Source: Macrocystis pyrifera (Eukaryota > Sar > Phaeophyceae > Laminariales > Laminariaceae). From it: DNA of 64,000 nucleotides. The stretch lies in contig JASSKH010000017.1 of the NCBI GenBank assembly GCA_031763025.1, positions 5,737,361 to 5,801,360 on the forward strand, in the 5' to 3' direction. Below, piece by piece: positions 1 to 64,000 of the stretch (the stretch's first letter is position 1; every line of letters begins with the position of its first letter). Position numbers and translations under genes: made by a program. The notes under the pieces were generated by a model. The model was not told where the DNA came from. It saw nothing but the letters and a program-made list of their open reading frames with translations, and did not search any database.

Positions 1-999
1 CGCAAAACCCACCATCCGTCTTCATATCCCCGCGAACTCTGGGGGGGATTGTGACTGGGAACGAGTCCGTTGGCCGCGCCCGGATGCAGGCGAATTAGCC
101 AGTCCCAGCCCCCTCGAGACCTCTGTAGCGATCGCTGTAAGCGAAGACTCTTGTCTCCATCCCCCCCAGCTGGTTGTCCGACCCCGGTGGACGTGCCGTC
201 TAGGGGGATGCCGGTCCAGCGTAGAGTAGTAGCTGTGTGCGCGGCGTGACGGCCTCGGTTCACGAGCTTGCTCGAATTGTTTTGGGCTTTTCCGGTAGTT
301 ACTACTGTGGTGACCACGTCGTGCGCCGCCAGCATATCGACCTCTAGGGCCGGCCGGGCATTGGGGCGGCGCCTTCCTCCTCCGTGTTAAGACCCCGGTC
401 CAAGCAAGATTCGGGAACGATGCCAGCCATCGCTTCCTTTGGGACAGTCCTTCAAGTTTGTCTCGAATCTCCCTCACGCTCGTTCCGAGCCGGGTGGTGC
501 TGATGCTCGACTCAGGGAGCACGCTCCTAACTCGCGTTTGTTATCGATCTATATGTACCCGTTGGGCTATTTTAGTCACGAGACTAAAATAGAGAGGACG
601 CTCGAGCGCGAAAGGCAGGGAAGCGCACGACAAAAAATATGCAACCACGCCTAGTCGACAAGTCTCCTCGTATTCTTATATGTGCAATGATTGTTTTTGC
701 TACCGATGATCTTGCCGTACGTAGATCATCGTGCAGTAGATTCGACATCGAAAGAATATACAAAAGGACGTGATAGTCTTTGTATATGCCAACACACACA
801 CCCCTGAAAAGGTCATCATGAAAAACAAACCAGTGGAAGTGGGATTTCTGGACGAATGTATGAAAAACTTTTTTTGCTTCTCATTTTTTTCTACATGGTT
901 ATTTATAGTATACCTTCCCTTCCCGACAGACTCGCATCTTGACACTAGAATTAAGAGATGTATCCTGATGAATGTGATAGTACCAAAGCTAGAAAATGC
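1..999. other. No recognised gene
   Basis: The first 520 bp are GC-rich and hold a 166-codon minus frame with no family I recognise. Composition drops sharply after 540. It may be a degraded element. Confidence 0.4.
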
Positions 1000-1965
1000 A
1001 GGAGGAGTATGAGAAGGGATTGTGAAGTTCGTAAAACAGTTGGCAACAGTACAGACGACAGCAGCTAAAAATTTGCTACGAGGTGCTCAAGTACGATGAG
1101 CAATGCAGTATTAACAGCACAACTGGGAATGTACCCACTCAAGACGAATAGAGACATGAGAAAGTTGGAATGGCGATAAAAAGTAGGGAACATGCAAAAA
1201 AACAGGTTGCCGGCCATATTTTATTGAGCTGTATGGGAGAAAGTAGCGAGAGGGCGAACTGGAATAAGGTCGGATAGCGTAGTTGAGAAAGTACTCAAGG
1301 ATATAAGCGGAAACCAAGAACAGATGATGTCCGCAGAAAAGTTTGGGAGGTAGAAGACAGAGGTAGAAGAAAGGGTAGAAGGAAGGGAAAGGCTAGCGCT
1401 CGTAAGAAACGAAGTGAAACAGGATAAACACTCAGAGATGTACGGGCGGTTAAGCGAAGGGGTCGGAATGAAAACGTATTTGCACGGCCCAATGGACTTC
1501 GCGAAAACGCTGGAGCTGCGATTTCGTGTAGGGGACCTGGACCTGCTAGAAAGAAGAAAGAGGTATACCAGTAGCCGGCAGAGGAGGAAGTGGATGCACA
1601 GATGTGCCCGTGTGGCAAGGCAATAGAGAGTAGAAACTCACATAGTAGGAGAATGTGAAACTTACAAGGAGGAACGGGAGGTGTTAGTAGAGGAGACGAG
1701 GGATATAGGCGAATGTGACACGAAGGATTTTGGTACACTATTACGGGGGGCCATAGTAAATAGGACCAAATATTGTTAGTAAAAATATGAAAATATATGG
1801 GTGTTTGTGTCTACCGTAGGTACTATTAACTATGGTCCCCCGTAATAGATAGCAGCGAGAAAACGACCGGGGAGATAGATGGTGGCCACAGGCGGTGAGA
1901 CAGGAAGGTCATAATATTACTGTAGCAAAAAAATTCTATATTACATATGGAAACTATGTATTGAG
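1000..1965 (+). mobile_element. Decayed LINE 3' end of ORF2 (post-RT region with CCHC knuckle)
   Basis: In broken frames the plus strand reads LGMYPLKTNRDMRKLEWR, then SDSVVEKVLKDISGNQEQMM, SEGVGMKTYLHGPMDFAKTL, LRFRVGDLDLLERRKRYTSS, and MCPCGKAIES with a downstream H and GECETYKEERE. C-x-C...H-x4-C is the zinc knuckle found after the reverse transcriptase in several LINE clades. There are several in-frame stops and at least one 1-nt shift (near 1632), so it is dead. An M1 element sits between FGT and DSSEKT of the ORF at 1739-1847. I recall similar multicopy ORFs in algal genomes but could not check. Confidence 0.7.
1739..1847. mobile_element. M1 MITE inside the LINE
   Basis: The family consensus is about 105-110 bp and palindromic: TTACGGGGG(A/T)CCATAGT at one end, its complement at the other, and an AT-rich middle around ATATATAGGTTTTT. 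Copies are flanked by TA on both sides. Short ends, TA duplication and no coding capacity fit a Tc1/mariner-type (Stowaway-like) MITE. This copy splits the LINE ORF. Confidence 0.9.
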
Positions 1966-3075
1966 CGCCCAACTGTTGGAGGTGTCTCTAACGCGCGTAG
2001 AAACGATGCTCCATCTCGAAACGGATGTGTGGTCAATGGTCGAATGACTAAGGCGAGCAAGAAAGGAGTACGCCCCCTATCTGGGCCACGAAAATGAACA
2101 GTAAAGTGTTGGGGATTCGTTTTTTACGTGCACCCCCGCGAAAGGTTTATTTTTTGTCGTTAAAAGAAAATATCTGCTGGGCCACTTGAGTTAGTCACGT
2201 GATTGAAGCAGCCCAACATGTAGTCCCTTCAACCGAACAACCCGGCCTCCCAACGGGCCGGTAAGGTGCACCAAAAGAACCTCGAAATAATATCCCCAAC
2301 CTTGCTTCCTAATACGTACAAATGGCACAACGGACGTTGTCCTCGCTTCCGTCGACGGCAAATGTAACCCTCCCGCCCCCGTCGAGAGCAGCGCGCTTGA
2401 GCTTTTGCTGGCAAGGCTGCAAGGCCGGCTGGTTACCCGAGCACAACCCTCCTGAAAGAGCGGCTGCGCCTCCGCCGCTCCCGGTACTGTACGTCGAGTT
2501 CTTTTGTTGTCGTGTATATATGCCCGCTGGTCCTCGTTGACTGCCCTCCTGCATGCTGTCAAGGGACAAACCCACTCGTTTCTAAGACACGCTACATAGG
2601 GATAGGTCATCCTCTCTCTCTCTCTCTCTCTGCCCGAAGGATTCAATGTCGATGAGGGCCGCTGCTTGCTCGCTTGCGTGTTTTGCGGTATGTCAGCAAA
2701 GCAACGCTCCAAGTGGTCCGCGCCTCTCCCTCCCTCACAACCCCCACCGCGCGCTCAATGACGTGTTCTCTTTCTCTGTGTCGATCAGGGTGCCCGCCAC
2801 CATCCCACCCACCATCCCCAATGAGTCGCGCTACGGTGGAGGATAGTAGTTAGTAGTACCATTTTTTTTCTCACAAGTAGGTTCCTGTTTATAAATATAC
2901 CTACGCAGGCCATGGGATTATGCATCGGATTTTGGTTTTTGGGAATGCGTGTGTTCTTCACATTGAACCGTCATTTCTACTCGTCGACATCCAGCACACC
3001 CAGTGTCCGTGCCGCCGATTCTTCACCCTGGAGAGATGCAAACTCCGTGGTCGCCAAACCACGACACAGAGATAC
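1966..3075. other. No recognised gene
   Basis: Contains a 173-codon minus frame (2191-2712) of unclear value. The segment GTGTTCTTCACATTGAACCG (2950) recurs near 55430. Confidence 0.4.
2612..2631 (+). repeat. CT dinucleotide repeat
   Basis: Ten CT units in a GC-richer stretch with no recognised gene. Confidence 0.9.
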
Positions 3076-3185
3076 TAGTACGGGGGTCCATAGTTAATAG
3101 GACCTATAGTATACATAAAAACTCATATACTTACCTATTTTTACTAGCAATATTCGGTCCTATTTACTACGGCCGCCATTAATAG
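3076..3185. mobile_element. M1 MITE, diverged right end
   Basis: The left end has TACGGGGGTCCATAGTTAAT; the right end is eroded (CTACGGCCGCCATTAATAG). An M1 middle (ATTTTTACTAGCAATATTCGG) is present in reverse orientation. Confidence 0.75.
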
Positions 3186-3567
3186 TAGTCAATCTCTTGT
3201 TTTTCAGGGTCGTTTCTTGGTTGAGGTAAAAGTGAGTTCCTTAAGGGAGGAAGAGGAGCGTCAGAAAATGGATAGAAACGCGTGCTACAGTGTATATAGG
3301 GGCATATAGCTCCTCAACTCGCTGAGGCTCCTCCTCCCTTAAGTAAATCTCTACCCCACTCCAAAGGCCGACGAAACGTAAAAATCGAGATGAACGATCC
3401 GATGGCCCATATATGGGTATCTAACGGCTACTACTGTAACACTTTCGAAGATTAGTGGGATTCCCAGACACTGTTGGGTAGTGTTGTAGAGTTTTAGAGC
3501 CCCCGTCAGTCAGAAATGGTCCGGTGAAAAAAGTGCTACGTATACCCCTATCGCGGCACGGCTCCTG

Positions 3568-3677
3568 TATTACGGGGGGGACACAGTAATCAGGACCGAA
3601 TATATCCACTAAAAATACTGGAATATGTAGGCTTTTGTGTGTAAAATGGGTCCTGATTACTATGGTCCCCCGTGATA
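3568..3677. mobile_element. M1 MITE, subfamily c
   Basis: Full-length copy with the variant subterminal sequence ACAGTAATCAGGACC ... GGTCCTGATTACTATGG. This defines a third M1 subfamily beside AGTAAATAGGACC (a) and AGTTAACAGGACC (b). Confidence 0.88.
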
Positions 3678-4247
3678 TGGTAGTTGAGCTCCCCAGTTGA
3701 GGAGCCTCGTCAGCCAGGCATGTTTTGGCCCAAACAAATGCTCTACATCCCTATCTCAGCACGCCTCCTGGGGTAGCTGAGCTCCTTAGTCGAGGAGCCC
3801 CGTCAATCAAAAATGAGTTGGCTGAAGTATAAGTGCTACCTCTATTATCGTAGCATTCGTCAAAGGCTATCTATCCCCTAACCCCTACAATCACCAGCCG
3901 AGCGAAGCCATGGCGGCGTGTAAGGGTGGCGCCTTTTTGTTCTCTGATATTTTTTCTCACAAGAGAAGCTCAACATCACACCCGAAAATAATGATTTATA
4001 TAATATATTGAGCTCAACCCGGCCAACATTTCTATTGCGCTACTACTGTAGTTCTAAAGACACACATACTGGTGAGAGTATCGTACCTAACCGGTAAGCA
4101 CATTGGAGGAGCTCGACCGGTCAGAAAGTAGTGCCCCAGAAGGCAAAAAAGTGCAACCCCCACCGTGGGGTGAGTCTGACCGCAGCACACCTCCTCCGGT
4201 GACTTCTTCAACTTGGACCCTCCGGACAGGAGCGGGGGGGGGCTGGG

Positions 4248-4860
4248 ATGTACTCTCATGTCATGCATGGCCGTAGTCGTATGACCACATACCCCCGCAT
4301 CCCCACAATAAGGTGCCGGGGCGGACCACGTCGGATTTTTTTTGTGACCGACCAGAGGGAGACATTTGCTTACGACACCAAGCGCGAAGCGAAGCGCGAG
4401 GCTGTTATAGCGAGTCGCTCGCACGATGCAGCCGGCGTCCCCGGCGGCTTGGTAGGTGGTCCGCGTGCCTGTCAAGATCAATTTCGTGGGTTCAAGTCTC
4501 ACCGAGTGCATGCTCATAGGGACTTTTTCTTGCATAAAAAGTTGATAAGGGGAAAGCGCGAAAGCGTGAGTTGGCTACATTCGATGAAAATCGACGAGCA
4601 GTGGGAATGCGGAACCCTATGCGCGATAAAAACTAAAGGCACGTACCGGGGGGGAGAAGGGACGACACCTGTGACCACGGCTTGTCCAGAAGATCGTCGA
4701 GGGTAAAACCTCCTACGAGTGGGCTGGAAAGTAAAAGTGATGGATAACAACAACAACAACAATGAAGGGTGAGCTGCATCCTTCCACAGCAAGAGCGGCT
4801 TGTGAAGCGGACTTTCTTGCGTTGGATGACAGCGTCGACTTCATGTTATTGATTTTGGTG
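4248..4860 (-). repeat. Element A copy, split by SINE B
   Basis: Element A is about 520 bp in full. The sense strand runs from GTTGGCGTCGGTTGGCAACG through GTGCTCCGTCCCGGCATTG to GACTACGGCCATGCATGAT and then a C-rich tract. I see no conserved frame; it may be a SINE-like retroposon. This copy's C-tract appears as G-run 4229-4236. Confidence 0.75.
4431..4764 (+). mobile_element. SINE B, full length, inserted in element A
   Basis: The tRNA-like head has a box A-like CGGCTTGGTAGGTGG and box B GGGTTCAAGTCTC. The body follows (GGAAAGCGCGA, GATGAAAATCGACGAGCAG, GGCTTGTCCAGAAGATCG, GGCTGGAAAGTAAAAGTGAT) and ends in an (AAC)n tail. Element A sequence continues on both sides, so this SINE is younger than that element A. 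Confidence 0.85.
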
Positions 4861-4911
4861 CATCAAACCTGCGATATAATACGGTATACCTCACAAAACA
4901 GTAAAGTGTGT

Positions 4912-5350
4912 GATTCGTGATTTTTAATTGGACCCTTCAGGCAGGGATGGCGAGGAAGAAGGGCGGGCGGGCGGGCGGGCGGGCGGGTGGGGGGGGGGGG
5001 GGCTGTCGCAGTTACCACAGCAGTATCCCTAAAACCAAGTCGATTATTTCATTAGAGGAGGAGGTTTTGTGTTATGTACCAGGTATATATATGCTTTGCA
5101 AAAACGACCGCACACTTATTCCGAGTAATTTGTCGCCACAAACGTGGGTGTGAAGATAAACTTACTGTGCTGCATTTCGTCGGACGGCAAGCATGCAAGA
5201 GGGTGTGTTATCTATGTCTAGGGTACTTTTACACTCTGGAGGTTCCTCTGGATGCATGTCCGGGTATGGCATTAACGACCATATTCGGTACCCGGGTAGG
5301 TACCCAGGTACCTCCAGAGTGTAAACATATGTATATATGTGCTTATACCC
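4912..5350 (+). repeat. H repeat with internal G-rich tract
   Basis: TTGGACCCTTCAGGCAGGGA, a (GGGC)n/G tract, CGCAGTTACCACAGCAGTAT and GGTACCCGGGTAGGTACCC. It shares order and segments with 5490-5940. Confidence 0.6.
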
Positions 5351-5489
5351 TACACTAAACACAACCTTACACGCATGAAAATGTTGTGTTTTCAACTTGG
5401 ACCTTTCGGGCAGGAACGGGGAAGAAAATATTTTTCGATTTTTGTACACCTGCTATATATATCGTACTTGACGCAAAGTACGTTTGACT

Positions 5490-5525
5490 CAACTTGAACC
5501 CTCCGAACAACGACGAGGAGGAGTA

Positions 5526-5580
<55 letters not shown>

Positions 5581-5604
5581 GGGGGGGGGGGGGAGGGGGG
5601 GGCA

Positions 5605-5636
<32 letters not shown>

Positions 5637-5940
5637 CGGGGGTCGCAGTTACCACAACAACAGTTCCACAAAAACCACTTCGATTGCCTCAGCAGTTACA
5701 TAGAGAGGGGAACCTCCTCACTGCTGCAAAAATGACCCCTATCACACTTGTCCCAGGTACTACTGTTGCTTCTCCCAAAACGTAGGTGTGATGGTTCTCG
5801 AGAGTTTTATGCTGCACGTTCTCGGACGGCCAACACGCCAGGGTGCGTATGGTAGGTAGTAGGGTATATACGAACTAGATATTCTGGGGTACCCGGGTAC
5901 CTACTGTATGTATATACGTTATCACACGGGTGGTAATATA
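5490..5940 (+). repeat. H repeat with about 110-bp G tract
   Basis: Same order as 4912-5350; the G tract (5527-5636) is broken by only three other bases. It continues through CGCAGTTACCACAACAACAG to GGGTACCCGGGTACC. Confidence 0.6.
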
Positions 5941-6054
5941 TCACACACCCTAGGGGGAGACGAATTTCCGAGCCGATTTTCTCCGAAACGATAGCGGCAC
6001 ACACCTCCACAAAGAGTGATGGCCTGTTTAGAAACATCCCGATGGTCGTACGAC

Positions 6055-6163
6055 TATTACGGGGGTCCATAGCTAATAGGACCTATGGTATACATAAAAA
6101 CCTATATATTTACCTCTTTTTACTAACAATATTTGGTCATATGTACTATGGTCCCCCGTAATA
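6055..6163. mobile_element. M1 MITE
   Basis: Both ends are present (TATTACGGGGGTCC ... GGTCCCCCGTAATA). It lies in a repeat cluster between an H repeat and element A copies. Confidence 0.9.
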
Positions 6164-6387
6164 GCTGTCCAAAAGACTTATCGCCCGGCGTTTACGTTCT
6201 TCCACGTTTTCGAGAAAAAGTCAGTTTGAAAAATCGCCGGAGTCGGAGTCGGAGTCGGAGCAGGTGTGTTTTCCTGAGTGTTACATGCATGGTATACCCG
6301 ACTACCGTATGACCATAACAACTAGCTTGGTACCCGGGCCCTTTATGTACCCCAGAGTATGTGCCCGAACAGGAGTGGGGGGGGGTA

Positions 6388-6600
6388 CGTACTCATGTCA
6401 TGCATGACGGCAGTCGTGTAACCGTAGAGCCTCGCATCCCTACGATGCCGGGACGGAGCACGTCGGGTTTCACCGACCAGGCGTAAACCACACTTGCACC
6501 AAGCGCGAAGCGAAACTTAGGGTGTTCGGCGAGTCGCATGGATGGTGAGCTGCATCCCACTAGGAATCGCTTGTGGGGCGGACTTGCGCATAGATGACAG
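6388..6600 (-). repeat. Element A, partial
   Basis: The 3' half only; the C-tract is seen as G-run at 6376-6384 beside CATGTCATGCATGACGGC. Confidence 0.75.
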
Positions 6601-6689
6601 CTTCTCGGGGGGGGGATTTGCGCATTTAGTGCACAAAATGGACCCTCCGAACAGGGACGAGGATGTGGGGGGGGGCGGGGGGGCGGGGT

Positions 6690-7190
6690 GTACTCATTAT
6701 CACGCATGGCCGTAGTCGTATGACCATAGACCCTCGCATCCCTAGAATGCCGGGACGGAGCACGTCGGGTTTTCACCGACCAGGCAGACATATGCTCGCA
6801 CCAGGCGCGAAGCGCGTGACGTGTTTGGGCGAGTCGCATGAAGGGTGAGCTGCATCCTACTAAGAACCGCTTTACAGACGGGTTTTCTTGCATATGGATT
6901 ACAGCATCAACGTATTGATCTAATTTCTGGTGTGGCCACTTCCAGAGACTGCGATGGGTTTACTATCTAACTGCCTCATGGGTGCCTCACCATGTACACA
7001 CTACGTGATACGATCATACCCCTTGTGCGGAGTAATGGTTAAGGTTGTCCCCGGTCAAAAATGATCTAACTTGACCGCCAGCCTTGGTAACCGCCGAGAG
7101 AAAAAAAAAAACGGTACCCTGGCTGTCTAGCTCACGCAGTGAGAGACGTGTTTTACAGCGTCGTTGCCAACCGACGCCAACCCAGCCTAT
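6690..7190 (-). repeat. Element A, near full length
   Basis: Extends from GTTGGCGTCGGTTGGCAACG (minus, near 7187) to the C-rich tract at 6665-6690. Includes AGTCTCTGGAAGTGGCCAC and the TCCATATGCAAG segment. It is the best template for the family in the window. Confidence 0.78.
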
Positions 7191-7217
7191 ATATATATAC
7201 CAGGTATATAATATAGG

Positions 7218-7545
7218 GGGTGTGTATTCGATAGGAGAGATGTACTGGGTCTCATGCATGGCCGTAGTCGTATGACCATAGACCCTCGCATCCCTACAAT
7301 GCCGGGACGGGGCATGTTGGGTTTTCACCGACCAGGCCTAAACATTGCTTGCACCAAGCGCGAAGCGCCGTGAGGTGTCCGGCGAGTCGCATGAAGGGTG
7401 AGCTGCATCCGGGGGGGGGGGGGGGGGTACTCGATAGGAGAGATGTACTCGATCTCCGGCATGGCCGTAGTCGTGCGACCATAGACCCTCGCATCCCTAC
7501 AATGCCAGGACGGAGCACGTCGGGTCTTCACCGACCAGGCACAGT
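7218..7545 (-). repeat. Two element A fragments joined through a C-tract
   Basis: The fragments at 7248-7405 and 7450-7545 share orientation and are separated by an 18-bp homopolymer and GTACTCGATAGGAGAGA. The downstream copy starts directly at the C-tract of the upstream one. Confidence 0.75.
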
Positions 7546-7700
7546 TATCACGACAAGCAGGTTCCACTCTGAACCCCCACCAAGTCGATGGCTTCAACAA
7601 CACGGGGGGAAGAGGGAGCCTTTGAACTTACAGGACGCATACATGATCCCACACTTATTCCCAGTAGTTTTTACACCAAAATCTCGAGTGAGTGTATGAT
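7545..7700 (+). repeat. H repeat fragment
   Basis: ACCAAGTCGATGGCTTCAAC and CACACTTATTCCCAGTAGT match the middle of the two longer copies; no G tract. Confidence 0.45.
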
Positions 7701-7914
7701 GTATAGCTCTGAGGTTACTTCACCCCAATGAACTGACGCCAAAAAATATTCTACGTACTCTATTTCCGACTGAGCTAAACCCCTTTATAGGACTGCTCTC
7801 CCGTTTTCGGAGGCATTTTTGGTGACAAATTACTTGGAATTATTAGGGTTGGACACTTGTTTTCTGGGCGGTGCAGAGTGGTGTACAAAACGCCACGTTG
7901 TGGCAGTGTACGGT

Positions 7915-8285
7915 TGTAAGGCTTAGATTGGGTAGGCGATCGGTTAACGTTTTACCAGTAGTAGCCCAAAGGACTAAGACCTTAACATATGGCATCATCG
8001 GCAGGGACATGGGTCGTTGCTCGTGAGCTCGAATCTCACGTCCACCATGAAATAAATCGCTTTTTGAAGAAAAGCGAATTTCCTCATGTCAAGAATCTGA
8101 AAAAATGCTTCCGGATCCCCAAAAATTGGAAATCGCGTGTAGGTGGCACGTGGACGCCGTATATCCGGTCCGTTCCAGGGGGGGGGGGGGGGTTATAAAG
8201 GCTTAGATGTAGTAGTAGTAGGCGATCGGTTAAGCTTTTACAAGTAGCCCAACGGGCTCAGGCCTTGATAACAGCTGCACCTCGC
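7915..8285 (+). mobile_element. SINE C: tRNA-like element with flanking 65-bp repeats
   Basis: Box A-like TGGCATCATCGG (7990) and box B-like GAGCTCGAATCTC (8024) with typical spacing. It is bounded by two versions of a 65-bp unit (AAGGCTTAGATTGGGTAGGC at 7918; AAGGCTTAGATG at 8198). A G-run precedes the right unit. Confidence 0.6.
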
Positions 8286-8999
8286 GAAAAAAAAAAGAAA
8301 ATAGGTTGAAAAAAAATCAAGGCTGCGAACAAATCGGGTATAAAGTAGTCAGGCACTCTTGGCCGAGTGGCTTTGAGCCGCTGAGAAAAACATGGAACCT
8401 AAATAAAAGTGGCCGACGCGTGCCACGAAATATACAGGGATAGCACAAGGGTGCACGAACAAAAAAAAAAAAAAACGACGCGCCGCTTTTGTTTTTCGAG
8501 TCCCAGACACGGGGGGGCATACTATAATCAAGTAACACTAGCACCTATACTTTTTTGCTGGGCCTGGTGTTGCCTACTTGCGGAGCTCCTTCCTATGCAG
8601 ATACATACATACAACTCAACTATTTATTAATACCTGGTAGAACGTTTTTTTTTTTTTTTGGACTTTTGGATTGAAAATAAATGTGTAACTAACCTTAATA
8701 ACCAGATGAAGTAATCATCCCGTGGCCTACTATTAATACTAGGTGCTAGAACGAAAAAGGATGGACAACAAAAATGAGGCATGCTTTTAAGGGTACTGTT
8801 GAGATCATGCGGGCGGTATTTTGTCCTGCCGACGACGCCACTTGTTAAGATCATGCGGGCGGGACACTTTGTATCCCTGGACAGGTTTGCCTATTAAGCC
8901 GGTACTCGTTGGTACTCACGTGTGATGCTTGCTCAGAGATAGAAGAAGAAATATCAGTTTTATTCTTTTCGCGCAAGCGGAGACTGAGACCAAGTTCGT

Positions 9000-9112
9000 C
9001 CCCCTCTGGAAAACCCCTGGTTTTCCACCTAAAGATACGCCTTCCAAGTGTTGCAAGTACGATCCCAGTGCCTGAACCCAGGTAATTACCGGGCTTTCAA
9101 CTTCATTCAAGG
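9000..9112. repeat. Dispersed repeat shared with 18158-18270
   Basis: About 110 bp (CCCCTGGTTTTCC, GATACGCCTTCCA, CGATCCCAGTGCCTGAACCC, GGCTTTCAAC) is shared with the segment just upstream of the first recognised exon of the exonuclease fusion gene. Confidence 0.65.
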
Positions 9113-9512
9113 CAGTATCATAATAGTAGTACAATACGGCGTGTATGTATGTCTTATTGGATACAATGAGGCATGCCTTGTTGGTAGGCATGCCTTGTTG
9201 GATACCAGTAAGGCATGCGCCTTATAAGGCACGCCTTTTGTTGGGATGTGTAGGCTCAACCCGATGGACAATAATCCCATGGCCTACGTACTACTACTGT
9301 TGTTGTAGGTGCTACAACGAAAAATATCGTGTACAGCAGGAAGGCATGCCTTTTTTTGGTATAGCCCCTCCTTGGCTGAGGAGATAGCACCATGTATATA
9401 CAAACATACAAACATACATACACACTCACCCAAAACTTTTTTGTTACTTTTTTTTGTGAAAATGTATAAATAAGCTTAATTAACCAGATGAACAATAATC
9501 CCATGGCCTACT

Positions 9513-9620
9513 TATTACGGGGGACCATAGTAAATAGGACCCAATACTGTTGGTAAAAATAGCGAAATATATAGGTTTTTGTGTGTACCGTAGGTCCTAT
9601 TTAATATGGCCCCCGTAATA
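9513..9620. mobile_element. M1 MITE in a family G repeat
   Basis: Subfamily a copy inserted after GGCCTACT of a family G repeat. The paralogous G copies at 8731 and 9283 carry only short TA-rich insertions at the same point. Confidence 0.9.
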
Positions 9621-9764
9621 TTAGTATTAATAGATGCTGCAGCGAAAAATGTCTGCAACAGTATAAGGCTGATCTTAACAATACCTTGTTGGGTACAATA
9701 AGGCATGCCTTTTGGGGTACAACAAGGCATGCCCCTTATAAGGCATGCCCCTTATTGGGTAGCT

Positions 9765-9965
9765 CCTCAATGCCCTCAAAGAGGGACTGCAGTCCTGTTT
9801 TGGGGACACGCTATTACGGCGGGCCATAGTAAACAGGACCTACGGTACACAAAAACCTATATAATTATCCATTTTTACTAACAATGATTGGTTTTATTTA
9901 CTATGACCCCCAGTAATGCTCAAATTCCAAGTACTTTGTCCCCTAAACGGGACTACTACTAATAA
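9765..9965. mobile_element. F palindromic element interrupted by M1
   Basis: F elements are about 100 bp with inverted ends near AACCCTTT..AGGACTGCAGTCCCGTTTTGGGGAC and the complement; no coding. Here the arms (GACTGCAGTCCTGTTTTGGG; TTTGTCCCCTAAACGGGACT) flank the M1 at 9812-9917. Confidence 0.65.
9812..9917. mobile_element. M1 MITE in the centre of an F palindrome
   Basis: The ends are TATTACGGCGGGCC and GACCCCCAGTAAT. It splits the F element spanning 9765-9965 near its midpoint. Confidence 0.88.
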
Positions 9966-10316
9966 AAGTGTTCAAGGAACTGCGTCAGTCAGAAATAAAG
10001 ATGGTAAAAAAGTCCCCTATATCGATAGTAGTACTGGTATCTACTAAAAGCGTTCAAGGAGCTGCGTCAGTCAGGAACAAATATTGCCAAAAAAGTTCTG
10101 TACCTGGTACATACGTACGTACCCCCACGTTCAGAACGTGCCGACGCCCCGAAATAGCACCAGTCAGACTTCCAATCCAACTTGTCTGTTCCATGTTCCC
10201 GAAAACACGGCGGCTTGTTTCTCAAGAGGCTGCGCATGATATATATATATATATATACTGCTGTATATATATTATCAGGTACCTGGTACCAGGTATATAT
10301 TATTAATCTTCACTAC

Positions 10317-10426
10317 TATTACGGGGGGTACATAGTTAATAGGACCTGTGGTGTACATAAAAACCTATATATTAACCTATTTTTACAAACAAAATTTGGT
10401 CCCGTTAACAATGGACCCCCGTAATA
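10317..10426. mobile_element. M1 MITE, subfamily b
   Basis: Left ACGGGGGGTACATAGTTAAT, right CCCGTTAACAATGGACCCCC. It lies immediately upstream of a minus-strand SINE B tail. Confidence 0.9.
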
Positions 10427-10451
10427 CGTACTATTAGTACCTGGTAACTAT

Positions 10452-10781
10452 TCTTTTTTTTTTTCTAGCCTAACTCGCAAGAGGTTTTACCCTCAGCGAT
10501 CTTCTGGACAAGCCGTGGTCACAGGTGTCGTCCCTCTTCTTCCCCCCGGTACGTGCCTTTATCGTTTTCTCGCGCATAGGGTTCAGCATTCCCACTGCGC
10601 GTCGATTTTCATCGAATGTACTGCGTAGCTAACTCACGCTATTCTCGCGCTTTCCGCTAATCATTTTTTCGTGCAAGAAAAAATCCCTACTCGTACGAGC
10701 ATGCACTCGGTGAGACTCGAACCCACGAAATTGATCTTGATAGGCACGCGGACCACCTACCAAGCCACCGGGGACGCCGGC
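10452..10781 (-). mobile_element. SINE B, near full length
   Basis: Reverse-oriented copy with box B (GGTTCGAGTC on minus) and box A region, ending in an A-rich tail (T-run at 10452-10465 on plus). The 3' end keeps the uninterrupted CGAGTTAGGCT site. Confidence 0.85.
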
Positions 10782-10991
10782 AAATAACCCTTGGTGGGCT
10801 TGTACTCTTCTCGTTGTATACGTACGCAATGCCATGTTGTCTTCAAACCGTTTTTTTTCGCACTTGAAAAGAAAATGTGGGGGTGCGGTGGGGTTTGGCT
10901 TGCAAAAATGAGCCTACTTTTGATAATATGTCTCCGACAACTGCTGTAGTAGTAGTCAGCGGTTAGTTTGTAGTAGTAGTGTGCCAGGTAG

Positions 10992-11106
10992 TATTACGGG
11001 GGTCCATAGTAAATAGGACCTACCGTACACACAAAAACTTGTATAATTTCCTATTTTTACTGACAACATTCGGTCCTATTCCGATTTACTATGGTCCCCC
11101 GTAATA
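10992..11106. mobile_element. M1 MITE with a short internal insertion
   Basis: Subfamily a copy with both ends. The right arm reads CCTATTCCGATTTACTATGG instead of CCTATTTACTATGG, a small insertion near the terminal repeat. Confidence 0.88.
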
Positions 11107-11488
11107 GTTAGTCCCCGAAATCGCGGGTGGGTGCAGTTCTTCAGTTCTGAAGGGGATGTCAACCCTCTATTAGATTAATAGGTGCTGCACTACTAGCATT
11201 GCACGTACAATACCTCTCTGGCGGGAAATACTAGAACCGTTTAGACATTCATATGAAGAACACGCGGTCCTTGTATTTACGTCCAGAGTGGTCGGGAAAA
11301 AAATGCTACTTCGGCCGGGAATATAAGGAACACATTTAGACACTGATATGAATACCAAGCGATCCTTTTATTTTACGCCACGAGTGGTACATATCTGGCT
11401 TCAATCCGAAGAAATCTGTTGCCAAAGCGGGATATTGCGGTCAATTAACCCTTACGACTGCGGTCCCGTTTTGGAGACAAACTATTAC

Positions 11489-11706
11489 TATTACGGGGGA
11501 CCATAGTAAATAGGACCAACTATTGTTTCTACGGGGGTCTATAGTTAACAGGCCCTATGGTATACATACAAACCTATATATTTACCTATTCTTACTAACA
11601 ATATTTGGTCCCGTTAACTATGGACCCCCGTAATAGTAACAATAGGGAAGTACATAGGTTTTTGTCTGTACCGTACGTCCTATTTACTATGGACCCCTGT
11701 GTGATG
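11489..11706. mobile_element. M1 MITE, outer element of a nest
   Basis: A subfamily a copy split in its middle by another M1 (11528-11635). The two outer halves, ...AGGACCAACTATTGTT and GTAACAATAGGGAAG..., join to a normal M1. The outer copy itself sits inside an F element. Confidence 0.88.
11528..11635. mobile_element. M1 MITE, subfamily b, nested in M1
   Basis: Runs from CTACGGGGGTCTATAGTTAA to GGACCCCCGTAATA. It occupies the TA in the middle of the outer M1, the homologous site also hit at 55599, 55561 and 63830. Confidence 0.88.
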
Positions 11707-12069
11707 TTAATATTACTTGACATTTGAGGGGTTTATCCCCAAAATGGGACTGCGGCTCTAAAACAGGGTCAGGGGCCGGTCCCCTGTGGGCCGGACCGAC
11801 ACCGAAAGCAACCAAACCAACCAACCAACCAATGCAGAAATGACGCATTCTGAAACCACTCGACGGGGGAGAGTCTCGCCGAGAAGTGCGGGGAAGGGGG
11901 TTCGGTCTACTGCAGTAATTACCTGGTACCGTACAATAATACCTGGTAACCCTTTTGTTACCGCTAGAAACGGTTTCCTTACGTACTATGTAATACCTGG
12001 TAGTAGTGTCTACTGCTACAACGTAGGCCTTTACCAGTATTTATTTTTGCGGCAAGTCCCCAGGGCTCA

Positions 12070-13080
12070 GGGACCATAGGTAGGGGTCGAAAAAGTATAT
12101 ATAGATTTTCGCGCGAAGCGCGAAAAAAAAATATAAAGGCGTTTTTCTCGGGCGAGGTACTATGAAAAACACTTGATGAAAGTAAGATAAAATAAGAAAG
12201 AGGAAAGCTGGTCCAGCCTGAATTTCTTATTTTTGGGAAATTTGACGTTCTGTTCACAAAATTCAGTATAATAAACGCTCTCGATTTTTTTTTTCTCCAA
12301 AACGTCGTTTTGTACGGTACCACCGTATATTCTACAGTGTGTGCGCCAAAATATCTGAAATAATTTTTTACTGACTTACTTGATTTATCGTGTTATTCAT
12401 ACACTGGTACCAAGAATTCTCATGTGCGCACTTTTTCTTTACAGCTTTTTTTTTTGGACGAGTCACTACTACTATTGTAGCTCTTCGAGATAACCTCCGA
12501 TTATTATGCGGTTTTTCACTTTCAAATCTTTGGTACTTTTCGGATAAATTCGTACTGTCAGAATATTTGTGGCGGGTGAGGGGTTGAACAGGCAGCGCGA
12601 TAAAATTAGGCAACACCAAAAGAAAAAAAACAAACAGAATGCAGTGACGGAACGGTCACACACCACGAGGTACTCACTGCACTGCTCTAGCAGTGGAGTG
12701 TCGGACCCATGGACATATGTGCGGTAAAGTAACCACATGATTTAAAGATAAATATGTACATGCACTTACATTTTACAACACAACGCACCAAATGCACCAT
12801 CTACAGCCATCCGGCTCTTTGAAAGAAGACACGCTAACAAGAAACCGAAATCACGGAACCTGGGACAAAACAAAACATACGAGAAAAAAATGGCAAGTAC
12901 TTATCGGGTGAGCAGCGAGATCTACACCAAATTCTACCTTATATATTGTAGTCTTTGTTTGCTCAACGCCGATGTCAAATATTCTCTGTACGAAGAAAAC
13001 GGCATCCGCCTGGTGCGCTCTACATTTACAGTAGTAGTTAGTTACATCGGCACACACAGCCGCGACAACGCTTGCTCTAT
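12070..13080. other. AT-rich intergenic sequence past the exonuclease gene stop
   Basis: Contains a TTTTCGCGCGAAGCGCGAAAAA hairpin at about 12105 and otherwise no repeats I recognise. The exonuclease gene's 3' UTR should lie here on minus. Confidence 0.4.
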
Positions 13081-16000
13081 CTACGATTCTTCGTACGAGT
13101 CACGGCACACCACACATTTGCAGGGCGGGAACGCCTTTTTCCTCTGCGCTTTGACGAACACCTTTTCCGTCTCTGTGCGCCACTGGTCAGCAGGCATGGT
13201 ACAATGGTACTGTCCAGAGCGGGGTCCAGGGTGGTGCTGAGGCCATGCAGCCTTGTGGTGTCCGCACTCTCGGCAACTCCTGAACCTATTGACCGGTAAA
13301 CGACTACCACCCCCCCCGCCCATCCTTCCATGGCGACACCCATCCGCAATGGGCTCACTCATATCCGCCCCTGCTCCCGCCCCCACCCCCGCCGCCCCAG
13401 CTGCAACCACCGATGACCCGAAGGAGATCCGAGATGAGGGGTCGGGAGCAGGCATTCGTGGTACGGCGATGGAATTGCTGAAACTCCCAGCCGGTGCTTG
13501 TTGCCTCATCTCCCTCACGAGCCCACGGCTGATTTCCTGAACGGGACCCATGGTGTTGACCAAGTTCGCATGCTCTAAAAACACCGCAGCGTAGCTGTGC
13601 AGTTGGCCGGCTGTCTTCCTGTTGATGCCCAAGAACTCGCCGCCCTTCTCGGTGCGCTCACACGCCGCGTTCCAGTCCGCCGCCCACCTCGTGCAGTCTA
13701 AGCTCTGGTTATCGCGCGCCGAAGCACCTCCTTGGGGTCGAAGATACTGGAAGTATTCGCCCTTGAATTTCCGCTTCTCAGCGAAAGTACATACGGGCGT
13801 GATCGGCAGTGTTTGGTTCATGAGAGCAGCAAGGTGCCTGGCGGAGGGTAGCAGCTGCTGGACAGGCGCCCGTTGATCGATGCGGTTCGTGCCGTTGCTG
13901 GCGGTATCTTCATCGTCGTCCAATTCGGGCTGCAAGTAGTCCTCGAGCACCGCCGCCGCCGGCTTGCCATCAAAGGTCAAAACACTAGCCGCCAAGCCCG
14001 TCCTCTCGCCATTGTCCTCGAAATCCACCGGCGCAACCCACTCGGAGTAGAGGGGCTGCCCATGGTACCATGGCGCCGTGATACGCTGGATGTGATCAAT
14101 CATGTACTGGTGGCTGAACCCCCCAATATTTGATGCCATCCCGCGGTTGGCGACTGCCCTGCTGATGTTCCACCTGTGGTTGAACTCCATCAACACCGAG
14201 TGCGCCAACCACGGGGATGCGCAGAAGTTGGCGAAGAGTGTGCGAAGATACCGGTGGTAGCCCTGAATATGAGAGGCGAACGGAAAGACAGAAATGGTGT
14301 TGCGCCGGATCGTTGGTTGTGCGCGGCTCCAAAAGGACTTCGGGAAAATTCGACTAACTCAAGACGTGCGAGCATTCAAAAACGGTTACATAAGAAAGTA
14401 TAGACGCGATCCGTCGAGTACAGTAGTCGCTACCGGTATGTTTTGGAAAAAGCTAGGTATCCACTCCTCGACCAAAAACACCACTCACCTCCGTGCTGTT
14501 GGTGCCACGGACGCAACGAAAGTACGGAAGCCCCGACGATGACTTGCCCCGTTCGAAGTACAGCGGGACCCCGTCTGGATCGCTGAAGCATCCGAGCTTG
14601 ATGTGCTCGCGTACCAGACGAACGGCCTTCATCGCAGCAGCGGACAGGAGCGCTTCACCAGTCTTGGCGTCCTTGATGTCCTTGTACTTTTCTATCACCG
14701 CATTGAACCGTTTTAGGAGCAACGGTGTGGCTGGGACACGGCGCCTCGAGTTCTGCAAGAAGAAAGCCCAATTAGTTTCCTTCATCGCCGCGATTTGGGC
14801 AGCGGTCATTCCCTCTCTCGCGAGCACATGTTCCCATGCCCGGACGTCGGCCCTGTTGACCATGAAGAACGCATCATGCAGGATGGCCGTGAAGGGCAGA
14901 CAAGCGCCGTGTGCCTTAGACACAAGCTTGGTGATACGCGTCATGCCGTGAAATGCGTCCAATCGTACAAACATCGCGCGTGCCACACGCGCAGTGCCCG
15001 ATTTGTCGGCAGCACTTGAGGTCGTAGGAGGAGTCGCTGCAGCGCCTGACGTCGTGGAAGTATCGGAAGTCGAGGTGGCGCTGGCAGCACCGGGGATCGA
15101 ACCTACGCCCTATTGTGGGGATCATAGAAAGAAGGCACGAGGTGGAGATACGGTTGGGGTGGTACCTACTAGTAGTTTGGTTGCAGGTCCATAGTATGCG
15201 GGAGCTCTGTACATCATCCAAACATCAACTCTGCTCTCGCAACGCAATGCCATGGACTAGGCACATCGATAATAGAGTTGTGAAAACGAATTGGATTACC
15301 GATATATTTGAGCAGTCCCCTCAGTTGAGCAGTCCGAGTTGCGAGAAAAAAAAAAGGATCAAGAGTATCCTCTTACCTCAGCACGACTCATAAGCAAGGA
15401 CAGGCTGGCAACATGCGCATCAAAGATTGCAGGCCCTTACATGGCGTTTAACTATAACTACAAGAGACCCGCCACTCACCTGGATATCGCTGTCGCCTGG
15501 GCGAGTTTGACCCACGGCTTCGTCATCCTGGCGACGGGCTGTACCTACCCACTCGTTATCTTGTTCGGCTCCACCTGCAGCTTCGTCGCCTCCGGCATCG
15601 GTGTCATCTGACGGTGAAGTGGCGGTTCACATCAGATAAGCGTGTAAGAAAGTGGAAGCGGAATTTTTTCAATCATACGCCAACGCTACACTATATACAA
15701 AAATAAGAATACCGGTAGAAAAACTGTGCAAGTGCTACCATCCTTCTGTTCGGGCTTCCGTAAATAATCAATGCTCACCTGCTCCCTGCACGATTTTGCC
15801 AGAAGGAAGATCCTCGTAATTGAAGTCGTCAATGTACTCTACACCATCGTCGTCCACGACGTCGTACGGAGGTGGCTTGTAGGAATCCGCCATGCGGATG
15901 TTGCTGATGTCCCACAACGCCAGATCTCCCATAGGTGGCTCGCACTCGCGTACCCCCACCCCCTCCCCCGCCGCCATACCCTCTTCCTGCGTGGACATCA

Positions 16001-18130
16001 TGCTCTCCTCCGTGGCTTCACCGTCCCCCTCGTCGATGCCTGCCGTGCGTTGTTGCGTCGCGCGAGAGGTAGGGTGCCCGTGCGTGGAGCCGCGACGTCG
16101 ACGTGCGGCAGTGGGTGCTGCCTCTCGTACCGTGCAACGCTTGTCCGTCGTTTTCCGGACCCCTCCGGACACGGGTATCGGCGGCGACCTGGCGTGCGGG
16201 ACGAAGGCGGCTGGGACCTTTGCCTCCGTGATCTTAACCATCACCCTCAGGCGCTCTCCCTTTCGCCCCAATAGCTTGGTCCGACTTTCCCAGCGACGGA
16301 GAGCTTCAAGTGCAGTCTTGTCTGGAACCACCTCACCGATCGCCACGCAAGAGGAGTGGCTGGAGTTGTACAGGCGCACCTGTTATATGGAAAGAAAATG
16401 AATGAGGGCGGGAAAAGGCGAGGGTGCATTGATGTGTGAATCTCGACGGTGCTAAGGGTTATGGTTACATGGTTCAGACATAATCGATTGCCGAGTTGTT
16501 TTTTCCAGTGACGTTTTTTCTAACTAACCTCTAAACCGGGCATCAGGAGATCAGGTTCAGGGGCTGCAGAGGCGATGGGGTCCTTGAAGGCGAGGATAGC
16601 TTCGTACAGAAGGACCGACGCGAGGGCATCCAGGCAGGCGTAGTCCCGTTGTGCATCGCTGAGACGAGCATTCGCCCAGCGGGAGAACCGGATGTCGTCC
16701 TTCTGCAGACACACCCCGAGCAGGCACACCGCCATCCCGGCGAGTGATCGAGACGAGGTTGCTACCAAGTTGGACTTGGCGAACGTGCGCAGGTCCACGG
16801 TATTCACTACTTCCACGCCGTAGTCGTTGAAGATGTGTGTCGCATCCCCTTTGATGGCGACACCAGTCTGATCAGAAGGTTTACCCAAAACGAACACAGT
16901 CGCCGCGCAAAGTGAAGTATTCTAGTCATCAAGTCAAATAAGTAGAAATGTGCCTTGTGCCTGCCACAAATATATCAAAGTCGACGCGCACCTCGGTGTT
17001 GGCGAGCAACATCACTGCGCACATGTACCTACAGGACTCAGGTGACGTACGCATGTTCTTTGTCATGACACTCAGGTCGGCTAACTCCCACCTTGATGAT
17101 GTTGGGGTCCGCGAGTAGATCCTTCAGGGCAGTAGGGAACGTCTCCTTTGTGAATCCAGATTTTCCCCGCTGTAAGTGGAACAGGAAGGGCGTGCCGTCC
17201 AGGGGGGCTATCTGGATGGTCGCCACTCTTTGCCTCCCCGAAGCGTTCGTCTCCCACTCCGCGTCTAGACCGAGAACCTGCTTTCCTTCCAACCGACTGT
17301 TGCTCTCGCGAAGGTCACAGCAAGCGGCGGCGACGGCGCGAGGATCGAACACGATGGTCGCCGGGGACTTCATCGCCAATTTTGGGAGATCGGTCGGCCG
17401 GATCCCGGCGGTCAGCTCGTCCTCCAAGTACAAGCTGATCCCTGTCGCCTCTTCGAGCTCGCGAATCGCCCGCTGAAGCATTGGGCGGTCAGCACAGCAG
17501 TCATCTGGTGGTGCATCAAGCGAGACAGGGGAAAGTCGAGGCGACGTTGAGTCTTGTTCGAACCGCAAACTGTATCCATCGTTCAGACGAAACAAACAAG
17601 CCTCCTATGCCCCTATGCCCCTTCTGCGCTCTGGACCGAGCACGTATGTCGGACAAAATTACGGGAACCAGTCCAGAGCTTACCTGAGTTCCACATAATG
17701 GGCAACTTGAAGCCGTTGCGAACGTAGCGCCCGTAGAAAAGGAGTTTTAGCTCGCCCATCAGCTCTGTTAAAGAGTTACTCTTCATCGGACGCTGCCACA
17801 ATACCTTAACACGGGCACCAGGAAAAAATCTTTACGTCGGAAAGAGGTCCGAGTACAGGATATTCGGCCATGGAAGACAGACACGACGCACAAACGCAAA
17901 CGATGGCACAACAACAGTGCGTCGAGAGGTTCCAAATATATCACCTGCTCGTACTCGTTGAACACAGTAAAGATGCCGTGCACTGGCCGCGTACGGTGTC
18001 CCCTCGCGTTTGCCCCGAGTCGAATGATTTTGGCGAACTTGAACGAAGCATCTCCGGCGAGTACCCACCCATCCCAGCGCTGATGGACACGGTGGAGATA
18101 ATCCTCCCGCGTCCACGCCACGCCGTCCAC
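13081..18130 (-). CDS. DDE-transposase-like / DEDDy 3'-5' exonuclease fusion protein, 8 exons, 5' end not found
   Basis: Exons on the minus strand: 18130-17945, 17804-17684, 17504-17092, 16867-16529, 16379-15779, 15607-15480, 15109-14489 and 14262-13081 (TAG stop). All junctions are GT-AG and phases agree throughout, giving about 1,196 residues. The first 100 residues resemble a DDE transposase core: GDASFKFAK, FTVFNEYEQ, then KSNSLTEL and DDCCADRP, the last formed across a splice junction. No third acidic residue was identified. Next is a DEDDy exonuclease with motif I LGLDAEWET, motif II GDATHIFND and motif III YACLDALAS, so the catalytic residues look intact. A low-complexity acidic linker follows, then RCVRGTNSTE-GYHRYLR and a C-terminal Cys/His cluster (CRECGHHK, CKCVVC). 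I recall similar transposase-exonuclease fusions in fungi and algae. It may be an autonomous-element gene or a domesticated one. The N-terminal exon(s) upstream of 18130 were not recognised. Confidence 0.8.
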
Positions 18131-18157
18131 CTTTAGCACAGGGTGTTGAGATCTTGC

Positions 18158-18270
18158 TGAAACCCCTGGTTTTCCCCCTAAGATACGCCTTCCAGGTATT
18201 ACAAACACGATCCCAGTGCCTGAACCCACGGGTAATTACTAGGCTTTCAACCTCATTCGAAGCAGCGGTA
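18158..18270. repeat. Dispersed repeat shared with 9000-9112
   Basis: This is the second copy. It abuts the exonuclease fusion exon at 18130 and may mark where its 5' part was replaced or where an intron holds a repeat. Confidence 0.65.
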
Positions 18271-18331
18271 TCGTCACATGGGTTTCCTCGCTTATGATTC
18301 GAAGCAGGTTGTGCCCGAAACGTGGGCGGGT

Positions 18332-18423
18332 CTTTACCCTTTTTCAGGACTGCAGTCCCGTTTTGGAGGCAACGTACGTGGAAATTGAGTGGTTTGTCCC
18401 CCAACACGAGATTGCAGTTGTGG
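18332..18423. mobile_element. F palindromic element, uninterrupted
   Basis: Left arm CAGGACTGCAGTCCCGTTTT and right arm TTTGTCCCCCAACACGAGAT with GCAGTTGTGGG, about 90 bp. It shows the empty state of the F centre. Confidence 0.6.
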
Positions 18424-18424
18424 G

Positions 18425-18500
18425 AAGGTGTTACCTGCTGAGCTATAACGGTAAAAGATCGATCGATTTCCCAGCCCAGGGCAATCCTTGTATCACTCTC
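18425..18500 (-). repeat. tRNA-like short repeat (family D)
   Basis: Contains TAGCTCAGCAGG on minus (18434-18445) and the same AAAGATCGATCGATTTCCCA core. Confidence 0.5.
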
Positions 18501-18547
18501 CCCCCCTCTGAGCGGCGGGGGGGGGGGCAGGGAGTGCAAGGAGGTCC

Positions 18548-18657
18548 TATTACGGGGGACACGTAGTAAATAGGACCAAATATTGTTAGTAATGATGGGT
18601 AAATATATAGGTTTTTATGTGTGCCGTAGGTCCTATTTACTATGGTCCCCCGCAATA
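18548..18657. mobile_element. M1 MITE, subfamily a
   Basis: Left TATTACGGGGGACACGTAGT, right ACTATGGTCCCCCGCAATA. It lies upstream of the recognised exons of the exonuclease fusion gene. Confidence 0.88.
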
Positions 18658-18876
18658 AAAGGGTCGGAAAAGGGGTCACCACCCCGGGCGGAAATATAAG
18701 AGGACAGATTGTTTAGGCATCAATATGTATGAGGGATACTACTGATTTACGGAAGGATATTCGGTTTATATAGGAACGGCATCTACGCTATATTGTCGGA
18801 AGGCAAGCATAATAATATTATGAAGACCTATCGGACCCTAGTATTTTTTTTTGCCCACAGCGGACATAACGAAGAC

Positions 18877-18988
18877 TATTTACGGGGGACCTTAGTAAAT
18901 AGGACCAAATATTATTGTTGGTAAAAATAGGGAAATATATAGTTTTTTGTGTGTACCGTAGGTCCTATTTAGTATGGTCCCCCGTATT
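18877..18988. mobile_element. M1 MITE, subfamily a
   Basis: Left TATTTACGGGGGACC, right TATGGTCCCCCGTATTA. It has a 3-bp duplication (ATTATTGTT) in the middle. Confidence 0.85.
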
Positions 18989-18989
18989 A

Positions 18990-20160
18990 CGTGCTCTGCC
19001 TCTGGACGGGAACCCAAGGACCGGTTAGTTACTCTTCACATGAAATGATTACCTGGTAAACGTCAACTGTCCATCCGCCCGCATGGTGGTGGTGCTGCGG
19101 TAACTTGTCAAAAACTCTACTGGTACGAAACAAGACAATATGTTTTACGAATATATTTCGACATATACTACTCTACTGTCCCTATATACGAGGAACTTTT
19201 TTTTTATTAAACAGTAGTATGTGTGCACTCCTTAAATTTTAGTACAGAGCGGTACCGGGTACCCCTACCTGGTATACTTTGGCGCCGGATTCGTGACGAT
19301 GGCGAACCTTCCAGATGACCGCGTCATCGTGACCACGCACGTGTGTTGTGTCACGTCATCGCGGACGAGCGACTCAAAAAACGTCACCACTAGACATCGT
19401 CTCCCGGTTGTTGAAATAGCGATCTTGATCTAGTGCATCATCTAGGCCATAAATTACCCGGGACCACGTACCGTCGCAAACACACCCGGACTGGGACTGC
19501 ATAATGTGTCGGGAGGGAACTGCTGCAATAAAGGCCATCACCTTGGTCATGGTCAAACACGTGTATCTGGACCTCGGCGAGATTTCGGGTTTCAACTTGC
19601 AAACGTGGTGATAGTTCTTCATACTACCGGTACTGTTTTCCCTCACTACCGCTGTAGCCGCCGTACATGAACCGGAATCACCACATAGTGCCGTGCCAGT
19701 ACTTCGTATGCTCCATTATTCTGTAAGGCTTACGTTGGGTAGGCGATAGGTTGACTTTTTACCAGTACCAGCTGGTCTGGCCTTGAAACGCATTCTTTAC
19801 TTTATCGAGGTCATCGCAATCGTTTGGAGGTATTAGGACCCAAGTTTTGGCAGCGGTGTTCCTCGGTCTGTGGCGCGTTTGTTGTTGCTCGGATTTTGAG
19901 AATCCGAGCTGTTTTCGTCGAGGGATCCCATATCGAATAAATCTCATAACGTACGAACTTTATCGATACCAAAGCATATACAAAAGTCCGAAAAATATGT
20001 TTAGTGGGTGTCGCCGATAGTTGGTGTGAGCGTTCCTTGGGGCGAGGGGAGAATATCGAAACCCTCGCCAGTGTTCATTTCGTTCTCAATCAAGAGATGT
20101 CGCGTACATACGATCCCAATACACATTTAAGATACTACGATGAGTGACACACCATCTGGT
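18990..20160. other. Region that may hide 5' exons of the exonuclease gene
   Basis: Minus frames at 19374-19646 and 19759-19947 have protein-like composition, but I could not tie either to a domain or a splice pair. A family D-like unit lies at 19725-19790. Confidence 0.3.
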
Positions 20161-20443
20161 TTTTCGCAGCGCAGTTTTGCGAGTTTCGTTCTGAAAGTTT
20201 GGAACGTGATTCGAAGCGCATTTGTCTACAGTAGATGTTTAAGCTGGTACCCCCCCCCCCAAAAAAAAACAAAAAACGAGGTAAATTTCGGTCGATTCCT
20301 AGATATAGACATTTCACTCAAACGGCCATCATTTCGCCTCCCCGACTTTTTTGGGGGGAGTGCCAGCTTGACCCGTAGAGTTATGCGTGCACTGGGCGCC
20401 ATGCTAAAGTCCACCTCAAAACTCGCAAACTGCGCTGCGAAAA
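20161..20443. mobile_element. Non-autonomous DNA transposon with 26-bp inverted ends
   Basis: The left end TTTTCGCAGCGCAGTTTTGC matches the reverse complement of the right end GCAAACTGCGCTGCGAAAA. The 283-bp body has no credible ORF. A TACAGTA motif lies at about 20227. No target duplication could be fixed. Confidence 0.7.
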
Positions 20444-20469
20444 CTGTGACGGCTGGCTCTAAAGCCAGA

Positions 20470-20575
20470 CCAGCTCGAAGCCCAACGGACTAAGATGTGA
20501 AGGTGTTACCTACTGAGCTATAGGGGTAAAAGACCGATCGATTACCCAGTCCAGGGTAATCCTTACAACACTCCC
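20470..20575 (-). repeat. tRNA-like short repeat (family D) with perfect box A
   Basis: On minus, TAGCTCAGTAGG (20509-20520) matches the tRNA box A consensus exactly, with GGGCTTCGAGCTGG downstream as a box B-like segment. It is bounded by inverted AAGGATTACC/GGTAACACCTT ends. It does not fold as a complete tRNA. Confidence 0.55.
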
Positions 20576-20729
20576 CCCCCCCCACTGAACGGCGGGATCT
20601 TTGGGGCGTCGGAACCGTATACGTCTGTACGCTGACCTACCCGCTTCATTTCATTACCTGGGGAATCAGGGAGATGTTTTTTTTTTTTTTTTGTAGGGAT
20701 GCACGCGCAAGCGTTTCTATAAAAGAAAC

Positions 20730-21127
20730 GTTCGTCCTGCCGTCGACGCCAAATGTGAAGGTAATACCTGCTGAGCTATAGGGGTAAAAGACCGATCAAT
20801 TACCCAGCCCAGGGTAATCCTTATAACAAAGACCATAACAAATGGCGTCGTCGGCAGGACATGGATCGTCGGTCGTGAGTTCGAACCTCACGTCCACCAC
20901 GAAAACGTTTTTTGAAGAAAAATGAATTTCCTCATGTCAAGAATCTGATAAAACACTCTTCCTGGGTCCCCAGAGGTTGTTGCGAACGTCGTACCAGGCA
21001 CGTACGGCCCCATACGAGACCCAGGACCCCGCTGTTCCGAAGGGGGGGAGAGTGTTTTAAGGCTTAGATTTGGTCGGCGATTGGTTAACACCTTTTACCA
21101 GTAGCCCAACGGACTAAGACCTTAACA
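20730..21127 (+). mobile_element. SINE C, second copy
   Basis: Box A-like TGGCGTCGTCGG (20843-20854) and box B GAGTTCGAACCTC (20877-20889), then CACGTCCACCACGAAAACG, shared with the 8 kb copy. The right flank carries the same 65-bp unit (AAGGCTTAGATTTGGTCGGC). Confidence 0.62.
20757..20830 (-). repeat. tRNA-like short repeat (family D), left flank of SINE C
   Basis: TAGCTCAGCAGG on minus (20767-20778) and GGGTAATCCTTATAAC. It occupies the place taken by the 65-bp unit in the 8 kb copy. Confidence 0.5.
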
Positions 21128-22671
21128 ATTAGACTACCGTAGAGGTATTGCGTGTATACCATTATTAGCCCGCTTTTATCCGGGTGTCAAGTGTATGGCA
21201 GTATGGACCTAGGGACCGACTACTGCTAGCAGATGATGCCTTTGGCTCTGCTCTGGTCACTACACGAGGTGCTTGGCGATGTTAGAAGTTATAACCTCTT
21301 GTGTTATTATAGTTGTTGTTTGCCTCGTCAAATGTCTTCTGAAAGAAGGGGCGGGGCGCTCGTCAGAAAGGCAGGCGATAACGCCTGCCTGGTATGATGA
21401 GGGGACGATTGCTACAAACCATAAGGCCGCAACAGGCAAGAGGGGTACCATAACACTAGTCCACCCTGAAGGGCCGTGTATGCAGATTCATAGAAAACTC
21501 AGGCACGAACCAAACGAATCCGAAGAATTCAGAACACGGTTCGAAGATGCGGTGCTTTACAACCCACTCCTACACCTCCAACTTGCAAGGCTGTACCCGA
21601 TTACACGTGGACACTGCGAATCAGACAACAACGCCGAAAGTACGGGTAGGCGATAGTGGGCTGAACAAGCTAGAACTGTCTGGACGCTAAATCGAGGAAC
21701 AAAACTCGAGGAATCGGCGTGGCTCGCGTAACAAGGAGCGACTTAAGCTAAGGCTAGTCGAGCAATGTACCATTCAAATGTACCTGGGAGCGAAACACGA
21801 AGAGAAGAAAAAAAATAACCGATTACCCTACCCACTGGGAAGGCACGGGGTGCTTCGAAGCAATGCAAAACAAACGGGGGCGGTAGTGCTACGGAACATG
21901 TACTGGCGCGACGGAGCCCACTCGAACAGTGAGAACAGTGTCGGAATACAGGAAATCACGCAATGAGAGAACCCGAGACAGTCAAGACCCGATCCCATGA
22001 AAAGAGGGAGGAAAGAACGCGTGCGAGATTACGTCACTGAGCGCGCTAAAACGCAAAACATACAATGAACAGACATCGTTACGGCCTATGCAATGTCGCG
22101 CGGGAGAGGGCGGATGCAAACTGTCGCTGAAGAACGAAATATATCACCTCGACCTGCTTGGGGATATGAAGAAAGCGGACGGAGGGCGCATGAACGGCTA
22201 ATGTGGTCAGACCAAAACCTAGGGCAGCCTGTAAGATGCGTATAACAGGTTCACGAACATGGCCTCGGAAAACCAGAGAAAGGCCAAGGGATACAAGAAA
22301 AACAACAACAAAAAACTGGTACAACTGGTCACGCTGGTCCTGAATAATCGAAATAGGTCGCGAGAAGGAATCACAAAGCGAACGAAAGCTTCCGCCGCTC
22401 TCGAAAAGGGGGCGAAAACAGTCGTAGATACGGAATGCAAGAGACGCATGACCGAATGGCAAGGAGCCTGATTTCAATCCAACCGTAAGCCCAACCGGTG
22501 CAAGAACTCAGCAGCCGGTTGCCGTGAAAGCAGGGTAACGACTGGAGAAGTCGTGGGAAGTCAAACAAACAGTACACCTGCAGCACAACAAAACAAAGAA
22601 ACCACAAAAAAATAGTGACACGATACCACGCCGGCGACTACAGAAGACACACATGCTAAAACTATAATTGG
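21128..22671. other. Degraded sequence, possibly part of the LTR fossil
   Basis: Moderate GC with many short frames. A 127-codon plus frame (21273-21656) was not recognised. Confidence 0.3.
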
Positions 22672-23670
22672 CTACGGGGACGTGTTCAAGTTGGCAGAGC
22701 CAGCGAATTCAGCTCCGCGGGACTCGTCGACGTTGCGCACAATACCACGCACGAAGGGACTTCCTTGGTGCACTTGAAGACACCACGAGCCACGAACGGC
22801 TCCAAGAGCGGTAGTATACCGAGCAGAAGATAGCGCGAGCTTGACCGGTCCGGAGTCGTCCAGGAAGCGAACTACGTACTGTCCAGGAGTTGAAGTGTGC
22901 GCGGAATTTTGTCCGAGCCACTCAAGATGATATTGACCCTTGTACCAGAAGTGAGCGCCGATAGACAAGGTGGTGCCGCTGAACGGGCGAGTCTACGTTG
23001 GCTGGTCGACGTAGCTGTATCCAGGAGGCAGATATCAAATGATGAGGGCGCGTAGACGAAGGAGCAGTCCGGGATGCTAGGCGAGGGGCGCGGGAGCGAT
23101 GTTGTTGAGCGCAGCCGCTCTAGGGTCTCGCGGTCGATGGCCGCCTTGACCTTGCGAGATTTCTCCCGGGCATAAGAGGCGTTCGTTCGCTTTGGCACGC
23201 TCCGCGACTTCCAGTTGTTGTTGGAGGTGCGGGACGTGGGCCGCGGCAGACTCGACGGCCGAGCGGCATTCGTCGTCCGTGACAGAGGCGGCCTCTACTT
23301 TCGCACGAAATGCCGCGTCTTTGCGCGCTTTTGTGGCGGCAGCATCGGCGGCGTCGGCGACCGGATAGGCCCGATGAGTCGACGCCTCGTTGGCGAGGAG
23401 GCTGTCGCGGACGTGAGGTCGCAGCTCGGACCATTCCTCCAGGGACATGGAAGACATGTGAATGAAAGGAATAGGAGGCAGACCAGAATTATCTCCTGTT
23501 GGAGTTGGGGAAGCCTGGTCACTCCCCGCCGTTGCCCTAGAAGAACTGAGAGGGTCGCCACCGGTTGGAGCCGAGGCCGAAGGGATGTCCATGGCGGCGG
23601 GCAAAGAAGAAAGGTTGTCCGAGCCGACCGGTGATGACGTGTCTTCTTCGAGGAGCTCCAAGTCCGGCTC
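22672..23670 (-). mobile_element. LTR-retrotransposon fossil, gag-like remnant
   Basis: The minus strand encodes a Ser/Pro-rich acidic N-terminal part, a coiled-coil-like Ala/Glu-rich middle and a segment with RFLDDSGPVKLAL and GSWCLQVHQGSPF. I associate this arrangement with gag-type ORFs of heterokont LTR elements, from memory. No protease, reverse transcriptase or integrase was recognised and no LTR pair could be assigned. The remnant is broken by several changes and is old. Confidence 0.45.
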
Positions 23671-24079
23671 TTGACTCGGCTACGCGGTTGAACGACGGGT
23701 CCCGCTCATGGCAGACGAGGTAGTGTCCTGGGAAGCAGAGCAGGAGGGACCCAAACAAGCAGCCACAAAAGGAGAGGAAGGGTCGGTCGTCGTTAGTGCC
23801 AGTGTATTGCGTCGGACTCGAGCGGAAGTGCGACAATAAACGCCCGCACCGGCCACGACGTCCACAGCAAGAGGAAGTGCAGCGGCCGCAACGTCGTATA
23901 ATAATATAGGAGTGGAAGTATGTGATATTGCTTCTCGATTAGGACTACCTGCCTTCTTGTTTCCCTCTTTTTGCTAGAACGCATTTTGTGGAAATGTTGC
24001 ACGGCGCGTCCAGCCTTTCGAGTTCTGCGCGGCTACATTTATATTAACTGTTCGGTCGACAGAGTGTTGTTTACGGGGT

Positions 24080-24390
24080 GCATGTACGTGACGATCGTCG
24101 GCGAAAAGTCTACTTGTATGTCTTTTGTCATCTTTGACTTCACGGCAGCGTTTTATTTTGGTGTGGGTGTGTTCGCGACACGTCGAGGTCATCGCAAAAT
24201 CTGCGCGATGCTCGACTGTGACGTTTTGTTTATGTGTTTGCTTCGAAATAGCGGCAACAGCAGCATCTGCAAACAAGTAATATTCTACGCAAATATCGAC
24301 GTCGCGAGAGAATTGTCATACCGCCGGCCAACCTTTTGTTATATGGTAAAATCCTAGGGAACAGCGGGGCAACCCTTGCCCTGCCCTACA
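24080..24390 (+). repeat. Arm 1 of a diverged inverted-repeat pair
   Basis: This matches the reverse complement of 26465-26765 over about 300 bp, including a cgacacgtcgaggtcatcgc segment, ttcgaaatagcggcaacagc and a GGCAACCCTTGCCCTG end. It lies next to the gag-like fossil and may belong to a terminal region of the same or a related element; that link is inference. Confidence 0.6.
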
Positions 24391-24915
24391 ATAATAATAT
24401 AGGAGTGGAAGTAGCAGGAGAGGCATAAACTGGAGGCATGACATGGGCGGGTCGTGAAAATGCAGTTCCATCCAGGATGAAAGAATCCGTATCGCGCGAA
24501 ATAAATCGGCGAGCGAAGGGGGTGACCCATCACCCATTAAAAAATCGGGAGGCGTGATGGATGGAGCCAATATACGCGGGGGATATCCGAAGAGCGCAGT
24601 AGATAATTCTCCTCCGTCCGAAAAGTGTTCGGGACGCGCAAAAATAATTTTGCGGCAAGCGAAATTATGTCGGGTGCTCATTCGATAATTCTGTGGTGCC
24701 CGAAAAATATACAGGACGCTCCACAAATAGGTCTGGATCACGCGAAACATATTCAGCGTGCAGGACAGATGTCCCGAATGATCGCTAAAAAGTAATCATC
24801 GCGCCCTGCGACAGGACGCGACATCAATTCGCCAGCAGTGGGTGGTAAATCGATGCCTCTCGAAAAATACGAGGAGTGACGGATTCCGCCGCGGAAAGGA
24901 AATACCATGCCCTAC

Positions 24916-25024
24916 TATTACGGGGGTCCATTGTTAATAGGACCTATGGCACACATAAAAACCTATATATTTACCTATTTTTGCTAGCAATATTTTGTCC
25001 TATTAACTATGGTCCCCCGTAATA
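24916..25024. mobile_element. M1 MITE
   Basis: Left TATTACGGGGGTCCATTGTT, right AACTATGGTCCCCCGTAATA. The right end abuts the tRNA-like repeat starting near 25030. Confidence 0.88.
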
Positions 25025-25029
25025 GAGGG

Positions 25030-25265
25030 GCTATTCTCAGTTTGTAAAACTGAGTCCCAATTTTTTTGATATTTTGCAAGTCTGTCCGTCTGTCCGCATG
25101 CCTTCTCGAACTTATATTAGTACGTTCCCATGATCGATATGTAAGGTCGATACGTATGATATTCGTACGACGTATTCGACTCTTGTGGACCTTATGTTCT
25201 GAAACATACCATGCTGCCATGCAATACTTAACCATAAAATACATCCACCACACCATCATACCATA
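25030..25265 (+). mobile_element. tRNA-headed repeat (family E), second copy
   Basis: Shares GAGTC, a CTGTCCGTCTGTCCG stretch, TATGATATTCGTACGACGTA and GAAACATACCATGCTGCC with 27490-27735. The D-arm is degraded. It is also followed by CATACC-rich sequence. Confidence 0.55.
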
Positions 25266-26094
25266 CCAACATAACATATCACACACCGTGTTTTTTTTCC
25301 ATACAGTCTATCAAACCGTATCATCATACCATACCAACATACGATATCACAAACTGTTCCACATCGCACACCATGCCACACCGTACCGTACCACGTGCCA
25401 TACCATACCCACACTGCTGTACCATCACCATCATTGAGATGGGAGATGGGTGGTCATTAATAATATTATTCACTGTAAAGCAGGGCCAACGATATGCGTT
25501 GCTCTGCTGTTCCGCAGGGTGTACTGCTAGATTATGCAGGTAGGTTGGAAGCTCGGAAGAGAAGGCCGATGCGGTTTTTGGTGTTGGTGTTTGGTTTTTC
25601 ACCCTTCCTCCGTGTTTTTCTTTTTTCATTTTTTCGGGCGTACATATAATACCATGGACATGTTCCTGGTAATATTTGGTAGCAAGGGATACGGAATGAT
25701 ACACTACAGCTCCTTAGTACCGTTTCCTTACGAACTGTTACTACTGCCGTGCGCCTTATTTCGTGCTTGTTTGTTTTATCTTATCGGCATGTAGTTTTTT
25801 GTTTCAGCCTGTTTTTGTGTGATGACCACAGGCAGGATTTCATATTAGTAATAATGTGAGAAAATCACAATCATCAGATGGGAGAGAACGACCTTAGAAA
25901 TATTTGTATACACCTGGTAGATAGATAGATGCCTTCTCCAAACTAGCAGAGTGACCCATCATTAAGGTCCTTCCCGTAAAAAAAAATGACTCACTGTTGT
26001 TGTACAACAGTAGATGTTTTCCCGAGATGAGCCACTGACCATTAAAATAAGGCCTTCCCCTAAGGATGGACCGCTTTCGACGCTGTTATCTATA

Positions 26095-26310
26095 TGCAAG
26101 ACGCTCTGTATCACAAGCGCTTCTTGTTAATATTAAGATGCAGCTCAATTTCCATGCGAATCGCCCGACACCTCAAGGCGCTTGGCACTGAGTGTAAGCA
26201 ATGCCTGCCGGGTCGGTCAAAACCCGACCTGCTCAGTCCCGGCATTGCAGGGATGCGAGGGTCTATTGTCGTACGACTACGGCCAATCATGATATCGAGT
26301 ACACCCCCTA
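26095..26310 (+). repeat. Element A, partial, diverged
   Basis: TATATGCAAGAC to TATCGAGTACACCCCC. The region matching AGTAGGATGCAGC reads TTAATATTAAGATGCAGC, another TA-rich micro-variant. Confidence 0.72.
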
Positions 26311-26464
26311 AGGATAGGGTGGTCCTTTTCATGCCTTTCGGAGTGACCCGTATTAGATGTCTTCCCGAAAGCAGAGAATTAACTATTGTTTGGCCTTCTC
26401 GTAAGGAAAGAGTGACCACTTTTAGATGCCTTTCCGCAAGGAGAGAGATACTATACTATAGAGC

Positions 26465-26765
26465 AGGGCAAGGGTTGCCCTGCTGTTCCCTAGGTGTTAC
26501 CATATAATAAAAGGTTGGACGGGGATATGGAAATTCTCTCGCGACGTAGACTCTTGCCACGTAGAATATTACTTATTTAAAGATGCTGTTGTTGCCGCTA
26601 TTTCGAAGCAAAAAACCAAAACATAATATCACACAGTCGTATCGCGCAGATTGCGATGACCTCGACGTGTCGCGAACACACCCATACCAAATAAAACGCC
26701 GCAGTAAAGTCCTAGATAACAAAAAACATACAAGTAAACTTTTCGCCAATGATCGTTGCGTAAGG
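26465..26765 (-). repeat. Arm 2 of the diverged inverted-repeat pair
   Basis: This is the counterpart of 24080-24390 in opposite orientation, about 2.1 kb away. The end at 26465 (gagcagggcaagggttgccc) is itself a short palindrome. The copies differ by scattered substitutions and short gaps, so the duplication is not recent. Confidence 0.6.
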
Positions 26766-26889
26766 AGAGAGATACTGTAATTATGATATTCCTTCCCGTA
26801 AAAAAAGGAGAGACGGACTATTGTTCTGGGCGGTAGAAAACATCTAGCGGTTAAGACACAGCAGGATGCAAACCAACCGTGTCCGAATA

Positions 26890-26985
26890 CCCCCCCCGTC
26901 CCGGCATTGTAGGGATGCGAGGGTCTATGGTCGTACGACTACGGCCGTGCATGATAATGAGTACCCCCCCCTCCCTCCCCCCCCC
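26890..26985 (+). repeat. Element A 3' end with C-tract
   Basis: GTCCCGGCATTGTAGGGATG to AATGAGTACCCCCCCC, followed by C/T-rich sequence. Confidence 0.72.
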
Positions 26986-27489
26986 TCTCTTCCCCACCCC
27001 CTTCCGCCTTCGTCGCTCTCCCCCCCCCCCCCCCCCATAATCCATCCCCCGCATGAGCTAGAATAAACTCCTCCTCGTCCTCCTCCTCGGCTTTCTTCTG
27101 CGCTTCTCATCGCACTGCTAACTTATCCCTGTTAATAACAACCGTATACACCTCTTCGTGCGGGCCAACTACTTAGAAATAGTGAGGGGTCAATTGATCA
27201 GTAGTACTTAGTACTAAAAGGCTTACACCTATTACCAGTGAACTATTACCGCCTTCGGGACCTCCGAGGTAACGACCGAAAAAAAACGGTGTCACCCAAA
27301 CCGTCTACGATCAGCGTCAGCGCCCAGCAGCAGCGTACGGGCAGGATAATGTTGCGCCTGTGCTGTACGAGCCCCTCCCACTTTTAACTCAGGGACACCA
27401 AAAATATGTATCTAAATCCCACAAATCAGGCAGCGACCGTTGCTGTAATCGTCACTTTTTTACCCGCCAATCTTCCCCGCTCAAGTCCC

Positions 27490-27735
27490 AAGATGGTTAA
27501 TTTCTCAGTTGGTAGAGCTGAGTCTCTGTTTTGGTAAATGTAAATCTGTCTGTCTGTCTGTCTGTCCGTAAGGCTTATATTTTCGAACAAGTTCCAATGG
27601 CCGATATATAAGCTCGTTACAGATGATATTCGTACGACGTATTCCTTGCGGACCTTGTATACTGAAACATACCATACCACCAGGCAAATTTAGCCATATA
27701 ATACATCCACGACATCGTACCATGGTACCATACCG
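27490..27735 (+). mobile_element. tRNA-headed repeat (family E), full
   Basis: Starts with a canonical D-arm (TTTCTCAGTTGGTAGAGC), then a (CTGT)n stretch, GATGATATTCGTACGACGTA and GAAACATACCATACCACC, and passes into a CATACC-rich array. No good box B is seen. Confidence 0.55.
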
Positions 27736-27814
27736 CAAACGCACCATACCATACATGGTTTTTTCCCGTATCATACCGTCAACACATACCATACCACATA
27801 CGGTGGCTTTCCCA

Positions 27815-27935
27815 TATTCCCATATACCATACCACCAACATATCCCACATCCAATATTCCCATATACCATACCACCAACATATCCCATATCCCTTATTCC
27901 CATATACCATACCACCAACATATCCCATATCCCAT
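27815..27935 (+). repeat. CATACC-rich minisatellite, three 41-bp units
   Basis: TTCCCATATACCATACCACC with AACATATCCCAT repeats three times; looser CATACC repeats extend back to 27670. Confidence 0.75.
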
Positions 27936-28151
27936 ACCGAGTTGGGGAGACGTCTATACACCAGACCAGGTGCCTGCTACTGCTGTAGTGCCGTCTTGTT
28001 GTGCAAGGGTGGCGATGAATACAAGAGTTGGCTCAGACGCCCATACCGAGTTGGGGAGACGTCTATACACCAGACCAGGTGCCTGCTACTGCTGTAGTGC
28101 TGTCTTGTTGTGCAAGGGTGGCGATGAATACAAGAATTGGCTCCGACGCTT
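27932..28151 (+). repeat. 110-bp tandem duplication
   Basis: Two near-identical units from CATACCGAGTTGGGGAGACG to TGGCTC(A/C)GACGC, including CTGCTACTGCTGTAGTGC. Only a few substitutions separate them, so it is recent. Confidence 0.85.
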
Positions 28152-28194
28152 GGGTCCTACGCTCAGTGCAGCGCATTGGCTGCTGGTGTGCACG

Positions 28195-30345
28195 AAATAA
28201 ACGAAAAACATTATCTACGAGTACTACTACTGCTGTATCCATCTCGAATGGCAAATCATGTTTTTTGTTTTAGGTTTGGGAGGATACCGCACGACGCCGC
28301 CGGCAAGCTCTTGCCCCCTAGAGCATGCATCCACCTCATTGCTTCGAGCCCGTCATCTATACTAGTTGATCTTTCCCGCCACCGAGCGGGTTGCCCGTGG
28401 GCTTAGTCTCTGTCGAGATCGAGCGTCTATCGTCTATCGTCGCACGAGCAGGTCTTTTACAGTTACTGTACAACAAACGTCTATCGTCTATCGGCGCACG
28501 ATCAGGTCTTTTACAGTACAACAAACGTGTCGAATGAATGGCTAAAAAAGGACTTCTTTTCAGGTTTGGGAGGATACCGTTGGACGCCGCCGGCAACCTC
28601 TTGCCCCCTAGAGCATGCATCCACTTCATTTCTTCGAGCCCGTCATCTATACTAGTTGATCTTGCCCGTCACTGCGCGGGTTGCCCGTGGGCTGAGTCTC
28701 TGTCGAGATCGAGCGTCTATCGTGTAACGTCGCACCAGCTGAAATATTACTTTTTTGGTGTACTTCGCGTTTCCATTCGCACACTATAGCAGGTCTTTTA
28801 CAGTGCAACAGGAGCGGGTTACTTTTTGTGCCACAGCAAAATTATCGACGAGTACTACTGCTGTAGTGCAGAGTGCTGTGTATTTCTCGAATGGCAAAAA
28901 AAACGCTTTTCGTCTATCAGTACAACAAACGTCTCGAATGGCAAAAAATGGGCTTTTTTTCAGTTTTGGGAGCATACTGTAGGACGCCGCCGGCAACCTC
29001 TTGCCCCCTAGAGCATGCATCCACTTCATTTCTTCGAGCCCGTCATCTATACTGGTTGATCTTGCCCTCCACCGCGCGGGTTGTCCGTGGGCTGAGTCCC
29101 TGTCGAGATCGAGCGTCTATTGTGTATTGTCGCACCAGCTGAAATAATACTTTTTTGGTGTACTTCGCGTTTCCATTCGCATACTATAGTAGGTCTTTTA
29201 CAGTACAACAGGAGTGGGTTACTTTTTGTGCCACAGCAAAATTATCTACGAGTATTGCTGTAGTGCTGTATCCGTCTCGAATGGCAAAAAAAATGCATAC
29301 TATCGCAGGTCTTTTACAGCAGCGAAAGGAAAAAAAATAGGCTTTTTTTCAGGTTTGGGAGAATACCGTAGGACGCCGCGGGCAGCAGTGGATTACTTTC
29401 TACTTTTCGCCTTTTTTTGTTTGCGATCCTCATCGTATGTTTCGGTACTCGCAAATAATAACCCGCCAGTTGAAAATACATGTCAATCTATCGAATGTGT
29501 AACAACCCACAAAATGTTTTTCATTGGCCAACAAAGCGTCGTCATTCGCATACTACAGCAGCAGTAGAGCCTGGTATCAGTATAGGGCTACCCCATATAT
29601 ACCTCCTATACGATATGATATTTCCATAGTACTTGGTCATGTTTTTTGCCCCCTAGAGCATGCATCCACCTCGTTTCTCATTTGGCCAACAACAACTTTG
29701 CATACTATAGCACAAGCAGGTATTTTACATTACAACAACAGGAGTGGGTTACTTCTTGTGCGACAACAAACTTATCTACGAGTACTATTAAAAAATTGCA
29801 TACTACTAAAAAATTGCATACGAACTATCGTAGGTCTTTTACAACAACAGCAGTTAGTTGATTACTTTCTGCTTGTCGCCTTTAATTGTATTTTGCGATC
29901 CTCGTCGTATGTTTCGGTACTCGCAAAAAGAATGACCCAAAATCGCATGCTATCGTAGGTCTTTTACAACAGCAGTTAGTTGATTACTTTCTACTTTTCG
30001 CCGTTATTTGTATCTTGCGTTCCTCATCGTTTGTTTCGGTATTCGCAAAAAATAATAACCCGGCAGTTGAAAATTCGTCAATCTGTCGAATGTGTAACAA
30101 CACACACAACAAAAAATGGGCTTGTTTCAGGTTTGGGAGGATAATGTAGGACGCAAGCTCTTGCCCCCTAGAGCATGCGTCCACCTCAGTTCTCGTTTCG
30201 CCAACAACTATTTCGCGGTACAGAGATCTCTTGTCAATCTGTCGTTTACTTGTTGTAATAAACAACCGACATGTTTTGCTTTGGCCAAGAGAGCGTTGTC
30301 AGCTTTCTGACTGATTGTTGGAGATCTCTCCCCGATCATGTTTCG
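28195..30345 (+). repeat. 2.1-kb tandem array of about 300-400-bp units
   Basis: The core (GGTTTGGGAGGATACCG, GGACGCCGCCGGCAA, CTTGCCCCCTAGAGCATGCA, TCTGTCGAGATCGAGCGTCT) is near complete at 28271, 28561 and 28961 and partial at 29349, 29650 and 30128. Spacer modules (AGGTCTTTTACAGTACAACA; ATTATCTACGAGTA) are shuffled between units. The reading frame is not kept across units, so I do not call genes here. Confidence 0.8.
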
Positions 30346-30894
30346 TTTTTCATTGGCCAACAGTCTTGTATTTAGCCCTGCAACCCCAATTACACCTCAA
30401 TGATATCGATCCCATTGCTGTGGTACTGGTGCGGGTGCTCGTGCCGTCTTCGTGTGCTGCTGCTCGATATATGTCCCCGCCGAGTACTATAACAAGTGGT
30501 ACCGATAGTCAACAAGTAGACGCTCTGTCTGAGCCAAACACAGCACTCTGGGGTTCCGTCTGTGCTGGTCCCGACTGGCCTCTCCCGTCACTCTCAACAA
30601 CTCCACCTGCGACTTCACAAAAAAAGAGACAAGCAAACTGAGAACAGCGCTCGAATGCATTTCATCGAGGGCGACAACAATTCAACTATTACCAGTCCCT
30701 TCGGGACTTGGAGTGGGGGGAAGGGGGATGCAAAAAAAAAGTAACGGTTACAGGTTAAAACATCGGCCATAAAACAAACCAGCCCCGGGTGGTTTGCTCA
30801 GCGAGGTAAATAGGAGGGGGGGGTGTACCCGAGCTCGGCTGCAATGCAACAACATCTCCGACAAGGCACGCCTCATCGCCCCCCCCCCCCCCTC

Positions 30895-31146
30895 CTCAAT
30901 CAATTCGAAGCTGTCATCCATATGCAAGGAAGCGCGGTCCTTGTCAGAATGCAGTTCTCATCCTTCATGCGACTCGCCGAACACACCTCACGTTTCGCTT
31001 CGCGCTCGGAGCAAGCAATGGCTACCTGGTCAGGTTAAAACCCGACGTGCTCTGTCCCGGTGTTGTAGGGGCGCGAGGGTCTATGGCCATATACGAGTAC
31101 GGTCGTGCATGACATGAGTACACTCCCCCCCCCCCCCCCCCCCCCT
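30895..31146 (+). repeat. Element A, partial, with C-tract
   Basis: From CATATGCAAGGAAGC to ATGAGTACACTCCCCCCCCC; the C-run exceeds 20 bp. Another C-run precedes it at 30880. Confidence 0.75.
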
Positions 31147-31653
31147 TCCATCCTCCATCTCCCAAAAAGTGCGCCCACTTCATTCAATATGATCGACATA
31201 AAGCTGCTGGTAGTATTCAGCAACAGATCAGTCTGTTCGTAAATCTAAGGTGCTTTTGGGCTTATTTTAGTGGCTATATACATTTTTTTTATATCTAAAA
31301 ATGCGCCTCATATTTACGATCGTAGTGATACGAACTATACCGGCATATATATACCGAGGAAGTGATAAGCCACCTGCCTGCTGCGCGCTCACACTGTTAC
31401 GGGAGGGGCATAGCAATCAGAACCCACGATGGACCCCAAAAACATGCATCCCCCTTATGTTTACACACAATACTTGGTTCTTTATGATTATTACTGGATG
31501 TTTTCCCATAGCAGGCGGTGTGAGAAGACCACATCTGGCATGGTTCTGGTCACTACACCTGGGAGTCTGGGAGTGCAGGGGGGGGCGTACCCATTTGTTG
31601 CCCGCCTTATTCATTTGGCCATTGACCACGCATCCCTTTCGAGACGGAGCAGT

Positions 31654-31656
<3 letters not shown>

Positions 31657-31695
<39 letters not shown>

Positions 31696-31696
31696 C
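31657..31696 (+). repeat. Poly-G tract, 40 bp
   Basis: An uninterrupted G-run flanked by GGAGCAGTGGA and CTAACGTCCC; not next to a recognisable element A. Confidence 0.9.
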
Positions 31697-31944
31697 TAAC
31701 GTCCCAGCTGTGACAACGGTGACACCACAGCATTTCAGCCCTGATCGCCAAAAGAAAAAGATGGTATAATCGGAGATCGCGCATTGGCTCCTTGACCGAC
31801 CGTCCCTGACACTACAACCCACACAATAAGCCAATAAAAGACCGGTCTGCCACAGCTGTAGTATATTTGCCAAACAACAGCGTGTGGTTGTATACCAGGT
31901 ATACCTTTTCCACATACAAGGCAGAGCAGCCTGCTTTTAGAGTA

Positions 31945-32280
31945 CCAAATCAATCGCACACGAAACGCCACCAAATCCACCGCGCACGAGTCGTTACCAA
32001 ATCCACCGCAAAGGAGTTGTCGCCACCAAACCAATCGAACGTGAAACGCCACCAAAAGTCCAGCGCGCACACGAATCGTCACGAAACCGACCACTCACGA
32101 AACGCTACGTGTATGAAGCATACACCAAATCGACCAGCCGACACGAACCACCAATTTTACCAAATAAACCCAACCAGCTGCTTCACGAGACTTTACCAAC
32201 ATATATTTCAACTAGCTGCACATGAAACGCCACCAAATCCACCGCACACGAAACCCCACCAATTCAACCGCCCCACGAAA
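31945..32280 (+). repeat. Degenerate 26-bp minisatellite
   Basis: Variants of CACGAAACGCCACCAAATCC recur about a dozen times with substitutions. Confidence 0.65.
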
Positions 32281-32389
32281 CACGTGTCTCTACATATACA
32301 CGTACACTAGCGGCATTCTCCTCAGGCAGGCCAGCCCTTACGAAAGAGCTCCACAAGAAACCCAGTCTCTTCTTCCCAGTGACCCAACA

Positions 32390-33070
32390 AACTCGGGAGC
32401 GGTGATGCCGAAGGTAGCGCGGAAAATACAGCGTTTATCAAAACACCAGCCAGAGATTTCCGGAAAACTACACAAACCCGGGGGCGGTTCGACCTTAAGT
32501 TATTGGGAACACACCCCTTTCTCAAAACTCAGCCTTACACGTCCGGGAAAATGAGGAATTCGGGAGCGGTTTTACTCAAGTTCGCGTGGAACACGTCCCT
32601 CTCTCAAAACTCAGCTCTACGTCACCGGGGAGACAATACTTTCGGAAGCGGGTATACCCAAGTTAGTGTGCAACATACCTCATTCTGGAACCTAAGCCTC
32701 AGACTTCCGGAGGAATGAGAAATTCGGGAGCGGTTTTACTTGGGGTGGAACACAACCCTTTCTCAAAAACTCAACCTTAGATTTCCGAGAATGTACCTTC
32801 GGAAGCGGTTATACCGGAGTTAGTGTGGAACACGCCCCATGCTCAAAACCAAGCCTTGGATATCGGGGGAAACGAGAACTTCGGGAGCGGTTTTACTTGA
32901 GTTTGTGTGGAACACATCCCCTTCCCTAATCTCAGCTTTACATTTCCGGGAAAATAGTGATTTCCGGGAGCGTTTTGGAACACACCTTTTCTCAAAATGA
33001 AACCTTTACATTCCTGGAAAGAAAGGAATTCGGGAGCGAAGGTAGTGTGGAACACGCCTTTTTTATCAAG
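32390..33070 (+). repeat. Minisatellite, 70-95-bp units, about 8 copies
   Basis: Units contain TTCGGGAGCGGTTTTACT, GTGTGGAACACGCCC, CTCAAAACTCAGCCTT and TTTCCGGGAAAATG; spacing and sequence vary. Confidence 0.8.
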
Positions 33071-33274
33071 TAAGCATCCCGGTTGCTTTCAAGAGGGCCG
33101 GTACTGCATGGAGCAAGCACGGATGGTGCGATGCAGCGGTAGTGGCGGCAGCGGCGGCGGTGGCGCATATCGCATGCATGCACGCCGGGAGAGAACTACT
33201 CACCGCTCGCCTTTTTTTGTCGGCGTCCTCGTCTGCAAATAATATGCAAGTGCCCCCGAATCCCCCCCTCCACT

Positions 33275-33505
33275 GGTTCAACGGAGCACACCTGAACCAG
33301 ACCAAACCAAACCGAACTGAATCGGGCAGACCCGAACGGAACCGAATCAAAGGCAAAACCCAACGGAAACGCACGGAAACGAACTGAACGGAATGGGACC
33401 GAACGGGACGGAATTAATCCGAACCGAACCGAACCGAACCGAACCACCTTAACCAAACCAAACCAAACAAAAGGAGCAAAAACCAAACCGAACCGAACCG
33501 AACCG
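33275..33505 (+). repeat. CCGAA pentanucleotide tract
   Basis: Degenerate at the left, becoming a near perfect CCGAACCGAACCGAACC run at 33417-33445 and again near 33486. Confidence 0.8.
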
Positions 33506-33509
33506 CTTC

Positions 33510-34430
33510 ACTACGGTCGCTCGCACACCTGGACCATTAACCAACAATCAACCAATCAATCTGTAGAATGAAGTCAATCAAACAGTGAAGTAAAATAAAC
33601 AGCACAACCCACATGTACTTTGGTACCAAAAACTAAGAACCTACGTACTCGTAGCTGCCGCTGCCGCCGCTACCGTTGTTGCTATTATATCGGGGTCATA
33701 ATTTGACTGATCGATCGCTTTCACCTACTGGAATCACGCCGCCGGCCAAAAATGTTCCCCTCTGGAACGAAGTTCACACTATTAGACTATTAATAAGCCA
33801 CCAATAGAACTACAGTTGTACAGTATAGGTGCTACTACCGCTGCTGGGCTGTATAATGTATGACACGCACGAGTGCATACTCTAAAAATTGAGGAAAAAA
33901 AAAAAACGAGGCAGAACCCGAAAGCATCTCCGTGTACACGTCTCGTCCCGCGTCTCATCCGTCCAGACTACGAACACATCATCTTTCACCGTGCATTCGA
34001 CTGGTCACACAAAAGCCGTAAAAAAAACACTCCGTAAGCACCTCGTGAGAAAAAAGAACACACGCACACAAAACAAATACAGCAAAAAAAAGCTAAACAG
34101 AAGTAAAAGATGGCGCCTAGAACCCAAAACATAACACAATACCAACAAGAAAAAAACGAAAAAGAAAGAAAGCACACCAGGTACAACACTTTAGTACCAG
34201 GTAGTGCGTTTATACTGGTACGTCCCCAGTTTACTGGGATCGGCTACAAGCAAAGGCCCAAACGTGTCCGTTACACGCCAAAGTCGCCATAAAACGGTAT
34301 ACCGGTGGTTGTCACGTGAATTGACGATAGAAAATCAGCTAAAAGCCCAGCAAACCAAAAAGGGAGATACCATTTTCTGAAACGGTATACCATTTTCCGC
34401 CTAACGGCTCACGACTCCGAAGAGTTGTAC
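33510..34430. other. No recognised feature
   Basis: A-rich on plus (33890-34190) with TACCAGGTA-type motifs near 34160-34202. Confidence 0.35.
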
Positions 34431-34466
34431 TGGGATGTGAACTTCCTCAGTTGTTATCTCTCCCTA

Positions 34467-34468
<2 letters not shown>

Positions 34469-34509
<41 letters not shown>

Positions 34510-34667
34510 CCGCCGCCGCTTTCGCTTCGCGCTTGGTGCAAGCAATGTCTGCCTGGTCGGTGAAAACCCGACGTGCTCCGTCCCGGCATTGCAGGGATGC
34601 GAGGGTCTATGGTCATACGACTACCGCCACGCATGATAATGAGTACACCCCCCCCCCCCCCCCCCCC
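34469..34667 (+). repeat. Element A fragment between two C-tracts, near the transporter 3' end
   Basis: A 39-bp C-run (34469-34507) is followed by CGCTTCGCGCTTGGTGCAAG and the family 3' end, then AATGAGTACA and a second C-run. It lies just downstream of the transporter stop and could fall in its 3' UTR. Confidence 0.75.
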
Positions 34668-34697
34668 GCTGCCCCCGTTCCCCCGATCCTCTTTTTC

Positions 34698-37600
34698 TCA
34701 CGACGAGGCGATATCGATCGCCACCCCTACAGGCACCACAATCATAACAAGGACACCGAACACAACCAGACCCTTGCAAGCCAAGCGGTAGTGCGCCGTC
34801 CCGTGCAGCCGCCACCCCCCCCACCCGCCCCCTACCCCCCCATTATCACCGCCGCCGCCGCCCAACAGAAAGCGTTGCTCCTCGTCACGAGTGGATGAGA
34901 GGTAGATCAACGCCGGTAGAATAAAGCTTACCACCGATCCGGTCACACCTCCCGCGATGTCCAAGATATACCCGAACAGCTCCCCCTATGCGGGCGGGTG
35001 GGTTGGTAGGTGGGTTGGTGCGGCGTAGAAGAGATGGGAGGGAGAGAGGGAGGAAATGAGGGGTCTACTCATCATCATGCATGGCCGTAGTCGTATGACC
35101 ATAGACCCTCGCATCCCTACAATGCCGGGACGGAGCGCGTCGGGTTTTCACCGACCAGGCAGAAATTGCTTGCCTGAGGAAGGGAGGGGGGGGAAAGGGA
35201 ACGCCGGCGACATATACATATACCGAGAAGGGGAGAAAGAAAAAAAACGAGAAAAAACATATGCCATGTATATATTTTTCAAACGCACCAGTGCGAGAGC
35301 CGCGCAAAAATCGAAACGTATCATACAGAGTACATCCAAGGGTGAATCTGTAATATTACGGGGGGAAATACCATGGTAATCAGAACCAAATATGGTGTGT
35401 AAACATATAGGGGAATACGTGGTTTTTGGGTTCATCAAGGGTTCTGATTCTTACAACATATGCCCACCCGTAATACATACCAGGTAGAGTATATACAATC
35501 TGAGGGTACTCGGGTATCTACTCGAGTATATCTTGTTTGGTACCCCCGAACCAACCCGAGCATGATTCAGGCAACCAAGTTTAGTACCCGGGTACCTACC
35601 CAAGAATGACCCAAAGAACCAGGCTTGGGACCCGCGAACTAACCCGAGCACGATTCCGACAACCAGGTACGTACCCGGGTACCTCCCCTAGTACATGCTC
35701 CGAACAACCAGGTTTGGGATCCGTGAACTAACCCCTAGTATTATTTACCTACCCGAGTATGTCCCAAACAACCAGGTTAGGTACCCAGGTACCCCAGAGT
35801 ATATACTTCCAAGTACCCTACGAGTACTCGTACAAAATATACCCTTGAACTCTTGCAAAAGTAAAAGAACACAAAAAAGAAACACGAGCCGTGAGATCGA
35901 AATTTTAATTTTCCTCAAAACTCATCCTATTTGCAAGCTTGGTGTGATAAACCGATCAAAGGGTGCTGCGGGGTGTGCAGGCTTTAGAGTGGCCTACAAA
36001 TTCTGACAGTTTTTGGAAGCGATGACATTCGCTATCTACCAGGTATGAGCAAAATGGTTACGTACTGCTGTAGCTTCGGTATGACGCCGCCCCGAGGGTG
36101 TTCAGGATAAATACTCGTTCGAGGCGTATCTCACCTGGGCGACCCCGGCGGCATCGAGGCCGACCATCAAGGCCACGATGGACGCCAGAATTGCGAACGT
36201 CACCCACGCCACCTTGCCAAAATCGGCAGCCATGACATCGTGGTTCTGCAGCGCGAAGAGGCTGTGCCTCAGCACGATCACCTGAACAATTAGACGGGAA
36301 AAAGGAAGGAAAAGCAAAACGCGCGCCACACGACAGCGGGGTATAAATAATACGTGCAAAGTACACGGCAGTGCACGGTAATATTCCCGTAAGAGGTGCA
36401 GCGATCATTTTTTTCCTCAAGTTTTACTTACTGCTAGGTTATCTGTCTGCACTATATCCCAAACGACCAAACATTCTTGACCCCCTCATCTTGCGAAGCC
36501 AACCATTGACCCCGATTATCGCGATTCGCAACACACTTTTCTCAAATCCACACGCCGAGCAAAGCGTGACTCACGAAAAAAACGAGGGACAGATCACTTG
36601 TACTTGGAGGTGCATGATCCTTGCAGTAGAAAAAGGGTCAAAAGCCACACCAGAGGAATTACGCACCTTGCTTGGGGCCTGAAAAGGTTTCAGGCAGGTC
36701 TCAGGCATAGTTCAAGGAAAACGCCTCAACCCTTTCAGGCCTGCAGTGCCGTTTAGGGGACAAACCACTCAGGTTCTAAGTATTACGGGGGACCATAGTA
36801 AATGGGACCAAATTTTGTTAGTAAAAATAGGGAAAATATATAGGTTTTTGTGCGTATCGCAAGTCCTATTTACTATGGTACTCCGTAACAGTGTGTCCGC
36901 AAAACGAGACAGCAGCCCCAAAAGGGTTAACTGTTAATATATAGGCATGTTTAGGGCGTGTTTCTGCAAATCAGGCATTTTTCCACCTACGTGCCCACCG
37001 AAATAATTTTCGCCCGCGGCGTGCCTATCTACACGTGCCTGAAGGAGCCTACCGCGTGCTTTGATGCTGATTAAAAGGCGAGGGGCTACCTATACGTACA
37101 GCTGCGCTTGCCTTGCAGTCCGGAAAATTTTCCCCCCGACATCAGCAGCCCGGGTTACCGCAGAGAGGTTTGAGTGCGCACAGGAGTGCGATCGTTTTTT
37201 AGCACTGGCTTTATCAAAAACGGCAACGGTGCTGAAAGCCGAACATTACATTTTCGGAAGGCTTCTCTCTCCACCAGATATTTTACCGAAAACACCTTTG
37301 TTATTCGGTATTTTTTGGCAAAAAAAAAACTTTCACACACTCTCGGGCAGATAGATCGTTGATTCCCACGGTTGATGAATCTAGGCATTACGAGGCAAAT
37401 ATTATTCTCGATTCTGTACGATCTAGCTCACGTTGACGGGTGGGAGCCGTACAAGCCGCATGATCTAGCTGATGCTTTCTGGAATAGATCTGCACCATAC
37501 AGATCCTACACATCTCGGCGGCTTAGATTCCTACTGTAGATGATCTAGATGGTCATATAGATGATCTACATCACGATTTGTCCAAGGTGTACAACCTTCC

Positions 37601-40600
37601 CATTCTGGAAAAATCGGGCGCTGAAAACTTTCCACACCTCTAGCAGATGGATAATTTGATTCCCACATTTGATGAATCTAGACCTTTCAAGGCAGATACT
37701 ATTCTCGATTCTGTACGATCTACAGTAGCTCACGTTGACGGGTGGACGCCGTAAAAAAAAAAGCCGCATGATCTAGCTGATGCTTTCTGCAATAGATCTG
37801 TAGATCTGTACCGTACAGATCCTGCACAACCTCTCACAGCGGCAGCTTAGATTTCTGCTGTAGATCATCTATTAATAGATGATCCAGATGATCCATAGAT
37901 CACGAGCTGTCCAAGGTGTGCAACCTATCCCGTCCCGGAAAAATCGAGCGCTGAAAACTGATCGCACCCACCCCCTCCCTCCCTCTGTGCGAACTCAACG
38001 CTCCTGCTTACAGTACTTCGTGCGGCCGTGGCCGATGCTGTGACCCATCGTCGTCTCATGTCTCCCTCTGAACTCCAAAAGGAGAAACACAGCCGTCAAT
38101 GGAGCACGGTTAATTCGGAATGGATCACGATACTAAAAGGCCGTCTATGTATGCCCTGTATCTGCCGAGCCGAGATGATGTGCACGATCTGTATCTCTAC
38201 AGATCAGATCCAACCCAGGAAGCACGTGCTCGAAAAAATATCAAGAGCAGCGACGGCTGGAACAACAACCCAATCAGATATCAACAACGTGGGCGGCAGA
38301 GGGCTTGTCCAACCTTCATGCATGCAGCGATCTTGAACCCGTAAGATTTTGCACGGAGGTTTGTATCACCGTTTCATCTACGGTAGTGGGCCATAATATA
38401 TTCGTCTCCTCTCCTCTTATTGTACGATGTGTGGCGTCGGATCTGCCCCCAGGCCTGCTCGGTAAGGTCTCGGTAAAATCCTTCGTCAACGGACGAATCA
38501 TGATTGTATGACGGCCCGAGACCACCCGAATGCGTGACAAGGCGCGTCTCCGGTCTTGTCACTCCACACTGTTCGCCGGTCCTGCCGTAGCAAGACTGCG
38601 CCCCCACAACCTGGTGCGTACTCCACGGTACTCATACAAGCACAGTGCTGCAGCATCAAGCCCAACCTGGGTTCGTACTCAAACTGGCATCGGCGACAGG
38701 ACGGGGCTCAGGAGGGTAGCAAGATGTTTCATGGTCACTGCTGAGATTCCGATATCATCTACATGCGCAGCAGTGGGTTGAACAGTCGAATCTACGGAGA
38801 TCGGAAGTTCAGAATTGGCAAACATCTGTAGTGGCCAACGCAACAGGACTGACTTTCTGAGGTTACCGAGCTGCAGCCGTGAGCGATCGGGACCGCCAGT
38901 TGGAATAGAATCAGCCGACAGCGATGTAGCTGCCAGACCCTCGCCGAGCGCAACGCACGGAACTGAAACTAAACCGCGCTCCTCATCCGTATCTCATTTT
39001 GGTGCCATGTGCTGCTGTCTGTGCAGGAGTTGATCGCAATCGTCACGCTGGTAGCAACAGCCACATCGCGTTCACCCGGACGTCAAGGTTACGTACACAC
39101 GTCCTGAAACGATGTAGTCTTGGCGTCCAGGTGAAAACGCCATGCAGCTGTTGGTGCAAGCACGGCGATCGCGATCAACTCCTGCAAACAGCGGCACGTG
39201 GCACAAAAGTCGGATCCGCATGAGGAGCACGGTTTTTTTATTCTAGTTCCATGAGTTGTGCTCCGCGAGGGTCTGGCAGTTCCATCGTTGTCGGTTGGCT
39301 CAGTTACAACCGACGGTCCAAATCACTCACGGATGCAAACTCGTTAAACCCCAGACAGTCCCGTTGCGCTGGCTTCCACAGAGGTTATCAACTGCGTACT
39401 TTCAATCTCCGTAGATTTGACTGCTCAACCCACTGCTGTGCACGTGGATGACATCGAAATCTCAGCAGTGCAAGGTTCAGGAAAGCAGAAAGAAACGCCT
39501 TCCAACTCTTCTGACCCCCTCCCGTCGTCGCTTGCCTTCGGTGACACAGCCTGAACCCATCGTTGGAATATCCGTCGTATCGCGACGTCGTCACTCGGCC
39601 GTTGTACCGTGACGTCGCGGCCGTAGCTGTTGCCGTCTGCTGTTATGCGTGGCGTGCCGCGTTCGACCGCGTCGGCCGGCTACCGTACAATGTAACCGAA
39701 CTCCTTGGTAAAATATTCGTGAAAACTCTAGGACCAAAGGCCAAAACGACGAAAAATGTGGCGATATCGTTACGCTCGAGCGCACCGCTTTGTGGGGCGA
39801 AGGCCAATACCTTGCCCTCGTACAGCAGCAGTTGGCGACAGGTCAGATCGACACCAGTTCTGCTACTGTCTCGACCGAACCCGATACCGCTGGATCGTTC
39901 GCTCGCTGCACCCGCGACGTGTCAAGAAATGACTCCCGGCAGAGATCGCGAACTTATAACCAGCCAGGAACTGAAACCGTATCAGCCTATAAATGCGACG
40001 AGAGATTTCACACAATCTCAAGGAGCTGAAACCGTATCAGCGTATGCGACGAGATTTCGCACAGCCTCCAAGGAGCTGAGACCGCATCAGCCAGAGCCAC
40101 GAGATTTCGCGCGCAATCTCAAGGAGCCGGAATCGTACCAGCCTACGCGGACGAGGTTCCCCTTCGGGATTTGGCTGACTTACGCGATGCCTGGTTGCTT
40201 TCTGGCAACAAGGGCTGAAACCTCACGTGCGCTGCCTCCAGCTAAATGACAAACCGGCAACTTTGTTAAGCCATTGGTTGTACTCATCGCCGTTACGAAT
40301 CCAACGGGTTACACCGCACAGTAACGCGCAAGACAACACCTTCCCCCTTGGGATGAACTTTGGGAGCCGAAATTTCTCTAAAGGCAGGCCGGGGGGACAC
40401 ACACACACAAACAAAAACGGTAGTGGCTTTGAAAATATCTCGCCGAGATACGTTTCCATAGGCGCATCGCTCGGCGTTTGCACCTTCCCCATCGTCAAGA
40501 AAATCAGCCGTGAAAGTTCGCCAGAGGGGATGTCTTATCTGATCACGCGTGTGATAAGTGTTACACGGTGGTAGCAAGTGGTCACATTAGCGCTCTTTTT

Positions 40601-43600
40601 CCAACAAGTGCCTCCCACCGTGCGCAACTGTAGATCGTCTCGCGTCCCCGCGTCCCGCCCCTCTCCCGAGAATACTTCCGGTCGTGGGAAGAGTGGAGAG
40701 CTCCCTGGGTAAAAACATGCCTCCCGCACGCACTTCGTCCGGCAGTCGTCCGGAGCGCGTCTGCACCGGCACCTACCCCACGTGTCTCAGCAAGAAGGGG
40801 GCACTACTGTAAACGGACTGCTGCTTCACTCGCATCCGCGAGAAGCGTGCAAGCTGCTCCCGCAAACCTCGTCATCTGCGCAGAAGAAGAAGCGCAAGCC
40901 TCCGACTTCGGGCGATGGCGACGGGGGCAAGGCGCCCAGGTGCTTCGTCCGTAGCGCCTGGGTAGTGAGCGAGTGTTTGCTGTTACCGTTGAAAACAGCA
41001 GCAAGGACGCGAAAGAGGGTCTTGCAAAACCGTTATTGCGCCGCTTGTTTCAACAGAAAAGAGATTCGTTCGAGTACTTGTGTAAAAGCGAGATGTTGGT
41101 AGGCGGGGGGGGGGGGGTACCGAGCGGTACGTACGGCAGCATGAGTTTTTTCAGCACAGCAGTAGTAGCCCGTCGATGGAGTGAACTCGTCTGATTTGAC
41201 CGCTACGGTCATCAGTGAGAGCGCGACATCCGCTCCCTACAGCAGTGGGGGGCAGAAGTAGGATGTTGTTCCGTTGGGGACGGTATCGAAACCTCGTTCC
41301 ATCCATCGAGCGTAAAGAAGCGGGAGTCATCTTGATACTAGCGAAAAAAAAAAATCGTGCTTTCAGCTCATCGCTGTCTCGAAAAATCCCGTCTCTTGTC
41401 TCTCTCTTTTAGCCCAGCGGGTATGCATCCCCCGGAGTCAACAGTCTCTCTGTTCTAGAGTTGACAGTTGGTAAAGCAAGTGATGTCACGTGCGTCTCGC
41501 TATATATTTGAAACGTCATCCAACTCTGCGCAGAGTTCTTATTAAGCCTGTCCCTCCATATTTTATGTCTTCCGAGCGCACCGAACGGTTTGCAGCTCGA
41601 GATGATGGGGAGTAATTTGAGTTTTTTTCTGTGCTGTAGACGGTATTTCTTCGCCGTATTGATGCCCTCGTTACACCCTCACTTGGCCCCGACCATGTAT
41701 TACTTTATCGACAATAATGTCATCTCTCGTTTTGCATTTTTTTACTGGAAAAATCCGCGTTGAAATAAATCCTCTGGCACCAGTCACCACCCCAGCCATG
41801 TCGATCGCTCGGCTGTGACACTCGTTCACGCTTTGACCCCACCCACCGCATCGCCTGCCTTCGCAGCAGCGGTGCACAGGGAAGTGCAGAAACTCATGCT
41901 TGTACATCTGCGTGAACCGTATTAATTTGTGCTCTCGTTATACTGCGGCCGTTGCTACTACGTTTTAACGACATACAACCGTCCGAAAAAAAATTCATAC
42001 AAAACGTTTGTCGTATCATGAAAACAAAAAAGGAAGACCGGCTACCTGGCACCAGGTAGTACAAAAAAACACAAACAAATAGCCAGACATAACCACATAT
42101 TATTATTACGGGGGTACATAGTTAACAGGACCTATGGTATACATAGAAACCTATATATTTACATATTTTTACTAACAAAATTTGGTCCCGTTAACTATGG
42201 ACCCCCGTAATAGTTAAAACACTCAAACGATCACCTCGCTGGGGATGTAGAGGATGAGATGAACGACGACAACAGCCTTGAACACCGAGGCAACGGCGCC
42301 CGAAAAGTTCTCGAGGATGTCACCGTCGACGGCATCGCGGAACGACAAGTAGCCCGCGAGCCCCATCGCGTAGCACATACCACCGCCGATACCCACAGCG
42401 AATCCGGCGACGGATCGCCACGCTCTGAGCGATCGAGCAGCAGCAACAGCATCGGCAGCAGAAGCGGGAGGAGGAGCGCCAGCAGTATCAGCAGCAGCGG
42501 GAGGAATATCAGCGGTGCGAGTCTGAGCCTGAGCACTATCATGAACAAGAGCATCAGCATCGGCATGACCGCAAAGCCATAGCATGGGCATGAACACTAC
42601 TGCTGTAGCGTTTTAATGAGTACGATTCTGAGCTTGCGCAACATGGACAATAGTAAAACCACAAGCAGCACCACCAAACGCAAACCCAACGGACCGACCA
42701 ACCCAATAGTAACCGCAGCAGCAGCAGCAGCAAAACCAGCATCAGCATCAGCATCAGCACCAGCATCAGCATTCTTATCATCACCAGCAGCGGCAGCAAA
42801 AAACAGCATCAGCATCAGCATCAGCAGCACCAGTGCAATCAGCATCAACAGCAGCATCGGCAGCACCAGCAGAGTCACACACATCAGCGTCAACAGCAGC
42901 AGGAACAGGAGCAGCAACAACAAACGGGCATCAGCAGCATCAGCAATGGCACCAGTAGCGCCAGCACACAGCAACAGCATCAACGCCGACACCAACAGCA
43001 TCAGCCAAATCATGACCCGCAGACGAGGCATCAGTCAGAGGTAAAAGTTCGAAAGCAAATCCAACGGCAACGACAGAAGCAGCAGCAGCAGCAGCAGCAG
43101 CAGCAGTGGTAGCGGCAACGGCCACGGAAACGTTGAGACAACGACGGTTCATGCGCCGAATACCCCTCCAGTGGCAAATAATAACGATAACGATAACGAT
43201 AACGATAACGGTATCGATGACGCTATCGATAACGATAGCGATATCGATAACGACAGCGAGAGCGATAACAGTACCGACACTGCAACGTAAAATAATAAAC
43301 GGACAAAAAAAAAAAACACGACAACGAAAGAAGGAAAACACGCCACCGCAATACTGTAGAGCCAAGCAACGCAAGGAAAGTTATCAAGGAAACGCAGCAC
43401 ACACCACACGGCCGCCAGCCGTTCCCACCCCCCCCCCCCCCACCCCTCTAACCCCCGAGCACCCCATCCCAACCCCCCACCCCACCTCACGGGACACCCC
43501 ATCCCAGCCCCCCCCGACTCCACCTCAGCCCCCCCCCCCCCCCTCCACTAAATGACACACACCTAGAAGAACGCGGGGATAACGACGTGTACGCGTGGAG

Positions 43601-45945
43601 CACAGCCGGCGAGCAGGACAGGGCGAAAACGATCGAGCCCATCTTTGCAATCGACCCGGACCAGTCCCACCAGGTTACGCTCGCGTCGAGGTTCGCGTCG
43701 TGCACGGGCTCCGACCTCTCTTCCGCGCCATAGATGGGGCCGCCGATGACGACAAGCAGCACTACGGAGCTGATGGCGCAGAAGCTGAACACAGCGAGCC
43801 ACCTGCTCGTGGGACGGGGACGGGGGGGGGGCGTAAGGCGTGCGTATGTTGGTTGTTGGTCCGTTTGGTTGACTGGTTGGTCGTTTGATTGATGGGTTGA
43901 CTATTCGGTTGATTCGGTTCGTCGGTTGATTGGGTTGGTGCGCGGGTTGATGCGTTGGTGAGGGGGTTGGTTCGTTGGGTTTCGATGATTTTGAAGGGGG
44001 GAGGGTTGTTTGGCTGATTGAGTGGTTGGTTGGTTGGTTGATTGACTTGCTGGTTGGTTGATTGGTTGGGCTTTGCTGATCTCGCAGGGGGGGGGGGGGG
44101 GGGGGGGTTGGCTGATAAATTGATTGGGTTTCGATGCTCGAGACGAGGGGGGGGGGGGGGGGGGGTGTACTCGATAGGAGAAATGTATTCGATATCATGC
44201 ATGGTCGTAGTCGTATGAACATAGACCCTCGCATCCCTACAATGCCGGGACGGAGCATGTCGGGTTTTCACCGACCAGGCAGACATTGCTTGCACCAAGC
44301 GCGAAGCACCGTGAGGTGTCCGGCGAGTCGCATGAAGGGTGAGCTGCGACGAGGGGGGGGGGGGGGGGGGGGGGGGTTGGCTGGTTGGTTGATTGGTTTG
44401 GGGGTGGGGGCTGATGTCTTTCGCAGGTGGGAGGGAAGGCATACAGCAGTACTGCCTTTGTTCGGGTGCCTCTCGCGCCCGAAAAATACCGCGGAATCGA
44501 ATCGAAACGAAACAGCCCCTGCCTCTCAAAATCATGCCTAAAGATAAAGAAGAAACGACACCATTAACTGTATATACAACTGTCAAAACACAACAATGGC
44601 AGAAGCATCATCGTCAGCAACGGCCACGGCGCATAATCAACGCCCAATGTCTGCCACGATACCCGCCCTGCCCTCGCCCCTTTCTCCCCCCCCCGATTGC
44701 ACAAAACACAACGCAAGAATACAACGAGCCAGCAAGCTTGCAGGCATCCCCTCCCCCCCCCATCCCACTCCACTCCAGCCCACCCCCCCCTTAACCCCCC
44801 GCCCCCTCCCCAAACCTACCTTAGAATACTACAAGTAGTAGTGCCGAATAAGGCAGATGGGAAACAGCAACACCGCCACTATGACGGGCGTCGCCTCCGG
44901 AAACAAACCCCGCCAGGCTCCATCCCCTCCACCCCCCCCCCCCCCCCAAGCCTTCCCTCCCCGTCCTCCCGTATGAACTCACCTGAGATTACTAAAGTGC
45001 CGGATGAGGCAGACGGGGAACACAAACACCGCCACCATGACAGGTGTCACCGCAGAAAACGAAGCCCACCAGGCTCCGCTCTCGCTGTCTCCAACCCACT
45101 CATCCAGCAGCGAGACCGTCAACGACCCCACCAGGATCACGTACGAGCAAATATCCCCCAGATTCTGCAGCACCACGGCGGACGTCCACAGTCACGTACG
45201 AGCAAATATCCCCCAGATTCTGAAGCACCACGGCGACGTCCACAGACAGCGCGCCGTATGGACCCAGGGTTTCCAGAGCTAAGTGGGCGAACTCGACGTC
45301 GCCCGACTTGTCCCCGCCCTCTTCGTTCCCGTGCCCCGCGTGCTCCAGCAGCTCCACGCCTCCGCCACCACCACTGTTACTGCCGACGCTGCCTCCTCGT
45401 GTGTAACCCCTTGGGAAAGTAAGCTCCGAGGCGTCGATCAGCACCACGATGCCCAGCCAGATGGCGAACGCTGCGGTTTGGGTAAAACAAAGGAGGAGCG
45501 GAGGAGGGGGGTTCAATACGGGGGGCGATTGGGCGGGGGAGGGGCGAGGGGCAACAACGTGTCGTCATGGTCGGTTCGAATCGGGGGTTGGGGAGGAGGG
45601 AGAGGGGGGGGGGGGTGTACTCGATATCATGCATGGCCGTAGTCGTATGCCCATAGACGCTCGCATCCCTTCAAGGCCGGGACGAAGCACGCCGGCTTTT
45701 CACCAACCAGGCAGACATTGTCTGCACCAAGCGCGAAGCGCCGTGAGGTGTCCGGCGAGTCGCATGAAGGGTGAGCTGCATCCTACTACAGTATTAAGAA
45801 CAGCTTGTGGGGCGGACTTGCATACGGATGACAGCCTCAAGGAGTTTATTCATTTTCCGGTGTGGCCACATCCAGAGAGAGTGGAATTGGGGTTGGGGGT
45901 ATCGGGAAGGGGAGCGGGGGGGGGGGGGGGGGGGGGGGGGGGGGT

Positions 45946-45992
<47 letters not shown>

Positions 45993-48922
45993 GGTTGACT
46001 CGGAGGCACCAACATCGTATCGCATCATCTCCGGATCACGCAATGGTCGTTGCTGTAAATCGTCGCTTTCCGCCGACAATTTTTTCCCCTCTTCACCCTT
46101 TAAGGACTGCAGTATCGTTTAGGGGACATATTACTTAGAATTTAAATCGTGTGTTCCCCAGAACGGGATTGCACTCCTAACAGTTCTAACAGGGTTAAGT
46201 CCCAAGACGGTCATTTATAACGTGAAAACACACACAGCAGTATATAGTACAGACCAGGTATACAGCAGTAACCAGTAATCCTTTGGGCACACGGGTATAT
46301 ATAGAGAAGTAAGAGCGACGAGAAGCAAGAGCGATCTCAACAACCGTCTACGAACGACTCCTGAATTTGTTATTTTTTGTGATCAAAACCTCAACCCGGT
46401 GTTTTTCTTAACTGCAGGAGTGCTCGTTTTCTCACCGCGAGCACGTACACACGTAGTGGTGTCCGTCGTCTTCTTACGAGTACTACTCGTCCTGCAGTGC
46501 TCGTTTGCATACGCTTTACGTACGTACATAAAATTAATAGTGCTCGTTACGCACATGCAATCAATGTGCGGCAACCACCGTAGTTTCGGCAAGAGATGAA
46601 ATGGTGGGTGGGAGGAGATGGAAGCATGCACTGGTACCGCACGTACAGCAGTATAGGGTAGGCAGGGTAGGGTAAAGGGTAGGGTATGGCCGAGTGATTA
46701 GGGTAGGTAGAGGGTAGGGTAGGGTAGGGTAGGGTAGGGTAGGGTAGGGTAGGGTAGGGTAGGGTAGGGTAGGGTAAGGTAAGGTAGGGTGTGGCACGGT
46801 ATATATGTGGTTCCAAGCCTCAGGGACAGAGCGTTCGTGTTTGGTTGTTCCTAAATGCACCGAACGCACCACGACCGTAGGAATCGCAGTATGAAAAACA
46901 GGAAGAAAAAATAACACGTGGTTTGTGCATGTTCTGCATGATTGGAAGACGGTGTGAATATTCAGCTCCATTAACCAGGTAAAGCAAGCAGTACCGCCGG
47001 CGTCGCCGGTGGCTTGATAGGTGGTCCACGTGCCTACTCTTGGATCAATTTCGTGGGTTCGAGTCTCACCGGCTCGTGAGGACTTTTTCTTGCGTAAAAA
47101 AGGTAGGCGCAAAGCGCGAGAGCGTAAGTTAGGCTGTTTCCTATGCGGTTCGATTTCGAGCGTCAGATTTGCATTTTTCGATCCCAAAAACGAAAGCCCA
47201 GTCTATGCAGTCCGAATGTGCAAAACCTGACCGTATTTTTTTCGATTTGAGAATCCGATGGCCCAGGTCGTCAGATTTTGGCCCAAAATCCAACGACCTG
47301 GGCCATCAGACTTTCAAATCGCAAAATGGGATGGTCTCTAAATTCAAGATGTTGTCCACGACAGCAAGCAGCAGCAGCAGAACGATCGATGAGTTGGATG
47401 GTGACACAGCTGGATAGCGACGTTACGCCGCGCCCTACGCGCAGTCGGCGGGCGGCGGGTCTCTCCGTGGCCAGACTACAATCGGATGGCGCTGGCTCGG
47501 GCCTAGATACCAAGAGAAGCGCAATCGGAGCGCTCCTCTTCGAGGATACGTGCTCGTAGACTACAGCAGCAGCAGTCAGTCGCGTTGTGTCACAATTCAA
47601 AATACTAAATACAGGTTGACTCTAGCGTACTCGGCACGTTTTTTGGCCGCCAGACCGGAGGCAGTCAGCGTGGGCTCGGACGCTTGGACCCTACGCGCAG
47701 TGCAGCACCTCAGCGCGTCTCTTCACGGCGCCAGACCACAACAACAGCAGTTGGTCTCGGCGTTGGCTCGAATCTCTGCACGCACAATAAATCCGACTTT
47801 TCCGCATAGTTGTTTCGATTGCGAAGTTCAGGCTAACTCTTATGGGAGCCGAAACCGGAAAACAGGAAAGGGTTTGTACAGAGATACAGGAATATTTTTG
47901 TGCCAGATCCGATTCATCGCATCTTATCGATGGAGAAAAAACAGAAATCTCTAAAACAGTATCCGCATTTCGATAAGAAATGGCCGGGCCAGACGAAACC
48001 AGACACCAGTTCTGTACGGTCCCAGAGCTGGCCGAAAGGTTTTGAACCCCACAAAGAAGACACAACGTGGCGGACCTAATTAATACTTGTACATATCATC
48101 GCTACTGCTGTACTCTCTCGACATGGCATCCCGGCATATATAGCAGCAGCTAGAGACTCCAAGCTCCGGTGATGGCGAACAATCGACCACATCGCATGCT
48201 CTTGGCGGTTGTCGTTGTGTTCTTGAGCTTTCTGTAATGCCAACGCACTGCTCCTTGATGCTGATGCTGCAGCAGACTGCCAAGCTTGAGGACCCTTCGG
48301 TGGGGGGAGACAACTCAGTCCAGGAAGCTCGCGTCTGCGAAAGCAAGCCCCATGTTACCCGGCGGGTACCAAAGAGGATGCGTGGGTGGCGTGTGCTGCT
48401 GTGTGTCTGCCGAATTCAAATATTGCCGTAACTCCTCCCTCCAACGTCCTCCCAACTCAAACGAAACCCCGGCATACTTACACGAAGCCCCACAAAACAC
48501 CATAAGGTAGGAAAAGACGAAACTTGATATACGAATTGGGCCATACGAAAAACAGAAGTGCATGCCAGTTCTGTTTTCGGGTTTCGGCTCCCATAAGATT
48601 CAGCCTCACAGTTTTTTTTTTCTTGTAACCCTATGCACGATCAAAACGAAGACAAGTACCGGGGTGGAGAAGGGACGACACCTATATGACCACGGCTGGT
48701 CCAGAAGATCGCTGAGGGTAAAACCTCCCACAGAGTTACCTGGCAACAGCAGTAAGCTGGAAGGTAGAAAAAAGTAGAGCAAGTGCTTGCGTACGTACGT
48801 ATGTCCTGCTTCCTTCTCGTTGTAGTTCTCAGCGGAATGCAGCCGCTGCAGCTATACTGGAACTGCTACAGCAGTAGTGCTGCTTGTTCTTTGCTTTGCT
48901 TTAGCCCTTGCTTTCGGTGATT

Positions 48923-48954
<32 letters not shown>

Positions 48955-49441
48955 ACCTGCTGTGCCGGTTGCAAGAAATATACCAGGTATGCAACATACC
49001 TGCGACGATGTACAGGATGGTGGCCGGCCCGATCCCGCTCCCCTCGAACACCTGCGGAGCATTCAGGATCCCGCTTCCCACCATATAATTCAGAACGAGC
49101 AAAGTCGTCAGCACTTTAGTGTTGTCTCGACGGCTGCTCCCCGCCGCAAACACAGCCGGCGCTGCATCGCCACCACCACCACTGCCACGATTACTACGAC
49201 CACCTCCGGCGGCCTCACCCCCCGACCTCATCAGGAGAGGCTGGCGCTCCGAGTAGGGCTGCTCATTGGTGTTGTTGTTGCCGTCGTTTGGGACTCGGAT
49301 CTCGCGGCGCTCCCCCGTGAGCAGAGGTATTCGCCTTGGCTCTGCGGCCGCCGCCGCCGCCGCCGCCAGGCTTGCGGTGCTCGCTCGCGACCCCGGGGCC
49401 TTGGCGACCTTGGTGGTGCCATAGCGGCGCGGACCAGCCAT
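34698..49441 (-). CDS. AAAP/SLC38-type amino-acid transporter, 6 exons
   Basis: Exons on the minus strand: 49441-49000 (ATG start), 45470-44983, 43802-43563, about 42535-42235, 36281-36135 and 34979-34698 (stop). Phases agree at every junction if one tandem duplication in exon 2 is discounted, giving about 614 residues. A long Ala/Gly/Arg-rich cytosolic N-terminus leads to a first membrane segment with NYMVGSGILNAPQVF. Later family-like stretches include LQNLGDICSYVILVGSL, GSIVFALSCSPAVLHAY, MCYAMGLAGYLSFRD with GDILENFSG, HLILYIPSEVIVLRHSL, and GYILDIAGGVTGSVVSFILP with a final VFGVLVMIVVPVGVA helix. This is the fold of secondary amino-acid/cation symporters or exchangers; substrate and membrane cannot be told. 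Introns reach 6 kb and are full of repeats. Oddities are the exon 2 duplication, a decayed second copy of the exon 2 end, and an unresolved exon 4 acceptor. The gene diverges from the phosphatase gene. Confidence 0.85.
35070..35175 (-). repeat. Element A 3' end in a transporter intron
   Basis: CATCATGCATGGCCGTAGTC to CAGGCAGAAATTGCTTGCC; no long C-run here, only a purine-rich GGGAGGGAGAGAGGGAGG neighbour. Confidence 0.72.
35355..35475. mobile_element. M1-related MITE, subfamily c, degenerate
   Basis: ATTACGGGGGGAAATACCATG and GTAATCAGAACC on the left; GGTTCTGATTCTTAC and CCCACCCGTAATAC on the right. It is longer and more diverged than typical M1. Confidence 0.65.
35495..35815 (+). repeat. 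Degenerate minisatellite with TACCCGGGTACC palindromes
   Basis: Units of about 60-65 bp contain ACCCGGGTACCT, GAACTAACCC and AACAACCAGG(T/C). Confidence 0.6.
36727..36930. mobile_element. F palindromic element interrupted by M1
   Basis: Left arm CAACCCTTTCAGGCCTGCAG, right arm CAGCCCCAAAAGGGTTAA. M1 (36781-36889) is in the middle. Confidence 0.7.
36781..36889. mobile_element. M1 MITE in the middle of an F element
   Basis: Subfamily a copy; the right end reads CTATGGTACTCCGTAACA. It separates the two halves of the F palindrome at 36727-36930, inside the large transporter intron. Confidence 0.88.
37331..37961 (+). repeat. Tandem duplication of about 300/330-bp units
   Basis: Unit 1 is 37331-37628 and unit 2 is 37629-37961 (GATGAATCTAG, TCTCGATTCTGTACGATC, GCATGATCTAGCTGATGCTT, CTGTCCAAGGTGT...). 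Unit 2 has small TA-flanked insertions (TACAGTA at 37721, TATTAATA at 37870) absent from unit 1, plus an A-run and a 10-bp duplication. Confidence 0.85.
38738..39467. repeat. Long imperfect palindrome (foldback), about 730 bp
   Basis: The arm 38738-39090 pairs with the reverse complement of 39115-39467. For example GCAGCAGTGGGTTGAACAGT pairs with ACTGCTCAACCCACTGCTGT, and TTCACCCGGACGTCAAG near the centre pairs with CTTGGCGTCCAGGTGAA. The loop is only about 20-30 bp. It lies in the large transporter intron and may be a foldback transposon or a duplication formed by inverted template switching. Confidence 0.8.
39965..40160 (+). repeat. Minisatellite, about 58-bp units
   Basis: AAGGAGCTGAAACCGTATCA with GCGACGAGATTTCGCAC recurs about 3.5 times. 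It creates a long open frame on plus (39563-40249) that I do not regard as a gene. Confidence 0.7.
40250..42100. other. Intronic sequence, no recognised element
   Basis: Part of the 6-kb transporter intron. A TACCTGGCACCAGGTAG motif lies at 42040, and a short G-run at 41105. Confidence 0.4.
42104..42212. mobile_element. M1 MITE 23 bp from a transporter splice donor
   Basis: Subfamily b copy with intact ends, lying just inside the intron after exon 4 (exon end 42235). A strong hairpin this close to a donor could affect splicing; that is inference. Confidence 0.9.
42715..42925 (+). repeat. CAGCAT/CAG microsatellite
   Basis: Hexamer repeat in the transporter intron just upstream of exon 4. It gives long artefactual Leu/Met/Ala or Ser/Ala frames on both strands. 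Confidence 0.85.
43178..43262 (+). repeat. AACGAT hexamer repeat
   Basis: AATAACGATAACGATAACG continuing with degenerate ATCGATAACG units. Confidence 0.85.
44091..44380 (-). repeat. Element A fragment bounded by homopolymers
   Basis: G-runs at about 44091-44107, 44147-44165 and 44354-44378 flank a 3' half copy (GATATCATGCATGGTCGTAG to GAGCTGCGACGAG). It lies in a transporter intron. Confidence 0.75.
44820..44930 (-). pseudogene. Decayed duplicate of the 3' end of transporter exon 2
   Basis: This lies just downstream of exon 2 on the same strand. Read in minus it gives TPVIVAVLLFPICLIRHYYL followed by a stop and a GTAGG donor, matching TPVMVAVFVFPVCLIRHFSNLR of exon 2. The copy ends with a TA-rich micro-insertion (TACTACTTGTAGTA) at the place where exon 2 has TTTAGTAA, and this creates the in-frame stop. 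It is probably a pseudo-exon from a local duplication; an alternative exon is less likely. Confidence 0.65.
45137..45244 (-). repeat. 54/55-bp tandem duplication inside transporter exon 2
   Basis: Two adjacent, nearly identical copies encode the segment around VVLQNLGDICSYV. The copies differ by a G/T change and one extra C, so the pair adds 109 bp where about 54 are expected and shifts the frame. Either copy alone gives a good transporter sequence. This may be a real allele, a splicing variant or an assembly error. Confidence 0.85.
45601..45875 (-). repeat. Element A, partial, with TACAGTATTA insertion
   Basis: 3' half plus middle. At the CCTACTAAGAACCGC site it reads CCTACTACAGTATTAAGAAC (45786-45795). 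Confidence 0.75.
45919..45991 (+). repeat. Poly-G tract, about 70 bp
   Basis: G-run broken by one T, 45 bp past the end of the 45.6 kb element A copy. Confidence 0.9.
46094..46198. mobile_element. F palindromic element, uninterrupted
   Basis: From CACCCTTTAAGGACTGCAGT to CTAACAGGGTTAA with CCCCAGAACGGGATTGCA on the right arm. It is a complete copy about 105 bp long. Confidence 0.7.
46655..46798 (+). repeat. Interstitial telomere-like (TAGGG)n tract
   Basis: About 25 TAGGG units, perfect in the middle (46705-46775) and degenerate at both ends. The minus strand reads CCCTA. It lies in a transporter intron. Confidence 0.85.
46995..47150 (+). mobile_element. SINE B, 3'-truncated tRNA-like head
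   Basis: Head with GTCGCCGGTGGCTTGATAGG and box B GGGTTCGAGTCTCACCGGC. Here 5' GCCGGTG can pair with CACCGGC, the most tRNA-like of the copies. The body stops after GAGCGTAAGTTAGGC. Confidence 0.75.
47244..47320. mobile_element. 77-bp palindromic mini-element
   Basis: Arms GATGGCCCAGGTCGT and ACGACCTGGGCCATC lie within outer GATTTGAGA ... TTTCAAATC, with a short loop around TTTTGGCCCAAAA. It may be a MITE or a structured RNA hairpin; no second copy was seen in the window. Confidence 0.6.
47325..48650. other. Intronic sequence with a weak internal duplication
   Basis: Segments at 47440-47580 and 47655-47765 share cagtcggcg/cagtcagcg...GGCTCGG and GGCGCCAGACC-like pieces. GACGCTTGGACCCTACGCGC also resembles 28147-28170. 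Confidence 0.4.
48654..48780 (+). mobile_element. SINE B, 5'-truncated, with micro-insertion
   Basis: Only the 3' 125 bp remain (GTACCGGGGTGGAGAAGGGA to GCTGGAAGGTAG). At the CGAGTTAGGCTGG site it carries TACCTGG..CAGCAGTA in place of a single TA (48737-48754). Confidence 0.75.
48928..48957 (+). repeat. CTG triplet repeat next to transporter exon 1
   Basis: About 10 CTG units lie 40 bp inside the intron after exon 1. Confidence 0.85.
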
Positions 49442-50081
49442 GGCCCTTGGCGCGTACCGCTACTGCTGCTCGCGGGGACGACTGCCGATATTCTCGGCCG
49501 ACAATTTCTGCCAAATTAGTTGTCTACGTAAGAATAATGCGTGATCGGGTTGGGGGGGGGTGTAGTCTTGGTCGCGCGAGGACTCGAGAGGTGCTGCTTT
49601 TCTGTCGCGGTTTATATCAACCACGTAGACTTTCCGAGCGACCACCAGTTGCGCAATGTAGGTGGATAAGACGCTCCCGTCAGGAGATACGGCCGTGGTC
49701 ACTGATGGCCATGCACAGCTGTACGAGCTCCCAGCTAAGAGTCCGCATTTCGGTTCACCAGGTTCAGGTTTTCAAGATTTCTCTTGAAAATAAACACGGA
49801 GTTCAGCACGTGTTCTGAGGCGTGTTAATACAGGGAAGAATTAGGCCGAAGATAAATCTGTCGATGCAATTTGAATGAAACCTTGCGCGGTAGGAGCAGC
49901 ACCCTGGCCTACCCTGACCACGCAGGCAGCCTTCCGCGTGATCTGCTGGGTCATCTCCTCACAGGCATCGACTTGAAGGAAGACTTCCCCTCCCCCCTTA
50001 CGATAATAGATTCAGCAAGAGTCGGAAACAAGAAAGCGGCGGAATCGGAGCACTTTTTGCTGATTTCCGGCTTTCGGCAAG
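49442..50081. promoter_or_regulatory. Divergent intergenic region between the transporter and phosphatase start codons
   Basis: The two ATGs are about 640 bp apart and point away from each other, so 5' UTRs and any promoter must lie here or overlap. The stretch is moderately GC-rich near the transporter start and carries none of the M1, SINE or element A repeats that fill nearby introns. I see no clear TATA box. Bidirectional promoter function is inference. Confidence 0.45.
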
Positions 50082-53000
50082 ATGAACGCCTTGTCTTGCA
50101 AGGACGCGCTGTCTTCGGCCAAAGCCGCCGCTCTTGCTGCTGGAAAGTGAGTGTCCCCGGTCCCCCGAGGTTCGAACGGTGACTGTTTTGACCCGCACGA
50201 TATGTAGACCCCGAATATCAGTAAGATTATAATAACTGCTGTAAAGAAAGTGTACGTACCTAACGAAGGAAGGGTGATTGATGGGTGGGCTCTACAGGCC
50301 AGACCAGTGCGTGAGAGGAACTTTTCAGTTTTCAGCTGTGCCAGTTCCCGGTTCCCACATCGGAGCGCCCACATCTGGCGCACCGAGATGTATATGCACA
50401 CATCATGTACCAGGTACCAGGTAGGAGTACCTGGTACCTGGTGTTTCATGCGTGCACGTACTATTAATATTATACTGCTGCTGTGTAAAATACGTACGAT
50501 TCATACTGACAATCAGTACGGTACGGTTCTCCTTTCTTGCCTGCTGGTAAAAAACTTCAATTACCCGCAAACGTTCCAAACATCGGACGGTGTGCAGATA
50601 CGTACATACCGTCGTACAAATCCTGATCACGGAATCTGCGTCATGCTCTCTATACAAGTTTCCACGGGACTGCATCAACCTGGCATCAACAGGATCTGAA
50701 TGATGTGCACATTTGTCCGCGTGCCTCTGTATCATAAACCCGTAGTACGCGCGATCGAAGTACCACACACAGCTTGCAAATTATGAGTTTCGGCGAAATC
50801 CTCGATTTCACAGCCTGCCACATGTATGTTTCGTCTGCCTGAATTTGGAAATTAAAGAAATAACTCTATTTCCAGTACGACATACAAAAGTTGGTTTACT
50901 GGGTGTGGTCACGTTGTCATGCGTGTGCCTGTGGATTCGTATTTGGAGCACAGCAGTATGCTCTGGTCTGCTACAATCTGATCAGGCATCTTGTCCACGT
51001 GATCTGTAAAATCTGCATGATCTATGCATATGCCCCAATCTACTGATCTGTGCTGTTATTATTATTAATAGTAACTACAGGTCAGGCAAATCACTGCTGT
51101 CTATCCGATGTTAACGTTCTGTCGCTGGCAGCATGCTTACCTATCATGATATATGCTCGTGACTTTTAAGTGTGAAGGATAGCACGGCAGGAGCAGCAGC
51201 AGCATCAGCACTTCTGATGTGGGGCGTGCGGTTTGTGCTTCGTGGCGGTGACGTTGAGCATCCTGAAACCTGACCTGTGCTGTACCAGAGGTTACCGCCT
51301 TTTCGAGAGAAAATGGTTTACGCACACTGACTGACTGTCTACGAGACAAATACTACGAGGACGATATACTGCTGTATGTAGTGCTGAACATTAGTTGAGT
51401 AGGTTGGGGTTGAGGTCGTATAGGGGTAGAGTTAGTTTGTCAACCATTTTCTCGAGCAAATGGCCAGCTCTAACCTCCCCTCTAAACCAACGACGAATAT
51501 TCGTATACATGAGAACACAGAGTAAAAAATATTGCACCTGGTATCAGGATAATCATGGCGGCCATCAAGTCCCAGGAGAACTCGAGGCTGCAGGTGAAGA
51601 GCGGAGTGGACCTCGTCACGGAAACCGACAAGGCCGCGGAGAAGGCCATCATGGACCTGCTCAAGGCATCCCACCCGGTCAGTTTCGCAGTGTTTCACAC
51701 ACAGGACGGAACAAGATACTGTAGTTTCCATTTCGTGATCTGTGAGTGACTTTAGTTTTTTTCGGGGCAGATTACCCCCCTGGTTTTTATATTCTACTGC
51801 TTGCTGTACATACACGGGTGTGTATACGTACAGCAGTGGGTAATATTCGCGCCGTGGGATGTGCATGCATGGTAGGGCTCTTTGCGCATGTGTTGGGCAA
51901 CCGGGTGGGATATGTTTGGTACGGCTATTGCTCAACATGTGCCGGTGCTTGATACCAGCAGGGTGTATCATAACGGCAAATACCAAAGATGAGGTCCAGA
52001 TGATCTATTAATACATGCTTTTACAAGGTCGTGATCTATTAATAGGCGATTTATATCTGTAGTGTTCACGACTTGGGCCTTGGCACCAGGTTCGACAAAT
52101 GGTTGATATACAGCCCACACTAAGTTCCTCTTTTCTTGTTTGTTCCGTTTGGTTTTTTATAGCTTCGACAAAATGGTTTTATAGTCCATAATATCTCCTC
52201 CACGATATCTTCAATGTGGAGTGTATTTCAACCGTTTTGTCGAGGGAGGGCCGAGGTGTGTTGAGCCTCTCAACCGTTTGTTGATTGTTGATTGGTGGTC
52301 GGTAGTTAGTGGTCGGCAGTTGGTATTTGATAGTTAGTGATTGTTGGTTGATGGTTGGGGTGGTATGTTGGTGGTTGATAGTTGGTGATTGGTCGTTGGT
52401 CGTTGGTTGTTGGTTGTTGATGACTGGTGGTCGGTGGGTTGGTGGTCAGTAGTTGCTGCTTGATGGTGGGTCGTTGGTTGTTGATGACCGGCGGTTGGTG
52501 GTTGGTGGTCGATGGTTAGGTTGGTGGTTGGTGGCTGAGGGTTGGTGATTGGTCCTTGTTCGTTGGTAGTTGATGGTTGATGTTTGATCGAGAAGGTTAG
52601 GTGTGTGTATAGACTCCACGTTGACCGTCAACCTTTCTACAACATGAAAATGCTAAATGCATACTTTCAAAGGATGAATCTTTTTCCAAGTGGTGTGATC
52701 CCTGAAACCTGGGTACAGCTGTGAAGGTGGGGGTTGAAGCAAACTTCCGACCCGAAAGACACCCAGTACACTCAAGTGTCCGTGTTGGCTACTCTTCGTA
52801 CTGCAGGTTATTCTACAGTACTGCTTGTATTCGTGTTTTTCACTAGTGTACTAATCGTGCTGCTTATTTTGTTTTGTGGTACAGCAGTGTCACACTACTG
52901 CTGCTGTTGCTGCTGCAGTTTTGCAAGTGCATGGTTGGGGTCGAGGAGAGGGGTGATCTTTCTGGGGTCGTCGCGCGCGTCGCCGTGATCGCGGGTCCGA

Positions 53001-56000
53001 CTATTCATATTCGGTGTGTGACTTACTTAATTTAGTAGACGAGGTCATTACCTGACGAGGGCGGGTATTGGTGGTGGTGGTGGTGGTATTACGGGGGACC
53101 ATAGTAAGTAGGCCCAAATATTGTTGGTAAAAATAGGGAAATATATAGGTTTCTGTGTGTACTGTAGGTCCTATTTACTATGGACCCCCGTAATAGTAGT
53201 AGTGGTAGTAGTGTGTGATGGTGTCGGTGGTGTTTGTGATGATTGTGATGGTGGAGGTGGTGGTGGTGGTCGTGGCGGCGGCGTTGGGGGTGACGGTGGT
53301 GGTGTTGGTGATGATCGTTTAGATCGCCGTACACGCCACGTCGAATCCACAAGGTTGTGGATCAATGGCGCCAGTGTTCATCAACGGCCAATACCAAAAG
53401 TGCGCCTGGTATTTTGATACCAGGTACGACTCCCCCAGAGATTGTCATTCCGTTTTTTTCGGCGTCATCATAGGTTTCCCGGTTGGTTTAATATGCCAAT
53501 CCAAAAACAAATTACTGAAGAAAACGTCGATTGGTTGCCAGAATGCTGTGTCGGCTTCGCCGGCTATAATAGAAACACGTATAGAATCGGTACAGGCAGA
53601 TATACACCTGGTATATATTCAGTTCCGATACGTATAGTACACAGCTCTGGAATTTGACGCCCCCTCTTTTTTTGCCCCTGTTTGCCCTCGCGCTCGTTTG
53701 TGTCCTCGTATTCGCTTACGTCTTTTTTTTCGTTGTCGTTCTCGTCCCCGCGTTGTGTTCGTTTTTGTGCTCGTCGACGTTTTTCGTACACGTGTCTGCC
53801 TTTTCCTGTCCGATTTCACCTCCCGTCGCGTCTCCGTTTCTCGTCCACGGTTTTTCTGTGTCGTCCACATTTTTTCGTCTTCGTTTCGTTTTCGGAAGAA
53901 AAGGACCACCAGTTCATCGGAGAAGAGTCGACCTTCGACGCCCGCGGAGCGACAGGGGACGCATTCGAAGCGTCCCCTACCTGGGTGATTGACCCGCTGG
54001 ATGGAACAACCAACTTTGTCCACGGTTACCCGCTTTTCTGCGTGAGTATCGCGCTGGTTGTCGAGCGGTGAGGATGAGGATTACGGTGCTTTCTTTGTCT
54101 TTTTGTGTGTTTTCGTGCGTGTCTGTGTATTTTGTGTATTTTGCGTTGTTCGTATTTCGTTTTTTACTACTGTAGAAATAAATGTAGTTTGGTATTCGGT
54201 GAATGTTTGTTTTGTTCTGTGTATCATGTGCATTTTTATGTACTTTGTTTGTGTCGTGTATCTCGTGTGTTTTGTACCTTGTGTCTCGGGTGTCTTAAGG
54301 TACTTTGTTTTTCGTGCATGTCATGTATTTTCTGGGTGCGTGCGCTTGTCCCTCCTTTAGTCTCGAGTGTTTTATAGGGGGGAGGGGTTGTGTGTTTTTG
54401 TGTTGTGTTCTGTGTGTGGGGGGGGTCGTGTGTTGTACATACCAGGTACCAGGTTTTGTTCAATTTTCTTTTGTTTTGCTTTTTACCCGGCTTGCCAAAT
54501 ACCCCCCTCGGTTTTGTGACCTCGTCCAATATATAACCCCACCATGTATACCCCCCCCCCCCCCCCCCCCCCCCATTTCTGCCCGCGACGCGTCCTTATC
54601 GTCGTCGCGAAAAAACCCACCGGGTCCACCATCCATAGGTGCTCAATTTCTGACGCTGCCGTATCGCACTGTTTTTTTCGTCCATGTTTTTTTTACCCTA
54701 CCGCACCGTATTGCCTCGCCCGCCGGTAGCAGAGTCCCCGTTGTCGGCGTGGTGTACCACCCGGTGTCGGGAGACATGTACACGGCGTGCCAGGGACAAG
54801 GCGCTTTCCTCAACGGCGCGAAAATTGAGGTGCGTGCGCCCGCGATAGTGTCGTGACAATTTCTGTGTCGGATGTCGTATAATAGCGAGAGTTTCGACAC
54901 AGCGGTATATCGATTTGTCGCGAAGTATCGAGTTGTCGATATATTATCGTACGAGCACCGAACGCGTTTTGCACTATTAAAATATCGAACTATTAACAGC
55001 GATGCATCTTATCGAACGCGTTTTACGCCCGCTTTTCTTTCTGCACTTTTGCCGTGTGTTTCGCTTGTCCACGGCGGTAGCCGTCGTTTCCTTGCTCTCT
55101 CTTTTGAAATGCGATTGCAGCCTGAATTAAACTGGCTTTCTCTACCCGTACGAATCCGGTACCCCCTAACAACAAACGCCTTCCGTATGCGCTGAGATTC
55201 AGTCCCTCTCCGCAAAGCCCCTTAATTTCCTGCGTTCGATCTTGTGCGTGCCCTGAGATTCAGTCCCTCTCCGCAAAGCCCCTTAATTTCCTGCGTTCAA
55301 TCTTTTGCGTGCCCTGTGTTGATCGATACGTTTCGACGTACGTGTCGAATATCGAATATCGTATGCCGGGTATACACTACTGCTGTAGTGCTGTATATAT
55401 ATACAGATATATATATGTGTGTGTGTTCTTCACATTAAACCGTTCTTCTACTCGTCGACATAAGTATATGTATATTGCGTCTGTATCGTATCACACTCGA
55501 TTTTCATTCGACTTGCCATCAGTGTTGCGGGGGAACATTGTAATCAGGACCGAATACGCCTACTACGGGGGTCCATAGTTAACAGGACCAAATATTGCTA
55601 TTACGGGGGTCCATAGTTAACGGGACCAAATTTTGTTAGTAAAAATAGGTAAATATATAGGTTTTTATGTATACCATAGGTCCTATTAACTATGTACCCC
55701 CGTAATAGTAAAAATACCTAAATATATAGGTTTTTATCTATGCCATAGGTCCTGTTAACTATAGACCCCCGTAAATAGTAAAAGTACTGGAATATGTAGG
55801 CTTTTTGTTTATATGATGGTCCTGATTGCTGCTGTGGTGGAAGATATTGATAGCCATCCAGGGAGCAAATTTGCATACAGCAGCCGGCGTCCCCGGTGGC
55901 TTGGTAGGTGGTCCGCGTGTTTGTCAAACGATCAATTTTCGTGGGTTCAAGTCTCACCGAGCGCATGCTCGTAGGGACTTTTTCTAAAAAAATGATAGGC

Positions 56001-58659
56001 GGAAAGCGCGAGAGCGTGAGTTATAGCTACATTCGATGAAAATCGACGAGCAGTTGGAATGCTGAACCCTATGCGCGACTAAAAATAAAAGCACGTACCG
56101 GGGGGGGGGGAGAGGGGACGAAACCTGTGACCACGGATTGTCCAGAAGATCGCTGAGGACAAAACCTCCTATTAATACGAGTTATATAGGCTGGAAAGTA
56201 AAAGTGATGATTAAAAAAAAAAAAAAAAAAAAAGTATGAAAACGGAATTTATAGGTAGGTTTTTCCTCATTTTACTGTGGTGGAACATATTAGTAGTGAT
56301 CAGGACCAAGTTTGCATAAGACACACAACAGTAAAAAAACGGAATTTATACGTAGCTTTTTGTTTTTATTTATGGGTATAGTAAAAATAGGGAATATATA
56401 GGTTTTTGTTTTCGTTATGGGTTCTGATCACTATTAATATTACGGAGGTCCATAGTAAATAGGACCAAATGTTGTAGGTAAAAATTTGGTAAATATATAA
56501 GATTTTGTGTGGACCATAGGTCCTATTTACTGTGGTCCCCCGTAACGGTAGGTTCCCCGGTAGTGGTCTCAATTTTGAACGTGACATTACGGGGGACCAT
56601 AGTAAACAGGACCAAATATTGTCAGCAAAAAAAGGTAAATGTATAGGTTTTTACCTATACCACAGGTCCTATTAACTATGGACCCCCGTAATAGCAGCGT
56701 GCCGCTTCGATTTGCTGTCAGCAAAAAAAGGTAAATGTATACCAGGTAGGTTTTAACCTATACCACAGGTCCCATCAACTATGGACCCCCCGTAATAGCA
56801 GCGTGCCGCTTCGATTTGCGGTTGCGCCTTGAAATTGTTGTACGTATGGCAGCGCCGCGGTCGTGCCACATGATGTGCGGGTGTTTTTTTTTTGTCATTG
56901 TGTTATCTTCCCGGCGGGTGGTGAGAGTAGTTGCTTGAAATTAGTCGGGGGCTTTTTTCCAGGGCTATTAACGGGTAGTGACCCGACCCGCGGATCGGGT
57001 TCAGGAGGTCTTTAAAATCTCACGGGTCGGGCCGGGTCGCCCTGACTCGACTCGACCCGACCCGACCCGACCCGACCCGTCCCGTGAGTTTTTTTTGTCC
57101 TCACCCGTGACGAGCCTTGCTTTTTTTTCTGACAGATTTCGTACTGCTGTCGTTTATTTTTTCGGACGAAAAGCGGCTAAAGAGTGTCTACATGCTGCTG
57201 CCCAAAAGTACTCGTATGAATACGTGAAAGTGCAAAAAAAGGGGAATGTGCGGTGGGGCTGCTGTGCTGATGCGTATAAACTAAAAAGTTGGTGCGTTTT
57301 TCTTTTTTCTCTCATTAAAGTTAACTTTGCAGCGGCTCTATTCATACGAGCGAAAAGGCCGTTTTTTTTTCGGACCGGCCTACTATTACGGGGGGGGCAT
57401 AGTAAATAGGACCATATGTTGTAGGCAAAAATAGCGAAGTATATCGTTCTTTTTGTGTACCGTGGGTCCTATTTACTATGGTCCCCCGTAACACCTACTG
57501 TATATGACGCGTGGTGCGATGCGGCTATATTTATAGCTTTTTTAACAGGGATGACAGCTACGGCGTTACGCGTATCTCCCTGTAGTGAAGGTCCGCCGTA
57601 CGTACGTAAGTTTACTTTCTGCCTGTGACGTTTTGCACCCCCTATCCACGGCATGCATATCCCGCATGAGTCCATATAAAGCCCGTAGTAGGCCCGGTGG
57701 AAGTATCACCAGTATCACTGGTGTAACACACAGCCTGCCAAGATGAGTTGCGACCAAATCCTCGATCTCACAGACGTCGTTTTTCAATGTTGTCAATGAG
57801 AATGCCTCAAGAGAGGAGTGGAAACCCCTGAAATGTACAGCAGCACCCAGGACACAGCACGCAGCTCACAGCACAGCCCACAGAGCACTTGTTTTGACGC
57901 GTGGTACGATACGGGTAGCGTTTTATTGGCCGAAACAAATCGGGCTGTGGAAGTAGCCAACATCCAAAGTCAACGCCAAATCCCATGCTTGTTTCGACCA
58001 AACTATTTTTTTTCGACCATTACCCACACCTATACATATATACGACAGGCCGAGCTAGGCTTGATAACATCCTTTCTTTCTTCCAAAAAACATTTTTTTT
58101 TTACGGGGGGGGGGGGTGAGTATTTTTTGCTTGTTGTTTTTTTTAAGAGCTTCTCTCAACTTTGAGTCTCCCAAGTTTGAGGAGGAGGAGGAGGAGGCGG
58201 AGGAGGGGGAAGGAGCCCCAGAAAAAAAAAAGTGGTGGAACGAATATACGCCTACCGCAGCACACAGCTAAGGCAAGAAAATCATGTCGGCTGAGACAAG
58301 TAAAAACACGAGCTATGCTGCCTTTACGGGGGGGTGGAGGGTGTGGTGTACTCATTATCATGCATGGCCGCAGTCGTTTGCCCATAGACCCTCGCATCCC
58401 TAAAATGTTCGGGGGGGGGGGGTACGTACGTATCAGTCAACATTTATCGAGTCTCCTTAAGGAGGGAGGGGGCTGGTCTGTGTTTATGTTTTTTTTACCT
58501 TTGCCCAGAACTCGATCTTAAAGCTGATGTTTTTTTTTTTTCATGTTCTTCTATGACATTCTACGCCCTATATATACAGCTGCCGTTTTTTTTTTCTATC
58601 TTTATTTATATGTACACACGATGAACGATGGCACGGTCACCCGCCAGGGATACGGCAGT

Positions 58660-58729
<70 letters not shown>

Positions 58730-60974
58730 GCTGGTTTTACTACTGTAGCAACGGGAGCCGGGGGCTAAATTGACGCACGGCATGTTTCCAAAAATAAAAA
58801 AAAAAAATGTGGCTGGCAAGTGTGGCGAGCTTTAAACCCTTTTAGAAACTGCGGGTCCCGTTTTGGAGACAAGCCACGGGACTGCAGTCCTCTCTGTGTT
58901 TCGAGTGATTTTGTCACTTGAAAACGAGACTTATCAGTGCCAAAAGGGTCGAGCTTTATTTTTTTACCAGTGCGCCGGAGGATTAGGGCCCATCTTAACG
59001 GGGACTTTCGGCTCTTTCAGTTTGACTTGATTTTTTTTTTCTAATTTAATTTTAAGGGCCCATCTTATCGAGGACTTTCGGTTCTTTCAATTTGACTTGA
59101 TATTTTTTTTCTAATTTAATTTGCATCTGATTATAAACGAAATTTAGTGTTCCCCGTTAAGATGGGCCCTTACTAAATAAAACACACACAATTTGCGATT
59201 TATTCATACTGCTTTAGGCGTATCACCCGTCAGTCAGAAAATGCTGGGCGCAAAACGTGCCCCCTCTGCATATCGCACTTGTAGAGAGGACCGCACCGCC
59301 GTAGAGGCCTTTTCTCCTTTTTTTCCATCCCATCTATTTACCTTCGCCCTATAGATGCTTCTTCAGCTGGCTTCCCTGTCGTACACCCCGTCCGGGGTCA
59401 GTCACGTAGCAAACACCTCTTCTCCTACCACGCCCCTTAGGAAAGCCGGCATGCTCCGTCCTGGCATTGTGGTGATGCGAGGGTCTATCTGGTCATGCGA
59501 CACCGGCCATGGCCTGAGGGTCTATGGTCATACGACACGGGCCATGGCGTGAGGGTCTATGGTCATACGACAACGCCCATGTCCCCCCCCCCTATATTAT
59601 ATATAGGTTCAGTTGGCGTCGGTTGGTAACGACACTGTAAAACGTGCCGCTCGCTACTCCAGCTAGACAACCAGGGTACCGTTTTTTTTTTCATTTTTGG
59701 CGGTCGGTCACAGCTGGTGGTCGAGTTACTGTAGATCATTGTACGGGGTGGAGAACCTTTTCTCCGCACAAGGGGAATGGTCGTATCACGGTAGTGTTTA
59801 TTGTGAGGCACCCAAGAGGCAGTTACGCAGTACTCCTCCCGTTGTTGTCTCTGGAAAGTGGTTACACCGGAAACTATTACGGGGGTCCATAGTTAACAGG
59901 ACCAAATATTGTTAGTAAAAATACCTAAATATATAGGTTTTTATGTATGCCATAGGTCCTGTTAACTATAGACCCCCGTAATAGGTTAACTCATTCAAGC
60001 TGTCATCCATGTGCAAGTCCCCCTCACGAGCGGTTCTTAGCAGGATGCAGCTCACCCTTCGTGCGACTCGCCGGACACCTCACGTTACGATTCGCGCTTG
60101 GTGCAAGCAATATCTGCCTGGTTGGTGAAAACCCGACGTGCTCCGTCCCGGCGTTGTAGGGATGCGAGGGTCTATGGTCATACGACTACGGCCATGCATG
60201 ATATCTATGACGGGGGACCATAGTAAATGGGACCCAATGTTGTTAGTCAAAAGAGGGAAATACGTAGGTTTTTGTGTGTACCGTAGGTCCTATTTACTAT
60301 GGCCCCCAGTAATAATACACCCCCTCCCCTCCCGTATTACGGCGCGCGCCTTTTATTAACCGCGAAAAAATGTCCAGTATTTTCTACCCTCGCCGACCTC
60401 GCGTCGAATCGCGCGTACACAACGTTTTTTTCGTTTTCTTTTTAATACGAGTGGGATTGCAAAACGTATTGGGCAGTGCAAATGGGATTGCAACTACAAT
60501 GTGCAGTGCGAATGGGATTGCAAACATGTTGGGCAGCGCCTGAGTGGAGGGTCCCCGCCAGTCAGAAAATGCTGGGCACAAACGTACCCCCCTCTGCATA
60601 CCGCACTGTAGAGGCATGACTCACAAAATTAACTTTGACACCCCCCCCCCCCCCCCTAATTGCTGTCTCTGGAAGTGGCCACACCGGAAATTAAACTAAC
60701 TCATTGAAGCTGTCATCCATATGCAAGAAAGTCCGCCTCACTAGCGGTTCTTAGTAGGATGCAGCTCACCCTTCATGCGACTCGCCGGACACCTCACGGT
60801 GCTTCGCGCTTGGTGCAAGCAATGTCTGCCTGGTCGGTGAAAACCCGACATGCTCCGTCCCGGCGTTGTAGGGATGCGAGGGTCTATGGTCATACAACAA
60901 GGGCGTGCATGAGATCGAGTACATCTCTCTTATCGAGTACACCCCCCCCCCCCCCCCCCCCCCCCCTAATGAGT

Positions 60975-61008
<34 letters not shown>

Positions 61009-61196
61009 CTAAACCCGTTTTGATACCCCCCGTTTTCGGACTGGACGGGAGTTCCAGGTGCGAGCTGCGCAGGGGCTCGGGGACGCCCTAGTGGTGAACA
61101 ACATCGGGGCCGGCAGGGATGAGTCGTTCATTGCCACCACCCTGGCAAGACTCGGGGAGCTGCTGCGGAGGAAGGTGCAGGCGGTCCGCATGTCGG
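50082..61196 (+). CDS. Inositol-monophosphatase-family protein, first 5 exons, gene runs off the window
   Basis: Exons: 50082-50146 (ATG), 51548-51677, 53904-54067, 54733-54829 and 61058-61196. All are GT-AG with matching phases (AA|G, 0, CG|A, 0, then phase 1 open), giving 198 residues so far. The N-terminus [21 protein letters not shown] joins [10 protein letters not shown] and then [12 protein letters not shown]. Exon 3 carries the metal-site glutamates in FIGEES and the signature [18 protein letters not shown]. Exon 4 has [18 protein letters not shown] and GAFLNG. Exon 5 has [11 protein letters not shown] and VQAVRMSG. The family hydrolyses phosphomonoesters such as inositol phosphates with Mg2+. 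The C-terminal WD-containing metal motif is not in the window and should lie past 64 kb. Exon 4 has a tandem TAGCAG acceptor, so it could start at 54730 with one extra residue. Exon 3 contains an internal GTGAGT, but reading through keeps CVSIALV. Confidence 0.88.
52265..52590 (+). repeat. GGTTGTTGAT-type simple repeat in phosphatase intron 2
   Basis: G/T-rich degenerate repeat (TTGGTGGTTGATAGTTGGTG) spanning about 320 bp; no coding signal. Confidence 0.75.
53087..53195. mobile_element. M1 MITE in phosphatase intron 2
   Basis: Subfamily a, both ends intact, inserted in a GGT/GGTGAT-rich simple repeat that continues on both sides. Confidence 0.9.
53200..53320 (+). repeat. GGTGGT/GATGGTG simple repeat
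   Basis: Continuous with the GGT repeat before the M1 at 53087, showing that M1 landed within it. Confidence 0.75.
55191..55315 (+). repeat. 60-bp tandem duplication
   Basis: CTGAGATTCAGTCCCTCTCC to TGCGTTC(G/A)ATCTT repeats twice with three differences; a recent event in phosphatase intron 4. Confidence 0.85.
55561..55777. mobile_element. M1 subfamily b, middle of the triple nest
   Basis: The left half begins TACTACGGGGGTCC; the right half ends ATAGACCCCCGTAAATA. It is interrupted at AAATATTG|C-TA by the innermost copy. Confidence 0.87.
55599..55707. mobile_element. M1 subfamily b, innermost of the triple nest
   Basis: An uninterrupted copy from TATTACGGGGGTCC to GTACCCCCGTAATA, flanked by TA on both sides. 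It must be the last of the three to arrive. Confidence 0.9.
55883..56233 (+). mobile_element. SINE B, full length, with TATTAATA micro-insertion
   Basis: tRNA-like head, body and poly-A tail (17 A). Relative to 4714, the CCTCCTACGAG site reads CCTCCTATTAATACGAG, and the next TA reads TATATA. It sits within an M1-c-like repeat. Confidence 0.85.
56438..56547. mobile_element. M1 MITE, subfamily a
   Basis: Left TATTACGGAGGTCCATAG, right TGTGGTCCCCCGTAAC. It follows an older M1-c-like remnant (about 56277-56435) that is too degraded to delimit well. Confidence 0.88.
56585..56693. mobile_element. M1 MITE, with duplicated 3' half
   Basis: Complete copy. Its right half plus about 22 bp of flank is repeated directly downstream (56716-56818). 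Confidence 0.88.
56716..56818. repeat. Tandem duplicate of the M1 right half plus flank
   Basis: This repeats the segment from GTCAGCAAAAAAAGGTAAAT to the flank GCAGCGTGCCGCTTCGATTT. It differs by a 7-bp insertion that turns a TA into TACCAGGTA at 56740-56748, plus a few substitutions. The older copy preserves the empty site. Confidence 0.9.
57050..57081 (+). repeat. CCCGA pentanucleotide tract
   Basis: CGACTCGACCCGACCCGACC and onward, six or more units, with degenerate GACCCG copies from 56980. Confidence 0.75.
57384..57492. mobile_element. M1 MITE, subfamily a
   Basis: Left TATTACGGGGGGGGCATAGT, right ACTATGGTCCCCCGTAACA. It lies in phosphatase intron 4. Confidence 0.88.
58320..58425 (-). 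repeat. Element A 3' end
   Basis: CATTATCATGCATGGCCGCA to CATCCCTAAAATG, next to GGGGGGGTGGAGGG on one side and a 10-bp G-run on the other. Confidence 0.7.
58657..58732 (+). repeat. AGC triplet repeat
   Basis: About 25 AGC units with one AAC interruption; likely length-polymorphic. Confidence 0.9.
58833..58950. mobile_element. F palindromic element, uninterrupted
   Basis: Left TAAACCCTTTTAGAAACTGC then GGTCCCGTTTTGGAGACAAG; right AAAACGAGACTTATCAGTGC then CAAAAGGGTC. An extra CGGGACTGCAGTCC lies near the centre. Confidence 0.65.
58986..59169. mobile_element. PIF/Harbinger-like MITE with internal duplication
   Basis: Inverted ends GGGCCCATCTTAACGGGGA and TCCCCGTTAAGATGGGCCC, flanked by TTA on both sides. 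A 3-bp TTA duplication and G/C-rich ends suit the PIF/Harbinger group. The left end and about 70 bp are repeated once in tandem inside the element. Confidence 0.75.
59450..59600 (+). repeat. Element A 3' end with a triplicated 36-bp segment
   Basis: The segment GAGGGTCTATGGTCATACGA with GGCCATGGC occurs three times in tandem before a C-run at 59583-59592, a local expansion not seen in other copies. Confidence 0.7.
59875..59983. mobile_element. M1 MITE inside element A
   Basis: Subfamily b. It interrupts the full-length element A at 59602-60345 between CACCGGAAA and GTTAACTCATTCAAGC, so it is younger than that copy. Confidence 0.9.
60206..60314. mobile_element. M1 MITE at the 3' end of element A
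   Basis: Subfamily a. It sits between GCATGATATC and the C-rich tail of the same element A copy, making that copy doubly interrupted. Confidence 0.87.
60640..61015 (+). repeat. Element A, partial, C-runs at both ends
   Basis: Begins after a C-run (60640-60656) with TTGCTGTCTCTGGAAGTGGC and ends in two C-runs (60942-60966 and 60977-61005) separated by TAATGAGTA. It ends about 40 bp before phosphatase exon 5. Confidence 0.77.
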
Positions 61197-61204
61197 GTGA
61201 GAAA

Positions 61205-62203
61205 GGGGATGGGGGGGGGGGGGGTAGGTGTAAATAGCGGGGGAGGTGGGGGTACTCGATATTATGCACGGCCCAGTCCTATGACCATAGACCCTCGCAT
61301 ACTTACAATGCCGGGGGGGGTGTACTCCGATAGGAGAGATGTACTCGATCTCATGCATGGCCGTAATCGTATGACCGTAGACCCTCGCATCCCTATAATG
61401 ACGGGACGGAGCATCTCGGGTTTTCACCGACCACGCAGGCATTGCTTGCACCAAGCGCGAAGTGCCGTGAGGTGTCCGGCGAGTCGCATGAAGGGTGAGC
61501 TGCATCCTATTAATACTAAGAACCGCTTGTGAGGCGGACTTCCCGGGGGTGGGGGGGGGGGGGGGTACTCATGTGATGCTTGGGGGTAGTCGTGTGACCG
61601 TAAACCCTCACATGCCTACGATGCTGGAACGGAGCACGTCGGCTTTTCACCGACCAGGCAGATGCTGCTCGCACCAAGCGCGAAGCGCCATGAGGTCTTC
61701 GGCGAGTCGCATGAAGGTTGACCTGCAGCCTATTACGGGGGTCCGTAGTTAACAGGACCTATGGTGTACATAAAAAACCTATATATTTACCTATTTTTAC
61801 TAACAAAATTTGGTCCCGTTAACTATGGACCCCCGTAATACTATGAACCGCTTGTGAGGCAGACTTGGGCACCTTGTGCGTACCGTCTTGGACATGGATG
61901 ACAACGTCGAAGGACGTGATTTAGTTTCTCTGTATAGCCATTTCCAGAGACAGCACTGGACACACATACTGTGTAACTGCCTCGTGGGTGCCAGGCCATA
62001 CACACACTGCGTGATACGATGACCCCCCCCCCCCCCTTGTGCGGAGTTCTGACTCTCCACCCCCGCACAAATATGATGTACTGTAACTCGGTCATCACAC
62101 CAGGTACGACAAGAGAATCAGTAAACGGCACCCTGATTGTCTAGTACGGTCAAGTGATTAGTGAGTTTTACTGCGTCGTTGCCAACCGACGCCAACCCAA
62201 CCT
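61205..62203 (-). repeat. Cluster of three element A copies, same orientation
   Basis: Fragments at about 61255-61312 and 61330-61545, and a near full-length copy at 61560-62203 interrupted by M1 (61731-61840). Each 3' end faces a G-run on plus (61211, 61313, 61550). The upstream end GTTGGCGTCGGTTGGCAACG lies near 62200. Confidence 0.75.
61731..61840. mobile_element. M1 MITE inside a minus-strand element A
   Basis: Subfamily b. It splits the element A copy at CTGCAGCC|TATGAACCGC, the position where other copies have CATCCTACTAAGAACCGC. Confidence 0.9.
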
Positions 62204-62205
62204 AT

Positions 62206-62620
62206 GTAGGTGGGCCGCGTGCCTACTGGGATCATTTCCGTGGGTTCGGGTCTCACCGAGTGCATACTCGGAAGTATTTTTTTTTTGCAAAAAAAAATTG
62301 ACTGGCGGAAAGCGCGAGAGCGTGAGTTAGCAACATTCGATGAAAATCGACGAGCGGTGGGAATGCTGAACCCTATGCGCGACAAAAAAAAAAAAACTAA
62401 AGGCACGTACCGCGGGGGAGAAGGGACGGACGACACTTGTGACCAAGGCTTGTCCAGAAGATCGCTGAGGGTAGAACCTCCTACCACTCTGACCGAAAAT
62501 ATAACACCCATTTGGACTCTGAGACCTGTTTCAAACGGTTTTTATATTTCCGGTCAGAGTGGTACGAATTAAGCTGGAAAGTAAAAGTGATGACGAAAAC
62601 AAAAAACAAAAAACAAAAAA
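62206..62620 (+). mobile_element. SINE B, 5'-truncated, interrupted by M2
   Basis: Starts inside the tRNA-like head (AGGTGGGCCGCGTGCCTAC) directly after an element A end, and finishes with an (AAAAAC)n tail. The 79-bp M2 element sits at 62484-62562. Confidence 0.82.
62484..62562. mobile_element. MITE with CCACTCTGACCG ends (M2), inside SINE B
   Basis: 79 bp with inverted ends CCACTCTGACCGAAAATATA and TATATTTCCGGTCAGAGTGG, flanked by TA. Other SINE B copies have a single TA here (CCTCCTACGAG at 4714), so this is a precise empty/filled pair showing a TA target duplication. Confidence 0.88.
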
Positions 62621-62649
62621 TGTACAGAAATATGCGTACATATCCTCTG

Positions 62650-62792
62650 GTGTACATACGGAGGGTGGTGTTATAGTGCATTGGGGGGAGATGGGGGTAA
62701 AGTATATGGGAGGGGGGGGGGTGTATGTAGAGGGAGGGGAGGTTAGTGTGAATGGGGTGGGGTGTTAATGTACATGGGCAAGGTGAGTAGTA

Positions 62793-62829
<37 letters not shown>

Positions 62830-63240
62830 GGGGCTAGTGTAGATGGACATGGGTGTTTTTAATAGTGTAAATAGGAGGGGGGGGTGAGTTTTTCATGGGA
62901 GGGGGGGGGTAGTGTAAATAGGAGGGGGGGTGAGTTTTTTATTGGAGGGGGGGGAAGTTAGTGTTGATGAGGGGGGGTTAGTATAAATGAGGGGGGTCAG
63001 TGTAAATGAGCAGGAGGACCAGTTTAAATATGAGGGGGGGGGTTAGTGCGAATGAGGGGGGGTGGTTAGTGTAAATAGGAGAGGGTGAGTATTTTATGGG
63101 AGGGAATGGGTTAGTGTAAATGGGCAAGGGGGTTAGTGTGTTAGGCGGGAGGGTGAGTTTTTTTTGTGGGAGGGGGGAGGGGCTAGTGTAAATGGGGGAA
63201 GTGTAGTGTATATGAGCGGGGGACGGTAGATGTTGGCACG
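62650..63240 (+). repeat. G-rich minisatellite
   Basis: About 15 units of the type GTTAGTGTAAATGGG with GGGAGGGGGG blocks, including a 37-bp G-run at 62796-62828. The plus strand has dense potential G-quadruplex motifs. Confidence 0.8.
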
Positions 63241-63280
63241 AATTAAACGGAGAGAAGTGGAGCCAGCAGCAGAGACAGGG

Positions 63281-63313
<33 letters not shown>

Positions 63314-63791
63314 TGCTTTTGCCGCGTCTACCGCCGCTGCTTGGAGACGATGTCCGTTGTTGGTGGTGTTGGTGTTTATCCTGGCTGCTTCGTGTAGCTG
63401 CTGATTTTTTTTTTTTTTTTCGCATCCTTGGAAGTCCCATAGGGATCAGTGTGTTTGTATAATGTATGCTCAGTTTTCGTCGGGGAGTTTACGATCTGCC
63501 CTTGACCACAAAATATTTACCGAACCACCGGACAAGGCGTTTTTCACGCAAACGCCGTCCGTACGGGCGGGACCACAGGCCGGCGCAGGAGAGGCCCCAT
63601 CCAATCTGATACGTGACGGCGGATGTGCCATCTGTCATCGGCCCTCACCCTTTTTGGAAGAAACGACGAAAAAAACCACTGTTACGGTGGAACGGAGAAC
63701 GGAGTAGTCAGGCCCTAATGTGGTGTTTATATAAACACACGGGGGATACCTGGTATATAGTTTTTTCGGTACCATGGCGAGGTCTGATTAC

Positions 63792-64000
63792 TATTACGGG
63801 GGACCATAGGAAATAGGACCAAATATTGGTATTACGGAGGTACGTAGTTAATAGGACCTATGGTATACATAAAAAACCTAACAAGATTTATCTATTTTTA
63901 CTGACAAAATTTGGTCCCGTTAACTGTGGACCCCCGTAATAGTAAAGATTGGGAATATATATATAGGTTTTTGTGGGTACCGTAGGTCCTATTTACTCTA
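63792..64000. mobile_element. M1 MITE, outer element of a nest, cut by the window edge
   Basis: The left half runs to AAATATTGG; the right half resumes GTAAAGATTGGGAATATATA after the inner copy and continues to the last base of the window. Confidence 0.87.
63830..63941. mobile_element. M1 MITE, subfamily b, nested in M1
   Basis: From TATTACGGAGGTACGTAG to GTGGACCCCCGTAATA. It uses the same central TA as the other nests. Confidence 0.88.

Follow-up and report, generated by a model that had tools for sequence, protein, structure and literature searches.

The bacterial element IS630 reportedly inserts at TA within CTAG, a finding attributed to Tenzen and Ohtsubo in 1991, and Jiang and Wessler are said to have inferred, in 2001, target preference from nested or clustered miniature inverted-repeat elements (MITEs). 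For Ectocarpus, the consulted part of PMC12477816 states that Mariner-Tc1 copies number almost 12,000 and are for the most part non-autonomous. The repeats of Macrocystis pyrifera were annotated with RepeatModeler according to the excerpt consulted of the published genome description, for which our literature search found no occurrence of the terms "mite" or "miniature inverted-repeat." No paper on MITE nesting in kelp and no earlier description of the MITE family M1 analyzed here were found in the literature searched. We describe four insertions of M1 into M1 in one stretch of M. pyrifera DNA, which all occupy the same TA, as well as the genome-wide distribution of such nests and the target preference of M1 outside its own copies.

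Materials and Methods

The whole stretch analyzed, referred to as the window, comprises 64,000 nt of the forward strand of contig JASSKH010000017.1 (5,737,361-5,801,360) in assembly GCA_031763025.1 (537,376,219 bases in 223 contigs). Loci L002-L030 were chosen by similarity to one M1 copy of subfamily b and are therefore a non-random sample. Locus L001 is a repeat of part of the window and was excluded from divergence medians, the copy-averaged expectation of 56%, CTAG counts, target-model predictions and rate estimates. The set of 75 target sites is restricted to non-nested copies with TA at both ends, identical flanks being counted once; for the 69-site model, the 67-site inverted-repeat test, the CTAG counts and the target-model predictions, targets whose flanks contain M1 ends were removed as well. 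Divergence was sampled from the window and 20 arbitrary 10-kb pieces.

Nested junctions were mapped genome-wide with a first pattern consisting of the outer M1 start, a gap of 5-35 bases and the inner M1 start, and with a second pattern with a gap of 36-66 bases. Insertions within ca. 22 bases of either M1 end escape both maps, and junctions were classed by alignment to the nearest consensus TA.

Results

M1 is an element of ca. 105 bp with the ends TTACGGGGG...CCCCCGTAA and, on folding, a terminal stem of 27 bp. Its terminal inverted repeats, short and uniform length and high copy number are those of a MITE, and sequence inspection revealed no coding capacity, 105 bp being too short for a transposase. 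The genome holds 15,391 exact-ended copies with an interior of 72-102 bases, and the number of full copies was extrapolated from 27 in 200 kb to be ca. 72,500. TA was present on both flanks in 85 of 118 full copies in the sequences examined (a set including three L001 copies that duplicate the window), and empty M1 sites within M1 read TTGTTAGTAA with a single TA. TA is thus the duplicated target, as in the Tc1/mariner/IS630 superfamily, rather than TTA as given in the earlier note; a reading free of target site duplication, with one extra base at each M1 end, fits the same letters. The M1 consensus sequences contain 17-18 TAs. Subfamily b is less diverged from its consensus than subfamily a, with medians of 6.7% (19 copies) and 9.5% (31 copies), respectively. 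At C128:1591806-1592034, three consecutive matches from M1 start to M1 start with a spacing of 73-74 bases look like a few partial M1 copies in tandem.

The nested copies of the window are listed in Table 1 together with M1 copies in a second, palindromic family, F. As the earlier note had stated, all four M1-in-M1 events lie at the homologous TA, which is M1 position 37-38 of 105 (TA37), and the target reads TTGT-TA-GTAA or a variant of it. The description of this TA as central did not hold, since the axis of symmetry in the fold is at ca. 53 of 105. All four inner copies, including the one at 55563, scored higher against subfamily b than against a, in agreement with the earlier assignment, which we attribute to later activity of b. 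The orientation of the inner relative to the outer copy was the same in two cases and opposite in two. At 11528 the duplication has mutated on one side (TT/TA), and the degenerate third M1 around 55563 was recognized after rejoining of its flanks, which match M1 3-91 with 24.9 bits. Because flanks, hosts and relative orientation differ, the four nests do not represent one duplicated event. If all TAs of M1 were equal, four of four insertions at one TA would have a chance of ca. 2e-4; given the measured target motif, with 56-69% of insertions expected on TA37 among the TAs at 23-84, the observation is unremarkable.

Table 1. M1 copies of the window inserted into M1 or into F palindromes.
Feature	Position	Strand
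M1 within F palindrome at GGACACGC-TA	9814..9916	-
Outer M1 (subfamily a), nest 1, within F palindrome	11491..11701	+
Inner M1 (subfamily b), nest 1, at TA37 of outer copy, opposite orientation	11529..11633	-
M1 within F palindrome, equivalent site of other F arm	36783..36888	+
Middle M1 (subfamily b), triple nest, in degenerate M1 at TA37; own target TTGCTAGTAA	55563..55773	+
Innermost M1 (subfamily b), triple nest, at TA37, same orientation	55601..55705	+
Outer M1 (subfamily a), nest 3, truncated by window end	63794..64000	+
Inner M1 (subfamily b), nest 3, at TA37, opposite orientation	63832..63939	-

The sharp genome-wide peak at one TA of M1, which the earlier note had named as support, was found with both patterns. 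The first map returned 328 matches (reversed-pattern control: 0), and among the 100 listed of these, 78 junctions lie at TA37, 7 at position 40, 6 at 31 and 9 elsewhere; 12 of the 22 listed junctions outside TA37 end in CTA, the preferred half-site. With the second pattern 308 matches were obtained (control: 0); of the 100 places listed, 12 came without letters and were left unclassed, and 78 of the 88 readable ones were at TA37, one row (C189:17444945) spanning a triple nest. Taken together, 156 of 188 readable junctions (83%) among the matches listed fall on TA37, where 188 is a number of junctions and not of events, since the two maps detect opposite junctions and some nests appear in both. 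Loci L019, L022, L023 and L029 represent one nest with common host and outer flanks, the nest being part of a larger repeat. M1 nests that are near-identical to one another were found on seven small contigs (C49, C54, C55, C77, C116, C154, and C188), which likewise points to a nest within duplicated sequence.

Outside M1, the 75 distinct non-nested sites showed, outward from the TA and pooled over the flanks of both sides, G in 62%, T in 67% and A in 53% of cases. The target of M1 is hence a TA with a palindromic preference, the consensus of non-nested copies being TACTAGTA with the core CTAG. CTAG as known from IS630 was present at 23 of 69 targets as compared to 301 of 10,878 TAs, and ACTAGT at 7 of 69 as compared to 21 of 10,878. 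One half-site, TAGTA, is perfect in TA37 (TTGT-TA-GTAAAA), which was ranked first among the interior TAs of M1 by the 69-site model; this model expects 67-69% of the insertions between positions 23 and 84 at TA37 (bootstrap 36-85%). Averaged over real copies, this additive 5-base model gave 56%, and restricting it to b copies made the expectation no sharper (57-65%). The 83% observed among the matches listed is above these point estimates and within the bootstrap range. Several M1 copies at L011:587-1717 lie within a (CTA)n-type microsatellite, consistent with an ACTA half-site.

Occupancy was counted with exact M1 ends and both flanks specified. ACTAGT was occupied in 1,208 cases and empty in 64,570 (1.84%), whereas TTGTTAGTAA was occupied in 362 and empty in 26,034 (1.37%), so that ordinary ACTAGT is occupied somewhat more often than M1 centers. 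The reversed 10-mer of TTGTTAGTAA occurs only 945 times, which implies that nearly all TTGTTAGTAA sites are M1 centers; in random pieces this was so in 16 of 17 cases. Relative to the average TA, ca. 0.053% of which is occupied (15,391 of an extrapolated 29.2 million TAs), the M1 center is used ca. 26-fold and ACTAGT ca. 35-fold more often, as compared to predictions of 4.05-fold (1.4-8.4) and 55-fold (41-75), respectively. Furthermore, M1 density at 120-1000 bp from M1 is ca. three-fold the genome mean: 32 neighbors were counted as compared to 11.0 expected at random loci, where the excess rests mainly on two loci with 8 and 10 copies, and 29 as compared to 9.4 around the searched copies. Motif (ca. 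four-fold, with wide error) and clustering (ca. three-fold) multiply to ca. 12-fold (roughly 4-25), as compared to the 26-fold observed at the M1 center. The residual of ca. two-fold lies at the edge of error and could reflect structural effects, a motif of greater length or nests that were copied, and a modest extra effect at the M1 center beyond motif and clustering may thus be present.

The TAs flanking M1 itself score at least as well as TA37 in the target model. Genome-wide, abutting M1-TA-M1 pairs gave 100 exact matches with 92 distinct junctions, as compared to 699 centre-left junctions; pairs abutting via a single TA can be seen, e.g., at L020:1500-1711 and L006:1384-1604. Abutting insertion was roughly estimated to occur at ca. 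0.7 of the average TA rate, i.e., 7-11-fold below the rate from the motif alone and 22-33-fold below that from motif and clustering combined; the estimate draws on the 27 full copies found in 200 kb and on a model whose training data were in part these very flanks. Avoidance of G-runs was rejected as a cause, GGGG/CCCC being present within 10 bp at 9 of 77 targets and at 862 of 10,845 background TAs (7.9%).

The F family consists of near-perfect palindromes of ca. 74 bp with a 28-bp stem and the sequence AGGACTGCAGTCCCGTTTTGGGGACA..., and is found at 9783, 11466, 18346, 36737, and 46103 of the window and at other loci. M1 copies near the middle of three F palindromes had been noted earlier, and indeed those at 9814, 11491 and 36783 are a few bases off the F center. 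By eye, M1 is inserted in F at GGACANNC-TA in four cases, i.e., the first and last of these three, L002 and L041, and the copy at 11491 lies six bases further in. Folding of an F sequence pieced together by reading places the insertion site at the stem edge. An (A/G)CTA site was present in four of the five cases of M1 in F examined.

Discussion

The self-nesting hot spot of M1 is, with a probability that we put at roughly 0.78, mainly sequence-driven: M1 prefers TAs of the TACTAGTA type, TA37 is the best interior match, and clustering adds to the effect. M1 inserts into and duplicates a TA within this palindromic preference, and we propose that new insertions into tens of thousands of M1 hosts would repeatedly arrive at TA37 as the best target inside M1, local clustering raising the rate of nesting further. 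The repeated use of TA37 would thus be due to its rank within M1 combined with the large number of M1 copies. A simple model of this kind falls short of the data in the share of TA37, with 56% expected as compared to 83% seen among the matches listed, in the use of the M1 center, ca. 12-fold as compared to 26-fold, and in the scarcity of abutting pairs. The TA preference would be set by a Tc1/mariner-superfamily transposase acting in trans, and such an enzyme is most likely what joins M1 ends to TA. Possible partners are the 39 genome matches to DDE_1 (PF03184; best E 1.6e-27), which are pogo-type and include several open frames of over 330 aa. A genome profile search with DDE_3 (PF13358) gave no match. 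Unpaired M1 ends outside M1 matches, searched as a lead to an autonomous element, yielded one weak candidate (L013) among the sequences examined.

The earlier note had suggested that targets are chosen by DNA structure, such as an extruded hairpin loop. In this reading, hairpins or cruciforms would be extruded by M1 and F, and the transposase would favor a TA in the exposed loop. The typed consensus of M1 does fold into a 27-bp stem with a 51-nt loop that contains TA37, and the F fold is strong too; moreover, M1 centers are used about twice as often as motif and clustering predict, and use of the M1 edges falls far below what is expected from the motif alone. However, TA37 is offset from the dyad axis, at a point 10 nt inside the loop, the TAs nearer the axis (46, 54, and 58) took 9 and the mirror region of TA37 took 2 of the 188 junctions among the matches listed, and the site used in F is at the stem edge. 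The inverted-repeat score at 67 non-nested targets was 5.66 as compared to 5.54 at score-matched control TAs (p 0.33), giving no excess of inverted repeats in the flanks. In addition, ACTAGT sites lacking an M1 context show a higher occupancy than the M1 center, and the motif measured outside M1 already ranks TA37 first inside it. Hairpin targeting is therefore not supported, and structure is very unlikely to be the main cause. The best remaining argument for it is the contrast between a favored center and disfavored edges, which a structural model might show as well.

A safe haven, in which M1 inserts widely and survives better inside old M1 copies, was also suggested earlier and is likewise very unlikely. 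The three-fold M1 density around M1 supports it only indirectly; the clustering could reflect tolerance or regional targeting, and at random loci it comes mainly from the two rich loci mentioned above. Selection would account neither for the concentration of 83% of the junctions among the matches listed on a single TA out of the 10-12 in the interval 23-84, nor for the presence of the same motif outside M1. Least probable of all is that the peak goes back to one or a few nests that were copied many times, either through duplication or because the nested unit transposed as a whole. This accounts for a minority of nests, in that the nests of four loci agree in host and outer flanks along the ca. 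1 kb aligned, and five of the small-contig nests differ by at most 2 bases, two more being near-identical by eye. Most nests are not explained in this way: the 100 hosts listed in the first map are 86 distinct sequences, merging near-identical hosts among the 88 readable places of the second map left 83 clusters, 73 of them at TA37, and the four window nests differ in flanks and hosts. A single origin was accordingly rejected except for that minority; the TA37 peak is genuine and mostly not one copied nest.

M1 is a quantified case of a conspicuous hot spot for self-nesting that comes down for the most part to a preference for a short sequence. Its nests, which number in the hundreds, record insertions into a host whose sequence is known and serve as a natural test of how targets are chosen. 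Why so few pairs abut is a different question and one that can be tested. Such pairs form near-perfect palindromes without a loop and could be lost later or excised together, or M1 ends may truly be avoided. It is unlikely, in our view, that the transposase or later instability strongly disfavors a copy against an M1 end while the interior is freely used. If true, M1 would follow a rule of self-spacing akin to target immunity, here in a eukaryotic element that inserts at TA, and the internal hot spot would be sharpened by it.

Overall, M1 is a TA-target MITE with a CTAG-type preference, new as a family and of a kind already known. It shares insertion at TA within CTAG with IS630, from which it differs as a non-coding kelp element with a wider and softer TACTAGTA preference, IS630 being a bacterial autonomous element. 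As far as described in the consulted parts of the sources, Submariner of Pandoravirus salinus (PMC4495683) and TcMar-N1_Ec32 of Ectocarpus (PMC12477816) are like M1 short, non-coding and present in high copy number, with terminal inverted repeats and TA duplication; their sequences appear to differ from that of M1. The Ac-mMITEs of pineapple likewise reveal a preferred target through their landing sites, but in the consulted part of their description (PMC8449440) they insert next to one another in (TA)n and build clusters without nesting, whereas M1 nests in itself and seldom abuts itself.
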